Part shown: in pieces, positions 1-50,481 of the stretch
How positions within the stretch are numbered: position 1 is the stretch's first letter
Layout: every line of letters begins with the position of its first letter
Source: Tannerella sp.
GTDB taxonomy: Bacteria; Bacteroidota; Bacteroidia; Bacteroidales; Tannerellaceae
Assembly: GCA_031257565.1 (NCBI GenBank)
Contig: JAIROL010000080.1
Location: 1 to 50,481 of the forward strand
Direction of reading: 5' to 3'
Length of the DNA stretch: 50,481 nucleotides
Made by a program: the position numbers and the translations under genes
Notes under the pieces: generated by a model
The model's database searches: none
What the model was told of the DNA's origin: nothing
What the model saw: the letters and a program-made list of their open reading frames with translations, nothing else

Positions 1-1
1 T

Positions 2-148
2 ATCAAACAAAGAATGTGTAGTTCTGGTATGAAATGGACAGATAAAGGAGCTAAAACAGTCTTATTATTACGATGTTTCAATGAAACTGACGGTAAATGG
101 CAACAATTTTGGGATAAGGCTATGAGATATGGAACTAACATTAAATAA
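2..148 (+). pseudogene. Transposase C-terminal fragment (ISKra4-like?)
   Basis: The open frame runs in from the window edge and ends at TAA 146-148, giving 48 residues. The run SSGMKWTDKGAKTVLLLRC followed by GKWQQFW resembles the C-terminal end of ISKra4-type transposases, where a 'SGMRW...GAQ..L.LR' stretch is usual. Only the tail is inside the window, so I cannot tell whether the gene is intact upstream. Family assignment is by remembered motif only. An insertion sequence abutting a polysaccharide locus is common in Bacteroidales. Confidence 0.5.
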
Positions 149-166
149 AAACTACACCCTAAATAA

Positions 167-199
167 TTTGCAAACCTGATCTGTTTTTGATTATCTTTG
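167..199 (+). promoter_or_regulatory. Bacteroidetes-type promoter of the hybrid sensor gene
   Basis: TTTG at 167-170 and TATCTTTG at 192-199 match the Bacteroidetes -33 (TTTG) and -7 (TAnnTTTG) elements with a 21-nt spacer. The start codon of the sensor lies about 55 nt downstream (or 26 nt if the upstream ATG at 226 is used). Confidence 0.55.
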
Positions 200-252
200 C
201 CCGAAAATTAGTATAAGTCTCTTTTATGAGTATATTTGCAAATCTATATTTC

Positions 253-3200
253 ATGAAATCTGTCAGTCTGTTTATTATCGCCGTTATTTTGACTTCATTT
301 TCCGTTTATCCGGGAAATGAAAAATTTTACAGTGTCAATGCTCTGTATGGGACATCCATGCGCGAAGCGACGTCGGTGTGTAAGGACAAAGACGGATTTG
401 TCTGGGTTTCATCCAAAACCGGTATTTTGCGGCTTACAGAAGATGATTCCCGGATTTACGAACTGCCTTATGAAACGGTTAATATATTATCCGTAAAACT
501 CGTATATAGCGGTTCCCTGCTGCTGGCCTACACCAACAACGGGCAAATATTCCGCTATAATGCCCTGTACGACCGGTTTGATTTCCTGTCGAACCTGTCT
601 AAACTGCTAAACAACAGGCATCTGTTTGTTTCAGACGTGTTTATTGACAATGACGGAATCTTTTGGATTGCTACCTCAACCGGATTTTACAAATTCAACG
701 AAGGAAAACTGTCTTTGTTGTGGGATGATGTGGAGGAAGTATATGCCGGAACGTGGCGCGACAACGGACATATATTTATGGCAAATACGAAAGGTATATG
801 GCTGATAGATACCCGTTCCATGCACAGAGAGCAGATTTATGCCGGCAAACCCGACAGTCCCATCCGGTATTCAACCCTTTTTTACGATGATACGTTCAAA
901 AAATTATGGATAGGCTCGCAGTCGAGCGGACTTTTTACCTGCGATTTAAAATCCAAAACATTCTCGGCAGTGTTGCCCGGAATTATCCCCAGGCAGCCGG
1001 TAATGGCTGTCGAGGCAACCTCGGACTCTGCGATTTGGGTCGGGATAGACGGACAGGGTATCTGGGAAGTGAATAAAAACGGCGCACAGGTACGCCATGT
1101 ATATAAGGAAGATATTGACAATCCGGCTTCTCTTCGGGGGAATGGCGTGTATGACGTCATGTGCGATGAAAACAAACGGATATGGATTTGTACCATTACC
1201 GGCGGAGTTTCCTTTATTGACCGGCAAACACCACTCTTCAATCAGGTTACGCATCAGACAAACAATAGCCATTCGCTGGTAAACAACAATATAAATTCCG
1301 TAATTGAAGATAAAAAAGGAAATATCTGGTTTGCAACCGACAATGGAATCAGTTGCTGGAATGTATCGTCCGACCAATGGACGACATTTTATCACGACAA
1401 ACAGCAACAGGCCAATGTCTTTCTTTCGTTATGCGAGGACGACAGGGGGAGAATCTGGGCAGGCACCTATTCTTCGGGAGTATATGTGCTGGACGGAACA
1501 AGCGGACGCGAGGTTGCACATTATACGGCAGACAAGCCGGACGCTTCAATCTCCAGCAATTTTATTTTTGATATTTTCAAGGACAGTCAGGGAAATTTGT
1601 GGTTCGGCAGTAATCAAGGCGAAGTTGTTTGCTACATTTCCAAAGAAAACAGTTTTCGTACCTACTCTTTTTTGCCGATTGCGGCAATTACCGAATCATC
1701 GCCGGAAGAAATGCTGTTTGCCTGCCCCTACGGAGTGTGCAGTCTGAACAAGCAATCGGGGGAAATAAAATTACTCATTGAAGATTATCCCGTATCGGAC
1801 CTGGTGGCGACAGGAAAGAATATTTGGGCATGTACTGGTGGAGAAGGACTTATTTGTTACGACCGGCAAAGTAAAACCATAGAGAAATACACTACTCAAT
1901 CGGGGTTGCCGTCCAACTATGTAAACAGCATATTGTCAGCCGGCGGTTATTTATGGCTTGGTACGGAAAGTGGCTTGTGCCGGTTCAACCCGAACGACAG
2001 AACAGTATCTACTTATGCTTCCCTGTTAAATTTGTCCAGGCTTTCATACAACCGACATTCGAGGTATAAACTTAAAAACGGGCAATTGATATGGGGCGCC
2101 AATCACGGCGCAATCTTTTTCGACCCGAACACCATCCGGCAAGTGCAGCCTCGCGGAAGAATCTTCTTTCAGGATTTAAGCCTGTCGGGACGTTCCGTCC
2201 GGGACAGTTCCGTTTATAACCTGAAAACGCCAGTAGACGAACTTCGGGAAATTTCGTTAAACTATAAGCAAAACACCCTGAGCATGGACTTTCTTCCTTT
2301 GGATATTTCGGAAACAGGCTCGAAATTTTCATGGAAAATGGAAGGTTTGGACGGTGACTGGAGCCAGCCGTCCCCATCCGGAAGTTTGACTTACAGCAAT
2401 CTTCCCAATGGCATTTTTCAATTGAAAATAAGGCTGTATGACAGTTCGTTATCACAGATTGTGGCGGAACGGGAGTTGAAAATACACATTATCCCGCCCT
2501 TTTGGGAAACAGGATGGTTCCGGCTGCTGCTCATTTCCATTCTCACCGGCATTGTTTATTTTTCCCTGCGGCTTTATATCAATCGTTTAAAGCAACTTCA
2601 TTCGGAAGAAAAAGTGCGTTTCTTTACCAATACGGCGCACGACATTCGTACTTCGCTCACATTGATAAAAGGCCCCGTTGAAGAATTGCTAAAAGAATCG
2701 GGACTCTCGGAACCGGGACGTCACTATTTGCGATTAGTTACCGAACAGTCCCGGCGTTTATCGGCAGTTATTACGCAACTGATGGATTTTCAGAAAGTGG
2801 ACGTCGGAAAAGGACAGTTAGCCTTGAAAATGGTCGACGTCGTTCAATTAGTCGTTCACCGCAAATTGATGTTCGACTCGTATGCCAAAAACAACGGGAT
2901 AAACCTGGTTTTCTCGTCCGGTCAATCCGCTTATCCAGCGGCAATAGACGAACTGAAAATAGAAAAAGTGGTTGACAACCTCATTTCCAATGCTATTAAA
3001 TATTCGCATCCCGACAGTTCCGTTGACATTGTCCTGAAATGCACTCCCGGACAGTGGACGCTGGAAGTAAGCGACCACGGGATTGGCATCGGCAAGAAGG
3101 CACAGGCAAAACTTTTCAAGGAATTTTACCGGAGCGAAAATGCCGTCAATACCCAAATCATCGGTTCCGGCATCGGGCTGTTGCTCGTCAAGCACTATAT

Positions 3201-4137
3201 CCTCATGCACGGAGGCGACGTCAGCGTTGCGAGCAGGGAAAATGCAGGTTCCACGTTCAAAATTGTTGTACCGTATAAAGAAGTGGAAGAAAAGAAAAAT
3301 CCGGCGCTTGCTCCTCAAGCCTCCGAAATTTTCGCTTCGCTTCCCGGCGTTCCGGTTGAATTCCTGCCTCAACCGGCAGACAGTCCCCGACAGGGCATGC
3401 GTCTGTTAATCGTTGAAGACAATCCCAACATGCAAAACTTTATGCGCTCCGCCCTTTGCGGGGAATTTCAGGTTTCGACTGCCGGCGATGGGGTACAGGG
3501 CTGGGAATCCGTTCAAAAACAACAGCCCGACCTGGTTGTTTCGGATGTGATGATGCCCAATATGGACGGTTTTGAACTGTGCCGGCGGATGAAATCAACG
3601 TATGAAACCGCTCATATTCCGATTATTCTGCTTACTTCCCTTTCCGAAAAAACGCAGCAACTGCACGGTTTGGGTTTGGGCGCCGACGATTACCTGACCA
3701 AGCCTTTCGACATGACGCTCCTTTCCCAGCGCATCAAATCAATCATCCGCAACCGGGAAGCAATCCGGGAAAAGGCGTTTAAATTGATAAGGAAAAACGA
3801 TAACGAGCCGCTGCTGGTAAACGAACTGAACGATAAATTTGTGAAAAAAGCAGTGGAAACTATCCGCGTCAACATGGATAATTCCGAATTTGGCAAGGAC
3901 GAGTTTGCTTCGGCAATGAATGTCAGTCCGTCTCTCCTTTACAAAAAAATAAAATCACTTACCGACCAGTCGCCCGTCAATTTCATAAAAGCCATCCGCC
4001 TGAACTATGCTCTGGAATTATTGCAATCACGCAGATATACCGTTACGGAAGTCAGTGAACTTTGCGGGTTCTCCAGTATAGGCTATTTTAGCACGGCTTT
4101 CAGGAAATATTTTGGGAAAACTCCTACGGAAATATGA
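253..4137 (+). CDS. Hybrid two-component system sensor/regulator (HTCS)
   Basis: This one-protein two-component system likely senses an (arabino)xylan oligosaccharide in the periplasm and activates the downstream locus. I chose ATG 253, which gives a good signal peptide (MKSVSLFIIAVILTSFSVYPG); ATG 226 is in frame and adds nine residues. Residue numbers are from 253. Residues about 20-660 are beta-propeller repeats of the reg_prop type (repeated D..GxxW.GT.. motifs), then a Y_Y_Y domain and a transmembrane helix near 755-775. The HisKA box has the phosphoacceptor in NTAHDIRTSLTLI (H796). The HATPase has the N-box DNLISNAIKYS and glycine boxes DHGIGIG and GSGIGLLL. The receiver starts LLIVEDN with phospho-Asp in VVSDVMMPNMDG (D1098). 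An AraC-type helix-turn-helix occupies the last 100 residues. All modules look intact. About 120 nt separate it from the first enzyme gene. Confidence 0.95.
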   Translation: MKSVSLFIIAVILTSFSVYPGNEKFYSVNALYGTSMREATSVCKDKDGFVWVSSKTGILRLTEDDSRIYELPYETVNILSVKLVYSGSLLLAYTNNGQIFRYNALYDRFDFLSNLSKLLNNRHLFVSDVFIDNDGIFWIATSTGFYKFNEGKLSLLWDDVEEVYAGTWRDNGHIFMANTKGIWLIDTRSMHREQIYAGKPDSPIRYSTLFYDDTFKKLWIGSQSSGLFTCDLKSKTFSAVLPGIIPRQPVMAVEATSDSAIWVGIDGQGIWEVNKNGAQVRHVYKEDIDNPASLRGNGVYDVMCDENKRIWICTITGGVSFIDRQTPLFNQVTHQTNNSHSLVNNNINSVIEDKKGNIWFATDNGISCWNVSSDQWTTFYHDKQQQANVFLSLCEDDRGRIWAGTYSSGVYVLDGTSGREVAHYTADKPDASISSNFIFDIFKDSQGNLWFGSNQGEVVCYISKENSFRTYSFLPIAAITESSPEEMLFACPYGVCSLNKQSGEIKLLIEDYPVSDLVATGKNIWACTGGEGLICYDRQSKTIEKYTTQSGLPSNYVNSILSAGGYLWLGTESGLCRFNPNDRTVSTYASLLNLSRLSYNRHSRYKLKNGQLIWGANHGAIFFDPNTIRQVQPRGRIFFQDLSLSGRSVRDSSVYNLKTPVDELREISLNYKQNTLSMDFLPLDISETGSKFSWKMEGLDGDWSQPSPSGSLTYSNLPNGIFQLKIRLYDSSLSQIVAERELKIHIIPPFWETGWFRLLLISILTGIVYFSLRLYINRLKQLHSEEKVRFFTNTAHDIRTSLTLIKGPVEELLKESGLSEPGRHYLRLVTEQSRRLSAVITQLMDFQKVDVGKGQLALKMVDVVQLVVHRKLMFDSYAKNNGINLVFSSGQSAYPAAIDELKIEKVVDNLISNAIKYSHPDSSVDIVLKCTPGQWTLEVSDHGIGIGKKAQAKLFKEFYRSENAVNTQIIGSGIGLLLVKHYILMHGGDVSVASRENAGSTFKIVVPYKEVEEKKNPALAPQASEIFASLPGVPVEFLPQPADSPRQGMRLLIVEDNPNMQNFMRSALCGEFQVSTAGDGVQGWESVQKQQPDLVVSDVMMPNMDGFELCRRMKSTYETAHIPIILLTSLSEKTQQLHGLGLGADDYLTKPFDMTLLSQRIKSIIRNREAIREKAFKLIRKNDNEPLLVNELNDKFVKKAVETIRVNMDNSEFGKDEFASAMNVSPSLLYKKIKSLTDQSPVNFIKAIRLNYALELLQSRRYTVTEVSELCGFSSIGYFSTAFRKYFGKTPTEI

Positions 4138-4223
4138 GAAGTTTTCTCACACAAGAGTACATATTTATTCAAAATCGGAAATAAAATATCTAAAATTATA
4201 AACCTGAAAACAGGGCGCCTCCC

Positions 4224-4231
4224 TACATTTG
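4224..4231 (+). promoter_or_regulatory. Possible -7 element before the GH43 gene
   Basis: TACATTTG fits the TAnnTTTG consensus 29 nt before the GH43 start. I see no convincing TTTG -33 element upstream, which would suit an activator-dependent promoter driven by the adjacent hybrid regulator. The rest of the 122-nt gap shows nothing else. Confidence 0.35.
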
Positions 4232-4259
4232 CACACAATAAATAACACAAATATCAATC

Positions 4260-6218
4260 ATGAGCGGCTATAAAGTTTTCATAAAAAATCGCATTTTAAA
4301 ATCATTGCTGATTATCAGCATTTTATTCCTATCAAACAACAATACGCCGGCACAGTCAAGCGATAACGGAAACGGCACATTCCGAAATCCGGTCATTTGG
4401 GGCGATTTTCCCGATCCTGACGTAATACGTGTCAGCGATACGTATTATATGATATCGACAAGTATGCACTATTTTCCCGGAGTAACGCTTCTGAAATCGA
4501 AAGATCTGGTAAACTGGAACATTGCTTCCAATGTCGTCGATGAATTTAAAGAACATCCTTTTTATGATCTGAAAGGCGGTGGCCGGTACGCCAAAGGGCA
4601 GTGGGCAACCAGTCTGCGCTATTTTAATGAAAAGTTTTATATTCTCTTTACAACCCTGACGGAAGGTTCATATATCTATACGGCAGTCAAAGCCGAAGGT
4701 CCGTGGGAAAAACATAAGCTGGATGTCTTCCTGTACGACCCGGGAATGTTTATCGATACCAGCGGACAAATCTACGTGGCGCATGGAAATACCGACATTC
4801 AGGTAACAGAACTTAATGTCGACGGGTTAAGCGTAAAAACACCGGGTAAACTCATTTACAAGGCTCATCGTAATGGTTTGGAAGGAAATCGCTTATATAA
4901 AATCGGCGACTATTATTATCTTTTTTGCACGTATGGAGGTCCACAAGGCAACCAGGTATGCTTGCGGTCAAAATCTATATACGGCCCGTTTGAAGAACGG
5001 GTCGTTATGAACGAAACGGCAAATTACGCGCCGATGGTATTGCATCAAAGTTGTTTGGTTGATTTACCGGATGGAAACTACTGGGGTATGATATTTCAAG
5101 ATCATAACGGTTTGGGACGTATTCCCTATCTGGTTCCGGTATATTGGGTAGATGACTGGCCTATGCTTAGTAATCCGATGGACGGGATTACAACGTTGAA
5201 AAAGCCGGTTGCAAGTGATGAAATTATAAATTTTCCGACAACCGACGAATTTAATGAACCGGTTTTGGGCTTACAATGGCAGTTCAACCATAATCCCGAC
5301 AAATCGAAATATTCTCTGACCGAAAACAAAGATGCTTTACGTTTGCATACAGTCAGTGTAACAGATTCGCTTCTTAAAGCGCGAAATACGATTTGCCAGC
5401 GAATTTTTGGCCCTCACAGCGAAGCCACAGTAAAGATAGACATTTCAAAAATGAAAACAGGCGATAAAGCCGGTTTGGTAATATTACAAGACCCTTTTGC
5501 TACGCTTATGGTTTACAAAACAAAAAAAGACAATCAACTGCAAATGACTTTCAATGAAGAAGTCAAATCCTCGACCACAATCAAAAGTCCGGTTATTTAT
5601 TTACGCGCCAAAGTGAATGGCGTTTCCGATAAAGTGGATTTTTTTTACAGTACCGACGACATTACTTATCAGCCATTCGGAGAAGTTTTTAAAATGGAAT
5701 TTCGTTTGAGTATTTTCTGCGGAAACCGTTACGGGATATTCAATTATGCGACGGAAAAGGCAGGGGGATATATTGATGTTGACTGGTTTCGTGTAACTCA
5801 CGAACCGCTTTTTACACGCGATTGTTATAACGGAAAGATAATCGAAGCCGAATATTTCGACCACCAATATTGCTCGGAAGTACGCTTGTCGGGTAATGAT
5901 AGAGACAATCGCAATCAGGATGTTGTTTTTCGGGATGGCGGGTTAATTGCATTTAACGATATAAGCGTAACGGATACCGGTCTGATTCACATGGAACTTA
6001 CTTTTGAATGTACTTCCGATGATGCTTCATTAGAAGTTCGCTATCAGGATACCGGTGAAATCATCGGAACGTTTAAACTTCCCAATGCAAAGGGGTATCA
6101 AACTGTAACTTTCGGAATAGATACAGCATTAAAATCAACAAAACGGATGGAGTTTAGAGTATGGAGCCGGTATGACAAAGGAATAATTGCTTTGGATAAA
6201 ATCAAAATCTCAAATTAA
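4260..6218 (+). CDS. GH43 beta-xylosidase/alpha-L-arabinofuranosidase with C-terminal CBMs
   Basis: Secreted glycosidase acting on xylan side chains or xylo-oligosaccharides. An N-terminal signal segment (LLIISILFLSNN) is followed by a five-bladed GH43 domain. The usual acidic trio is visible: base Asp in FPDPDV (D52), pKa-modulating Asp in LYDPGMF (D160) and acid Glu in GLEGNRL (E208). From about residue 330 a beta-sandwich of the GH43 C-terminal type (CBM91/DUF1349-like) follows. Residues about 520-652 look like a CBM6 (IIEAEYFDHQ ... FRVWSRYDKG). The domain order resembles GH43 subfamily 12-type enzymes, but I cannot fix the subfamily by eye, so xylosidase versus arabinofuranosidase is open. 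It is 15 nt upstream of the GH2 gene and probably co-transcribed. Confidence 0.88.
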   Translation: MSGYKVFIKNRILKSLLIISILFLSNNNTPAQSSDNGNGTFRNPVIWGDFPDPDVIRVSDTYYMISTSMHYFPGVTLLKSKDLVNWNIASNVVDEFKEHPFYDLKGGGRYAKGQWATSLRYFNEKFYILFTTLTEGSYIYTAVKAEGPWEKHKLDVFLYDPGMFIDTSGQIYVAHGNTDIQVTELNVDGLSVKTPGKLIYKAHRNGLEGNRLYKIGDYYYLFCTYGGPQGNQVCLRSKSIYGPFEERVVMNETANYAPMVLHQSCLVDLPDGNYWGMIFQDHNGLGRIPYLVPVYWVDDWPMLSNPMDGITTLKKPVASDEIINFPTTDEFNEPVLGLQWQFNHNPDKSKYSLTENKDALRLHTVSVTDSLLKARNTICQRIFGPHSEATVKIDISKMKTGDKAGLVILQDPFATLMVYKTKKDNQLQMTFNEEVKSSTTIKSPVIYLRAKVNGVSDKVDFFYSTDDITYQPFGEVFKMEFRLSIFCGNRYGIFNYATEKAGGYIDVDWFRVTHEPLFTRDCYNGKIIEAEYFDHQYCSEVRLSGNDRDNRNQDVVFRDGGLIAFNDISVTDTGLIHMELTFECTSDDASLEVRYQDTGEIIGTFKLPNAKGYQTVTFGIDTALKSTKRMEFRVWSRYDKGIIALDKIKISN

Positions 6219-6233
6219 TAAATCAGTAAATGG

Positions 6234-8681
6234 ATGAAAAAATTCTTGTCTAAATCACAAATTGTATCTGTTATCCTGTTTGGCTTATCGCTGACAATCA
6301 ATCAGGGTGTTTATGCCGGAAACAGTATTGAATTATTGGCGAAAGACGCTACTGTAAAAGGCAACTTGAAAATAGAAGATAAAGGTAGCAAAGATGTACG
6401 AATTAAGAAAAATATTGATTTCGACTGGAAATTTATTCAAAGCGATGATGAATCATTCTCGCAGGTGCAGATACAACTTGATACTGCTGTATGGAAAGAT
6501 GTTCAATTGCCGCACGACTGGAATATAACGATGAATTTCGACCGTCAAGCAGGCGGTGCGGCTGCATACCTGCCCGGAACGGTTGGCTGGTATCGCCGGG
6601 AATTAAACATTCCAAAAAATTATTCGTCGAAAAAAACATCAATTCTTTTTGATGGAATATTCAACAAATCAAAGGTTTATATTAACGGAAATCTTCTCGG
6701 TTTCCGTCCCTACGGTTTTTGCAGCATAGAATACGATTTAACTCCTTATTTAAACTTTGGCGGCAAAAATATTATTGCCGTCCGTGTTGATTGCACCGGT
6801 GAACGTCCACGCTGGTATGCCGGTTCGGGAATTTACCGTCATGTTTGGCTAAATATTGTGAATCCCATTCATATACCTACTTACGGGACTTACGTTACAA
6901 CGTCGGCAGTTAACGAACAATCAGCAGATATTCAGGCTGTTACTACTGTTAAAAATCTGCTTGCCGAAACAAAAAAAATCACGATTATGCAAATCATAGT
7001 CGATAATAGCAGCAAAGAAATCGCACGATTTTCGACAAATATTGAAATTGCTGCCAGTGATTCGAGCAACATAACTCAAAACACACAAATCCGGAACCCG
7101 GCGCTTTGGAGTATCCAAAATCCGGCGCTTTACACACTGATAACTACAATAACGGAAAACGGAAAAATGATTGACAATTATTCGACAAATTTTGGCATTC
7201 GCAGTTTTGAATTTACAAGCGACAAAGGCTTTTTTTTGAATGACAAACCCGTAAAGCTCAAAGGAATGTGTTTGCACCAGGACGGCGGCATACTTGGAGC
7301 GGCCGTTCCGATGCGCGCTTACGAAAGACAGTTGCAAATCATCAAAGAATATGGTTGTAATGCCGTTCGTTGTGCTCACAATCCGCCTTCTCCCGAATTT
7401 CTTGATTTGTGCGACCGTATGGGCTTTATTGTAATCGACGAGGCATTCGACAAATGGAAATCAGGCTATTATGCCGAATTTTTTGACGAATGGTGGCAAC
7501 GTGATCTGGAGAATATGTTACTCCGCGACCGGAATCATCCAAGCGTTATGCTTTGGAGCATTGGCAATGAACTTCAGGAAGCATGGAATATCGACGACGA
7601 GGGGGTCGAACGTGCACAAATATTGAATAATTTTGTTCATAAAACAGAACCGGGTCGTCCGACCGTACTTTCGGCACAGAACAACCATCAAACCAAATTT
7701 GCAGGCGTTACCGACGTTACCGGATACAACTACCTCGAAGCCCGTGCCGTTAGCGACCATATAAATTTTCCTCAACGCCGCATAATTATAACTGAAGAAT
7801 TGCCTTATTACAGTGGAGAGGAAGGCAATATTCGCAGTTACAGCACAAATAATCCATGGAATACTATTGTAACAAATGATTTTATTGCAGGCGGTTTTAT
7901 TTGGTCGGGAGTGGATTATCTGGGTGAAGCAACTTATCCGGGTAAGGGTTGGCCTAACGGACTTTTCGATATTTGTATGAACGAAAAACCGCGTGCTGCT
8001 TTCCACAGGGCAATGTGGAACAACAAGCCGATGGTTCGTATGGCTGTCAGGGATAATGCTCTCGACATTGAGCACGGACGCGACCTTTGGCAATGGCCTA
8101 AAATGGCATCACACTGGAATTTCCCCGATTCATATCAGGGAATGATTATGGAAGTACTGACTACTACAAACTGCGAATCGGTAGAGTTGTACATGAACGA
8201 TAAATTAATGGGCAAACGTCGTACCGACGATTTCCCTAATCATACGATTGTTTGGAATGTACCTTACTCGCCGGGCGAATTGATAGCTAAAGCATATAAT
8301 GGGAACAAAGAAGCAGCTCAATATAGAATAACTACAACCGGCAATACGGCAAGAGCAATACTTACACCCGACCATAGCGAAATACATGCCGACGGTTACG
8401 ATTTATCCTATATTTCGGTTACACTCGAAGACGAGAAAGGTAATTCCGTGCAAACCGACGACCGCGAAATAACTGTTACAGTAACCGGCGAAGGGAAATT
8501 TATGGGAATGATGAACGCAGACTTACGTCGTGATAACTCCTTTCAGGGCAACAAACTTAAAACTTATTTCGGCAAAGCGCTCATAGTTGTTCAATCAACC
8601 CGCAAAGCAGGTGAAATTACAGTCGAAGCAAAAATAGAAGGTAACAACAAGACATACAAAGTGAAAATTACAACGAAATAA
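6234..8681 (+). CDS. GH2 family glycoside hydrolase (beta-galactosidase-like)
   Basis: Exo-acting retaining glycosidase of 815 aa with a signal peptide (IVSVILFGLSLTINQGVYA). The GH2 sugar-binding jelly roll is at about 60-210 (LPHDWNITMNFDRQAGG, GWYRREL, INGNLLGFRPYGF). An Ig-like domain follows, then a TIM barrel with acid/base Glu in SIGNELQEA (E446) and nucleophile in IITEELPY (E521). C-terminal Ig-like and DUF4982-type domains complete it. Members of this family remove galactose, arabinopyranose or glucuronic acid. In a xylan locus, terminal galactose or arabinopyranose on complex xylan side chains is a reasonable target, but the sugar cannot be read from sequence. It belongs to the same operon as the upstream GH43. 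Confidence 0.9.
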   Translation: MKKFLSKSQIVSVILFGLSLTINQGVYAGNSIELLAKDATVKGNLKIEDKGSKDVRIKKNIDFDWKFIQSDDESFSQVQIQLDTAVWKDVQLPHDWNITMNFDRQAGGAAAYLPGTVGWYRRELNIPKNYSSKKTSILFDGIFNKSKVYINGNLLGFRPYGFCSIEYDLTPYLNFGGKNIIAVRVDCTGERPRWYAGSGIYRHVWLNIVNPIHIPTYGTYVTTSAVNEQSADIQAVTTVKNLLAETKKITIMQIIVDNSSKEIARFSTNIEIAASDSSNITQNTQIRNPALWSIQNPALYTLITTITENGKMIDNYSTNFGIRSFEFTSDKGFFLNDKPVKLKGMCLHQDGGILGAAVPMRAYERQLQIIKEYGCNAVRCAHNPPSPEFLDLCDRMGFIVIDEAFDKWKSGYYAEFFDEWWQRDLENMLLRDRNHPSVMLWSIGNELQEAWNIDDEGVERAQILNNFVHKTEPGRPTVLSAQNNHQTKFAGVTDVTGYNYLEARAVSDHINFPQRRIIITEELPYYSGEEGNIRSYSTNNPWNTIVTNDFIAGGFIWSGVDYLGEATYPGKGWPNGLFDICMNEKPRAAFHRAMWNNKPMVRMAVRDNALDIEHGRDLWQWPKMASHWNFPDSYQGMIMEVLTTTNCESVELYMNDKLMGKRRTDDFPNHTIVWNVPYSPGELIAKAYNGNKEAAQYRITTTGNTARAILTPDHSEIHADGYDLSYISVTLEDEKGNSVQTDDREITVTVTGEGKFMGMMNADLRRDNSFQGNKLKTYFGKALIVVQSTRKAGEITVEAKIEGNNKTYKVKITTK

Positions 8682-8706
8682 TGAATTAATATAGATTATA
8701 CACAAA

Positions 8707-8907
8707 ATGAAAAGAAAAGTTACACCGTTTTACGTTTTATGTTGCACAACGCTGCTGACAGCATGCCATAAGAAAAGCACCTGTAAATATCCGTTTCAAA
8801 ATCCGGATTTAAGCGTTGAAATTGCCCGGCATACAGCGTGCGAAATACTCTATGGAACAAGTTCGGATGATAAAGATTTGAGAATTATTAAAGTGAACAT
8901 TATATAA
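8707..8907 (+). pseudogene. GH3 beta-xylosidase N-terminal stub (remnant)
   Basis: A 66-residue frame begins with a lipoprotein-type signal (LCCTTLLTACHKK). It continues with CKYPFQNPDLSVEIA, which resembles the start of Bacteroidales GH3 beta-xylosidases ('YPYQN..LSVE.R...L..RMTLEEK'). After about 12 homologous residues it becomes unrelated and stops, so it is probably what is left of a deleted GH3 gene between the GH2 and GH43 genes. A short genuine lipoprotein is the alternative. No catalytic part remains, and no other GH3 gene is seen in the window. Confidence 0.45.
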
Positions 8908-8929
8908 ACATTAAAAGTATTGATATACA

Positions 8930-10288
8930 ATGAAAAATTCGATTTTTTATTTCCTGATTCTTGTAAATATCAGTAATGTAATCTTTGCGCAAAATCCAAT
9001 CATTCAAACAATGTACACTGCCGACCCTGCTCCGATGGTGTATAACGGCAAACTTTACCTCTATACAAGCCATGATGAAAACGAATCGACATGGTTCGTA
9101 ATGAATAATTGGAAATTATATACGACAACCGATATGGTAAACTGGACAGACCACGGCGTGGCGCTATCGTATAAAGATTTCGATTGGGCGCAAAAAAATG
9201 CGTGGGCGCCTCAATGCGTGGAACGAAACGGAAAATTCTATATGTATGTTCCTGTTACCGATAGAAATAACAAGGAAGGGATTGCCGTAGCGGTATCCTA
9301 TAGTCCTTACGGCCCGTTTATCGACCCGCTCGGTAAACATTTGGTTCAGAGTAGCGGCTGGGGGGATATCGACCCGGCAGTAATGGTGGATGATGATGGA
9401 CAAGCTTACCTGTACTGGGGAAATCCGGCTTGCTTCTATGTGAAACTCAACGAAGACATGATTTCCTACAGCGGGGAAATTATGGAAGTGCCGATGATAG
9501 AAGAATCGTTCGGAAAACGTGAAGGAAATGTAAAAAACAGACCGACATTGTACGAAGAAGGGCCGTGGTTGTATAAACGCAAAGACCTTTACTATCTGTT
9601 ATGGGCAGGCGGACCTGTTCCGGAACATATCGGTTATTCCACCGGTAAAAACCCGGAAGGCCCCTGGGAATACAGAGGAACGATTATGCCGCCCGAAGGC
9701 AAAAGTTTTACCAATCATCCCGGCATTGTTGATTACAAAGGCGATACATATTTCTTCTATCACAATGGTTCGCTGCCCGGAGGCGGAGGTTTTACACGTT
9801 CTGTTTGTGTAGGGCGGATTGAATTTAACAAAGACGGGACAATCAAACCCATGAGAATGACTGACGACATCGGGAAAGGGCTTGAAACATTAAATCCGTA
9901 TCAAAAAAACGAAGCCGAAACAATCGCTTTTTCCGAAGGTGTTAAAGCAACTCAAAATAAAGAGGTTGGAGTTTTTATCAATGCCATGGAAAACGGAGCA
10001 TACACCAAAGTAAGAGATGTTGATTTCCGAACGCATGGGGCATCTAAATTCACAGCGAGAACAGGAACGACGCACAACGCCGGAATTACAATGGAAGTGC
10101 GGATTGACAGTAAAAACGGCCCGCTTCTGGGAATGTTGAACGTCCCTCTTACGGGCGGAGATAACAGGTGGGCAATACAAACAATAGATATTGAGAAAGC
10201 AATCGGTGTGCACGACCTCTATTTTATTTTCAAGGGAGAAAAACCCGGAAGAATCATGTATTTTGATTATTGGATGTTTTCTAAATAA
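8930..10288 (+). CDS. GH43 arabinofuranosidase-like enzyme with CBM6
   Basis: Secreted enzyme of 452 aa, probably releasing alpha-L-arabinofuranose from (arabino)xylan. A cleavable signal peptide ends near IFAQ. The GH43 propeller shows TADPAP (D32), [12 protein letters not shown] (D148) and YEEGPWLY (E210) as catalytic trio. From about residue 325 ([14 protein letters not shown] ... [23 protein letters not shown]) there is a CBM6 with the typical ending. The GH43-CBM6 order and length resemble arabinoxylan arabinofuranohydrolases of subfamily 29. The start lies 22 nt after the GH3 remnant, and the next gene starts 6 nt after its stop, so it is in one operon with the esterase. Confidence 0.88.
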
Positions 10289-11134
<846 letters not shown>

Positions 11135-11141
11135 AACGAAC

Positions 11142-13550
11142 ATGAACAGGAAAATATTTTCATTAATCGCATGGGGATTGCTTGCCGTTGCAAGCATTTC
11201 CGGTCTTTGCGCTCAGGACAAACTGTATCTTAACACGTTTCCCTTGAGCGAAGTGAAATTATTGGATGGTCCTTTTAAGCAAGCCTGCGACCTCAACATA
11301 CAAGTGTTGCTGCAATACGACGTTGACCGCCTGCTGGCTCCTTTTTTGAAAGAAGCCGGGTTAACGCCTAAAGGCGAAAGTTTTCCTAACTGGATTGGTT
11401 TGGACGGACATGTCGGCGGTCATTATCTGTCGGCTTTAGCCATTTCTTATGCCGCCACGGGAAATCAGGCATGCAAGGAACGGATGGAATACATGCTTGC
11501 CGAATTGAAACGCTGCCGGCAACAGTATGGAAACGGATATATTGGCGGCGTACCGGACGGAACAACTATCTGGAACGGAGTTAAGAATGGCAATCCGGGT
11601 ATCGTATGGGATTACTGGGTGCCCTGGTATAATCTTCACAAAACATACGCCGGACTGAGAGACGCCTGGCTCTACGGGGGAAATGAAGATGCAAAACAAA
11701 TGTTTCTGGATTTGTGCGATTGGGGATTAACCATTATTACGCCTTTGAACAGTGAGCAGATGGAAATCATGCTGGGAAACGAATTTGGAGGAATGAATGA
11801 AGTATATGCCGATGCTTACCAAATAACCGATGATGTTAAATACTTGAACGCAGCCAAACGGTTTTCACATAGAGACTTATTCGACAGTATGGCAAAAACG
11901 GTTGACAATCTGGACAATAAACATGCAAATACGCAAGTCCCCAAAGCCGTCGGATACCAGCGGGTAGCAGAATTAAGCAAAGAATCAAGCTACATCACAG
12001 CAGCAGAATTTTTCTGGGAAACAGTTACTCAAAACCGCTCGCTTTCTTTTGGTGGAAACAGCCGCAGGGAACATTTTCCGTCCGTAATTGATTGCGTTAG
12101 TTATACGGAAGAACGCGAGGGGCCTGAAACCTGCAACACCAACAACATGCTGAAATTGACTGAGGGTTTATTCCGGATGAATCCCGACGCCAAGTATGCC
12201 GATTTTTACGAACGGGCAATGTTCAATCATATCCTGTCGTCGCAACATCCCGAACACGGCGGCTATGTCTATTTCACTCCTGCCCGTCCCCGCCATTACC
12301 GGGTTTATTCCGCACCCAATGAAGCGATGTGGTGCTGTGTGGGAACAGGAATGGAAAATCACGGAAAATACGGCGAGTTTATTTACAGTCATTCAGGCGA
12401 CTCGCTGTTTGTCAATTTGTTTGTCGCTTCGGAACTCACCTGGAGAGATAAAAACATAGTTGTTGAACAGCAAACCCAATTTCCCGAAGAAGAAGGCAGC
12501 AAATTAATAATCAAAGTAACCGCTCCTACACGGTTCAAACTATTGGTACGCCATCCGTGGTGGGTCGGCGCCTCCGAAATGCAAGTGAATTGCGACGGGA
12601 CAAACTATGCCGCATATTCATCGCCCTCGTCCTATGCCGAAATCGACCGGACATGGCACAGCGGCGATGAAGTAATCATCCGAACGCCGATGAGAAACAC
12701 GATTGAAGAAATGCCGAACGTTCCAGCATACATATCAGTCCTTCACGGACCAATTGTGTTAGGAATCAAGACCGGAACTGAAAACCTCACAGGTTTGGTT
12801 GCCGGCGACGACCGTTGGGCGCACATCGCTTCCGGACGGTTATTGCTGCTGACCGAAGCGCCTTTCAGCATCGGCACAAGAGAAGAAATACAGGCGAAAC
12901 TAAACAATCTGCAACCGGTAGCCGGAAAATCTTTATGTTTCAGTGCCGCCGGATTATTCAAAGCCGAGAAAGATCAAGATTTGGTTTTTGAACCTTTCTA
13001 TCGTATCCACGACAGCCGCTACCTGATCTACTGGATGTCGATGAGCGAATCCGAACATGAACAATACATAAAGGAAATGGCTGATGCGGAACGGGGCAAA
13101 ATGATACTGGAAGAATGCACGGTAGATATGGTAACGCCCGCCGAACAACAACCGGAAGTTGACCACCATATGCAAACCCAAAATTCCTATTCCGGTTACC
13201 ATAATGAAGAGGGTTGGCGCGACGCCCGCGACAATGGTTATTTCAGTTACAACCTGCTGACAAAAGGTCACGAAGACTTGTCGCTGATGGTTCGCTATTG
13301 GGGCAACGAAGGTGGAAACCGCACTTTCGACATCCTGATTGACGACAAATTGTTAGTTACCGAAAACGTTGCCGGCAAATGGAATAAAGATGAATTTGTG
13401 AATGTCGAATATCCAATTCCTGCTGAACGGTTAAGAGGAAAAGAATCCGTAACTGTTACGTTCAAATGCAGACCAGGACATGTCGCCGGCGGCGTTTTTA
13501 GCGTCCGCTTACTGAAACCGGCAACAACGTCTTCCGTTTTCGTCCAATGA
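11142..13550 (+). CDS. GH127/GH146-type beta-L-arabinofuranosidase
   Basis: I place the start at ATG 11142, giving signal peptide MNRKIFSLIAWGLLAVASISGLCAQ. The frame is open upstream to 11070 but that overlaps the esterase. The 802-aa protein has the (alpha/alpha)6 barrel of cysteine-dependent retaining arabinofuranosidases (LDGHVGGHYLSALA, WYNLHKTYAGLRDAW, NEFGGMNEV). The Cys pair in MWCCVGTGMENHGKYGEF (C398/C399) and the EEREGPETCNTNNM segment supply the zinc-bound cysteines and acidic residue known from HypBA1 and the GH146 enzymes. C-terminal beta-sandwich domains bring it to the length typical of GH146. It would remove beta-linked L-arabinofuranose. It is the last gene before the foreign-looking ABC cassette. 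Confidence 0.85.
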   Translation: MNRKIFSLIAWGLLAVASISGLCAQDKLYLNTFPLSEVKLLDGPFKQACDLNIQVLLQYDVDRLLAPFLKEAGLTPKGESFPNWIGLDGHVGGHYLSALAISYAATGNQACKERMEYMLAELKRCRQQYGNGYIGGVPDGTTIWNGVKNGNPGIVWDYWVPWYNLHKTYAGLRDAWLYGGNEDAKQMFLDLCDWGLTIITPLNSEQMEIMLGNEFGGMNEVYADAYQITDDVKYLNAAKRFSHRDLFDSMAKTVDNLDNKHANTQVPKAVGYQRVAELSKESSYITAAEFFWETVTQNRSLSFGGNSRREHFPSVIDCVSYTEEREGPETCNTNNMLKLTEGLFRMNPDAKYADFYERAMFNHILSSQHPEHGGYVYFTPARPRHYRVYSAPNEAMWCCVGTGMENHGKYGEFIYSHSGDSLFVNLFVASELTWRDKNIVVEQQTQFPEEEGSKLIIKVTAPTRFKLLVRHPWWVGASEMQVNCDGTNYAAYSSPSSYAEIDRTWHSGDEVIIRTPMRNTIEEMPNVPAYISVLHGPIVLGIKTGTENLTGLVAGDDRWAHIASGRLLLLTEAPFSIGTREEIQAKLNNLQPVAGKSLCFSAAGLFKAEKDQDLVFEPFYRIHDSRYLIYWMSMSESEHEQYIKEMADAERGKMILEECTVDMVTPAEQQPEVDHHMQTQNSYSGYHNEEGWRDARDNGYFSYNLLTKGHEDLSLMVRYWGNEGGNRTFDILIDDKLLVTENVAGKWNKDEFVNVEYPIPAERLRGKESVTVTFKCRPGHVAGGVFSVRLLKPATTSSVFVQ

Positions 13551-13609
13551 TACTCACAGTTACGGCTACGAATGGCGTTGACATTTTATTTTCGAAAAAA
13601 AACATTGAA

Positions 13610-13643
13610 TTTGCTGGGAAGAATCAGAAAAATACTACCTTTG
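13610..13643 (+). promoter_or_regulatory. Promoter of the ABC three-component cassette
   Basis: TTTG at 13610-13613 and TACCTTTG at 13636-13643 fit the Bacteroidetes promoter pattern with a 22-nt spacer, 19 nt before the first gene. The cassette therefore appears to have its own promoter, independent of the polysaccharide locus. Confidence 0.45.
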
Positions 13644-13661
13644 TGCCATATTTGATTTTTT

Positions 13662-14579
13662 ATGGATAGAAGTAGCCGTTATATTACCCGTTTGATATTC
13701 CAGAATCGCATTTATTCATGTGATGGTGGTGCTTTTGAGAGTCTTTTCACTCAGGTAATGCAGTGCCATAATTCTAACTTCAGGCAAGTTAAGCCACAAG
13801 GACAGTATGGGGATAGAAAAAATGATGGATTTGATAATACGACAGGTACCTATTATCAGGTGTATGCTCCGGAGGACATCAGAATAAGAGAAAAGGAAAC
13901 CATTGATAAACTTGTGGCGGATTTTGCGGGGTTATATTCTTATTGGCAAACTATTACTCCGATAAAGTCTTTCGTCTATGTTGTAAATGATAAATATAAA
14001 GGTACATATCCAAGTTTGTATGCCGAACTTCAAAAAATAAGAAGTCAATATGTTGATGTTATAGTCAATCCCTTTTTATCCAAAGATTTGGAAGATATAT
14101 TTCTTGGATTGGATGAGAATAGTGTAATAGATATTATTGGAATAATTCCATCCCCGGATGATATTGCCGTAGAGTATGGAGTTATGAGGGATGTGGTAGA
14201 TTACTTGTTGAATGTAGTAACCAATCCGCAACAGGAGGTAATCCCCCAGAATCCTGATTTTGACAGAAAAATATCTTTCAACAGTTTAAGCGGGAATGTC
14301 GCCGCTTACTTGCAATGTCATAGAATTAATGAATTTGCTATCAATGATTTTTTTGAATTGAACAGCAACTTTGCCAAAAACGAACTGCGGAATGTATTTA
14401 ATGGCTTGTATAATGAGGCTTTGAGTATTATTCCCGATTCCGGAGATAAGAGTGATAAGGTCTTTTTCTATATCTATGAAAAATCTTATCCGAAACATTC
14501 TGTCGCCATTAATGCTGCAATATTCACATTGATGGCCTACTATTTTGAATATTGTGATATTTTTGAAGTGCCTGTATGA
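13662..14579 (+). CDS. ABC-three-component system effector-like protein
   Basis: First gene of a compact three-gene operon, 305 aa, no signal peptide, cytoplasmic. The N-terminus (GGAFESLFTQVMQ, QVKPQGQYGDRKNDGF, GTYYQVYAPED) resembles the N-terminal domain of proteins encoded next to DUF2326 ATPases. Its pattern of Glu25, Asp51/Asp55 and the QVY strand is reminiscent of restriction-endonuclease-like folds, but the expected lysine is a tyrosine here, so nuclease activity is uncertain. The C-terminal half is helical, without recognisable motifs, and may be the ATPase-partner domain. Known ABC-3C systems are proposed anti-phage systems; that role here is inferred from operon architecture. The stop overlaps the next start by 4 nt (ATGA). 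Confidence 0.65.
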   Translation: MDRSSRYITRLIFQNRIYSCDGGAFESLFTQVMQCHNSNFRQVKPQGQYGDRKNDGFDNTTGTYYQVYAPEDIRIREKETIDKLVADFAGLYSYWQTITPIKSFVYVVNDKYKGTYPSLYAELQKIRSQYVDVIVNPFLSKDLEDIFLGLDENSVIDIIGIIPSPDDIAVEYGVMRDVVDYLLNVVTNPQQEVIPQNPDFDRKISFNSLSGNVAAYLQCHRINEFAINDFFELNSNFAKNELRNVFNGLYNEALSIIPDSGDKSDKVFFYIYEKSYPKHSVAINAAIFTLMAYYFEYCDIFEVPV

Positions 14580-14833
14580 TACTGCCATCCAAACATATCA
14601 GTTTAGCGGAATCTATCATCGGATTGGGCGGGGTTTTATTGGAAATCCTGATAAAACAGCCTTGTTCTTTGGATGCGTTATGGCAGGAATATTCTAAGAT
14701 TAATAATAAAAAGGATTCATATCCTGCTTATCATAGTTTTGACAATGTTATTTTAGCTGTCAATCTGTTATACATGATTGGCGCTATAACTATAAATGCA
14801 GAAGGGAAATTATACAGATATGAAGCTGCTTAA
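14576..14833 (+). CDS. ABC-three-component system middle component
   Basis: Small 85-aa cytoplasmic protein starting MILPSKHISLAESIIGLGGVLLEIL and containing a SLDALWQEYSKIN segment. This matches the short 'middle component' proteins found between the effector and the DUF2326 ATPase in ABC-3C operons. Such proteins look like winged-helix adaptors. It overlaps the upstream gene by 4 nt and the ATPase gene by 14 nt, which implies translational coupling and a stoichiometric complex. The assignment rests on size, position and remembered sequence pattern. Confidence 0.65.
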   Translation: MILPSKHISLAESIIGLGGVLLEILIKQPCSLDALWQEYSKINNKKDSYPAYHSFDNVILAVNLLYMIGAITINAEGKLYRYEAA

Positions 14834-16556
14834 ATTAAGTGCAAATAAGGAAAGTTTCCATACAATCTCCTTTAATAAAACGGGAGTTTCTCTTATTGTG
14901 GCTAAAAAAAGAACTGAAAATGAGAGAGATACTTATAATAGTGTTGGAAAATCTTTGTCAATAGCGCTAATTCACTTTTGTCTCGCTTCTAATAAAATTC
15001 CTGCGTTTGAGGAACAACTTGCCGACTGGGAATTCTATCTGGATTTTGAGATTAATGGAAAAGAATATACATCCAAAAGAAGGACAAATAATCAAACTGT
15101 CATATTTTTAAACGATGTAGAGATGACGTTAGCGGATTTTCGGACCAATCTGGCAGATAAGGCTTTTGGCATAGCAACTCCGGTTAATTACCTGACATTC
15201 AGAACTCTTATCTCAAGGTTTATTCGTCCTAAAAGAAGCAGTTATGATTTATATTCGGATTTCATCAAAGAAGAAGAAGATTACCCCCGGTTATTGAATA
15301 ACTCCTATCTGTTAGGGCTTGATATTCGCAAAGTTATCAAGAAATGCGAATTGAAGGAAGAATTTGATTTAGTGAAAGATATAGGCGCTAAAATTCAAAA
15401 AGACCCTGTAATGAAATCTTTCTTCCTGAAAGATGGCGCTTCTGAAAATGTAGAAATCAAGATAGTTGAATTAGAAAGAAAAATATCAAGGTTACAGGCA
15501 AACATTGACGGGTTTGTTATTGCGGAGGATTATAATGAAATAAAGAAAGACGCCGACAGTATTTCCAATTATCTGAGAGACTTAAGGAATCAAGCTGCAA
15601 AAATCAGGATAGCTGTCGAAAGTTTGGGAAAAAGTTTAAAGGTTAAGCCGGATATTACACATGAACAGCTTAAAGATTTCTATGCCCAAGCTCAAATCCA
15701 GTTAAGCGACATGGTCGTTAAAAAGATTGAAGATGTAGAGGCCTTTAATGCTAAAATATTGGATAACAGAACTGTCGGTCTTTTAAGGGAGAAGCGGAAT
15801 TTTGAGAATCAACTGTCTGAAATAGAGAGTAAAATAACTCATTGGGGACATTTGGAAGATGAAAAACTACAATATCTTAATTCACATGGTGCATTGGATG
15901 ATTATACACAACTCACCAACTTGCTGGCAGAGAATAAAATGAATTTATTAAAATTCCAGCAATATAAACAATTGGTAAAAGAGTATAAAACCCGGCAGGA
16001 AGAAGTAAAAAAGAATTTTGCCGATGAAAATATTGCAACTGTTAAATATTTGAGTGACATTGAGCCATTAGTAAAGAAAAATATTTTAATCTTCCAAACT
16101 CTTTCCGAACAATTTTATGAAGGCAAATCGTCTGGTATCACTATAGAAAACAACGAGAAGCAGAATAAACTCCGGTTTGATATCAAGGCAAAAATTGAAG
16201 ATGATACCGGCGATGGAGTGAATGGAGTCCGGACATTCTGTTTTGACTGGACGTTATTGAAAGGACAATATAATCACAATGTTAAGTTTATTTTCCATGA
16301 CAGCAGGCTCATTTCGGAAAATGACCCCCGGCAAGTGGCCACAATGCTAAAGATTGCATATCACGAATGTCAAAAGAATGATTTTCAGTATATTTTATCC
16401 ATCAACCAGTCAACCTTGGACTTATTACAAAAAGAATTGAGTGAAGAAGAATATAAAACATTGGTTGTTGATACTGAGGTTTTGGAGTTGAATGATATAT
16501 CCGACGAACATAAATTGCTGGGAATCCAATTGGATTTGAATTATACAAAAGAATAG
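14820..16556 (+). CDS. DUF2326-type ABC ATPase with coiled coil
   Basis: ATPase subunit of the three-gene cassette, 578 aa from ATG 14820; an in-frame ATG at 14796 would overlap the middle gene further. The SMC/RecN-like plan is visible: an N-terminal P-loop DTYNSVGKSLSIALIHFCLA (about 38-57), a long coiled-coil stretch at roughly 200-440 (ENVEIKIVELERKISRLQ, FENQLSEIESKI), and a C-terminal DUF2326 part with GDGVNGVRTFCFDWTLL and VKFIFHDSRLI. The ATP-driven coiled-coil subunit probably senses a DNA or protein state and controls the effector at 13662. Lower G+C than the neighbouring glycosidase genes suggests horizontal acquisition. Its stop is followed by a 269-nt gap containing a stem-loop. 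Confidence 0.8.
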   Translation: MKLLKLSANKESFHTISFNKTGVSLIVAKKRTENERDTYNSVGKSLSIALIHFCLASNKIPAFEEQLADWEFYLDFEINGKEYTSKRRTNNQTVIFLNDVEMTLADFRTNLADKAFGIATPVNYLTFRTLISRFIRPKRSSYDLYSDFIKEEEDYPRLLNNSYLLGLDIRKVIKKCELKEEFDLVKDIGAKIQKDPVMKSFFLKDGASENVEIKIVELERKISRLQANIDGFVIAEDYNEIKKDADSISNYLRDLRNQAAKIRIAVESLGKSLKVKPDITHEQLKDFYAQAQIQLSDMVVKKIEDVEAFNAKILDNRTVGLLREKRNFENQLSEIESKITHWGHLEDEKLQYLNSHGALDDYTQLTNLLAENKMNLLKFQQYKQLVKEYKTRQEEVKKNFADENIATVKYLSDIEPLVKKNILIFQTLSEQFYEGKSSGITIENNEKQNKLRFDIKAKIEDDTGDGVNGVRTFCFDWTLLKGQYNHNVKFIFHDSRLISENDPRQVATMLKIAYHECQKNDFQYILSINQSTLDLLQKELSEEEYKTLVVDTEVLELNDISDEHKLLGIQLDLNYTKE

Positions 16557-16608
16557 AAACGCAAAGAACCGACCGGTAAACGTTTTTTTTGCTCAACCGT
16601 GATATTTT

Positions 16609-16654
16609 TTCAGGGCAACCGCACCAAATAAATTTTTGATGTGATTGCCCTGAA
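16609..16654 (+). terminator. Stem-loop after the ABC cassette
   Basis: TTCAGGGCAA (16609-16618) pairs perfectly with TTGCCCTGAA (16645-16654) around a 26-nt AT-rich loop. It lies 50 nt after the ATPase stop and is followed by an AT-rich stretch, so it may terminate the cassette transcript. The loop is long for a classical terminator. The rest of the gap (16557-16825) holds T-runs but nothing else recognisable. Confidence 0.4.
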
Positions 16655-16825
16655 TACTTTTATTCAAACTCCTCCTGTTAAAACCCACAATCCAAGCCTG
16701 TTGATACCACTATCCATAATAAATAATCGTTTTTTATCTGAAATCTGAAATCAAATATCTAAAATCTAAAACCCCAAACGGAAGTATTCGCGACTTTTGC
16801 ACCGAAGAACATTAATTTTATTTTT

Positions 16826-18562
16826 ATGACAAACAAATTATTGATATGCTTATTGACAGGAGTGGCCGGAGTGACGTGTAGCCTTGCTCTATTGGGATGC
16901 AACAGTCAATCGAAAGAAAACCCGGAACAAATTCCGTTGAACAGGAGGGAATCGGTCGCCATATTTGATTATTTCAATTATAAGGGTGAGGATGATTATT
17001 ATAAAAACAATCCGCTGTCCGAATCCGGCGTTTTTTATAATCCCATACTGCCGGGATGGTATTCCGACCCGAGCATCTGCACGAATGGAGAGGATTATTT
17101 TTTAGTAACCTCCACGTTCGTCTATTATCCGGGAGTTCCCATATTTCACAGTAAGGATTTGATTAACTGGAAACAAATCGGACATGTACTTGACCGCCAG
17201 TCCCAATTAAATAATTTTGAAGGACAAAATACAAGTGGAGGAATTTTTGCCCCCGCCATCAGCTATAATCCGCATAATCAAACATATTATATGATTACCA
17301 CCAATGTAGGCGCAGGTAATTTCTTTGTAAAAACCCAAAATCCGTTCGATTCATGGTCTGAACCCATTTATTTGCCTGAAGTCAGGGGTATTGACCCTTC
17401 TTTCTTTTTTGACGATGACGGGAAAGCATACATTGTCAATAATGATGACCCCGATGGTTCCATCCTGTATAATGGACATCGTGCCATTCGGATTCGCGAA
17501 TTTGATGTGAACACGGATAAAGTGATTGGCGAAAGTAAAATGATCGTAAACGGAGGTGTAAATCTGAAAGACAACCCTATCTGGATAGAAGGACCTCACT
17601 TGTATAAAATCAATGGAAAATACCTGCTGATGGCAGCCGAAGGAGGTACGGGGCAGAATCATTCGGAAGTCATATTCAGTGCCGACAGTCCGGCAGGCAA
17701 ATATACTCCATGGAAAAACAATCCGATTCTTACGCAGCGACACCTTGATTCCAATCGTGCCAATCCTATCACTTGTGTAGGTCATGCCGACCTTGTTCAG
17801 GCAAAAGAAGGCGATTGGTGGGCGGTTTTCCTCGCATGCCGTCCCATAAACGGCACGTTTGAAAACCTGGGGAGAGAAACGTTTCTTATGCCTGTCAAAT
17901 GGAGTGACGACGGATTTCCCTATATGACACAGGACGACGAACTTGTACCCATGCTTCTGAACAGAGCCGGCGCCGTCAGAGAAGCGGAAACAACATTCGG
18001 AAACTTTGAAAAAAATGAAGATTTCAATTCCGGACAGTTGGACATGGAATGGCTTACATTGAGAGCGTCCGCCTCGAATTTGTATTCGTTGACGGATAAT
18101 CCGGGATTCCTTTCATTGCAATGTGCGGATATAACCTCGTCGGAAAAGCATACTCCGGCATTTATCTGCCGCCGTTTGCAGCATCACAGTTTTGAATGTA
18201 CGACGAAAATGTTTTTTGATCCGTCGGATGAAAATGAGGCGGCCGGCATATTGATTTACAAAGACGAGACGCATCAGTATTTTCTCTCGGTAAGAAAATC
18301 GGGAAGTAAGCGGGAAATAAGTCTGGAAAGAATCGGCGCATCAAATGCCGGCATACCGGCAGGCCAACATGTTGCAGATGACGGGAAACCGGTCTATCTG
18401 AAAGTGGTTTCCACGGGTCCGACATTTGAATGTTATTATGCGGAAAAGAAAGATGAATGGAAACTGTTGTGTGAAAATATTGATGCTCGCTATTTGTCGA
18501 CAGCCAATGCCGGAGGATTTACCGGTACCACAATCGGAATGTATGCAACAGTAAACAGATAA
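16826..18562 (+). CDS. GH43 beta-xylosidase-like lipoprotein with CBM91-type C-terminus
   Basis: Enzyme of 578 aa with a lipoprotein signal (LALLGCNSQS). The GH43 propeller has LPGWYSDPSIC (D81), GIDPSFFFDDDG (D190) and WIEGPHLY (E255). Residues about 385-578 form the beta-sandwich (DFNSGQLDMEWLTLRASASNLYSL ... GFTGTTIGMYATVNR) found in GH43 xylosidases whose C-terminal lobe helps build the active site. This arrangement usually means beta-xylosidase, sometimes with arabinofuranosidase activity. A spacer of about 50 residues between lipobox and propeller is longer than usual. It lies between the ABC cassette and the HU-like gene; the -7-like element upstream is poor, so its promoter is uncertain. 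Confidence 0.85.
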   Translation: MTNKLLICLLTGVAGVTCSLALLGCNSQSKENPEQIPLNRRESVAIFDYFNYKGEDDYYKNNPLSESGVFYNPILPGWYSDPSICTNGEDYFLVTSTFVYYPGVPIFHSKDLINWKQIGHVLDRQSQLNNFEGQNTSGGIFAPAISYNPHNQTYYMITTNVGAGNFFVKTQNPFDSWSEPIYLPEVRGIDPSFFFDDDGKAYIVNNDDPDGSILYNGHRAIRIREFDVNTDKVIGESKMIVNGGVNLKDNPIWIEGPHLYKINGKYLLMAAEGGTGQNHSEVIFSADSPAGKYTPWKNNPILTQRHLDSNRANPITCVGHADLVQAKEGDWWAVFLACRPINGTFENLGRETFLMPVKWSDDGFPYMTQDDELVPMLLNRAGAVREAETTFGNFEKNEDFNSGQLDMEWLTLRASASNLYSLTDNPGFLSLQCADITSSEKHTPAFICRRLQHHSFECTTKMFFDPSDENEAAGILIYKDETHQYFLSVRKSGSKREISLERIGASNAGIPAGQHVADDGKPVYLKVVSTGPTFECYYAEKKDEWKLLCENIDARYLSTANAGGFTGTTIGMYATVNR

Positions 18563-18785
18563 CATGAACTGTTAATTATGAAAAAAAACAGTGTGAAAGT
18601 AAAAATTATATGAACTCTGTGAAAGTAAAATATTGGGTCTGTCTTGGATTAATTAAGAATCTTTTTGTTGTCTTTTTCGGAAGAAACGACAAAAGGGGGA
18701 TTTTACAATTTATACTGTTCAGTTCAGACAAAAGTCGCCGGCATGGTATTTATACCGTACCGACCGGCTTGTATAGCGCTATTGA

Positions 18786-18814
18786 GGGAGGATTATCTCC
18801 GGACTGATCCTCCC
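18786..18814 (+). terminator. Rho-independent terminator candidate
   Basis: GGGAGGAT (18786-18793) and ATCCTCCC (18807-18814) form an 8-bp GC-rich stem with a 13-nt loop, followed by TTTATAT. It sits in the 350-nt gene-free stretch 18563-18913 after the GH43 gene. That stretch also contains an unconvincing 65-codon frame (18610-18807) with no recognisable homology and nothing else I can support. Confidence 0.55.
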
Positions 18815-18913
18815 TTTATATAAACGAAATCCCTTACAGCTAATGGATGATATCAACACCTATTGTTTAGTGAAGTTTTTTTAATATATAATACAAATCA
18901 AATTATTAGATTT

Positions 18914-19315
18914 ATGCCAATCATATTTAATAAAATAGAGCGGGCGAATCCTCAGAACAGGACAGCTCCGAAAAAATGGTATCCTGTACTGAAAACCATT
19001 AAGCAGACGAATGAGAAAGAAGTAGCGAAGGAAATATCCGACGAAACAACTCTCAACCGAAAGGAAGCGGAAATGGCGCTCAATCAGTTGGGAAAAGTAC
19101 TTGCCCGTAATTTTCTGGCAAGCAACAGCGTACAGTTGGGCGAATGTGGGTCATTTCATCTTACAAACAACGGTGAAGGTCGCGACAGCAAAGAGAAAGT
19201 TGTGGTTGCCGACATCAAAAATCTGAATATCAGGTTCACACCTGGGAAAGAGTTGCGTGAAGCGTTGAAAAATGCTGTTTTTGTATTCTCGGAAGACCTT
19301 GTGAGCGGCAAGTAA
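18914..19315 (+). CDS. HU/IHF-family DNA-binding protein
   Basis: Nucleoid-associated protein of 133 aa, start at ATG 18914 (MPIIFNKIERANPQN). This N-terminal form is typical of the longer Bacteroidales HU-like family, with a basic leader before the helical domain. The fold can be followed: a helical dimerisation part (EKEVAKEISDETTLNRKEAEMALNQLGKVLARN), then the strands LGECGSFHLTNN and IRFTPGKELREALKN; the arm region is altered relative to canonical HU. It presumably binds DNA as a dimer. It is immediately followed by an array of GACGTCCG palindromes, a possible binding platform or a repeat family associated with this gene. It has no obvious link to xylan use. Confidence 0.85.
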   Translation: MPIIFNKIERANPQNRTAPKKWYPVLKTIKQTNEKEVAKEISDETTLNRKEAEMALNQLGKVLARNFLASNSVQLGECGSFHLTNNGEGRDSKEKVVVADIKNLNIRFTPGKELREALKNAVFVFSEDLVSGK

Positions 19316-19322
19316 AAATGCA

Positions 19323-19442
19323 GACGTCCGCAGTTTTCGGCGCGGACGTCCGTTTGCTTCCCGTGCGGACGTCCGCGTCCCGAAACACGGACGTCCGTAT
19401 CCGGAGTATGGGAGCGTCCGCGTCGAAAGTCGGGAACGTCCG
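19323..19442 (+). repeat. Six-copy GACGTCCG repeat array
   Basis: GACGTCCG or near copies start at 19323, 19345, 19368, 19390, 19413 (AGCGTCCG) and 19435 (AACGTCCG). Spacings are 22, 23, 22, 23 and 22 nt. Central copies are palindromic (GCGGACGTCCGC at 19366). The array starts 8 nt after the HU-like stop and is strikingly GC-rich for the region. The 45-nt double period would keep a reading frame, but no start or conserved protein supports translation. Confidence 0.85.
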
Positions 19443-19482
19443 CATCCGAAAGAGGGAAACATTCCGTTTTTCAGGGCAACCG

Positions 19483-19496
19483 TTTCCGGCCGGAAA
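19483..19496. repeat. 14-bp perfect palindrome
   Basis: TTTCCGGCCGGAAA lies 59 nt before the SusC start. It could be an operator or the tail of the upstream repeat region. It is preceded by TTTTTCAGGGCAACCG (19467-19482), an exact 16-nt copy of 16606-16621. Confidence 0.4.
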
Positions 19497-19554
19497 TACG
19501 TAAATACATTTTTTGAAAAAGATAAAATACAATGTTTTAATAATATTTAGTACT

Positions 19555-22500
19555 ATGAACAAATTGTTTAAAAAAAGTTTATTGAAATTTCTACTATCTA
19601 ATGCCAAGTGGAAATTGTTGTGGACAGGATTTTTGTTTTTGCTGATAATCAACCACCCTTTAACATCCTATGCTCAGGGAGAATATGCTGTTAAAGGAAC
19701 AGTTGTTGACGATCAGCAGGAGCCATTAGCCGGAGTGACGGTTGTTCTGAAAGGAAAGGCCTCAACAGGTACATCTACTGATGTGAACGGAGCATTTTCG
19801 TTGACTGTTCCAGGCGGAAAACAAACGCTTGTCGTTTCCTATATCGGGATGCAATCACAGGAAGTAAATGTGGATTCACAGAGCCGCAATATTCGTATTA
19901 TATTGCTTGAGACCAGTCTTGCTCTCGAAGAAGTAGTCATTGTAGGCTACGGACAACAGAAGAAAGCGAGTGTCGTCGGAGCTATTACTCAAACTTCGGG
20001 TAAGGTGCTGGAACGCGCAGGAGGTGTTTCAAGTCTCGGCATGGCGCTGACTGGCAATCTGCCGGGTGTGATCACTTATTCATCTTCCGGCATGCCGGGA
20101 GCGGAAGACCCGATGATTATCATCCGTACCATGAGTTCGTGGAATAACAGCGCGCCATTGGTACTGGTAGATGGTATTGAGCGTCCGATGAATACCATTG
20201 ACATAGCGTCCGTCGAGACTATTTCCGTATTAAAGGATGCTTCTGCAACCGCCGTATATGGAGTGAAAGGAGCTAACGGCGTTATTTTAATAACAACTAA
20301 ACGAGGACAGGAAGGAAAGGCGAATATTCAAGCCAGAGCAAATATGACGGCAAAGACTGTTTCTCAACTCCCGGAAAAACTTGATTCATATGATTCCTAC
20401 TTGCTTCGGAACACTGCTATTGAACGGGAGTTGCCACTTTCACCGGGCGGATGGTCGGCTTACAAGCCAATGGACATCATAAGCAAATACCGTAATCCTC
20501 TCAATGATGAGGAATGGGACCGTTATCCGAATGTAGACTGGGAAAAAGAACTGTTCAAGGATATGGCCATGTCGTACAATGCGAGCGTAAATGTTGCAGG
20601 CGGGACAAAATTGGTTAATTATTTTGCAGCTATTGATTTCCTGCATGAAGGAGACTTGTTTAAGACTTTTCAAAACGGAAGAGGCTATAATTCAGGTTAT
20701 GGCTACAACCGTATCAATGTGCGCAGCAATCTGGATTTTAATCTGACAAAAACGACCAAATTTTCCACCAATCTGTTCGGTTCTAACGGCGTTCGTACAT
20801 TGCCATGGGGCGCTTCGGATTCGGATGCTTCCTATTGGGCTTCCGCCTATCGTACAGCTCCGGATGCCATGCGTCCTGTTTATTCCAACGGTATGTGGGG
20901 ATGGTATGCGCCGAGAAACGCCGATGTGCCTAATTCCGTTTACAGTTTGGCCATGTCGGGAATAGAGAAACGGACAACGACGCAAATCAATATCGACTTC
21001 ATTATTAATCAAGAGTTGGATATGATTACGAAAGGCCTGAGTTTTAAAGCGGACTTGTCTGTCGACAATACCTTTAAAGAAGAAGACCGCGGCATCAATG
21101 ATTTGTACAATGCTGCCCAGCGCATGTGGGTCAATCCCGAGTCGGGCATTATTTCATACGAACAAGTGATGGATGCCGGGACACAGTTGGATTATTCCGA
21201 AAGTATCCGTTGGATTAACCAGTCGGGTTCTGTCGATATGGATGCAACTTATCGCAAACAGTATTATTCTCTGCAATTAAATTATGCGCGACAGTTTGGT
21301 AAGCATGATGTGACGGCTATGGGACTTTTCAGCCGTGAGAAGTACGCTACCGGCAGTGAATTTTCCCATTTTCGCGAAGACTGGGTCTTCCGCACCACTT
21401 ACAATTATGCAATGAAATATATTGCCGAAATAAACGGAGCTTACAACGGTTCCGAAAAATTCGGGCCAACTCATCGTTTTGCTTTCTTTCCTTCCTATTC
21501 GGGAGGGTGGATGATCAGTGAAGAAAAATTCATGAAACCCGTCAAGTTCCTCGACATGATGAAGTTCCGCGCTTCATGGGGCAGAATAGGCGATGACAAT
21601 GCCGGAGGCCGCTGGCTTTATGCAGACCAATGGTCATACGGAGGAAATACCTTAATGGGAAGTATTCCCGCCAATACACCTTATAATTATTACCGCATCA
21701 GTTCTTTAGGAAATGAAAATATCTCATGGGAAACTGTAGAGAAACGAAACTTCGGCGTGGACTATTCTTTCTTACAGGGATTAGTTGCAGGCTCCGTTGA
21801 TATTTTCAACGATGAACGGTCGAATATTTTTATTTCCGGAGATTCGCGTTCTATCCCTTCCTTTTTTGGAGCGACAGCGCCTGCGGCTAATTTGGGAGTT
21901 GTCAGGAGTAACGGTTATGAGTTGGAACTGAGACTGAACTATACTTTTTCCAATAAACTGCGAGTATGGGCAAACACAAGTATGACACATGCCCAAAATG
22001 AGGTAATATTTCGCGATGATCCCGAATTATATCCCTTGTACCAAAAAGCGCAAGGTTTCCCGATAGGACAGACAAAATCATACATTAACAACGGATTTAT
22101 TACAAGTTGGGATGATTTGTATGGAAGTAGCGAAAGGTCGGCAAACAATGCTAACAAACTGCCGGGTGACTATAATATCGTTGACTTCAACGGCGATGGT
22201 ATTATTGATTCTTACGACCAGGCGCCCTACCAATATACAGGTGTTCCGCAAAACACTTATAACGCATCTTTAGGCTTGGAATGGAAAAATTTCAGTTGTT
22301 TTGTTCAATTTTATGGTGTTAACAATGTATCCCGCTATATAGATTTTCCAACCTTCCATTCCACTTCTAATGTGGCTTATGTGGAAGGAACTTACTGGAC
22401 AAAAGACGGTGGTGGAGACATTCCGCTTCCACGTTGGACAACCTTACCGGGCGAGGGTAATAACGGAACCCGTTATCTGTACGACGGTTCTTATTTGCGG

Positions 22501-22710
22501 TTAAAAAACGCAGAGATAGCCTATACTTTTAATAATAAGTGGATAAATAAGTTAGGGATAAAATCCTGTAAACTGTATTTGAATGGAGACAATTTATTGT
22601 TGTGGACGAAGATGCCGGACGACCGCGAATCAAATTTCAGCGGCAGTGCAAGTTTCGGCGCCTATCCTACAGTAAGGCGTTTCAATTTGGGTATTGATAT
22701 AACCTTTTAA
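19555..22710 (+). CDS. SusC-type TonB-dependent oligosaccharide transporter
   Basis: Outer-membrane beta-barrel importer of 1051 aa. I start at ATG 19555 (MNKLFKKSLLKFLL); an upstream non-ATG extension is possible. After the signal peptide (ending about SYAQ) comes a carboxypeptidase-D-like Ig domain (VKGTVVDDQQEPLAGVTVVLKG). Then come the TonB-box/SusC signature region ALEEVVIVGYGQQKKASVVGA, the plug with LVLVDGIERPMN and ATAVYGVKGANGVILITTKRG, and a long barrel ending in the aromatic-rich NLGIDITF. It would import xylan oligosaccharides with the SusD-like protein encoded 12 nt downstream. Pairing and position identify it as the first of two SusC/D pairs. Confidence 0.95.
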   Translation: MNKLFKKSLLKFLLSNAKWKLLWTGFLFLLIINHPLTSYAQGEYAVKGTVVDDQQEPLAGVTVVLKGKASTGTSTDVNGAFSLTVPGGKQTLVVSYIGMQSQEVNVDSQSRNIRIILLETSLALEEVVIVGYGQQKKASVVGAITQTSGKVLERAGGVSSLGMALTGNLPGVITYSSSGMPGAEDPMIIIRTMSSWNNSAPLVLVDGIERPMNTIDIASVETISVLKDASATAVYGVKGANGVILITTKRGQEGKANIQARANMTAKTVSQLPEKLDSYDSYLLRNTAIERELPLSPGGWSAYKPMDIISKYRNPLNDEEWDRYPNVDWEKELFKDMAMSYNASVNVAGGTKLVNYFAAIDFLHEGDLFKTFQNGRGYNSGYGYNRINVRSNLDFNLTKTTKFSTNLFGSNGVRTLPWGASDSDASYWASAYRTAPDAMRPVYSNGMWGWYAPRNADVPNSVYSLAMSGIEKRTTTQINIDFIINQELDMITKGLSFKADLSVDNTFKEEDRGINDLYNAAQRMWVNPESGIISYEQVMDAGTQLDYSESIRWINQSGSVDMDATYRKQYYSLQLNYARQFGKHDVTAMGLFSREKYATGSEFSHFREDWVFRTTYNYAMKYIAEINGAYNGSEKFGPTHRFAFFPSYSGGWMISEEKFMKPVKFLDMMKFRASWGRIGDDNAGGRWLYADQWSYGGNTLMGSIPANTPYNYYRISSLGNENISWETVEKRNFGVDYSFLQGLVAGSVDIFNDERSNIFISGDSRSIPSFFGATAPAANLGVVRSNGYELELRLNYTFSNKLRVWANTSMTHAQNEVIFRDDPELYPLYQKAQGFPIGQTKSYINNGFITSWDDLYGSSERSANNANKLPGDYNIVDFNGDGIIDSYDQAPYQYTGVPQNTYNASLGLEWKNFSCFVQFYGVNNVSRYIDFPTFHSTSNVAYVEGTYWTKDGGGDIPLPRWTTLPGEGNNGTRYLYDGSYLRLKNAEIAYTFNNKWINKLGIKSCKLYLNGDNLLLWTKMPDDRESNFSGSASFGAYPTVRRFNLGIDITF

Positions 22711-22722
22711 AACAATTAGAGC

Positions 22723-24603
22723 ATGAAAAAATATTTCAAAATAATATTCTTATCAGTAGCATTTATGTCCGGAGTTTATTTGTTAACTTCCTGTACTGAT
22801 TATTTGGATAAGGCTCCGAACAGCGATATTAGTTCTGAAGATGCCTACAAAAATTTTAAGAATTTCCAGGGTTTTACCGAAGAATTGTATAATTGTATTC
22901 CTCTGGTAACCGGAATAGGCTCTCACAATAATTGGAATTTTGGAGAAGATGAATATTGGGAACCATCAGATAATCGGCTATTGGCGTATAATATCGACCA
23001 AGGCGATTATTGGCCCTGGAATACGGCCATATTTGGTTCCTGGTTTAAAAATGGAGGAAATCCTTCCTCTCAAACTCGCGGCGACAAAGGCAATTTGTGG
23101 GGATTGTCCTGGTATGCTATCCGTAAAGCCAATATTGGTATTGCCAATTTGGACAAACTGACGGATGCTACGGATGAGGAAAAAAGTCTCATTACCGGAC
23201 AATTGTATTTCTTCAGAGGATGGTTTCATTTTATGTTAATGCAGTATTGGGGAGGTTTGCCTTACATTGATGAAGTTTTACCTTCCGGCGAGGTCTTTAG
23301 ACTTCCCCGGCTAAATTATCAGGCAACAGCAGATAAAGTGACTGAAGATTTTCAAAAAGCATCTACGTTGCTTCCTGTTGATTGGGATCAGACCACTGTC
23401 GGGAAGGCGACCTTGGGAAACAACAATTTGCGTATCAACAAAATTATGGCATTGGCTTATCTGGGTAAAAATCTGCTTTGGGCAGGCAGTCCTTTGATGA
23501 ATGATGAATCGACCGGCAACAAGTCATACAATACGGATTATTGCAAAAAGGCAGCCGATGCATTCGGACAGGTATTGCAACTTTGCGAATCGACCGGTCG
23601 TTACGAATTGGCAAATTTTTCCAATTATTCAGACCTGTTTTACACACACAACCAGAGCAATAAGATTCCCGGACTGAGAGAAGCCATCTTTATGGAAAAT
23701 ATGGCGGAATCATCGAATCGGTGGCGATGGAATCAGGTAAATGATTACCGTCCGATGACTATCAATGCTTCCGGGATAAAAGTTACTCCACCGGCAAATT
23801 ATGTGGATTACTATGGAATGGCAAATGGTCTTCCGATTCCCGATCCTGAAAAGACAGATTCGGAATCGGGTTATGATCCTGAATATCCATGGAAAGACAG
23901 AGATTCCCGTTTTTACAAAGACATTGTGTTCGACGGTGTGATGTGTTGCCTGAACAGTAAAGGCGATTTACCGGAAGACCGGCAATATGCAAGTCTTTAT
24001 ACAGGGGGAACTTATCGTACAAGTAACGGAACCAAAGGTATGCTTTCGGGATATATGATTACCAAATTATGTCCGGTATTAACTAACGACTATGACGGCT
24101 ACAAAGAGAATAATGTTTTTGTATTGAGTTTCATGCGTTTGGCGGATGTATACCTGATGTATGCAGAAGCGACAACTGTGGGCTATGGTTCTCCGTCTGC
24201 CAAAGCCGGAGGATACGGTTTTTCTGCCGAAGACGCCATCAATAAAGTTCGCGACCGGGCAGGCGTCGGGCATGTCGATAACAAGTTTTTGGGCAGTGCC
24301 GAAAGCTTTTTGAGTGAAGTGCGCCGGGAACGCGCCGTTGAGTTGGCATTTGAAGGACATCGCTTTGTTGACTTGCGCCGTTGGATGCTTCTGCTGGAAA
24401 GACCTTATACTTTGAAGAAAGCGGTTGAATTTGACCGTGCCCCGGGTAGTTTTGATTATGAAAATCCACAGGATGCGCGTGTGCTGAATTTCAGAGAAGT
24501 CATTTTATTTGAAAGGCAATTTGGACAGAAGCATTACTGGTTCCCGTTTTTGAAATCGGATGTAAATCTATACCCGGAATTTAAACAAAATCCGGGATGG
24601 TAA
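22723..24603 (+). CDS. SusD-type oligosaccharide-binding lipoprotein
   Basis: Surface lipoprotein of 626 aa that caps the preceding SusC. The lipobox LLTSCTD is followed by YLDKAPNSDISSEDAYKNFKNFQGFTEELYNC, the usual SusD N-terminus. Helical TPR-like segments carry the RagB/SusD signatures (LYFFRGWFHFMLMQYWGGLPYI; AINKVRDRAGVG; EVRRERAVELAFEGHRFVDLRRW). It ends in FKQNPGW, the conserved terminal motif. Aromatic residues between about 280 and 380 probably line the glycan-binding face. It lies 15 nt before the second SusC gene, so the pairs form one operon. Confidence 0.95.
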   Translation: MKKYFKIIFLSVAFMSGVYLLTSCTDYLDKAPNSDISSEDAYKNFKNFQGFTEELYNCIPLVTGIGSHNNWNFGEDEYWEPSDNRLLAYNIDQGDYWPWNTAIFGSWFKNGGNPSSQTRGDKGNLWGLSWYAIRKANIGIANLDKLTDATDEEKSLITGQLYFFRGWFHFMLMQYWGGLPYIDEVLPSGEVFRLPRLNYQATADKVTEDFQKASTLLPVDWDQTTVGKATLGNNNLRINKIMALAYLGKNLLWAGSPLMNDESTGNKSYNTDYCKKAADAFGQVLQLCESTGRYELANFSNYSDLFYTHNQSNKIPGLREAIFMENMAESSNRWRWNQVNDYRPMTINASGIKVTPPANYVDYYGMANGLPIPDPEKTDSESGYDPEYPWKDRDSRFYKDIVFDGVMCCLNSKGDLPEDRQYASLYTGGTYRTSNGTKGMLSGYMITKLCPVLTNDYDGYKENNVFVLSFMRLADVYLMYAEATTVGYGSPSAKAGGYGFSAEDAINKVRDRAGVGHVDNKFLGSAESFLSEVRRERAVELAFEGHRFVDLRRWMLLLERPYTLKKAVEFDRAPGSFDYENPQDARVLNFREVILFERQFGQKHYWFPFLKSDVNLYPEFKQNPGW

Positions 24604-24618
24604 TCAACTTAAATTAAT

Positions 24619-27435
24619 ATGAATATGAAAATAAATAATGTATTTATTGTATTTTTTGCGATGTTTCTGCCGAATGTTACGGGAGTACAGGCGCAGGAAG
24701 AAAAAGACAGTATTGTAAATGTGGCTTTCGGAACGGTTGCCCGGGAAGATTTGCAGGGAGCGGTTTCAATCGTCAATATTTCGGATTTGATGAAGAAAAA
24801 TTATACCGTCAACAGCCTTGACGGCCTCCAGAGTTTAGTCGGGGGATATACAGGAAATATTTGGGGACAGGGAGCTTTGATTCTGATAGACGGGATTCCC
24901 CGCGATGCCTCTATGGTTCGTTCTTCGGAAGTAGAAACCGTTACCATATTGAAAGGCGCAAACGCCGTAGCGCTTTACGGCAGTAAGGCTGCCAAAGGAG
25001 CTGTGCTTATCACGACAAAAAGAGGGACAGTAAAACCTTTAAGCATTGATATACGGGCTAATACCGGACTGTATTTACCCAAATCGTATCCCGCTTACCT
25101 GAATGCGGCCGAATATATGACGCTTTATAATGAAGCTTGTGTGAACGACGGAATTTCAAAACGCTACGACGATGCCTTGATTTATCATACGGCAACAGGT
25201 GAAAATCCCTACCGTTACCCGGACATTGATTTTTTCAACTCCGATTATCTGAGAAAAGCTTATAATAAAACGGATGTTACGGGTGAAATATCCGGCGGAA
25301 ACGAGCGAGCACGTTATTATTCCAATTTCGGGATGTCATACAATAACGGTTTGGTAAAATACGGAGACCAGGCAAAAAACAATGATTTGCGATTCAATGT
25401 AAGAGCCAATCTGGATATGAATCTGACCAAATGGCTGACGGCTTCGACGGACGCTGCGGTTATCATTTCCGACAATTATACGGGAAGAGGCAGCTTTTGG
25501 GGAGCTTCTTCGACTCTACGTCCCAACTGGTTCTCTCCGCTGATTCCGGTCGATATGCTTGACCCTAATAACAGTTCGCTTCAAACGATTGTGGATAACA
25601 GTAATCACATCATTGACGGAAAATATCTTCTCGGAGGTACATCTACCGACCTGACGAACGATTTCGCCGATATGCTGGCGGCCGGTTATGTCAAATACAA
25701 GGAACGCAAATTTCTGTTTAATGTCAATGTTGGAGCCGACTTGAGTTCGATTATGAAAGGACTGTCATTCAAAACGGGTTACAGTGTGGATTATACGGAT
25801 TATTATTCTGAAGCCTGGCGGGTATATTACGCCGTTTACGAGCCTACCTGGGCGAATATGAACGGTAAAGACATGATTATCGGTTTGACGAAATATAACG
25901 AAGACACCAATTCTACAAACGAATATCTGGGCGACAGCCGGTATTCGCAAACCATGTCTTTCAAAGCACAGTTTGATTACAATCGTACGTTTGATAACAT
26001 TCATAATGTTTCTGCGAAATTGCTTGGATGGGGCTATCAAACCCAGAGTTCGGTAGATGCCAACCATGACGGCAGTGCTTATCATCGTGTAAGTAATGCC
26101 AACCTCGGATTACAGGTTGCATATAACTATAACCGGAAATATTATCTGGATTTTACAGGCGCGGTCGTTCATTCGGCTAAATTACCGGAAGGGAAACGCG
26201 AGGCCTTTTCTCCTGCTTTTACTTTGGGTTGGCGCATCAGTGACGAAAGTTTTTTCAAAGAAAATGTTTCCTTCGCAGACCATCTGAAACTGACCGCTTC
26301 GTATGCAAATCTGCATCAGGATATAGACATTTCCGATTATTACCTGTACAAAGGGTATTATGATGACAGAGGCGGATGGTACCAGTGGCACGACAATTCG
26401 GCAGGCGGATGGGCGACAGGATCCAAACGCGGAGATAATTCGGATTTGACATTCGTTCAACGAAAAGAATTCCGTGCAGGCCTGGAGGCTTCCCTATTCA
26501 ACAAATTACTCGCATTAGACGCCAACTATTTCCTGCAATATACCAATGGCGGATTGACGCAGGGCGCTTCTACCATTTATCCTTCTTACTTCAATAGCTG
26601 GGATTATTCTTTCCTGCCTTATCTGAATTATAACAGGGATAAGCGTACGGGAGTGGACTTTACAGTAAATATGAACAGGAAAATCGGACAGGTGGATGCT
26701 ACATTCGGACTTGCCGGAATGTATTTTTCGTCCAAAGCCGTTCGCAGGGATGAAGTGTATCAGGACGCATACCAATATCGTACAGGCAAACCGCTGGATG
26801 CATATTGGGGATATATCTGTGAAAGTTTCTTCGAAGACCCCGCCGATATAGCCGGTCATGCTACACAAACTTTCGGCGAAGTAAAGCCGGGCGACCTTAA
26901 ATATAAAGACGTCAACAATGATGGTGTAATAGACTCCAAAGACGAGGTTGATCTCGGCCAAAATGGATGGGCGGTTTCTCCTTTCACGCTAGGACTGAAC
27001 CTGACACTGAAATGGAAAAACTTTACATTTTTCGCTTCAGGAACAGGAAATGCAGGCGCTATCGGCTTTAAAAACACCGGCTACTATTGGGTAAAAGGCA
27101 GTAGTAAGTACTCCGAAGTCGTTTGGGGACGGTGGACGGAAGAAACAAAAAAAACAGCCACTTATCCTCGCCTGACCACAACAGATGCAAGCAACAATTT
27201 CCGAAATTCGACTTTCTGGATGTACAAAGCCAATCGTTTTGATTTGTCGAAAGTACAGATTACGTATGATTTTCCTAAATATCTCTTTAAGAATATTTTT
27301 GCTCAGGATTTGAGCGTATTTTTCAACGGAGAAAATTTGCTCACATTGTCTAAAGAGCGCAAATTAATGGAAATGAATGTCGGGAGCGTTCCACAATGCC
27401 GTTTCTTCAATATTGGATTTAAAATTTCTCTTTAA
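24619..27435 (+). CDS. Second SusC-type TonB-dependent transporter (no Ig domain)
   Basis: 938-aa outer-membrane importer. After the signal peptide (ending about VQAQ) it goes directly to IVNVAFGTVAREDLQGAVSIVNI and the plug (ILIDGIPRDASMVRSSEVETVTILKGANAVALYGSKAAKGAVLITTKRG). It thus lacks the carboxypeptidase-D-like extension seen in the first copy and is about 110 residues shorter. The barrel continues to RFFNIGFKISL. Tandem SusC/D pairs of which the second is shorter are known from Bacteroidales xylan loci, where both are co-induced. Different chain lengths or substitution patterns may be handled by the two pairs; that is inference. Confidence 0.93.
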   Translation: MNMKINNVFIVFFAMFLPNVTGVQAQEEKDSIVNVAFGTVAREDLQGAVSIVNISDLMKKNYTVNSLDGLQSLVGGYTGNIWGQGALILIDGIPRDASMVRSSEVETVTILKGANAVALYGSKAAKGAVLITTKRGTVKPLSIDIRANTGLYLPKSYPAYLNAAEYMTLYNEACVNDGISKRYDDALIYHTATGENPYRYPDIDFFNSDYLRKAYNKTDVTGEISGGNERARYYSNFGMSYNNGLVKYGDQAKNNDLRFNVRANLDMNLTKWLTASTDAAVIISDNYTGRGSFWGASSTLRPNWFSPLIPVDMLDPNNSSLQTIVDNSNHIIDGKYLLGGTSTDLTNDFADMLAAGYVKYKERKFLFNVNVGADLSSIMKGLSFKTGYSVDYTDYYSEAWRVYYAVYEPTWANMNGKDMIIGLTKYNEDTNSTNEYLGDSRYSQTMSFKAQFDYNRTFDNIHNVSAKLLGWGYQTQSSVDANHDGSAYHRVSNANLGLQVAYNYNRKYYLDFTGAVVHSAKLPEGKREAFSPAFTLGWRISDESFFKENVSFADHLKLTASYANLHQDIDISDYYLYKGYYDDRGGWYQWHDNSAGGWATGSKRGDNSDLTFVQRKEFRAGLEASLFNKLLALDANYFLQYTNGGLTQGASTIYPSYFNSWDYSFLPYLNYNRDKRTGVDFTVNMNRKIGQVDATFGLAGMYFSSKAVRRDEVYQDAYQYRTGKPLDAYWGYICESFFEDPADIAGHATQTFGEVKPGDLKYKDVNNDGVIDSKDEVDLGQNGWAVSPFTLGLNLTLKWKNFTFFASGTGNAGAIGFKNTGYYWVKGSSKYSEVVWGRWTEETKKTATYPRLTTTDASNNFRNSTFWMYKANRFDLSKVQITYDFPKYLFKNIFAQDLSVFFNGENLLTLSKERKLMEMNVGSVPQCRFFNIGFKISL

Positions 27436-27458
27436 CAAACGATTAAATAAATACTGAA

Positions 27459-29225
27459 ATGAAAAAATATGTATTATTGATTTTTGCGGGTATCCTGATG
27501 TTTTCGAGTTGTGAAGACCTTTTTACACCGGCAAGTGAAAACTTTAAGGATGTAAGCCAAATGTACACCGATGCAAAGTATGCACAAGGATTCTTAATCT
27601 TTACCTATCGGTCTATTCCTGCCTATTACGATAATAGCGACTATGCTACGGACGATGCTGTAACGAATCAAAAAAGTAACAACTTTTTAAAGATGGCGAC
27701 AGGCGCATGGACAGCAGCCAGCAATCCTGTTGATAAATGGGTAGGATTCGGCTCTATCCAGAGTATCAATCAGTTTCTTGAAAATGCCGATAAGGTAAAA
27801 TGGGCGGACGATGAGGAGCCTTCGAATTTGTTTAAAATGAGAATGAAAGGCGAAGCATACGGGATGCGTGCCCTCTTCATGTACTACCTGCTGCAAAGTC
27901 ATGTGGGTTATACGGATGACGGCAGACTGATGGGAATCCCCATCGTCACCGAATTCCAAGATGCGCAATCCGACTTCAACCGGCCTCGCGCCACATTTGA
28001 AGAATGTGTACAGCAGATATATCAAGATTTGGACAGTGCGGATTACTATCTGCCAATGGAATACGAAAATATAAATTCAGACAGTGAAATTCCCGCCCGT
28101 TTCCAAAGCGTTACAAAAAGAAAGGAAGTTTATAATCGCGTAATGGGACAGTATGCCCGCCAACTGTACAACGGATTAATTGCGAAAGCATTCCGTGCAA
28201 GAGTATCCCTGTTGGCGGCCAGTCCTGCATTTCAGGACGCTTCGAACACTACTGCATGGGCGGATGCGGCAGACAATGCGGCGGCAGTGATTGACTATAT
28301 CGGAGGCGTCGGCGGACTTGATCCCGATGGCGCAACTTACTATGCCAATACGAGTGAAATTGATGAACTGAAAGAAGGTATAAATCCCAAGGAGATTATC
28401 TGGCGGGAAAACCTGAGCACGAACAACAGTACCCAGGAGTCTCAGAATTTCCCACCTTCGCTGTTCGGTTCGGGATACATGAATCCTACACAGAATCTCG
28501 TAGATGCTTTCCCTATGGCGAGCGGTTATCCGATTACCGATCCCAGAGGATTTTACAATGCAAACAATCCCTATTCGGGCAGAGACCCGCGCTTGTCCAT
28601 GTATATTATTTACAACGGCAGTGAGGCGGGCACTAATAACTCCGTAATCAACACCGGCAGTCAATCCGGTACCGACGATGGGATTAACAAAAAGGAAACT
28701 TCTACCCGCACCGGTTATTACATGAAAAAACGTCTCCGCATGGATGTCAATTGTAATCCATCTTCTACCACAGCGAAAACGCATTACACACCCCGAATCC
28801 GCTATACTGAAATGTTTCTTGCTTATGCCGAATCCGCCAATGAAGCGTATGGCCCGACCGGAAAAGGCCGGCATTCCTATTCTGCCTACGACATCATCAA
28901 GGCTATACGTACGAGAGCCGGTGTTGGCGTCAATAATGGAGACCCTTATCTTGAAGAATGTATGGCAGATCAAGACAAAATGCGCACGTTGATCCGTAAC
29001 GAACGCCGTCTGGAGCTTTGTTTCGAAAGTTTTCGTTTTTGGGACCTTCGCCGTTGGAAAATAAATCTGAACGAAACGGCGCACGGTATGGATATAAGTG
29101 CCGCTTCCGACCGGATTTTCGATGTAGAGAATCGTTCTTACGAAGATTACATGTATTATGGTCCTATTCCTTTTTCCGAAACGCTTAAATATAGCAATTT
29201 GGTTCAAAATAAGGGTTGGAAATAA
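27459..29225 (+). CDS. Second SusD-type binding lipoprotein
   Basis: 588-aa lipoprotein (LMFSSCEDLFTPA) partnering the 24619 transporter. SusD features are clear: GEAYGMRALFMYYLLQSHVGYTDDGRLMGIPIV, KAIRTRAGVG, LIRNERRLELCFESFRFWDLRRW and the C-terminal NLVQNKGWK. Sequence is well diverged from the first SusD, arguing for an old duplication or separate ligand preference. It is 23 nt after its SusC, and 37 nt precede the next lipoprotein gene. Confidence 0.95.
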   Translation: MKKYVLLIFAGILMFSSCEDLFTPASENFKDVSQMYTDAKYAQGFLIFTYRSIPAYYDNSDYATDDAVTNQKSNNFLKMATGAWTAASNPVDKWVGFGSIQSINQFLENADKVKWADDEEPSNLFKMRMKGEAYGMRALFMYYLLQSHVGYTDDGRLMGIPIVTEFQDAQSDFNRPRATFEECVQQIYQDLDSADYYLPMEYENINSDSEIPARFQSVTKRKEVYNRVMGQYARQLYNGLIAKAFRARVSLLAASPAFQDASNTTAWADAADNAAAVIDYIGGVGGLDPDGATYYANTSEIDELKEGINPKEIIWRENLSTNNSTQESQNFPPSLFGSGYMNPTQNLVDAFPMASGYPITDPRGFYNANNPYSGRDPRLSMYIIYNGSEAGTNNSVINTGSQSGTDDGINKKETSTRTGYYMKKRLRMDVNCNPSSTTAKTHYTPRIRYTEMFLAYAESANEAYGPTGKGRHSYSAYDIIKAIRTRAGVGVNNGDPYLEECMADQDKMRTLIRNERRLELCFESFRFWDLRRWKINLNETAHGMDISAASDRIFDVENRSYEDYMYYGPIPFSETLKYSNLVQNKGWK

Positions 29226-29262
29226 CTATAAAGTATTGATAAACAGTAAAAATATTGATAAC

Positions 29263-30297
29263 ATGAAAATATATAGAATATTTACAGGAATAGCGGCTGC
29301 AATTGCCGTGATATCAGGATGTGAAAATCAGGAGATTACATTTCAGGATTTCGACTATCAGACAGTCTATTTTGCCAGTCAATATCCGGTGAGAACACTC
29401 GAACTCGGCGAAGATTTATTTGTAGATACCTCTCTTGATAATCAACGTAAAGTGTCAATTAAAGCGACGATGGGCGGAGTATACACAAATAACAGAGACA
29501 GAATGATAGACTTCAGAGTAGATGAATCGTTGTGTGAAGGTTTGTATTTTGCAAACAGTGATGTTGCCATTACACCAATGCCTAAAGACTATTACAAATT
29601 GGCTTCCGACCGGATTACAATTCCATCGGGCAGTATTCTTGGAGGCGTAGAAGTAGAATTGACCGAGGCTTTCTTTAATGATCCCAAATCGTTGAGCAAT
29701 ACTTATGTCATTCCACTGTTAATGACTGACGTACAAGGAGCGGATTCCATTCTCCGGGGCGCTCCGCTGGTCGATAATCCCAATCGTTGTGTGGATGCCG
29801 ACTGGAGCATTAAACCGCGCGACTTTGTCCTTTATGCCGTTAAGTATGTTAATCAATGGCATGGAAATTATCTGAGAAGAGGGACTGACCATATTACTCA
29901 ATCAAATGGATCGACAACTATATCTGTCCGTCATGCACAGTATGTCGAAAATGACGAAGTTGTAAACATTTCAACGAACAGATTGAATATGGCCACATTA
30001 CCTTTGAGTATTCATGACAGTGGGGGAACTGCTATTAATTTTAATCTGGTTCTGACTTTTTCCGATGATGGCGTCTGTACGGTTTCCGGCGCTTCCGACA
30101 TTTACGAAGCCTCCGGTATCGGAACGTTTGTTTCAAAAGGCGAGAAAAACAGTATGGGAGGCTATGACCGTGATGCGCTTTATTTGGACTATCAGGTTGA
30201 ATTTAAAAGTTTAGACTTAAACTATGCGACCAAAGATACGCTGGTTGTCCGTGACAGAGGTGTAGCTCCCGAATATTTTACCGTCAATAAAAAGTAA
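29263..30297 (+). CDS. Surface glycan-binding lipoprotein (DUF1735-like)
   Basis: 344-aa lipoprotein from ATG 29263 (MKIYRIFTGIAAAIAVISGCENQEI); the longer open frame overlaps the SusD gene and is unlikely. The N-terminal part (YQTVYFASQYPVRTLELGED ... ISIKATMGGVYTNNRDR...) resembles DUF1735/BT_3987-type beta-sandwiches. These occur right after SusD in xylan loci and act as surface glycan-binding proteins. The C-terminal half carries a lipocalin-like region (YVNQWHGNYLRRGTDHI). No catalytic motif is seen. The position between SusD and the GH10-CBM gene matches the SusC-SusD-SGBP-GH10 order of known Bacteroides xylan operons. Ligand inferred from context. Confidence 0.8.
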   Translation: MKIYRIFTGIAAAIAVISGCENQEITFQDFDYQTVYFASQYPVRTLELGEDLFVDTSLDNQRKVSIKATMGGVYTNNRDRMIDFRVDESLCEGLYFANSDVAITPMPKDYYKLASDRITIPSGSILGGVEVELTEAFFNDPKSLSNTYVIPLLMTDVQGADSILRGAPLVDNPNRCVDADWSIKPRDFVLYAVKYVNQWHGNYLRRGTDHITQSNGSTTISVRHAQYVENDEVVNISTNRLNMATLPLSIHDSGGTAINFNLVLTFSDDGVCTVSGASDIYEASGIGTFVSKGEKNSMGGYDRDALYLDYQVEFKSLDLNYATKDTLVVRDRGVAPEYFTVNKK

Positions 30298-30315
30298 TTT
30301 TGAAACTTAAAAAAT

Positions 30316-32529
30316 ATGAAACGTATATATAAATTATTATCGGCTGTCGCGTTTGTTGCATTGGCATCCTGTGCGGACAAATACGAGTCCGTATTTTTGC
30401 CTGCAAAGCCTGATATCGTAGCCCAATATGAATATTTGAAGGATTACGATGTGTTGAAAACATATATAGATCGTAACGCCAATCCCAATTTCAGGTTGGG
30501 TACAGGCGTAACGGTCGGCGATTTACTGAGTAAAGAAACAGTGTTTAGTCTGGTGCATTCCAACTTCGACGAAGTAACAGCCAATGATGCAATGAAGTAT
30601 GGTTCTATCGTACAAGACGATGGTTCAATGGATTTTACAAACGTAAGGTCGTTCGTTGAGACGGCAAAAGAAGCGGGAATTACCATTTACGGACATACGT
30701 TGTGCTGGCATTCCGAACAGAATAATGCCTATCTGAACGGACTTATCGCTCCTGTAGTTATTCCGCCCGAAGTTTCGTCCGGGATATCGGAAATTCTCGA
30801 CTTTGAAGCGGATGAACTTGGGAAAACTTATCAGATGACAGGTAATGGTTTTGCTCAGGTCGAAAACGACCCTGCCGGAGCAAGTGGTAAAGTCCTGCAT
30901 ATTGGCGGTCCTGCCAATCAGTCGCATCCCAAAATTGAAATCGCCTTGCCCGAAGGAAGAAAATTAGGCGATTATATAAACTTGATTTTGGACTTCCGGG
31001 CAAGCGGTTCTTCCGGGTTGTATGGTCAGGGCATGAGGATGGCAATAAACGACAGGTCATTAACGGGATATGGAAGTCCTTCCGGTTTTGGTTGTCCCGA
31101 CGGGAACTGGGGTAGAGGCTTGATCGTCTTACCATTTGCCACTATGAACTTAACCGCAGCCGAAAAGGAACTGACACAATTCACGCTTATAGTAGGTTCC
31201 GGAACCGGTTCGGGTGACTATTACATTGACAATATTAAAATGCAATGGGAAGTTATCCGCTCCGGAACAGCGCCAATCGCCGATTTTGAATCAAATAACT
31301 CCGGCGACACTTATCCGATGTCGGGCAATGGCTCGGCTGTCGTAGTGAATGATCCTGCGGGAATAAGCGGCAATGTTCTGAATGTTGGCGGTCCTGCCAA
31401 TTACTCGTATCCTAAATTCAACGTCACATTGCCCGATGGAAAAAAATTAGGCGATTACAAAACACTGAGAATGGACTTTTACGGTACCGGCAGTACCGGT
31501 TTATATGGTAGCGGTATGCGATTGGCGATTAATGATGTAAACGCAGCGATAGTATATGGCAGTCCGTCGAGTTTTGGTTGTCCCGGCGACGGTTGGGGCA
31601 GAGGGTTGATTGCATTGCCGCTTGCTGATCTGAATCTGACGGGAGACCAAAAAGCGCTGACTGAATTTACGCTTATCGTAGGTTCGGGAACAGGCTCCGG
31701 TAATTATTACATTGACAATATTGTACTGGAATGGGAAGCTCCGTCCGAAGACATTATCGTAGAAAAAACATCCGAAGAGAAAAAAGAAATCCTTACGAAT
31801 GCGTTGGAAATGTGGATTGCCGGTATGATGGAAGCATGCGACGGTTATGTAAGAGCATGGGATGTCGTAAACGAACCTATGGATGACGAAAATCCATTTA
31901 ATCTGAAGGGCGATCCGAGCCGTTCGGATGCCGATAATTTTTACTGGCAGGATTATCTTGGCGAGGATTATGCCCGTGTAGCTGTTAGATTTGCCCGCCA
32001 GTATGGTGGCAATGACTCAAAACTTTTCGTTAATGATTATAATCTCGAAGCAAGTGACAATTCCAATGGGAAGTGCGAAGGTTTGATCAAAATGGTTGAG
32101 TATTGGGAATCGGACGGAATAACCAAAATTGACGGTATCGGCACACAAATGCACGTAACATATTCCCTGAATCCCGAAATGCAGAAAAGAAATGAAGACG
32201 CCATAATAAAGATGTATGAGTTACTGGCTGTTTCCGGTAAACTGATTAAAGCTTCCATACTATATATGGGTATAGCGGACGAAAATGGCGAAGTAATCAA
32301 AACGGCTAATGTTTCATTTGTTCAACAACAATCTATGTCGGAGTACTACAATTTCATTGTTCGCAAATACTTTGAAATCATTCCTGATTCTCAACAGTAT
32401 GGCATTACGCATTGGAATCCGAGAGACAACTCCGACACTTCTGTCGGTCTTTGGGACTTGAACTATAATCGTAAACCCACTTATGCCGGTTTTGCAAACG
32501 GTTTGGCAGGGAAAGAAGTCAATAAATAA
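30316..32529 (+). CDS. GH10-like xylan protein with two inserted CBMs, nucleophile missing
   Basis: 737-aa lipoprotein (VALASCADKYES) of the surface xylanase type in which CBM4/22-like modules are inserted into the GH10 barrel. The barrel starts at about 50-150 (VTANDAMKYGS, GHTLCWHSEQNN). It is interrupted by two tandem homologous modules at about 155-310 and 318-475 (both with GKVLHIGGPANQ/GNVLNVGGPANY and TLIVGSGTGSG.YYIDNI) and resumes with AWDVVNEPMDD, acid/base E520. The nucleophile strand, normally '(I)SELDMG', reads ASILYMG: Ile648 replaces Glu and Tyr650 replaces Asp. The later segment ITHWNPRDN also departs from the usual W-rich loop. Fold and CBMs look intact, so it probably binds but does not hydrolyse xylan. 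Clearly part of the SusC/D operon (18-nt gap). Confidence 0.88.
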   Translation: MKRIYKLLSAVAFVALASCADKYESVFLPAKPDIVAQYEYLKDYDVLKTYIDRNANPNFRLGTGVTVGDLLSKETVFSLVHSNFDEVTANDAMKYGSIVQDDGSMDFTNVRSFVETAKEAGITIYGHTLCWHSEQNNAYLNGLIAPVVIPPEVSSGISEILDFEADELGKTYQMTGNGFAQVENDPAGASGKVLHIGGPANQSHPKIEIALPEGRKLGDYINLILDFRASGSSGLYGQGMRMAINDRSLTGYGSPSGFGCPDGNWGRGLIVLPFATMNLTAAEKELTQFTLIVGSGTGSGDYYIDNIKMQWEVIRSGTAPIADFESNNSGDTYPMSGNGSAVVVNDPAGISGNVLNVGGPANYSYPKFNVTLPDGKKLGDYKTLRMDFYGTGSTGLYGSGMRLAINDVNAAIVYGSPSSFGCPGDGWGRGLIALPLADLNLTGDQKALTEFTLIVGSGTGSGNYYIDNIVLEWEAPSEDIIVEKTSEEKKEILTNALEMWIAGMMEACDGYVRAWDVVNEPMDDENPFNLKGDPSRSDADNFYWQDYLGEDYARVAVRFARQYGGNDSKLFVNDYNLEASDNSNGKCEGLIKMVEYWESDGITKIDGIGTQMHVTYSLNPEMQKRNEDAIIKMYELLAVSGKLIKASILYMGIADENGEVIKTANVSFVQQQSMSEYYNFIVRKYFEIIPDSQQYGITHWNPRDNSDTSVGLWDLNYNRKPTYAGFANGLAGKEVNK

Positions 32530-32543
32530 AATCAGAAATTATC

Positions 32544-34931
32544 ATGAAATCTATTTTCAGATACAGTTTGAAACAACCCGTAGGGTTTTTGTTTTTTCTT
32601 GCGTTGGCGCTGTTAAGCGCCAACGCTCAGACGGGAACATCCTTGCGGCGTCCGATTTCCCCGCAACAACCGATGTGGTTGATTCATATTGATACATGGA
32701 ACTATGCCGATCCTCAGAAAATTATTGATATGACGCCCGAAGATATTCGCCCATACGTAGTATTCAACATCTCGCTTTCTGTGAATCACGATGAGAATAC
32801 AGGCAAATGGAAGATTGTAGAGTATGGTTATGAGACAGCCAAATCGTGGTTACGAACCTGTGCCGCAAACCGCGTATGGGCTATGGTTCAACCTTCGAGC
32901 GGTGGCTTTAGCCATTTTTCGGACTTTGATCTGAGCATTTATGAAGAATTTTTCAGAGATTATCCCAATTTCCTAGGCTTTAATTATTGCGAGCAATTCT
33001 GGGGGTTCGACGACCGTTTTTCTGTAACCTACCCTCAACGGCTCGCTCATTGGACGAATCTGATGAAACTCAATCAGAAATATGGCGGTTATCTGGTGGT
33101 CAGTTTTTGCGGAATATCTTACGGATCCTCATTAAATCCGGTGGCCATGATGAAACGTGATGCGGACTTTGCCGCCATTTGCAGGCAAAATCCTGAACAT
33201 TTCATTATGTGCGAAAAATTCACCTCAAAACTTGGCTTTTTTGATATAGAAAGTACTTGCCTCGGATCCTATCTTTCCGGTTTTTCAGGTCATTACGGCA
33301 TCCGTTTTGATGAATGTGGATGGAATGGTGTTGACAGTGAAGATAAATTTCCTGTACCGGCCGGCGCCATTCCTGTGGTGGAACATGTTATGTTAACCGG
33401 ACAAACCGTCATCGACGGTCCCGAACTCATTTGGCAGCAATGTTCGCACGAAATAAGCGACGCTATAACCGACGACGGTTATACGATGCGACGCTGGGAA
33501 TTTTATCCTCAATTCCATAATATCAGCATGGATATTTTTCGCAAAATATTAGACGGAACTATTCGTATTCTCAACCGGAAAGAAGTGATTGACCGCACGA
33601 AAGTAGTCATCATTAACGATGTGAATACGGGCGACGATCGCAATAAATACTGTAGCCCCGAAACATTGTTCGAAGGACTTTACAGAATGGATAATGACGG
33701 CAATTGGCTTAACAACCTTAGCTGGTTTAAGAAAACCGGACGTTACCCGACTATTCCTACGGTATATCAACTGAATGATACCGACGCAAATTCTTTCACG
33801 CTCAAAATAAACAAATCATCATACGAATACCGCTGGCATGACTTGGAAACAAAAGTGAACGAAATGAACAGTATATTTCCAAAGGAATATACCGGCGATT
33901 TGTATGCAGGACGCAGCGAGAACGGGTGGATAACCTACAACCCCTACAAAACAGGGCAAAGCGCTGCAGCAACTATCCCTTTCAAATATAATACTTGCGA
34001 TAGCATGAAATTGACGTATTCAAAATACTCATTGGGAATAATCAAGGAATATGCCGATAAATTGACTTTCTATCTTACGAACTATGATAATGCCGATACG
34101 AGTGTAAAAACGGACGTAATTAAAATTTACGGAAGTTCTTCGGAACCTGTATTTTCTTATATAGACAGAGCCAATCATCAGGCCAGTACCGTTGTAAAAA
34201 ACTGGTCGGACGGTGTATTTACATTAACGATTACGCATAATGGCGCACTTGATATTACGGTAAACTGTTCCGGCCGTTCAACTGACAGAAACACATCCTA
34301 CAAGAATGCCGTTATTGTCGTTCCTGAAAAACCGGCGATTTACACAGGTCCCCGTCAGTATGAAGCGGAAAATTTCGATTACAAATATATCGCTAAAATT
34401 CAGAAGAATGGCTTTGATAGCGGAATCGGCAATTATACGGGTCAAGGTTATCTTCATTTTGGGACTAATGCCTCTGCCTGCGTTAGAGATACTGTTTGCA
34501 CCTTGGAGGAAGGAACATACAGACTTGAAACAAAATACCGGGCGCCGAAAGAAACCGTCAGAACAATTGACTTGTATGTAAATGGAAATAAAATTGCTTC
34601 ACCCGAATTTGTCAAAACCGAAGATAAAAACGACGCCTGGGGTGTGAATACGCAATATATAGTTTTGAATAGCGGAACTAACTGTATCGAATTTCGTGCA
34701 AACAAAGCATCCTATGACTTCTATCTCGACAATATCGTCATAGAGGAAAAAGACAATGATGATTCCGGTAATACAACAATACTCAAAAGTACTATAGTTG
34801 TATCCGAGACATATTTTAACCTGAAGGGGCAGGCAATATATCCGAACAACCTTACACCGGGTATTTATATTGTAAGGCAAAAGATGTCGGACGGAAGTGT
34901 GAGATCAAAAAAAATTATTTGCAAGAGATGA
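32544..34931 (+). CDS. GH98 endo-xylanase-type protein with CBM and T9SS-like C-terminus
   Basis: 795-aa secreted enzyme. The signal peptide ends near LLSANAQ. The catalytic domain (about 35-330) begins PMWLIHIDTWNYADPQKIIDMTPEDIRPYVVFNIS and has LGFNYCEQFWGFDD and GIRFDECGWNG, the acidic clusters expected of GH98. GH98 includes blood-group endo-galactosidases and, in Bacteroides ovatus, an endo-xylanase for highly branched glucuronoarabinoxylan; locus context favours the latter. A GH98 C-terminal beta domain follows, then a CBM6/35-like module at about 605-735 (YEAENFDYKYIAKI...). The last 45 residues (YFNLKGQAIYPNNLTPGIYIVRQKMSDGSVRSKKIICK) look like a type A sorting domain of the type IX secretion system. 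The stop overlaps the following small frame (ATGA). Confidence 0.85.
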   Translation: MKSIFRYSLKQPVGFLFFLALALLSANAQTGTSLRRPISPQQPMWLIHIDTWNYADPQKIIDMTPEDIRPYVVFNISLSVNHDENTGKWKIVEYGYETAKSWLRTCAANRVWAMVQPSSGGFSHFSDFDLSIYEEFFRDYPNFLGFNYCEQFWGFDDRFSVTYPQRLAHWTNLMKLNQKYGGYLVVSFCGISYGSSLNPVAMMKRDADFAAICRQNPEHFIMCEKFTSKLGFFDIESTCLGSYLSGFSGHYGIRFDECGWNGVDSEDKFPVPAGAIPVVEHVMLTGQTVIDGPELIWQQCSHEISDAITDDGYTMRRWEFYPQFHNISMDIFRKILDGTIRILNRKEVIDRTKVVIINDVNTGDDRNKYCSPETLFEGLYRMDNDGNWLNNLSWFKKTGRYPTIPTVYQLNDTDANSFTLKINKSSYEYRWHDLETKVNEMNSIFPKEYTGDLYAGRSENGWITYNPYKTGQSAAATIPFKYNTCDSMKLTYSKYSLGIIKEYADKLTFYLTNYDNADTSVKTDVIKIYGSSSEPVFSYIDRANHQASTVVKNWSDGVFTLTITHNGALDITVNCSGRSTDRNTSYKNAVIVVPEKPAIYTGPRQYEAENFDYKYIAKIQKNGFDSGIGNYTGQGYLHFGTNASACVRDTVCTLEEGTYRLETKYRAPKETVRTIDLYVNGNKIASPEFVKTEDKNDAWGVNTQYIVLNSGTNCIEFRANKASYDFYLDNIVIEEKDNDDSGNTTILKSTIVVSETYFNLKGQAIYPNNLTPGIYIVRQKMSDGSVRSKKIICKR

Positions 34932-35029
34932 AAGATAAATTAAAAACTATTTGCGCCGCTATGGGAATATCAATGATTTTATTGAATGTGTTCCCTTGGG
35001 ACTTGCAAGATAGAAAATACCGGAAGTAA
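34928..35029 (+). pseudogene. Signal-peptide remnant of a lost gene
   Basis: A 33-codon frame begins inside the GH98 stop (ATGA) and reads MKDKLKTICAAMGISMILLNVF, a convincing signal peptide, then ends after a dozen residues. This looks like the 5' end of a co-transcribed secreted enzyme whose body has been deleted. The remaining 180 nt to the next gene show no coding potential. It is too short for family assignment. Confidence 0.4.
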
Positions 35030-35209
35030 ATCGAAATAGGTTGAAAAACAACGTTTATGAAAAATGCGTATGGAGTCCGGGATTTATTTCTTGTTTTTAA
35101 AAGCGAGTTGGAAAATGCTTTTTATCTGAATACATAGAGATTTGATTAATTGAATCAGTGTTTATCTTCATCGAAAATATGAACAATCACAATAAAAATA
35201 CAATTTGTT

Positions 35210-37426
35210 ATGAAAATTAAAAGAATAATATGGTCAATTACACTACTAATGTTTTGCAGTAGTATTTTGTTTTCACAATCTCCTGAGAAAACACTAAAAG
35301 ACGCCTTAAAAGACAAGTTTTATATGGGAGTCGCCTTGAATCTTAAGCAAATCTCAGGCAGGGATGCAGCCGATGTAAATATTATCAAACGGCATTTCAA
35401 TGCCATCGTTGCGGAAAACTGCATGAAAAGCATGTATCTCCAGCCTCGTGAAGGCGAATTCAACTTTGTGGACGCTGACCGGTTTGTTTCATTCGGCGAG
35501 CAAAACGGAATGTGGATTACCGGGCATTGCTTAATCTGGCACAGTCAGTTGCCCCGGTGGTTTTTTGTCGATGAGCATGGAAACGATGTTTCGCCGGAAA
35601 CGCTGAAAGCCAGAATAAAAAGCCATATTTCAACGGTAGTCGGCCGTTATAAGGGACGTATTAAAGGCTGGGACGTCGTGAATGAAGCCATCATGGAAGA
35701 CGGCTCGTACCGGAAAAGCAAATTTTATGAAATACTTGGAGATGAATTTATTCCGCTGGCTTTTCAATACGCGCAGGAAGCCGATCCTGATGCCGAACTG
35801 TATTACAACGACTACAATGAATGGTATCCCGAAAAACGGGTAACAGTTGTACGGTTGATAAAAACGTTGAAAGAAAGGGGAATCCGTATCGACGCCATAG
35901 GCATGCAGGGACATGTTGGCATGGACAGCCCGTCGATTGAGGAATACGAACAAACGATAGCGGATTATACCGATGCAGGGGTTAAGGTAATGGTTACGGA
36001 GTTCGATTTATCCATATTGCCCCCGCCTCGCCGCAATGCAGGCGCTGATATAGCTACCAATTTCGCCTATCAGAAAGAATTGAATCCTTATACCGAGAGC
36101 GTTCCTGATTCGGCTTCGATAGCATGGGCAAACCGGATATCGGATTTATTCAAACTGTTTCTGAAATATTCCAGCGAAGTTTCCCGAGTTACCATGTGGG
36201 GGGTAACGGACGGCGGCTCATGGAAGAATGATTTCCCGATAAGGGGAAGAACAGATTATCCGCTGCTGTTCGACCGTAATTACAACGCAAAACCCATCGT
36301 TCAAAAGTTAATTGAACAGGCAACATATCAACACGGATGCAGCATAAAAACGCCGGACGATTATTTAGTCCCGGACGATTACATGGCCGACCCTGCCGTC
36401 CATGTTTTTGAAGGCAAACTGTATATTTATCCCTCGCATGACAGGGAAAGCGGTATTCCCGAAAATGACAGCGGCGACCAGCCTTTTATCGTCTATTTGC
36501 ATGAGGACATAGAGCGCAGACACATTCATATCGTATCGCTTCGTGTCGACGGAGACGGCAAAAAGATTAGCGATAAGTTTGAACACCGCCGCTCGATGGA
36601 TGCCTGTCGCGAGCTGGAACAGAAATACGGGCTGATTCCCGCCGACCAAAAACAGCGTCAGGACGGTTTACCGTTAAAACCTGTACGGTATGATGAAGGC
36701 GATGTGAAACATCAGATAGCAAACGTTATTCGCCCGATTGCCCGGTCGTGGCATTTCCAAAGTTTGAAAGAATACAGGGCGCTTCTTACATTATATAATA
36801 CAGGCATGGAAGAAATTCGCGGCGAGGTGAACGGCAAACCGTATCGGGGACTGGTTTATTCCGCCCTGAACGACAACGGCGAGAAGGTGGGGATGCCGTT
36901 CAAATCTTCGCTTTTCGGCAAGTCCGTTGGCGTCGAAGCGCTGGAAAAACGGATTGAAAAATCGACGGAGATTATCAAAAACAGAGGGTTGAAAGAGCGC
37001 AGCAAAAAGGTTATTTCCGCTGCCATGCGCGGTTGTGGGAGCCGTTCCGACTTTGAGCGGCTGCTGGCCAAACAGGGCATTTCCGTTCTTTTCCGCACGA
37101 ATGACGGGGGCAGGATTTATGGTGCAACCTTTATCGATCACGAGCAAAAATGCGTGTTTAACGGCTCGCGTCTGGGCAGGGAGTTTTCGGCCAACGTGTT
37201 CAACGACCTGTTTAACGGCAACGGACGTATACCGGAACAGCACGACCATAGAGCCGGACATCCCTTTGAGCCGTTTGAAAATACTTCCCATAAGGAAGAA
37301 AATCAGGGTTCGGGCATCGGCGGCATCTTCAACTTCTTTTCGCCCGAAACGCGGGGCGACGAAATCGAAGAACAGAACTTCACCCGCCGACTGAAGAAAA
37401 GAAAAAAGCGTCAAAGACGCATGTGA
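35210..37426 (+). CDS. Chimera: GH10 xylanase + start of GH43 fused to relaxase C-terminus
   Basis: One uninterrupted 738-codon frame from two unrelated genes. Residues 1-20 are a signal peptide. Residues 25-385 are a GH10 endo-1,4-beta-xylanase with both catalytic glutamates (WDVVNEA, E159; VMVTEFDL, E264) and substrate motifs (GHCLIWHSQLP, YNDYNEWY, MWGVTDGGSW). Residues 390-423 (YLVPDDYMADPAVHVFEGKLYIYPSHD...) are the first blade of a GH43 domain, as in Bacteroidales GH10-GH43 bifunctional enzymes. From Q424 the protein is a CTnDOT-type MobB relaxase missing its N-terminus (see separate entry). The xylanase domain should still fold and act, but the C-terminus is nonsense for a secreted enzyme. 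The joint is either a real deletion/recombination or an assembly join. Confidence 0.88.
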   Translation: MKIKRIIWSITLLMFCSSILFSQSPEKTLKDALKDKFYMGVALNLKQISGRDAADVNIIKRHFNAIVAENCMKSMYLQPREGEFNFVDADRFVSFGEQNGMWITGHCLIWHSQLPRWFFVDEHGNDVSPETLKARIKSHISTVVGRYKGRIKGWDVVNEAIMEDGSYRKSKFYEILGDEFIPLAFQYAQEADPDAELYYNDYNEWYPEKRVTVVRLIKTLKERGIRIDAIGMQGHVGMDSPSIEEYEQTIADYTDAGVKVMVTEFDLSILPPPRRNAGADIATNFAYQKELNPYTESVPDSASIAWANRISDLFKLFLKYSSEVSRVTMWGVTDGGSWKNDFPIRGRTDYPLLFDRNYNAKPIVQKLIEQATYQHGCSIKTPDDYLVPDDYMADPAVHVFEGKLYIYPSHDRESGIPENDSGDQPFIVYLHEDIERRHIHIVSLRVDGDGKKISDKFEHRRSMDACRELEQKYGLIPADQKQRQDGLPLKPVRYDEGDVKHQIANVIRPIARSWHFQSLKEYRALLTLYNTGMEEIRGEVNGKPYRGLVYSALNDNGEKVGMPFKSSLFGKSVGVEALEKRIEKSTEIIKNRGLKERSKKVISAAMRGCGSRSDFERLLAKQGISVLFRTNDGGRIYGATFIDHEQKCVFNGSRLGREFSANVFNDLFNGNGRIPEQHDHRAGHPFEPFENTSHKEENQGSGIGGIFNFFSPETRGDEIEEQNFTRRLKKRKKRQRRM
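36479..37426 (+). pseudogene. mobB: mobB relaxase 3' part (conjugative transposon)
   Basis: The frame after the joint reads PFIVYLHEDIERRHIHIVSLRVDGDGKKISD, followed by FEHRRSMDACRELEQKYGL. This is the metal-binding HxH segment (HIHIV) and downstream region of Bacteroides conjugative-transposon relaxases, followed by VKHQIANVIRPIA, GLVYSALNDNGEKVG, SLFGKSVG and GRIYGATFIDHEQKCVFNGSRLG and a basic tail (RRLKKRKKRQRRM). The N-terminal part, with the strand-cleaving residue and first conserved block, is missing, so it cannot nick oriT. In the parent element MobB would work with MobA and the MobC coupling protein encoded 40 nt downstream. Confidence 0.88.
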
Positions 37427-37466
37427 TAATAATTCTTATTTCTTAATTTTTAATTCTTAATTTATT

Positions 37467-39455
37467 ATGCAGCAGGAAGATGATTTGAGAGGCCTGGCAA
37501 AAACAATGGAGTTTATGCGGGCGATTAGTATTTTATTTTGTGTTATCAATGTCTACTGGTTTTGCTATCAGTACATTGTGGACTGTGGGGTGAATATCGG
37601 CGTGGTCGATAAAATCCTGATGAACTTTAACCGGACGACAGGCTTGTTTACGTCCGTTTTGTGGACAAAACTGTTTGCCGCAGTATTTTTAGCGTTGTCG
37701 TGTCTGGGAACAAAGGGCGTGAAGGAAGAAAAAATCAAGTGGCGGAATATCCATTTGTGCCTGTTCTTCGGCTCTATTCTGTTCTTTTTGAACTGGTGGC
37801 TGCTTTACCTGCCTTTACCGCTGGTTGCCAATGCAGCCCTGTATATCTTTACATTGACGCTGGGATATATCTTATTGCTGGTTGCGGGCCTGTGGATTAG
37901 CCGCTTACTCAAAAACAATCTTATGGATGATGTATTTAATATTGATAATGAAAGTTTTATGCAGGAAACACAGTTGATTGAAAACGAATATTCGGTAAAC
38001 CTGCCTACCCGTTTTTTCTACAAAAAGAAGTGGAACAAAGGCTGGATAAACGTGGTCAATCCGTTTCGCGCCTCCATTGTGCTGGGTACGCCGGGCAGCG
38101 GCAAGTCGTATGCAATCGTGAACAGCTACATTAGACAGCAGATTGTCAAAGGTTTTTCGATGTACGTCTATGATTACAAATTCGACGACCTTTCGGTAAT
38201 TGCTTACAACACACTGCTTAAAAACATGGACAAATATAAGGTAAAACCGAAATTTTATGTAATAAACTTCGACAATCCCCGCAAGTCGCACCGCTGCAAC
38301 CCGATTGCGCCGGAGTTTATGACAGACATCAGTGACGCATACGAGAGCGCTTATACAATAATGCTCAATCTCAATAAAAGCTGGATTACCAAGCAGGGAG
38401 ATTTCTTTGTCGAATCACCGATAATTCTCTTAGCTGCAATTATCTGGTATATGAAAATATATCAGAACGGCAGGTATTGTACCTTTCCTCATGCCATCGA
38501 ATTTTTGAATCGCAAGTACGAGGATATTTTCCCGATATTGACCTCTTATCCGCAGCTGGAGAACTATTTAAGTCCGTTTATGGATGCATGGGAAGGAGGT
38601 GCGGCCGACCAGTTGATGGGGCAGATAGCGAGCGCTAAAATCCCGCTGTCGAGGATGATAAGCCCGCAACTCTACTGGGTAATGACCGGCAATGATTTTA
38701 CACTTGACATCAACAATCCCAATGAACCGAAGATTTTATGCGTAGGCAACAATCCCGACCGGCAGAACATTTATTCGGCGGCTTTGGGACTGTATAACTC
38801 GCGTATTGTGAAGTTAATCAATAAAAAGGGGCAATTGAAATCTTCGGTTATCATCGACGAGTTGCCTACGATTTATTTTCGCGGTCTGGATAACCTGATA
38901 GCCACCGCCCGAAGCAACAAGGTGGCCGTTTGTCTGGGCTTTCAGGACTTTTCGCAGTTGAAACGCGACTATGGCGACAAGGAGGCCGCCGTAGTGATGA
39001 ACACGGTGGGGAATATCTTTTCCGGTCAGGTGGTCGGCGAATCGGCAAAAACGCTTTCGGAACGGTTTGGGAAAGTGTTGCAAAAACGACAGTCCATGAC
39101 CATCAACCGGCAGGACAAGTCTACCTCCATATCAACACAGTTGGACAGCCTGATTCCGGCAAGCAAGATTTCTAATTTAACTCAAGGTATGTTCGTGGGT
39201 TCGGTATCCGATAATTTCGATGAACGCATCGAACAGAAGATTTTCCATGCCGAGATTGTAATTGATAATGCCGCCGTTGCCCGCGAAACGAAAGCATACA
39301 GGCCAATCCCCGTTATCACCGATTTTACGGACGAAAACGGGAATGACCGTATGCAGCAGGATATTGATTTTAACTACAATCAAATCAAAGCCGACGTTAA
39401 ACAGATTGTCGCGGAAGAACTCGTAAATCGGAATATTAAAAGCATCCAAACTTAA
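37467..39455 (+). CDS. mobC: MobC/VirD4-type coupling protein of a conjugative transposon
   Basis: 662-aa inner-membrane ATPase linking the relaxosome to the type IV secretion channel. N-terminal hydrophobic segments (about 18-35, 65-85, 100-150) precede a cytoplasmic ATPase. This has Walker A VLGTPGSGKSYAIV (about 206-215), Walker B SVIIDELPTIYF (about 460-470) and a C-terminal TraG/TraM-recognition-like part (VCLGFQDFSQLKRDYGDKEAAVVMNTVGNIFSGQV). Length and sequence match the Bacteroides CTnDOT-family MobC, so the copy looks complete. It follows the truncated relaxase in native order. Just after its stop the conjugative element is interrupted by recombinase debris. Confidence 0.92.
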   Translation: MQQEDDLRGLAKTMEFMRAISILFCVINVYWFCYQYIVDCGVNIGVVDKILMNFNRTTGLFTSVLWTKLFAAVFLALSCLGTKGVKEEKIKWRNIHLCLFFGSILFFLNWWLLYLPLPLVANAALYIFTLTLGYILLLVAGLWISRLLKNNLMDDVFNIDNESFMQETQLIENEYSVNLPTRFFYKKKWNKGWINVVNPFRASIVLGTPGSGKSYAIVNSYIRQQIVKGFSMYVYDYKFDDLSVIAYNTLLKNMDKYKVKPKFYVINFDNPRKSHRCNPIAPEFMTDISDAYESAYTIMLNLNKSWITKQGDFFVESPIILLAAIIWYMKIYQNGRYCTFPHAIEFLNRKYEDIFPILTSYPQLENYLSPFMDAWEGGAADQLMGQIASAKIPLSRMISPQLYWVMTGNDFTLDINNPNEPKILCVGNNPDRQNIYSAALGLYNSRIVKLINKKGQLKSSVIIDELPTIYFRGLDNLIATARSNKVAVCLGFQDFSQLKRDYGDKEAAVVMNTVGNIFSGQVVGESAKTLSERFGKVLQKRQSMTINRQDKSTSISTQLDSLIPASKISNLTQGMFVGSVSDNFDERIEQKIFHAEIVIDNAAVARETKAYRPIPVITDFTDENGNDRMQQDIDFNYNQIKADVKQIVAEELVNRNIKSIQT

Positions 39456-39468
39456 ACATGTATGCTGT

Positions 39469-39987
39469 TTCCTTTTTGAAATGATAACTTCGACAAAGTT
39501 TGGTGTCATTAGAGAAGACATCCATCACGTTTTTCTTGGTTATATCCTCAAACGAATAGACACCCAATTTTTGTAATCGTGATAAAAAAGGACATGCAGT
39601 ACATTCATAGCTTTTGTGATAATGATAAGATTCTGTGAAGTTCGATCTTATCACACTGCGAATCTATAAGGTTCTTATATTAATACATAAACTATCATAA
39701 TACGATGGCTTATGTGTATGTATTGAATCGTCAGGTACTACAGATTCTAAGACGAATCGTTTGATAACCAACAGCATTTTACGTTTATAATTCAAAGTGT
39801 ACTTGTTGGTATACTTTTCTACATACGTTTGATAGATATCATCGTATGTTTTCCAGTCATGATTTCCGGATTCTCTCAGAATCCAAAGGCTTTCATTCTT
39901 AAGTCTTATATACTGCTGACTGTAATTATGGTCTTCCATATAAGAAATAAGAAGAGGATACTTGGTTTTTAATTCTTGCAAGTCCAT
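39469..39987 (-). pseudogene. Decayed A-type tyrosine recombinase fragment
   Basis: The first 107 codons (MDLQELKTKYPLLISYMEDHNYSQQYIRLK...) align with the N-terminus of the trio 1 A recombinase (MNVSKLQKNHPLLLEYLHDNGYSRSHIQWMK). An in-frame TAG at 39664-39666 interrupts it. The same frame continues with PFLSRLQKLGVYSFEDITKKNVMDVFSND, matching the recombinase's QFLLHLQNAGVASITNTTERAVLDFFFDG. Homology ends near 39469, before any catalytic domain and 13 nt from the mobC stop. It is therefore a remnant of a fourth recombinase-trio element, oriented opposite to trio 1. Confidence 0.75.
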
Positions 39988-40073
39988 ATGATTTGTTTTT
40001 AAGTTAAAAATGGACTGACAAGTTTAAGAAACTTTAAAGAATATAGAATGCTAAACATTGATTAATAATGTAA

Positions 40074-40289
40074 CTATTCAGCTTCCGGCACCAAGGCAAT
40101 AAGCGCAAGTGCCTTCAAAACATTTTGAGCGTTTTTAAGGGTAGTGTCAATGACGGATCGAATAACTGAAAACGCATTCGCCCCTTCCGGAGAACGGAAG
40201 AGTCCGGAAACTTTCTGCTTGACTTTGAATGTTCTCACTGCCCTTTCGGAAGCGTTATCACAACTTTTGGATAATGGCGCATATCCCAA
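40074..40289 (-). pseudogene. IS66-family transposase C-terminal fragment
   Basis: The frame GYAPLSKSCDNASERAVRTF followed by KVKQKVSGLFRSPEGANAFSVIRSVIDT is the C-terminal end of Bacteroidetes IS66 TnpC (NNAxERxIR motif followed by the VGRKNW/VKMKVSG-like segment). Only about 70 codons remain; the catalytic core and the accessory genes are absent. It lies immediately upstream of trio 1, which may have inserted into it. The interval 39988-40073 shows nothing recognisable. Confidence 0.75.
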
Positions 40290-40360
40290 CTTTTTTCATA
40301 TCCCAACTTTTTTCATAACAGATAGATATAGAATGAATAACTGACGAAAAGTTGTGATAA
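40255..40360. repeat. 14-bp inverted repeat bracketing a 17-bp tandem duplication
   Basis: TTATCACAACTTTT (40255-40268) is matched inverted by AAAAGTTGTGATAA (40347-40360). Between them CATATCCCAACTTTTTT is repeated head to tail (40280-40296 and 40297-40313). The left arm lies inside the IS66 fragment. The block sits 45 nt before the trio 1 start and probably marks that element's left boundary. Confidence 0.6.
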
Positions 40361-40404
40361 TATATTCGTAAATTACGGGCGTTTTACATTAAAATACAAC
40401 AATT

Positions 40405-41643
40405 ATGAACGTAAGTAAATTACAGAAGAATCACCCATTATTGCTTGAATATCTTCATGATAATGGGTACAGCCGCAGTCATATTCAATGGATGAAGCGG
40501 TGTATCAGACTGGTTTTGAATGAAGGGTCATCCCCCGGGATTGAATCCTATGAACAACTCTATTGGCATGAGGTAGAGAAAGGTGAGTATAAAGAGACTG
40601 CTCAGGTTCGCAAAACCCTGAAATCAGTACTTGGTTGTGTTAAGCGGTTCGAACAGGAGGGCATATATCCACAGCCCCGTCTGTGCCATGGATTTATGGC
40701 GCCGACAAAGAGTTATGATTTGCTTGGGGATGAATACCGGTCAATTATAGACCATTATGAGCGGACAGCCGGAGAGGGGACAAAAGTAGCACATACTATT
40801 TACACGGAACGCCGGGCAGGTATTCAATTCTTATTGCATTTGCAGAACGCAGGAGTAGCGTCAATCACAAACACGACGGAAAGGGCAGTACTTGATTTTT
40901 TCTTTGACGGGGAAAAAATCATCAGGGGCAGAGCTTATAGAGAAAAGATAACTCCGGTATTGAAATCTGCAATTACATTATACGGAGAACCCGTCAGGCG
41001 GCTACTGTCTCTAATTCCATCCATTCCCAAAAGTTATTCGAATTATCCTTACCTGACCCGTTCCGAGTCGGATAAGTTTCGTATATGGCTTGAAGAAGAG
41101 AACACTCAGTTAACCTTGCTGGACAAGGCTATTGCAACCCTCGCCTACTATACCGGACTTCGCGGGACGGATATTTTATCATTGAAACCGGATAATATCG
41201 ACTGGAAGAAAGAAACGATTCATCTGGTCCAGTCAAAAACCGGCATGGAACTGACACTGCCAATGAGCGCAATCGTTGGTAACGCCATCTGGGATTATCT
41301 TGTTTATGAACGCCCCGGGTCAGGATTGGAAGATGAAACTGTTTTTGTGAATGGGTGCAGGCCATACAATAAAATCTCCAGTATATGGGATCATCTGAAA
41401 AATGTATTTAATGAAGCCGGAGTGCGCACGGATGGCGGCAGGACGGGAGTCCGCATTTTCCGTCACCACCTGGCTACGGCATTACTGGGGAATCGGATTC
41501 CCTCACCCGTAATCAGTTCCATACTTGGGCACACCTCGCCGGAATCCATCATACCCTGTGTGGATGCAGACATTGAACACCTGCGCGAGTGTAGCCTTGA
41601 TATAACCGGATATCCGGTAGCAAAGGAGGTGTTTGAATCATGA
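40405..41643 (+). CDS. Trio 1 recombinase A (tyrosine recombinase family, active site altered)
   Basis: 412-aa phage-integrase-family protein, first of three overlapping recombinase genes. An N-terminal SAM-like core-binding domain (about 1-200) precedes the catalytic domain with the first Arg in YYTGLRGTDILSLK and a beta-hairpin Lys region (LVQSKTGMELTLP). Box II reads RIFRHHLATALL where HxxR is expected (His to Arg), and the tyrosine position reads IIPCVDADIEHLR against TTRFYLKIDMDGLR in trio 2, so the nucleophile Tyr is Cys. Both changes are single transitions (CAC to CGC; TAT to TGT). The protein probably cannot cleave DNA but may still bind ends. The stop overlaps the next start by 4 nt. 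Confidence 0.88.
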   Translation: MNVSKLQKNHPLLLEYLHDNGYSRSHIQWMKRCIRLVLNEGSSPGIESYEQLYWHEVEKGEYKETAQVRKTLKSVLGCVKRFEQEGIYPQPRLCHGFMAPTKSYDLLGDEYRSIIDHYERTAGEGTKVAHTIYTERRAGIQFLLHLQNAGVASITNTTERAVLDFFFDGEKIIRGRAYREKITPVLKSAITLYGEPVRRLLSLIPSIPKSYSNYPYLTRSESDKFRIWLEEENTQLTLLDKAIATLAYYTGLRGTDILSLKPDNIDWKKETIHLVQSKTGMELTLPMSAIVGNAIWDYLVYERPGSGLEDETVFVNGCRPYNKISSIWDHLKNVFNEAGVRTDGGRTGVRIFRHHLATALLGNRIPSPVISSILGHTSPESIIPCVDADIEHLRECSLDITGYPVAKEVFES

Positions 41644-42623
41644 AAAGGCCTTATCGTTCCTGTCTGGCTGAACAGATCGAAGAATTTGTTTACAGCAAAA
41701 GAGCCTCCGGCAGATGGTGTCAGTCGTACGAAGAAAATCTTCACTTCTTTGATAATTACTGCGCCGCCCACTTCCCGGATGCATCTGTCCTGACCGGTGA
41801 GATGCTTGAGTGGTGCAATGAACGTCCGACAGAAAATGGAAACTCCTGCAAATACCGCATCACGGTGGTATCCCATTTTGTGAAATATGCACAAAATATA
41901 GGATGGACAGTTATAGCGCCGCCAAAAGTGCCACCCCAGAGACCGTGTACATACATTCCCCATGCCTTTACAAAGGATGAATTAATCCGTTTCTTCCAAG
42001 CGTGTGACAGGCATGTCGTCGATTTTTTTAACCGTCAGAATTGCCTTGCCGGCAAACTAAACAAACTGGAACTCCCTGTATATTACCGTCTTTTATTAAG
42101 TACCGGCATGCGAACCAATGAAGCCGGATGGTTGAATCGCTCTGATGTTGACCTGGCAGAAGGGGTAATCAATATTAACCGGTCCAAAGGAACTGACCAA
42201 CATCGTATCGCATTGCACGAAAGCATGTTAAAACTTCTCAAAAAATATGATGTGCATATGGACGGGCTTATCCCGGATCGTAATTGTTTTTTCCCAAACA
42301 AAAACGATTGTTTCCATCGTCCCGCCCGGGCTGAATACCACTTCCGCATCATATGGAAAGAAGTCAGTAAGGAGCCTGCCCGTCCGTATGATTTAAGGAG
42401 TTACTATACCGTTGTCAACATGACGGGATGGACGGAACCGGGTTTTGAACTTCACGATAAACTGCTGTATCTCAGCCGGACAATGGGACACAGGCAGATA
42501 AACAGCACGTACAGGTATTTTAATTTATCTCCCCGGCTTGCGGATAAAATTAAATCCCTGACGGAAGCATCGTTCAATAATCTCCTCCCTAAATTACCCG
42601 ATTATGAGCAGAATGAAGAATGA
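41640..42623 (+). CDS. Trio 1 recombinase B (tyrosine recombinase)
   Basis: 327-aa second recombinase of trio 1, coupled to A by an ATGA overlap and overlapping C by 20 nt. The core-binding part (EQIEEFVYSKRASGRWCQSYEENLHFFDNYC) matches the B proteins of the other trios. Catalytic-domain marks are STGMRTNEAGWL (Arg I), LHEKLL/RTMGHRQINSTYRYFNL (box III His and Tyr). Box II is RPYDLRSYYTVV, with Tyr in place of the His of HxxR; trios 2 and 3 have HDLRH. Together with the altered A and truncated C, trio 1 looks like a decaying copy. Confidence 0.88.
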   Translation: MKRPYRSCLAEQIEEFVYSKRASGRWCQSYEENLHFFDNYCAAHFPDASVLTGEMLEWCNERPTENGNSCKYRITVVSHFVKYAQNIGWTVIAPPKVPPQRPCTYIPHAFTKDELIRFFQACDRHVVDFFNRQNCLAGKLNKLELPVYYRLLLSTGMRTNEAGWLNRSDVDLAEGVININRSKGTDQHRIALHESMLKLLKKYDVHMDGLIPDRNCFFPNKNDCFHRPARAEYHFRIIWKEVSKEPARPYDLRSYYTVVNMTGWTEPGFELHDKLLYLSRTMGHRQINSTYRYFNLSPRLADKIKSLTEASFNNLLPKLPDYEQNEE

Positions 42624-43599
42624 ATATCAGGCCGTAGAAATAGCACGGTTGACGTTCGACTGGATAAATGTGCATATACCCGCCTTGAGAAGCAACAGTC
42701 CACATACGGTCAGAGCTTATAAAACAGCAATCAATCTCTATGTGGGTTATCTGGAAGATAAAGGTATAACCGACCGGACACTGAATGCGGCATGCTTCTC
42801 GGCATCCTGTCTGAATGACTGGCTTATATGGCTCAAAGAGGAACGGAACTGCAGCAACAGGACATGCAACAACCGCCTGGCAGCCATCAAATGCCTGCTG
42901 AAATATATCGGCACAAGAAATGCCGTCTATAACGTATTATACTTGGAGGCATCTACAGCAGTCAAGCGGCTCAGGGAAGCAAAACCAATGGTTGAGGGAA
43001 TGACAAGGGATGCGGTAAGGGCAATACTTGCGGTTCCCGACCCGTCCGGCAAAACAGGTTTGCGGGACATCGCTATCATGTCTTTTGAATATGGAACAGC
43101 TACCCGTATTGATGAAGTCCTGTCGTTAAAAATCAACAGCCTGAAGTTAAACGCGGATAAACCTTATGCTACCATCCTTGGAAAAGGCCGTAAAATAAGA
43201 ACCGCCTGTCTGATGCCCGGATTAGTTGAAATCCTCAGGAAATACATAAAGGTGTTCCATGGGGCAAAGCCTGGACAGGACGATTATCTGTTTTACTCTT
43301 CATGGCATGGTCAAAAATCAAAACTGTCACAGGAAGCGGTGCGTAAACGTCTGAAAATCTATGCATCCAAAGCTCATGCAACCTGTGACGATGTCCCGCT
43401 GAAACTTCACAGTCATCAGTGGAGGCAATATGTAGAGTTCTACAATATGGGGAGTGAAGTGCAAAAAGGATTGATTTCCTGTGATTTATTCACAAAACAC
43501 TTCCCATATTTATATTCACAATCTACTTATTTACATAAATTATTTAGCCATTGCATGAGGTTCTCATCATCATTCCATTTGGGCATTTCATCTGTATAA
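42604..43599 (+). CDS. Trio 1 recombinase C, truncated at box II
   Basis: Third trio 1 recombinase. It is homologous to the other C proteins (NSPHTVRAYKTAINLYVGYLEDKG; YGTATRIDEVLSLKI with Arg I; LGKGRKIRTACLMP) up to LHSHQWR, R274 of HxxR. At that codon (43423) the sequence switches into the 36-bp terminal repeat of trio 2. The frame then reads QYVEFYNMGSE and about 46 further non-homologous residues to a stop at 43599, antisense to the trio 2 C gene. Box III and the catalytic Tyr are missing, so this protein cannot be active. Confidence 0.88.
   Translation: MSRMKNEYQAVEIARLTFDWINVHIPALRSNSPHTVRAYKTAINLYVGYLEDKGITDRTLNAACFSASCLNDWLIWLKEERNCSNRTCNNRLAAIKCLLKYIGTRNAVYNVLYLEASTAVKRLREAKPMVEGMTRDAVRAILAVPDPSGKTGLRDIAIMSFEYGTATRIDEVLSLKINSLKLNADKPYATILGKGRKIRTACLMPGLVEILRKYIKVFHGAKPGQDDYLFYSSWHGQKSKLSQEAVRKRLKIYASKAHATCDDVPLKLHSHQWRQYVEFYNMGSEVQKGLISCDLFTKHFPYLYSQSTYLHKLFSHCMRFSSSFHLGISSV
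43423..43511 (+). repeat. Left terminal repeat of trio 2
   Basis: It contains the palindrome GTAGAGTTCTAC (43432-43443), then AATATGGGGAGTG (43444-43456). After 41 nt comes its near-perfect inverse CACTTCCCATATT (43498-43510), so each element end can be read as two inverted recombinase-binding arms. It lies 15 nt outside the trio 2 C stop codon. Confidence 0.8.
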
Positions 43600-44555
43600 A
43601 GTTCCTTGTAGGATTCTTCCAAAGCTTTACGTTTCATTTCATTGTCTGCGCGAGCATATACCTCAGTTGTAGTCACATTGGAATGTCCAAGAAAGTCCCT
43701 TATATACAACAAGTTAATGCCCGACTTCAACATTCCAACGGCTTTAGAATGACGAAGTACGTGAGGTGTGACGGGGAAGTTCACAGTGAATTCAATATTT
43801 TTTTTTGCCATTTCTACATACCCATTCAAAATAAAGGAGATTCCCCACCGTGTTAACGGTTGATGTTTCCGGTTACAAAATACCGGTATGTCTGATAATG
43901 CTATTCCCCAAGAATATTTTTTATGATCTTCAAGATATGCTGTTAATAAATCCTTTACCCTTCCTAATATTGGAACATGTCTGGTTTTATTGCCTTTCCC
44001 ATGAAGAGTTATAATAGCAGGAGTGTTCAACCTGATATCTTTCATTTTAAGATCAGCAATTTCTTGTACTCTTGCTGCACTGTCATACATCAGCGTTAGT
44101 AATACCAAATCCCGTCTCCCTTGTTTTGTTCTTATATCAGGCTGTTGAAAAAGTATCTTCAGTTCGTTTTCAGTGAGATATGGTACGATTGTCTTAGCCG
44201 TTTTTCCGTATAGGATTCCAATAATTCTTTGTACCTCAAACATTCTTTCGGGTAATTCTTTCTGCACATATTTAAAAAAGCCATGGATGCAGGATAAACG
44301 CTGATTTCTTGTAGTAATGGTACATTTACGTTCAACCTCCAACCAATCCAGATAATCTATAATAAGTTCTTTAGTGAATAAAGAGATTGTTATCCGATCA
44401 GGTGTTATCTTCATTTTTTGCTCACAGAATAAAAGGAAAAGTCGAAAAGTATCCCTGTAAACGGCAACTGTATTGGTGCTTAGCTTTTTCTCACCGACTA
44501 AATATGTTGTCATAAAACGTGATAAATACCGTGCAAAATCATTGTTCTTTTTCAT
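43527..44555 (-). CDS. Trio 2 recombinase C (intact tyrosine recombinase)
   Basis: 342-aa tyrosine recombinase, the only full-length C protein of the three trios. Core-binding domain at about 1-110 (FMTTYLVGEKKLSTNTVAVYRDTFRLFLLFCEQ). The catalytic domain has SAARVQEIADLKM (Arg I), HGKGNKTRHVPIL (Lys), TPHVLRHSKAVGML (box II) and DFLGHSNVTTTEVYARAD (box III and nucleophile Tyr). It begins in the stop codon of B (ATGA overlap at 44552-44555). It resembles Bacteroidales site-specific integrases; in trio elements all three are needed for transposition according to the general model. Confidence 0.9.
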   Translation of the reverse strand: MKKNNDFARYLSRFMTTYLVGEKKLSTNTVAVYRDTFRLFLLFCEQKMKITPDRITISLFTKELIIDYLDWLEVERKCTITTRNQRLSCIHGFFKYVQKELPERMFEVQRIIGILYGKTAKTIVPYLTENELKILFQQPDIRTKQGRRDLVLLTLMYDSAARVQEIADLKMKDIRLNTPAIITLHGKGNKTRHVPILGRVKDLLTAYLEDHKKYSWGIALSDIPVFCNRKHQPLTRWGISFILNGYVEMAKKNIEFTVNFPVTPHVLRHSKAVGMLKSGINLLYIRDFLGHSNVTTTEVYARADNEMKRKALEESYKELYTDEMPKWNDDENLMQWLNNLCK

Positions 44556-45514
44556 GGGAACCTCCCTTCCGGAATGACATATCCCAATGTGGCTTCCGTC
44601 TTGCTTATTATATCAGGATAAAGATCTGCCGTTAATCGAAGGTAGTACTGTGTCCCCCTAAAATCGGCATGCCCCAGATAGACACTGAGATATGGAAAAA
44701 GGTTAGTGATATCTTTTCCATCTAAAACCCATTTTTTCAGGCGATTAACGCAGTACGAGTGCCTGAGGTCGTGAATTCTGGGTCCGTGACCTGAATGTGG
44801 TATACCTGCAGACCATAAGTATTCACGGAACCTCCTGTATGCTGTACTTCTGTCAAGACGTCTGTTTAACGGACTTTTAAAGTAATAAGTGTTCTCATCA
44901 CTGAATATGTGTATTTCTTTATTTAATGTTATACTCCTGTTTACCAGGCTTGTTGCCATCGGTATTTTTCTATCCCTATTGTTTTTGGACTGTAATATGG
45001 TTACTGTTCCTTCAACAATATCAACATCTTTAAGCTTCAGATTGAGTGCTTCCGACAATCGTAAACCACAGCCATAAATCATACGGAACATTAACCTGTC
45101 TACAAGGTGACGGTTACTCAACGGGTGCGGAGGGTAGTGATCTGCCGCCTGAAAAAAAAGACTGAGTTCTTTTTCCGAAAAAATGTAAGGTATACAAGTC
45201 TGTTTGGGAGGCGCCGACTTCACCGGACAGATATAGGAGGCATACCCGACATTACATAAGTATTCAGCCAATCCCCTCAATAGTTTTTCCTTTTTGTATC
45301 TTGTAGAAGCCTTCTCATAATGTATCCCGTAACAAAAGTTATTAACCAACTCATCATTTAACCCATTGCCGTTAAAACCGGTATCAAAACAATACTGATC
45401 AAACATTTCCATCATTCTCGCTTCTGTTTCATATTTAAAACCCGACATACGCTTCATCATCAGGTATTCTTGCATTTTTGCAGCAAGTTTGCTTTTCCAT
45501 ATATAGTTACTCAT
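44552..45514 (-). CDS. Trio 2 recombinase B (tyrosine recombinase)
   Basis: 320 aa from ATG 45514 (MSNYIWKSKLAAKMQEYLMMKRMSG), which overlaps the A stop by 8 nt (ATGAGTAA); a longer frame begins at 45535. Catalytic residues are all present: YGCGLRLSEALNLKLKD (Arg I), QSKNNRDRKIPMA (Lys), RIHDLRHSYCVNRL (box II), LGHADFRGTQYYLRL (box III, Tyr). A long insertion between box II and III (KKWVLDGKDITNLFPYLSVY) is shared with trio 3 B and distinguishes B proteins from A and C. Confidence 0.9.
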   Translation of the reverse strand: MSNYIWKSKLAAKMQEYLMMKRMSGFKYETEARMMEMFDQYCFDTGFNGNGLNDELVNNFCYGIHYEKASTRYKKEKLLRGLAEYLCNVGYASYICPVKSAPPKQTCIPYIFSEKELSLFFQAADHYPPHPLSNRHLVDRLMFRMIYGCGLRLSEALNLKLKDVDIVEGTVTILQSKNNRDRKIPMATSLVNRSITLNKEIHIFSDENTYYFKSPLNRRLDRSTAYRRFREYLWSAGIPHSGHGPRIHDLRHSYCVNRLKKWVLDGKDITNLFPYLSVYLGHADFRGTQYYLRLTADLYPDIISKTEATLGYVIPEGRFP

Positions 45515-46757
45515 GGCATACCTCCTCCGGATCAATTATGCAGTTACGCAGTCCGTCCATATCAATTTTCAGATAAAATCTGGTTGTTTGGATGCTCTGA
45601 TGTCCAAGGGCTTCGGAGATAACAGGAAGAGGAGTTCCGTTTTCAAGTAAAACATAGGCCAATGTACTTCTCAACGAATGAAGACCATGTTTTTGATTGT
45701 TCATTCCTTCTATTTTAGCTTTAAGCATATGCCTTGTCAACATTTTATGCAGGCAGTTATGATCTGCAAATCCGTCATATGGTGCTTTATGGCGAATAAA
45801 TATAATGTCGGTATCGGTTTGAGGCCGTCCATTTTTCAAATAGTCAATAACTGCCCAGCCCACATCTTCAAGCAGGGGTAATTCAAGTTGCTGCTTTGTC
45901 TTTTGCATGGCAATGGAAATCAGTTTGCGGTTCCAGTTTAAGTCCGACAGTTTCAATGCACGCACATCGCCTACACGTAAACCCAATCTTACGACCAACA
46001 AAAGTATCGCATAATCACGTTTTCCCTTTGGATTTTGACGATCAATTGATTCGAGCAACTTCTTCACGTCTGTCTGTTTCCAAACTGAAGGAATAAATGG
46101 ATTGCGTGTAATCTTCATATTAGGAAGGTGAATGCTTAAGTCACTTTTAATTAATCCCTCTTGATAAAGAATCCTAAGATAATTTCGTAGTCTGGATACC
46201 GTAGAACCAATATATCTCGAACTATAATCTTTTTGGGATGACAAGAACTTCAGTATATGAATATTTGTCATTTCAGAAGAAGAAGTAATCCCCTCTTTTT
46301 TCAAAAACACAAGAAACTTCTGTAATGACCAGTATATTGATGCTTCGCCCATAGGAGCATAATTCCTGGCTCTGCATGCCTTCTTAAACAACTCGTAGTC
46401 AGAGTTGAATTCCTCAGGGCATTCAAACGGCTTTTTTCCGTACATTCGCTTCTTTTCATGTAAACCGTTTTCTGTATAACCTGAAAGAACTTTCAATGCC
46501 CTGATGTAAGAAATAGAAGAGCGTGTATTAAATGAATGTTTGTCATACAAATCATTAATAGTAATGCCGAATTTAAATCGAATAAAATCAATAGCAAGTG
46601 CATTGGAATAAGATTCCAGGTTTTTCCCTTCAATGAATTTTTTCAGATTATCATAACATTGACGGTAGCTACCGATTGTATAATCAGCATACTTTTGCTT
46701 TTCCATGTCTGTTAATACCAAATTCATGAGTTCTTGGATGTTCAAATTTTGTTTCAT
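45507..46757 (-). CDS. Trio 2 recombinase A (tyrosine recombinase)
   Basis: First gene of trio 2, 416 aa from ATG 46757 (MKQNLNIQELMNLVLTDMEKQKYADYTIG), preferred over the upstream in-frame start at 46805, which lies inside the terminal repeat region. It has a long N-terminal core-binding region (about 220 aa) and a catalytic domain with RLGLRVGDVRALKL (Arg I), MQKTKQQLELPLL (Lys), HGLHSLRSTLAYVLLENG (box II) and EALGHQSIQTTRFYLKID (box III, Tyr). Transcription must start within or just inside the right terminal repeat, only about 85 nt away. Confidence 0.9.
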   Translation of the reverse strand: MKQNLNIQELMNLVLTDMEKQKYADYTIGSYRQCYDNLKKFIEGKNLESYSNALAIDFIRFKFGITINDLYDKHSFNTRSSISYIRALKVLSGYTENGLHEKKRMYGKKPFECPEEFNSDYELFKKACRARNYAPMGEASIYWSLQKFLVFLKKEGITSSSEMTNIHILKFLSSQKDYSSRYIGSTVSRLRNYLRILYQEGLIKSDLSIHLPNMKITRNPFIPSVWKQTDVKKLLESIDRQNPKGKRDYAILLLVVRLGLRVGDVRALKLSDLNWNRKLISIAMQKTKQQLELPLLEDVGWAVIDYLKNGRPQTDTDIIFIRHKAPYDGFADHNCLHKMLTRHMLKAKIEGMNNQKHGLHSLRSTLAYVLLENGTPLPVISEALGHQSIQTTRFYLKIDMDGLRNCIIDPEEVCHE

Positions 46758-46786
46758 ACTAATAATTTTTAAATAAATATTAGTAC

Positions 46787-46875
46787 AAATATGGGAAGTA
46801 AGCAATCAATAAATCACAGAGTATCAGCATTTATTATTTTTCACTCCCCATATTGTAGAACTCTACATATTGCCT
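46787..46875 (-). repeat. Right terminal repeat of trio 2
   Basis: Inverted counterpart of 43423-43511: 36 of 36 outer bases identical, plus the two inner blocks at the same spacing. It also interrupts the C recombinase of trio 3. The innermost block (CTTCCCATATTTG on the minus strand) is close to a Bacteroidetes -7 element and might double as part of the trio 2 promoter. Confidence 0.8.
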
Positions 46876-47679
46876 GATAGAGTGGCAACTTAACACTTTA
46901 GGTATAATTTTATCATTCATTGCCCGTGCTTGGGAAGCGTATGTCAAAAGAATATATGTGATTCCAGCCCTTGACAGCCTCTCTCCACGACTATTAAAAA
47001 ACAAGGGGGTGACCGCATCATCTATATTCTCCAAACGATAATCTGCGATATATGCTTTTAGTATTTCTACCTGTTGATTCATTAAAGGGACTATACGTAT
47101 TTTCCGGCCTTTCCCGACTATCCTAACCGTATAAGGTTGAGATGCTATTCGAAGTGAACCAATAGTCAAATCAGCCAACTCCTGCACACGCGCCCCGGTA
47201 TCATACAATAATGACAGTATAGCCAAGTGCCTTCTACCACTTGCTGTAGTAATATCAGGTTGTGCCAAAAGCAGTTTTATTCCTTCGACAGTGAGATAAT
47301 TCAATGTACGCCCTGCTTCTTTTTTAGGTCGTATTGACAAAACTTCTTGCCATTGCTTTAGTTTCTCAATGTCAATATATTGCATATATCTAACAAATGA
47401 AAGTAACGCTGCAAGCCTGTAGTTGGATGTGGCAACTGAACATTTTCGGGTAGATATAATCCAATTTAGGAAGGCGTTGATATTTTCCTTATTTAAGTCA
47501 GAGATACCGATATTTTGAACAGGTTTATTTTTAATGATTTTCATAAAATCTATGAACAGAACAAATGCGTCACGGTAGGCTGCAACCGTGTTTGGGCTTA
47601 AATTCCTTTCGTGGGGCAGATACTCTGATAGGTACTTTGTTATGTATTTTGCAAAATCTTTTTTGTCTTGATTACTCAT
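46834..47679 (-). CDS. Trio 3 recombinase C, truncated at box II
   Basis: 281 aa from ATG 47679 (MSNQDKKDFAKYITKYLSEYLPHERNLSPNTVAAYRDAF), overlapping the B stop by 8 nt. It follows the C-family up to VLSCHSIR, R269 of HxxR. The AGG codon at 46873-46875 is the outer edge of the trio 2 terminal repeat, and the frame then ends QYVEFYNMGSEK. Arg I (TGARVQELADLTI) and Lys (VGKGRKIRIVPL) are present; box III and Tyr are lost. The truncation point is the same codon as in trio 1 C although the two genes are otherwise diverged. Confidence 0.88.
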   Translation of the reverse strand: MSNQDKKDFAKYITKYLSEYLPHERNLSPNTVAAYRDAFVLFIDFMKIIKNKPVQNIGISDLNKENINAFLNWIISTRKCSVATSNYRLAALLSFVRYMQYIDIEKLKQWQEVLSIRPKKEAGRTLNYLTVEGIKLLLAQPDITTASGRRHLAILSLLYDTGARVQELADLTIGSLRIASQPYTVRIVGKGRKIRIVPLMNQQVEILKAYIADYRLENIDDAVTPLFFNSRGERLSRAGITYILLTYASQARAMNDKIIPKVLSCHSIRQYVEFYNMGSEK

Positions 47680-48664
47680 GATGATAAATATTAGGATAAA
47701 CAAACGCATTTGTTGGTGAACACTTTTCTTGAAGTTCAGGATACATTGAACTTGTCAATCTAACGTACAGTTCTGTGGAAGATAAGCATTTATGCCCCAT
47801 GCAGGTAGATAAAATAGGCATGGCTGTATAGAGGTCTATACCATTTTTACTTAATTGTATCAACGAATGAACAGCGAAAGTATGCCGTAAGTCGTGGACT
47901 CTTGGTCCATGAGACTTGCCATGATGCGGAATGCCACATTTTTCCAATAACTGTCGAAACATACCATATACGGAATGACTCACCACTCTACCTCCATCCG
48001 CTTTGATAAAGTACAGTGATTCGAGCAAAGAAATTCCCCGGACAGGTAGTTTTGATTTGTAATATTCATATTGATTTAGGGTCAACATAAGTGATTCACT
48101 TATTGGGACAAGCCTGTCTGAACCATTTTTTGTTTTCCGTATATGTATGTATTTCTCATCTTTATTAATATCCTTATTCCGGATTGATACAGCCTCTGAT
48201 ATGCGTAATCCCGTCCCATAAAGGACGCGAAGCAATGCAGGCATTGCAAACAACATACTGTGAGTATGATGCACTTTTAGTTTCCATGTATCACATTCAT
48301 GGAAGATTCTATTTATTTGGTCAACTGTAAAAATATATGGCACAAAACTTTTAGGCTCTTTCCTTGGTAGCTGTGGTACGAAAGTGTTATAGCCATTTCT
48401 GTTCATGTATCGGGCAAACATAGACCAAACCGTAAGTTTTTGATATATGGTACTTGGAGAGTTGTTTGTTAATGACTTTCGCCATTTCTCAACGAACTCG
48501 GGTGTCATTTCGGGTTGGGACAATTTTTCTGCGATAGCAAAACGGTCTAACTCCTTAAAGCATTTTTTTAACCATCTGCAATCTTGTCCAGTGGCGGTTT
48601 TCAAGTTCAAAAACTGCTCCATTGCACAGGCAAAAGAACTTGAGAAGCAATAATCTTTATTCAT
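47672..48664 (-). CDS. Trio 3 recombinase B (tyrosine recombinase)
   Basis: 330 aa from ATG 48664 (MNKDYCFSSSFACAMEQFLNLKTATGQDC), whose ATGAATAA overlaps the A stop by 8 nt. Catalytic residues are intact: YGTGLRISEAVSIRNKD (Arg I), RKTKNGSDRLVPI (Lys), RVHDLRHTFAVHSL (box II), MGHKCLSSTELYVRL (box III, Tyr). It has the same B-type insertion between box II and III as trio 2 (SKNGIDLYTAMPILSTC). Related to but clearly diverged from trio 2 B, so the trios are separate arrivals rather than recent duplicates. Confidence 0.9.
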   Translation of the reverse strand: MNKDYCFSSSFACAMEQFLNLKTATGQDCRWLKKCFKELDRFAIAEKLSQPEMTPEFVEKWRKSLTNNSPSTIYQKLTVWSMFARYMNRNGYNTFVPQLPRKEPKSFVPYIFTVDQINRIFHECDTWKLKVHHTHSMLFAMPALLRVLYGTGLRISEAVSIRNKDINKDEKYIHIRKTKNGSDRLVPISESLMLTLNQYEYYKSKLPVRGISLLESLYFIKADGGRVVSHSVYGMFRQLLEKCGIPHHGKSHGPRVHDLRHTFAVHSLIQLSKNGIDLYTAMPILSTCMGHKCLSSTELYVRLTSSMYPELQEKCSPTNAFVYPNIYHHE

Positions 48665-49898
48665 AAAATACTCCTCCTTCCTGCGTATAAAATGATTCAT
48701 CAACACTCGGTACTGGTAAGGCACAACTTAAAAGAGATTTTAAATCGATTTTTAAGTATGTCAATGTCGTTTGCGTTTTCTTATGTCCTAATACTTCAGA
48801 TATGGTTGGTATGGTTTCCCCGTTTGTCAACATACATGCGGCAAGGCTATGACGCATTGAGTGAGATCCATGATGACGGTTGCCGGTATCCACGGATGAA
48901 TGTTGTATTATTTGGGATATTACGCTACTTATTCCAGACGATATTATTTCATCATACGGAGTAACTGCGCATAGGAAAATTTGTTGACTCCCTGATTTCG
49001 GGCGACCATTACGCAGATAATCAATGATGGCATTACCCACTTCAGGCAATAAAGGCAGTTCGATTATTTTGCCGGTTTTATTCATGGTGAGCGTAATTTT
49101 ACTCGTATCCCAGTTTATATCCGAAAATTTAAGTGTTGCTATGTCAGATGCCCTTAATCCAAGACGGGTAGCTAAAAGCAGTATCGCATAGTTGCGTTTT
49201 CCCAGCGGATTTGCACAGCTCACAGACTCCTCTATTCTAACTATTTCCTCCTTGTTGTAGCAGGACGGTATCTTTTCTTTTTTGATAACAGGTATTGTAT
49301 TGAATAATTCTTGATAATCTCTATCCACAATACCCTCGATGTGCCAAAATCTAAATATGCTACGTAATGTACTTATGCAATTAGGCAGATCTGTTCTCCG
49401 CGATGAGACGTAACGAACGATGTCTGGCTCTGAAATCATACTGATATCATTTACCCCATTGGTTGACAAGTTCATTAAGAATCCACTTAAATGCAGCCTA
49501 TGACGTTCAAGCGTTGACTTGGCTCTTCTCTGATTTTGTAGATGCAAAAGGAATTTTTTCATTTCTTTGCCAATTATGCCATCTAAAGGATGTACTGTTG
49601 GGACAGTACGCCTCTTACTGATAGCTCCGAACATCAGCATGTCATCTAATACATCTATGGCTCGTATCCTATCACGAGTCGGATTTTCCTGTGGATTCTC
49701 CGTTAAATAAGTGTTCCGATACTCCAAGCCTATACTAACATCATAAATGTATAAGCCTTTTTCTTGCATGAATGGGATGATGCCGTTATTCCAACGGCAT
49801 TGATATTCCCGAATCCTGTCTTCTGAATAGTTATGCCCACGAAAAAAGGACAAACAATCTTTAATGAGTTGCGTAATTGGTAATTCTTTCATTTCCAT
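48657..49898 (-). CDS. Trio 3 recombinase A (tyrosine recombinase)
   Basis: 413 aa from ATG 49898 (MEMKELPITQLIKDCLSFFRGHNYSEDRI); an upstream extension to 49976 runs into the element end and is unlikely. Long N-terminal core-binding region, then RLGLRASDIATLKF (Arg I), MNKTGKIIELPLL (Lys), HGSHSMRHSLAACMLTNG (box II), EVLGHKKTQTTLTYLKID (box III, Tyr): intact. Its closest relative in the window is trio 2 A. With an intact A and B but truncated C, trio 3 is probably no longer autonomous. Confidence 0.9.
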   Translation of the reverse strand: MEMKELPITQLIKDCLSFFRGHNYSEDRIREYQCRWNNGIIPFMQEKGLYIYDVSIGLEYRNTYLTENPQENPTRDRIRAIDVLDDMLMFGAISKRRTVPTVHPLDGIIGKEMKKFLLHLQNQRRAKSTLERHRLHLSGFLMNLSTNGVNDISMISEPDIVRYVSSRRTDLPNCISTLRSIFRFWHIEGIVDRDYQELFNTIPVIKKEKIPSCYNKEEIVRIEESVSCANPLGKRNYAILLLATRLGLRASDIATLKFSDINWDTSKITLTMNKTGKIIELPLLPEVGNAIIDYLRNGRPKSGSQQIFLCAVTPYDEIISSGISSVISQIIQHSSVDTGNRHHGSHSMRHSLAACMLTNGETIPTISEVLGHKKTQTTLTYLKIDLKSLLSCALPVPSVDESFYTQEGGVFYE

Positions 49899-49941
49899 AT
49901 TTATTTTAATTGTAAGGCAATATCGCCTACGCAAAATAACA

Positions 49942-50029
49942 TTATGGGAAGATATTATGCAAAGTGCTGATTTCATTGCTTTGATAATTAATAACTTGTA
50001 TCGAATCTATACTCGATACTTTCCATAAT
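49942..50029. repeat. Outer end of trio 3
   Basis: ATTATGGGAAGAT (49942-49954) and its near inverse ACTTTCCATAAT (50018-50029) are spaced like the AATATGGGGAGTG / CACTTCCCATATT arms of trio 2. An inner palindrome GTATCGA (49998-50004) / TCGATAC (50013-50019) is also present. The block marks where trio 3 sequence gives way to conjugative-transposon sequence. The corresponding inner end would lie beyond the lost half of its C gene. Confidence 0.5.
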
Positions 50030-50188
50030 TTTTTTCTTTCCATAAAACAACTGACTGTCTTTGTGCCTGTAATCATACTGATACAGTACTGTTTCCGGAC
50101 GATGTGAGGGGCGGAATGCCGTATAATTTTCTTCGCCCGGTCTGCAAACGGAACACCCGTTTTGATTGATTGAATTTTCTGTATTCAT
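49988..50188 (-). pseudogene. DUF3873-like conjugative-transposon protein, 3' end replaced
   Basis: The first 50 codons (QNGCSVCRPGEENYTAFRPSHRPETVLYQYDYRHKDSQLF) match DUF3873, a small cytoplasmic protein of unknown function common in Bacteroides conjugative transposons. Normally a 'ptLeeCr' type ending follows, but here the frame continues GKKKIMESIEYRFDTSY, which is trio 3 end sequence. Trio 3 therefore appears inserted near 50040, cutting the gene. It shows that DNA to the right is again conjugative transposon. Confidence 0.6.
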
Positions 50189-50237
50189 GTTCTTTATAGG
50201 GGCGGGATGTTCCCACCCCCCTGTTAATACTCTTTAT

Positions 50238-50480
50238 TTAACTGTTAAATTCCTTTTTTCTGCTCTTATATTTATAATCTACAAAATACTGCATACCGTT
50301 GTCGGGGTCGTCAATGTAATATCCCGACCAGTCTGTCGGCATGAGTCGAGTTGCGTTGCCGGCATATTCAATAACCGGAGGTATTTTTATCCATTCGCCT
50401 GACTTTTCACCCGGTACAAATTCACGGCTGTAACATTGGAAATATGTTATCATGACACTGTTTGTGTCTTTTGTCGGCAT
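50238..50480 (-). CDS. Hypothetical protein, possibly conjugative-transposon cargo
   Basis: An 80-aa frame starting MPTKDTNSVMITYFQCYSREFVPGEKSGEWIKI and ending YKSRKKEFNS. No signal peptide or membrane segment; it is rich in aromatic and charged residues. I do not recognise a family. It lies upstream of, and on the same strand as, the DUF3873-like gene, the normal arrangement for small accessory genes of these elements. The start is one base from the window edge, so a longer N-terminus outside cannot be excluded. Confidence 0.5.
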   Translation of the reverse strand: MPTKDTNSVMITYFQCYSREFVPGEKSGEWIKIPPVIEYAGNATRLMPTDWSGYYIDDPDNGMQYFVDYKYKSRKKEFNS

Positions 50481-50481
50481 C

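Follow-up and report, generated by a model that had tools for sequence, protein, structure and literature searches.

A recombinase-in-trio element of Tannerella sp. joined at both ends to the HxxR-H box of neighboring recombinase genes

Gene content of the locus and the junctions of trio 2

Analysis of the window (the whole 50,481-nt stretch of Tannerella sp. contig JAIROL010000080.1) showed three neighboring trios of recombinase genes, with the following features:

40405..41643, + strand: trio 1 gene A, tyrosine recombinase (open reading frame, ORF; resembles the A genes of L064, L065 and L066)
41640..42623, + strand: trio 1 gene B (ORF; similarity to relatives)
42604..43425, + strand: trio 1 gene C (C1), N-terminal part only, victim 1, cut at HQWR (alignment)
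43422..43427, + strand: GAGGCA, 6-bp target word of the left junction, Arg codon plus His bases 1–2 (element end set against L045)
43428..46870, − strand: trio 2, recombinase-in-trio (RIT) element, 3443 bp (ORFs, repeats, L045 comparison, Phage_integrase matches)
43428..43514, + strand: left terminal inverted repeat arm of trio 2 (arm comparison)
43527..44555, − strand: trio 2 gene C (C2), intact, 342 aa, HVLRH..LGH..Y, R-H codons CGT CAT
44552..45535, − strand: trio 2 gene B (B2), intact, own R-H codons AGG CAC
45507..46805, − strand: trio 2 gene A (A2), intact
46784..46870, − strand: right terminal inverted repeat arm of trio 2 (arm comparison)
46871..46876, − strand: CAGGCA, 6-bp target word of the right junction
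46873..47709, − strand: trio 3 gene C (C3), N-terminal part only, victim 2, cut at HSIR (ORF, alignment)
47672..48724, − strand: trio 3 gene B (ORF; similarity to relatives)
48657..49976, − strand: trio 3 gene A (ORF; similarity to relatives)
49999..50018, no strand: imperfect 20-bp palindrome (8/10 pairs) upstream of trio 3 gene A, candidate part of trio 3

Trio 2 has features by which RIT elements are recognized: three tyrosine recombinase genes that adjoin and overlap on a single strand (A2, B2 and C2 match Phage_integrase with E-values of 2.5e-28, 3.6e-22 and 3e-29, respectively), terminal inverted repeats and a length of about 3.5 kb. The same A-B-C order, length and inverted repeats are given in the RIT section of PMC3414803. 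PMC8138268 reports two core-binding domains in RitA and an extra C-terminal helix in RitC; for A2 (432 aa), the profile search alone gave one SAM-like match at residues 138–218, preceded by about 137 residues. Two usual but not defining features were not found: a palindrome adjoining trio 2 at either end in the window, which relatives do carry near one end, and, as identical copies are a sign of mobility, a second copy or end of trio 2 in its own assembly, a draft of 294 contigs. The palindrome at 49999..50018, a candidate part of trio 3, stands where other RITs carry theirs.

At either end, trio 2 directly adjoins a C gene that is interrupted at an arginine codon, AGG at 43423–43425 on the + strand and at 46873–46875 on the opposite strand. 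An earlier note on this DNA had placed the switch in both C genes at the arginine of HxxR, and coordinates and alignment agree with it. When 20 C proteins (three from the window and 17 relatives) were aligned with MAFFT, C1 (..LHSHQWR) and C3 (..LSCHSIR) both departed from the family at this residue, while the other 18 continued past it with histidine and the rest of the domain. The Phage_integrase match of each victim stopped at profile position 133 of 172, and the sequence of C1 and C3 beyond the arginine, including the catalytic tyrosine, is absent from the contig. Their common tail, QYVEFYNMGSE, is the end of trio 2 translated in frame; it is not the native terminus of C genes. Native C genes with this ending were what the earlier note had named as speaking against its inference.

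The two arms share their outermost 36 bases without a difference, and 72 of 92 nt match over a longer stretch, in line with the earlier description of a 36-bp repeat bounding trio 2. Comparison with the end of L045 placed the start of the element at (A)ATATG, so that AGGCA (± one base) belongs to the targets, and about 31 bp of the repeat are element end, the remainder being target sequence that encodes Arg and His. The target words GAGGCA and CAGGCA agree at 5 of 6 bases. In the 60 bases ahead of each cut only 13 positions agree between C1 and C3, which argues that the two breakpoints were not aligned by DNA homology. We estimate the chance of two independent cuts coinciding in position within a gene of about 1 kb at roughly 1 in 1000; the case comprises two junctions on one contig of the draft genome. 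The box of B2 carries CAGGCAC yet stays uncut, and self-avoidance through codon choice was rejected because C2 uses CGT CAT but B2 uses AGG CAC.

Targets of related elements

In relatives, a normal RIT insertion reads target half, 6 bp, a palindrome of about 20 bp, 6 bp, element, 6 bp and other target half. Since trio 2 lacks the palindrome at both ends, this normal step is not visible in the window. One perfect 20-bp palindrome lies beside each of L045, L055, L077, L081 and L083, and one with 9/10 pairs beside L064. Other RITs strike other conserved motifs: in genome G041, four copies of a relative all sit in genes for topoisomerase III (one copy checked with Pfam), in both element orientations. 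Joining the flanks of eight insertions as controls gave four readable targets (L083, L077, L051 and L045); L064 and L050 had no open frame across the join, the target of L050 being read from its flank instead, and L081 and L055 gave no clear target. Two further arrangements were observed. At L080, nothing but a 22-bp palindrome separates two C-halves that come from different B genes and each begin at R-H, and L078 lies between two IS66 transposase C-halves in an arrangement of the kind C-half, palindrome, element, palindrome, C-half.

The nearest relative of trio 2 is L045 (C protein 76%), and the two group together (100/100) in the C protein tree. L045 lies in an M23 peptidase gene at SPFGFR/VHP (slash at the insertion point); the Arg-His specificity of the trio 2 lineage is therefore not proven, and the earlier note's adverse case of a trio 2-like element at an unrelated target did in part arise. 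Beyond L045, the single scan of genome contigs gave a 28% Lysinibacillus match. With protein C2 as query, 9 of 393 genomes of the order were found at E ≤ 1e-60, including the window's own genome (G000), the best other relative being at 45%; of 395 genomes of the phylum, two were found at E ≤ 1e-75, namely G000 and one at 43%. Neither C2 nor a degenerate pattern of the trio 2 end matched in viral contigs, and the DNA of trio 2 matched nothing in plasmids (megablast) or phages (blastn). Of the plasmid relatives closest by C protein (37–42%), six were fetched (L222–L227), and none of the six showed the R-H target: L223, L226 and L227 lie, as read from the flanks, in what looks like a group II intron reverse transcriptase at its PQGG motif (backed by an RVT_1 match for L223 and assigned by motif only for L226 and L227), L222 adjoins an integrase gene, apparently not at that gene's R-H box, and L224 and L225 gave no readable target.

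Searching genomes for the 36-bp repeat, as the earlier note had proposed, returned only the two copies in the window among 123 family genomes (up to three mismatches, G000 included), and hence no further insertions in the 122 others. The check for insertion after HxxR was consequently moved to more distant elements. In searches confined to C-terminal C and B queries (123 and 344 genomes each), trio genes cut at R-H were found only in G000 and G129. Several candidates were set aside: orphan C-halves in G050 and G019 had no clean motif at their start, B remnants in L057, L059, L063 and G071 were cut elsewhere than the box, and G342 holds a decayed but uncut C gene. As the carrier of the missing C3 half, contig C111 was rejected, its Arg codon being AGA and that of C3 AGG, and no convincing candidate was found for the orphan half of C1. 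Three contig ends of G000 (C111, C245 and C55) lie some ten bases or less from an R-H box, which weakly fits insertions and was not counted.

The clearest parallel came from plasmid pHG1 of Cupriavidus necator, where a middle RIT lies between two converging, identical RITs (arms of 3119 nt), in each of which the C gene is cut at PHTLRH. This trio-trio-trio arrangement is on a closed plasmid, and both junctions recur in a second record. Thirteen members of the middle-RIT family were examined. All but L215 could be resolved, and each of these 12 sits in a tyrosine recombinase gene at its R-H box. The earlier proposal named the HxxRH stretch of sibling C genes as the target; in this family the targets are RIT C genes but also one RIT B gene and several other or unclear integrases. 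Eleven junctions in 10 elements end in HxxRH; in the other two elements, L204 and L213, the C-half begins at the box beyond a palindrome-like stretch. Seven such far sides have a C-half that begins at (R)H[ST], and L209, L211 and L214 have no C-half there. Uninterrupted relatives of the target genes (5 of 5, 92–98% identity) read through the box as empty sites; an intact RIT C gene of Paraburkholderia (L217) is such a site. Repeated insertion after HxxR with empty sites, which the earlier note had predicted for trio 2, was found in this plasmid family, which is not the clade of trio 2.

Among the words at the N-halves of the pHG1 family, five different Arg codons out of six occur, as do both codons for His, so no single DNA word is used there. 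Of ten six-base words that adjoin the element opposite the N-half, eight encode Arg-His, compared with 0.5% of background 6-mers, and the other two encode Leu-His; we take the Arg-His words to be left over from earlier targets of that kind. Palindromes in this family are often poor (best match at 10 far sides: 9/10 pairs in L204, 8/10 in L212, 8/11 in L205, 7/11 in L206 and six weaker). Plasmid 2 of strain EbN1 carries the order B N-half, element, C C-half. The C-half to C-half joint predicted for pHG1 was not among the best 30 of 144 records; as a near-identical copy would rank within these, it is probably absent there. The pHG1 middle-RIT family has in common with trio 2 the HxxR-H target box and the three-element arrangement, but forms a separate clade in the C tree and has another end sequence (TATATGCCCTTCC against ATATGTAGAGTTC). 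The tree does not support inheritance of the R-H target by both from a common ancestor, and this idea was dropped.

Proposed exchange and alternative explanations

We consider it probable that the recombinases of trio 2, a RIT, use a 6-bp exchange word to link the ends of the element to the Arg-His word at the HxxR-H box in the C gene of other RITs. One insertion leaves one N-half and one C-half, so the two N-halves of the window require a second exchange. Trio 2 would have inserted into one C gene, after which an exchange may have taken place between its palindrome-bearing end and the Arg-His word in the C gene that faces it; this would have removed the palindrome along with the C-terminal halves of both genes, leaving N-half, element, N-half and disabling the competing elements. 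The end state of pHG1 and the product on EbN1 plasmid 2 suggest that exchange between two R-H boxes recurs. The element-free joint of two C-halves at L080 has the form of the complementary product of such an exchange. The earlier interpretation is supported in a wider form, the "killing" of related elements by trio 2 being what its insertion would be expected to bring about.

A different second step, with the same target specificity, is possible but doubtful: two copies of trio 2 could have inserted in opposite orientation in C1 and C3, with homologous recombination or misassembly then leaving one element between two N-halves. Both orientations relative to the palindrome do occur in G041, crossing would also yield the C-half, palindrome, element, palindrome, C-half product of the kind at L078, and the genome is a draft. 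However, the contig runs through trio 2 with differing flanks and the assembly holds no other copy or end, whereas repeats usually break contigs; pHG1 has the same end state in two records, and the L080 joint is not expected from recombination within the element. Less likely still, the target could be a short DNA word near AGGCA that by chance lies in the box, with no specialization on recombinase genes. The peptidase target of L045, the presence of the word in trio 2's own B gene and the match of the two junction words at 5 of 6 bases fit such a word, but Arg-His 6-mers occupy 0.5% of positions and both junctions nevertheless fall on the homologous C-gene codon; moreover, the 12 resolved plasmid elements all lie in tyrosine recombinase genes at varied Arg and His codons. 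That C1 and C3 end here naturally or by ordinary decay has a negligible probability: no point in its favor was found, the 18 other aligned C proteins pass through the box, and the tail common to C1 and C3 is the trio 2 inverted repeat.

Beyond the box-directed exchange proposed for trio 2, RITs as a class may be hunters of catalytic motifs, each lineage keying on the codons of one motif, mostly in mobile-element genes, and carrying a 6-bp relic of its last victim; recombinase hunting would then have arisen at least twice, as direct war among mobile elements. Taken jointly, we give these propositions an even chance. The motifs in question are the Arg-His box of tyrosine recombinases, IstB near Walker A, IS21-type and IS66 transposases, topoisomerase III, the PQGG motif of reverse transcriptase, PcfJ and M23 peptidase.

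Relation to known systems

The RIT section of PMC3414803 (2012) left truncated RIT genes on pHG1 and EbN1 plasmid 2 unexplained; cases on these two plasmids are now shown as junctions at one catalytic-box codon of recombinase genes, which offers an explanation for the truncations. Res site hunters (Tn5053/Tn402 family), as described in PMC7765201, likewise home in on the recombination system of plasmids and other mobile elements, but they use tniABQ and target res, whereas trio 2 has three tyrosine recombinases and lies inside the enzyme's own coding sequence. SEs and Tn554 (PMC10214605, in part) have several recombinases per element and carry a 6-bp word of the old site to the new one; GInts (PMC5385486, in part) also have several recombinases, with imperfect repeats of 10–11 nt, and unrelated GInts were found in ssb genes. 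The gene sets of all three differ from that of trio 2, and insertion into recombinase genes is not described for them in those portions of the two papers.

Some mobile elements appear to specialize in breaking competitors, namely trio 2 and a separate RIT branch found on plasmids from other bacteria. Because catalytic codons shared by a gene family cannot drift far, a target placed there stays available, and striking it also removes competitors. In PMC10214605, RIT target specificity is listed as not formally tested and transposition as not reproduced in the laboratory; with a defined target and near-identical empty and filled sites now in hand for RITs, an integration assay becomes straightforward.

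Trio 2 between two interrupted C genes

The right end of the window holds three tyrosine recombinase trios (A-B-C gene sets), of which trio 1 is oriented rightwards and trios 2 and 3 leftwards, with the complete trio 2 placed between the C genes of trios 1 and 3 (C1 and C3). The ends of trio 2 are inverted repeats that match at 72 of 92 nt and are identical over the outermost 36. Its nearest relative, L045, on a contig titled Bacteroidetes bacterium, has ends that begin (A)ATATGTAGAGT; trio 2 therefore spans about 43428 to 46870, and the AGGCA completing the 36-bp repeat represents target bases. Alignment with 17 relatives showed that both C1 and C3 break off at the arginine of the HxxR-H catalytic box (R-H box), so that the placement of trio 2 between two C genes cut at this residue, as described in the earlier note, is real. 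The 60 bases preceding each cut match at 13 positions, so that homologous recombination between C1 and C3 does not account for the coincident breakpoints. No palindrome was found on either side of trio 2 in the window, the N-terminal target half adjoining directly at both.

The earlier note had further proposed that the trio 2 recombinases target the HxxRH stretch of sibling C genes. Its core, insertion at the R-H box of a recombinase gene, holds more broadly than was claimed, as indicated by a plasmid family and five empty sites: in some lineages of recombinase-in-trio elements (RITs), insertion occurs at the catalytic R-H box of genes for tyrosine recombinases, those of sibling elements among them. 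In the case of trio 2, the evidence for this targeting is two junctions in a single contig.

Left of trio 1, a stretch at about 40066-40290 (- strand, APLSKSCDNASERAVRT) resembles the C-terminal end of an IS66-type transposase (Pfam IS66 match with E 0.00045, below the curated cut-off). This remnant is probably trio 1's own target.

RITs at the R-H box on plasmids

The same arrangement was found on Cupriavidus necator plasmid pHG1, where a middle RIT (locus L203) is flanked by two converging identical RITs (arms of 3119 nt). Both flanking C genes give KSITPHTLRH followed by the end of the middle element, TATATGCCCTTCC, and the two junctions are identical in a second record of the plasmid. Five relatives of the cut C gene (92-98% identity) are uninterrupted across the box and represent empty sites. 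A second R-H box RIT copy at 29-44 kb of pHG1 (L204) faces a RIT with which it shares 96% identity in C. PMC3414803 describes truncated RITs on pHG1 and on EbN1 plasmid 2, both of which hold R-H cases here, and leaves the truncations unexplained.

The family was surveyed in 13 elements, namely the pHG1 middle element and 12 taken from the 207 plasmid records found to contain a related C gene, picked by similarity without regard to context. Element ends were located in 12 of the 13 (the exception being L215), and HxxRH terminates 11 junctions in 10 elements: PHTLRH (both sides of the pHG1 element), MHTLRH and PHVLRH twice each, and PHWMRH, LHDLRH, PHIFRH, VHTLRH and PHTWRH once each. L204 and L213 instead show, on their far side, a C-terminal half that begins at the box. 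Best matches identify the cut gene as RIT C in L203, L210, L212 and L214 and as RIT B in L208; matches are weak in L206, L207 and L211 and absent in L205 and L209, where the open stretch covers 23 and 29 codons. The C-half in L205 and L206 resembles another kind of integrase.

On the side opposite the N-half, the six bases beside the element encode Arg-His in 8 of 10 elements and Leu-His in the remaining two, L209 and L214, compared to an Arg-His background of 0.5% among the 6-mers of that DNA. Because SEs take along 6 bp of the old site, as described in PMC10214605, we read these words as putative relics of earlier insertions in Arg-His words. A palindrome-like stretch beyond the word is good in L204 (9/10 pairs) and L212 (8/10), fair in L205 and L206, and weak in L208, L210 and L213. 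Neither a palindrome nor a C-half was found beyond the word on the far side of L209, L211 and L214, and a search for the other side of L207 did not find it.

Relatives of trio 2 and the ordinary insertion plan

L045 shares 76% (C), 66% (B) and 57% (A) identity with trio 2, and the two form one clade in the C tree (100/100), separate from the plasmid R-H family. The R-H target common to both groups is thus either convergent or very old. Evidence against a fixed Arg-His habit in the trio 2 lineage comes mainly from the location of L045 in an M23 peptidase gene (Pfam), together with the six nearest plasmid relatives of trio 2, in none of which an R-H target was seen. In the window's family and order, queries with C-terminal halves, which are blind to N-halves, found R-H-cut trio genes only in the window's own draft genome and in G129. 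Three further contigs of the draft genome, C111 (end, 15948), C245 (start) and C55 (start), stop within about ten bases of an R-H box belonging to a trio B or C gene, as would be seen if repeated elements occupied these sites or if the sites varied within the population.

An insertion generally consists of, in order, one target half, 6 bp, the palindrome, 6 bp, the element, a further 6 bp and the other target half. Genome G041 carries four identical trios (L047-L050; C about 40% to that of trio 2), all at the same codon of topoisomerase III genes (IAEK/PS; Pfam Toprim and Topoisom_bac on one flank); the 6-bp word is GAAAAG, and the N-terminal side carries a 19-bp near-palindrome and then the inverted word. 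Two of these copies carry a stretch of N as well as a repeated end 105 bp further out. L045, L055, L077, L081 and L083 each have a perfect 20-bp palindrome on one side, and L064 adjoins a 9-of-10 palindrome.

Other targets and rearranged products

Besides topoisomerase III and the peptidase, targets outside the R-H family include an rve-type transposase (L083; Pfam, IS21-like by motif), IstB (L077; Pfam), PcfJ (L051; Pfam, with L079 at the same site), IS66 transposases (L078 by Pfam; the pHG1 outer RIT by annotation and motif) and reverse transcriptases (L223 by RVT_1; L226 and L227 by motif). The last three, on Rhodococcus and Agrobacterium plasmids, lie where a group II intron reverse transcriptase appears to have its PQGG motif, and are flanked on one side by a 20-bp palindrome. 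RITs have been reported in a transposase and a radC gene with a flanking palindrome (PMC3414803) and in radC and an IS66 transposase (PMC2864759), and are also discussed in PMC10214605, PMC5385486 and PMC8138268.

Products of another kind were seen at three loci. L208 has the order B N-half, element, C C-half, as though the DNA separating two R-H boxes had been lost. In L080, a 22-bp palindrome without an element links two C-halves that come from different B genes and each begin at R-H, and in L078 an element with a palindrome on each side lies between two IS66 transposase C-halves (Pfam IS66 C-terminal element). All three fit an exchange between the end of an inserted element and a second target, or a cross between two insertions.

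Another trio type, related to trio 1 and seen in two genomes, also lies next to the C-half of a C gene from a different trio, but at a conserved position other than the R-H box, namely I/RDFLGH in L086 (3347-3640) and I/RDILGH in L152 (near 7700-8066), the latter contig containing only about 185 bp of the element end, 78% identical to that of L086.

In a single ORF at 35210-37426 of the window, a glycosyl hydrolase family 10 enzyme (residues 29-368) is fused in frame with the C-terminal end of a relaxase domain of the MobA/VirD2 type, which spans residues 422-475 and profile positions 77-132 of 132, close to the HEDIERRHIHIV motif of the relaxase. This fusion is perhaps another junction at a catalytic motif.
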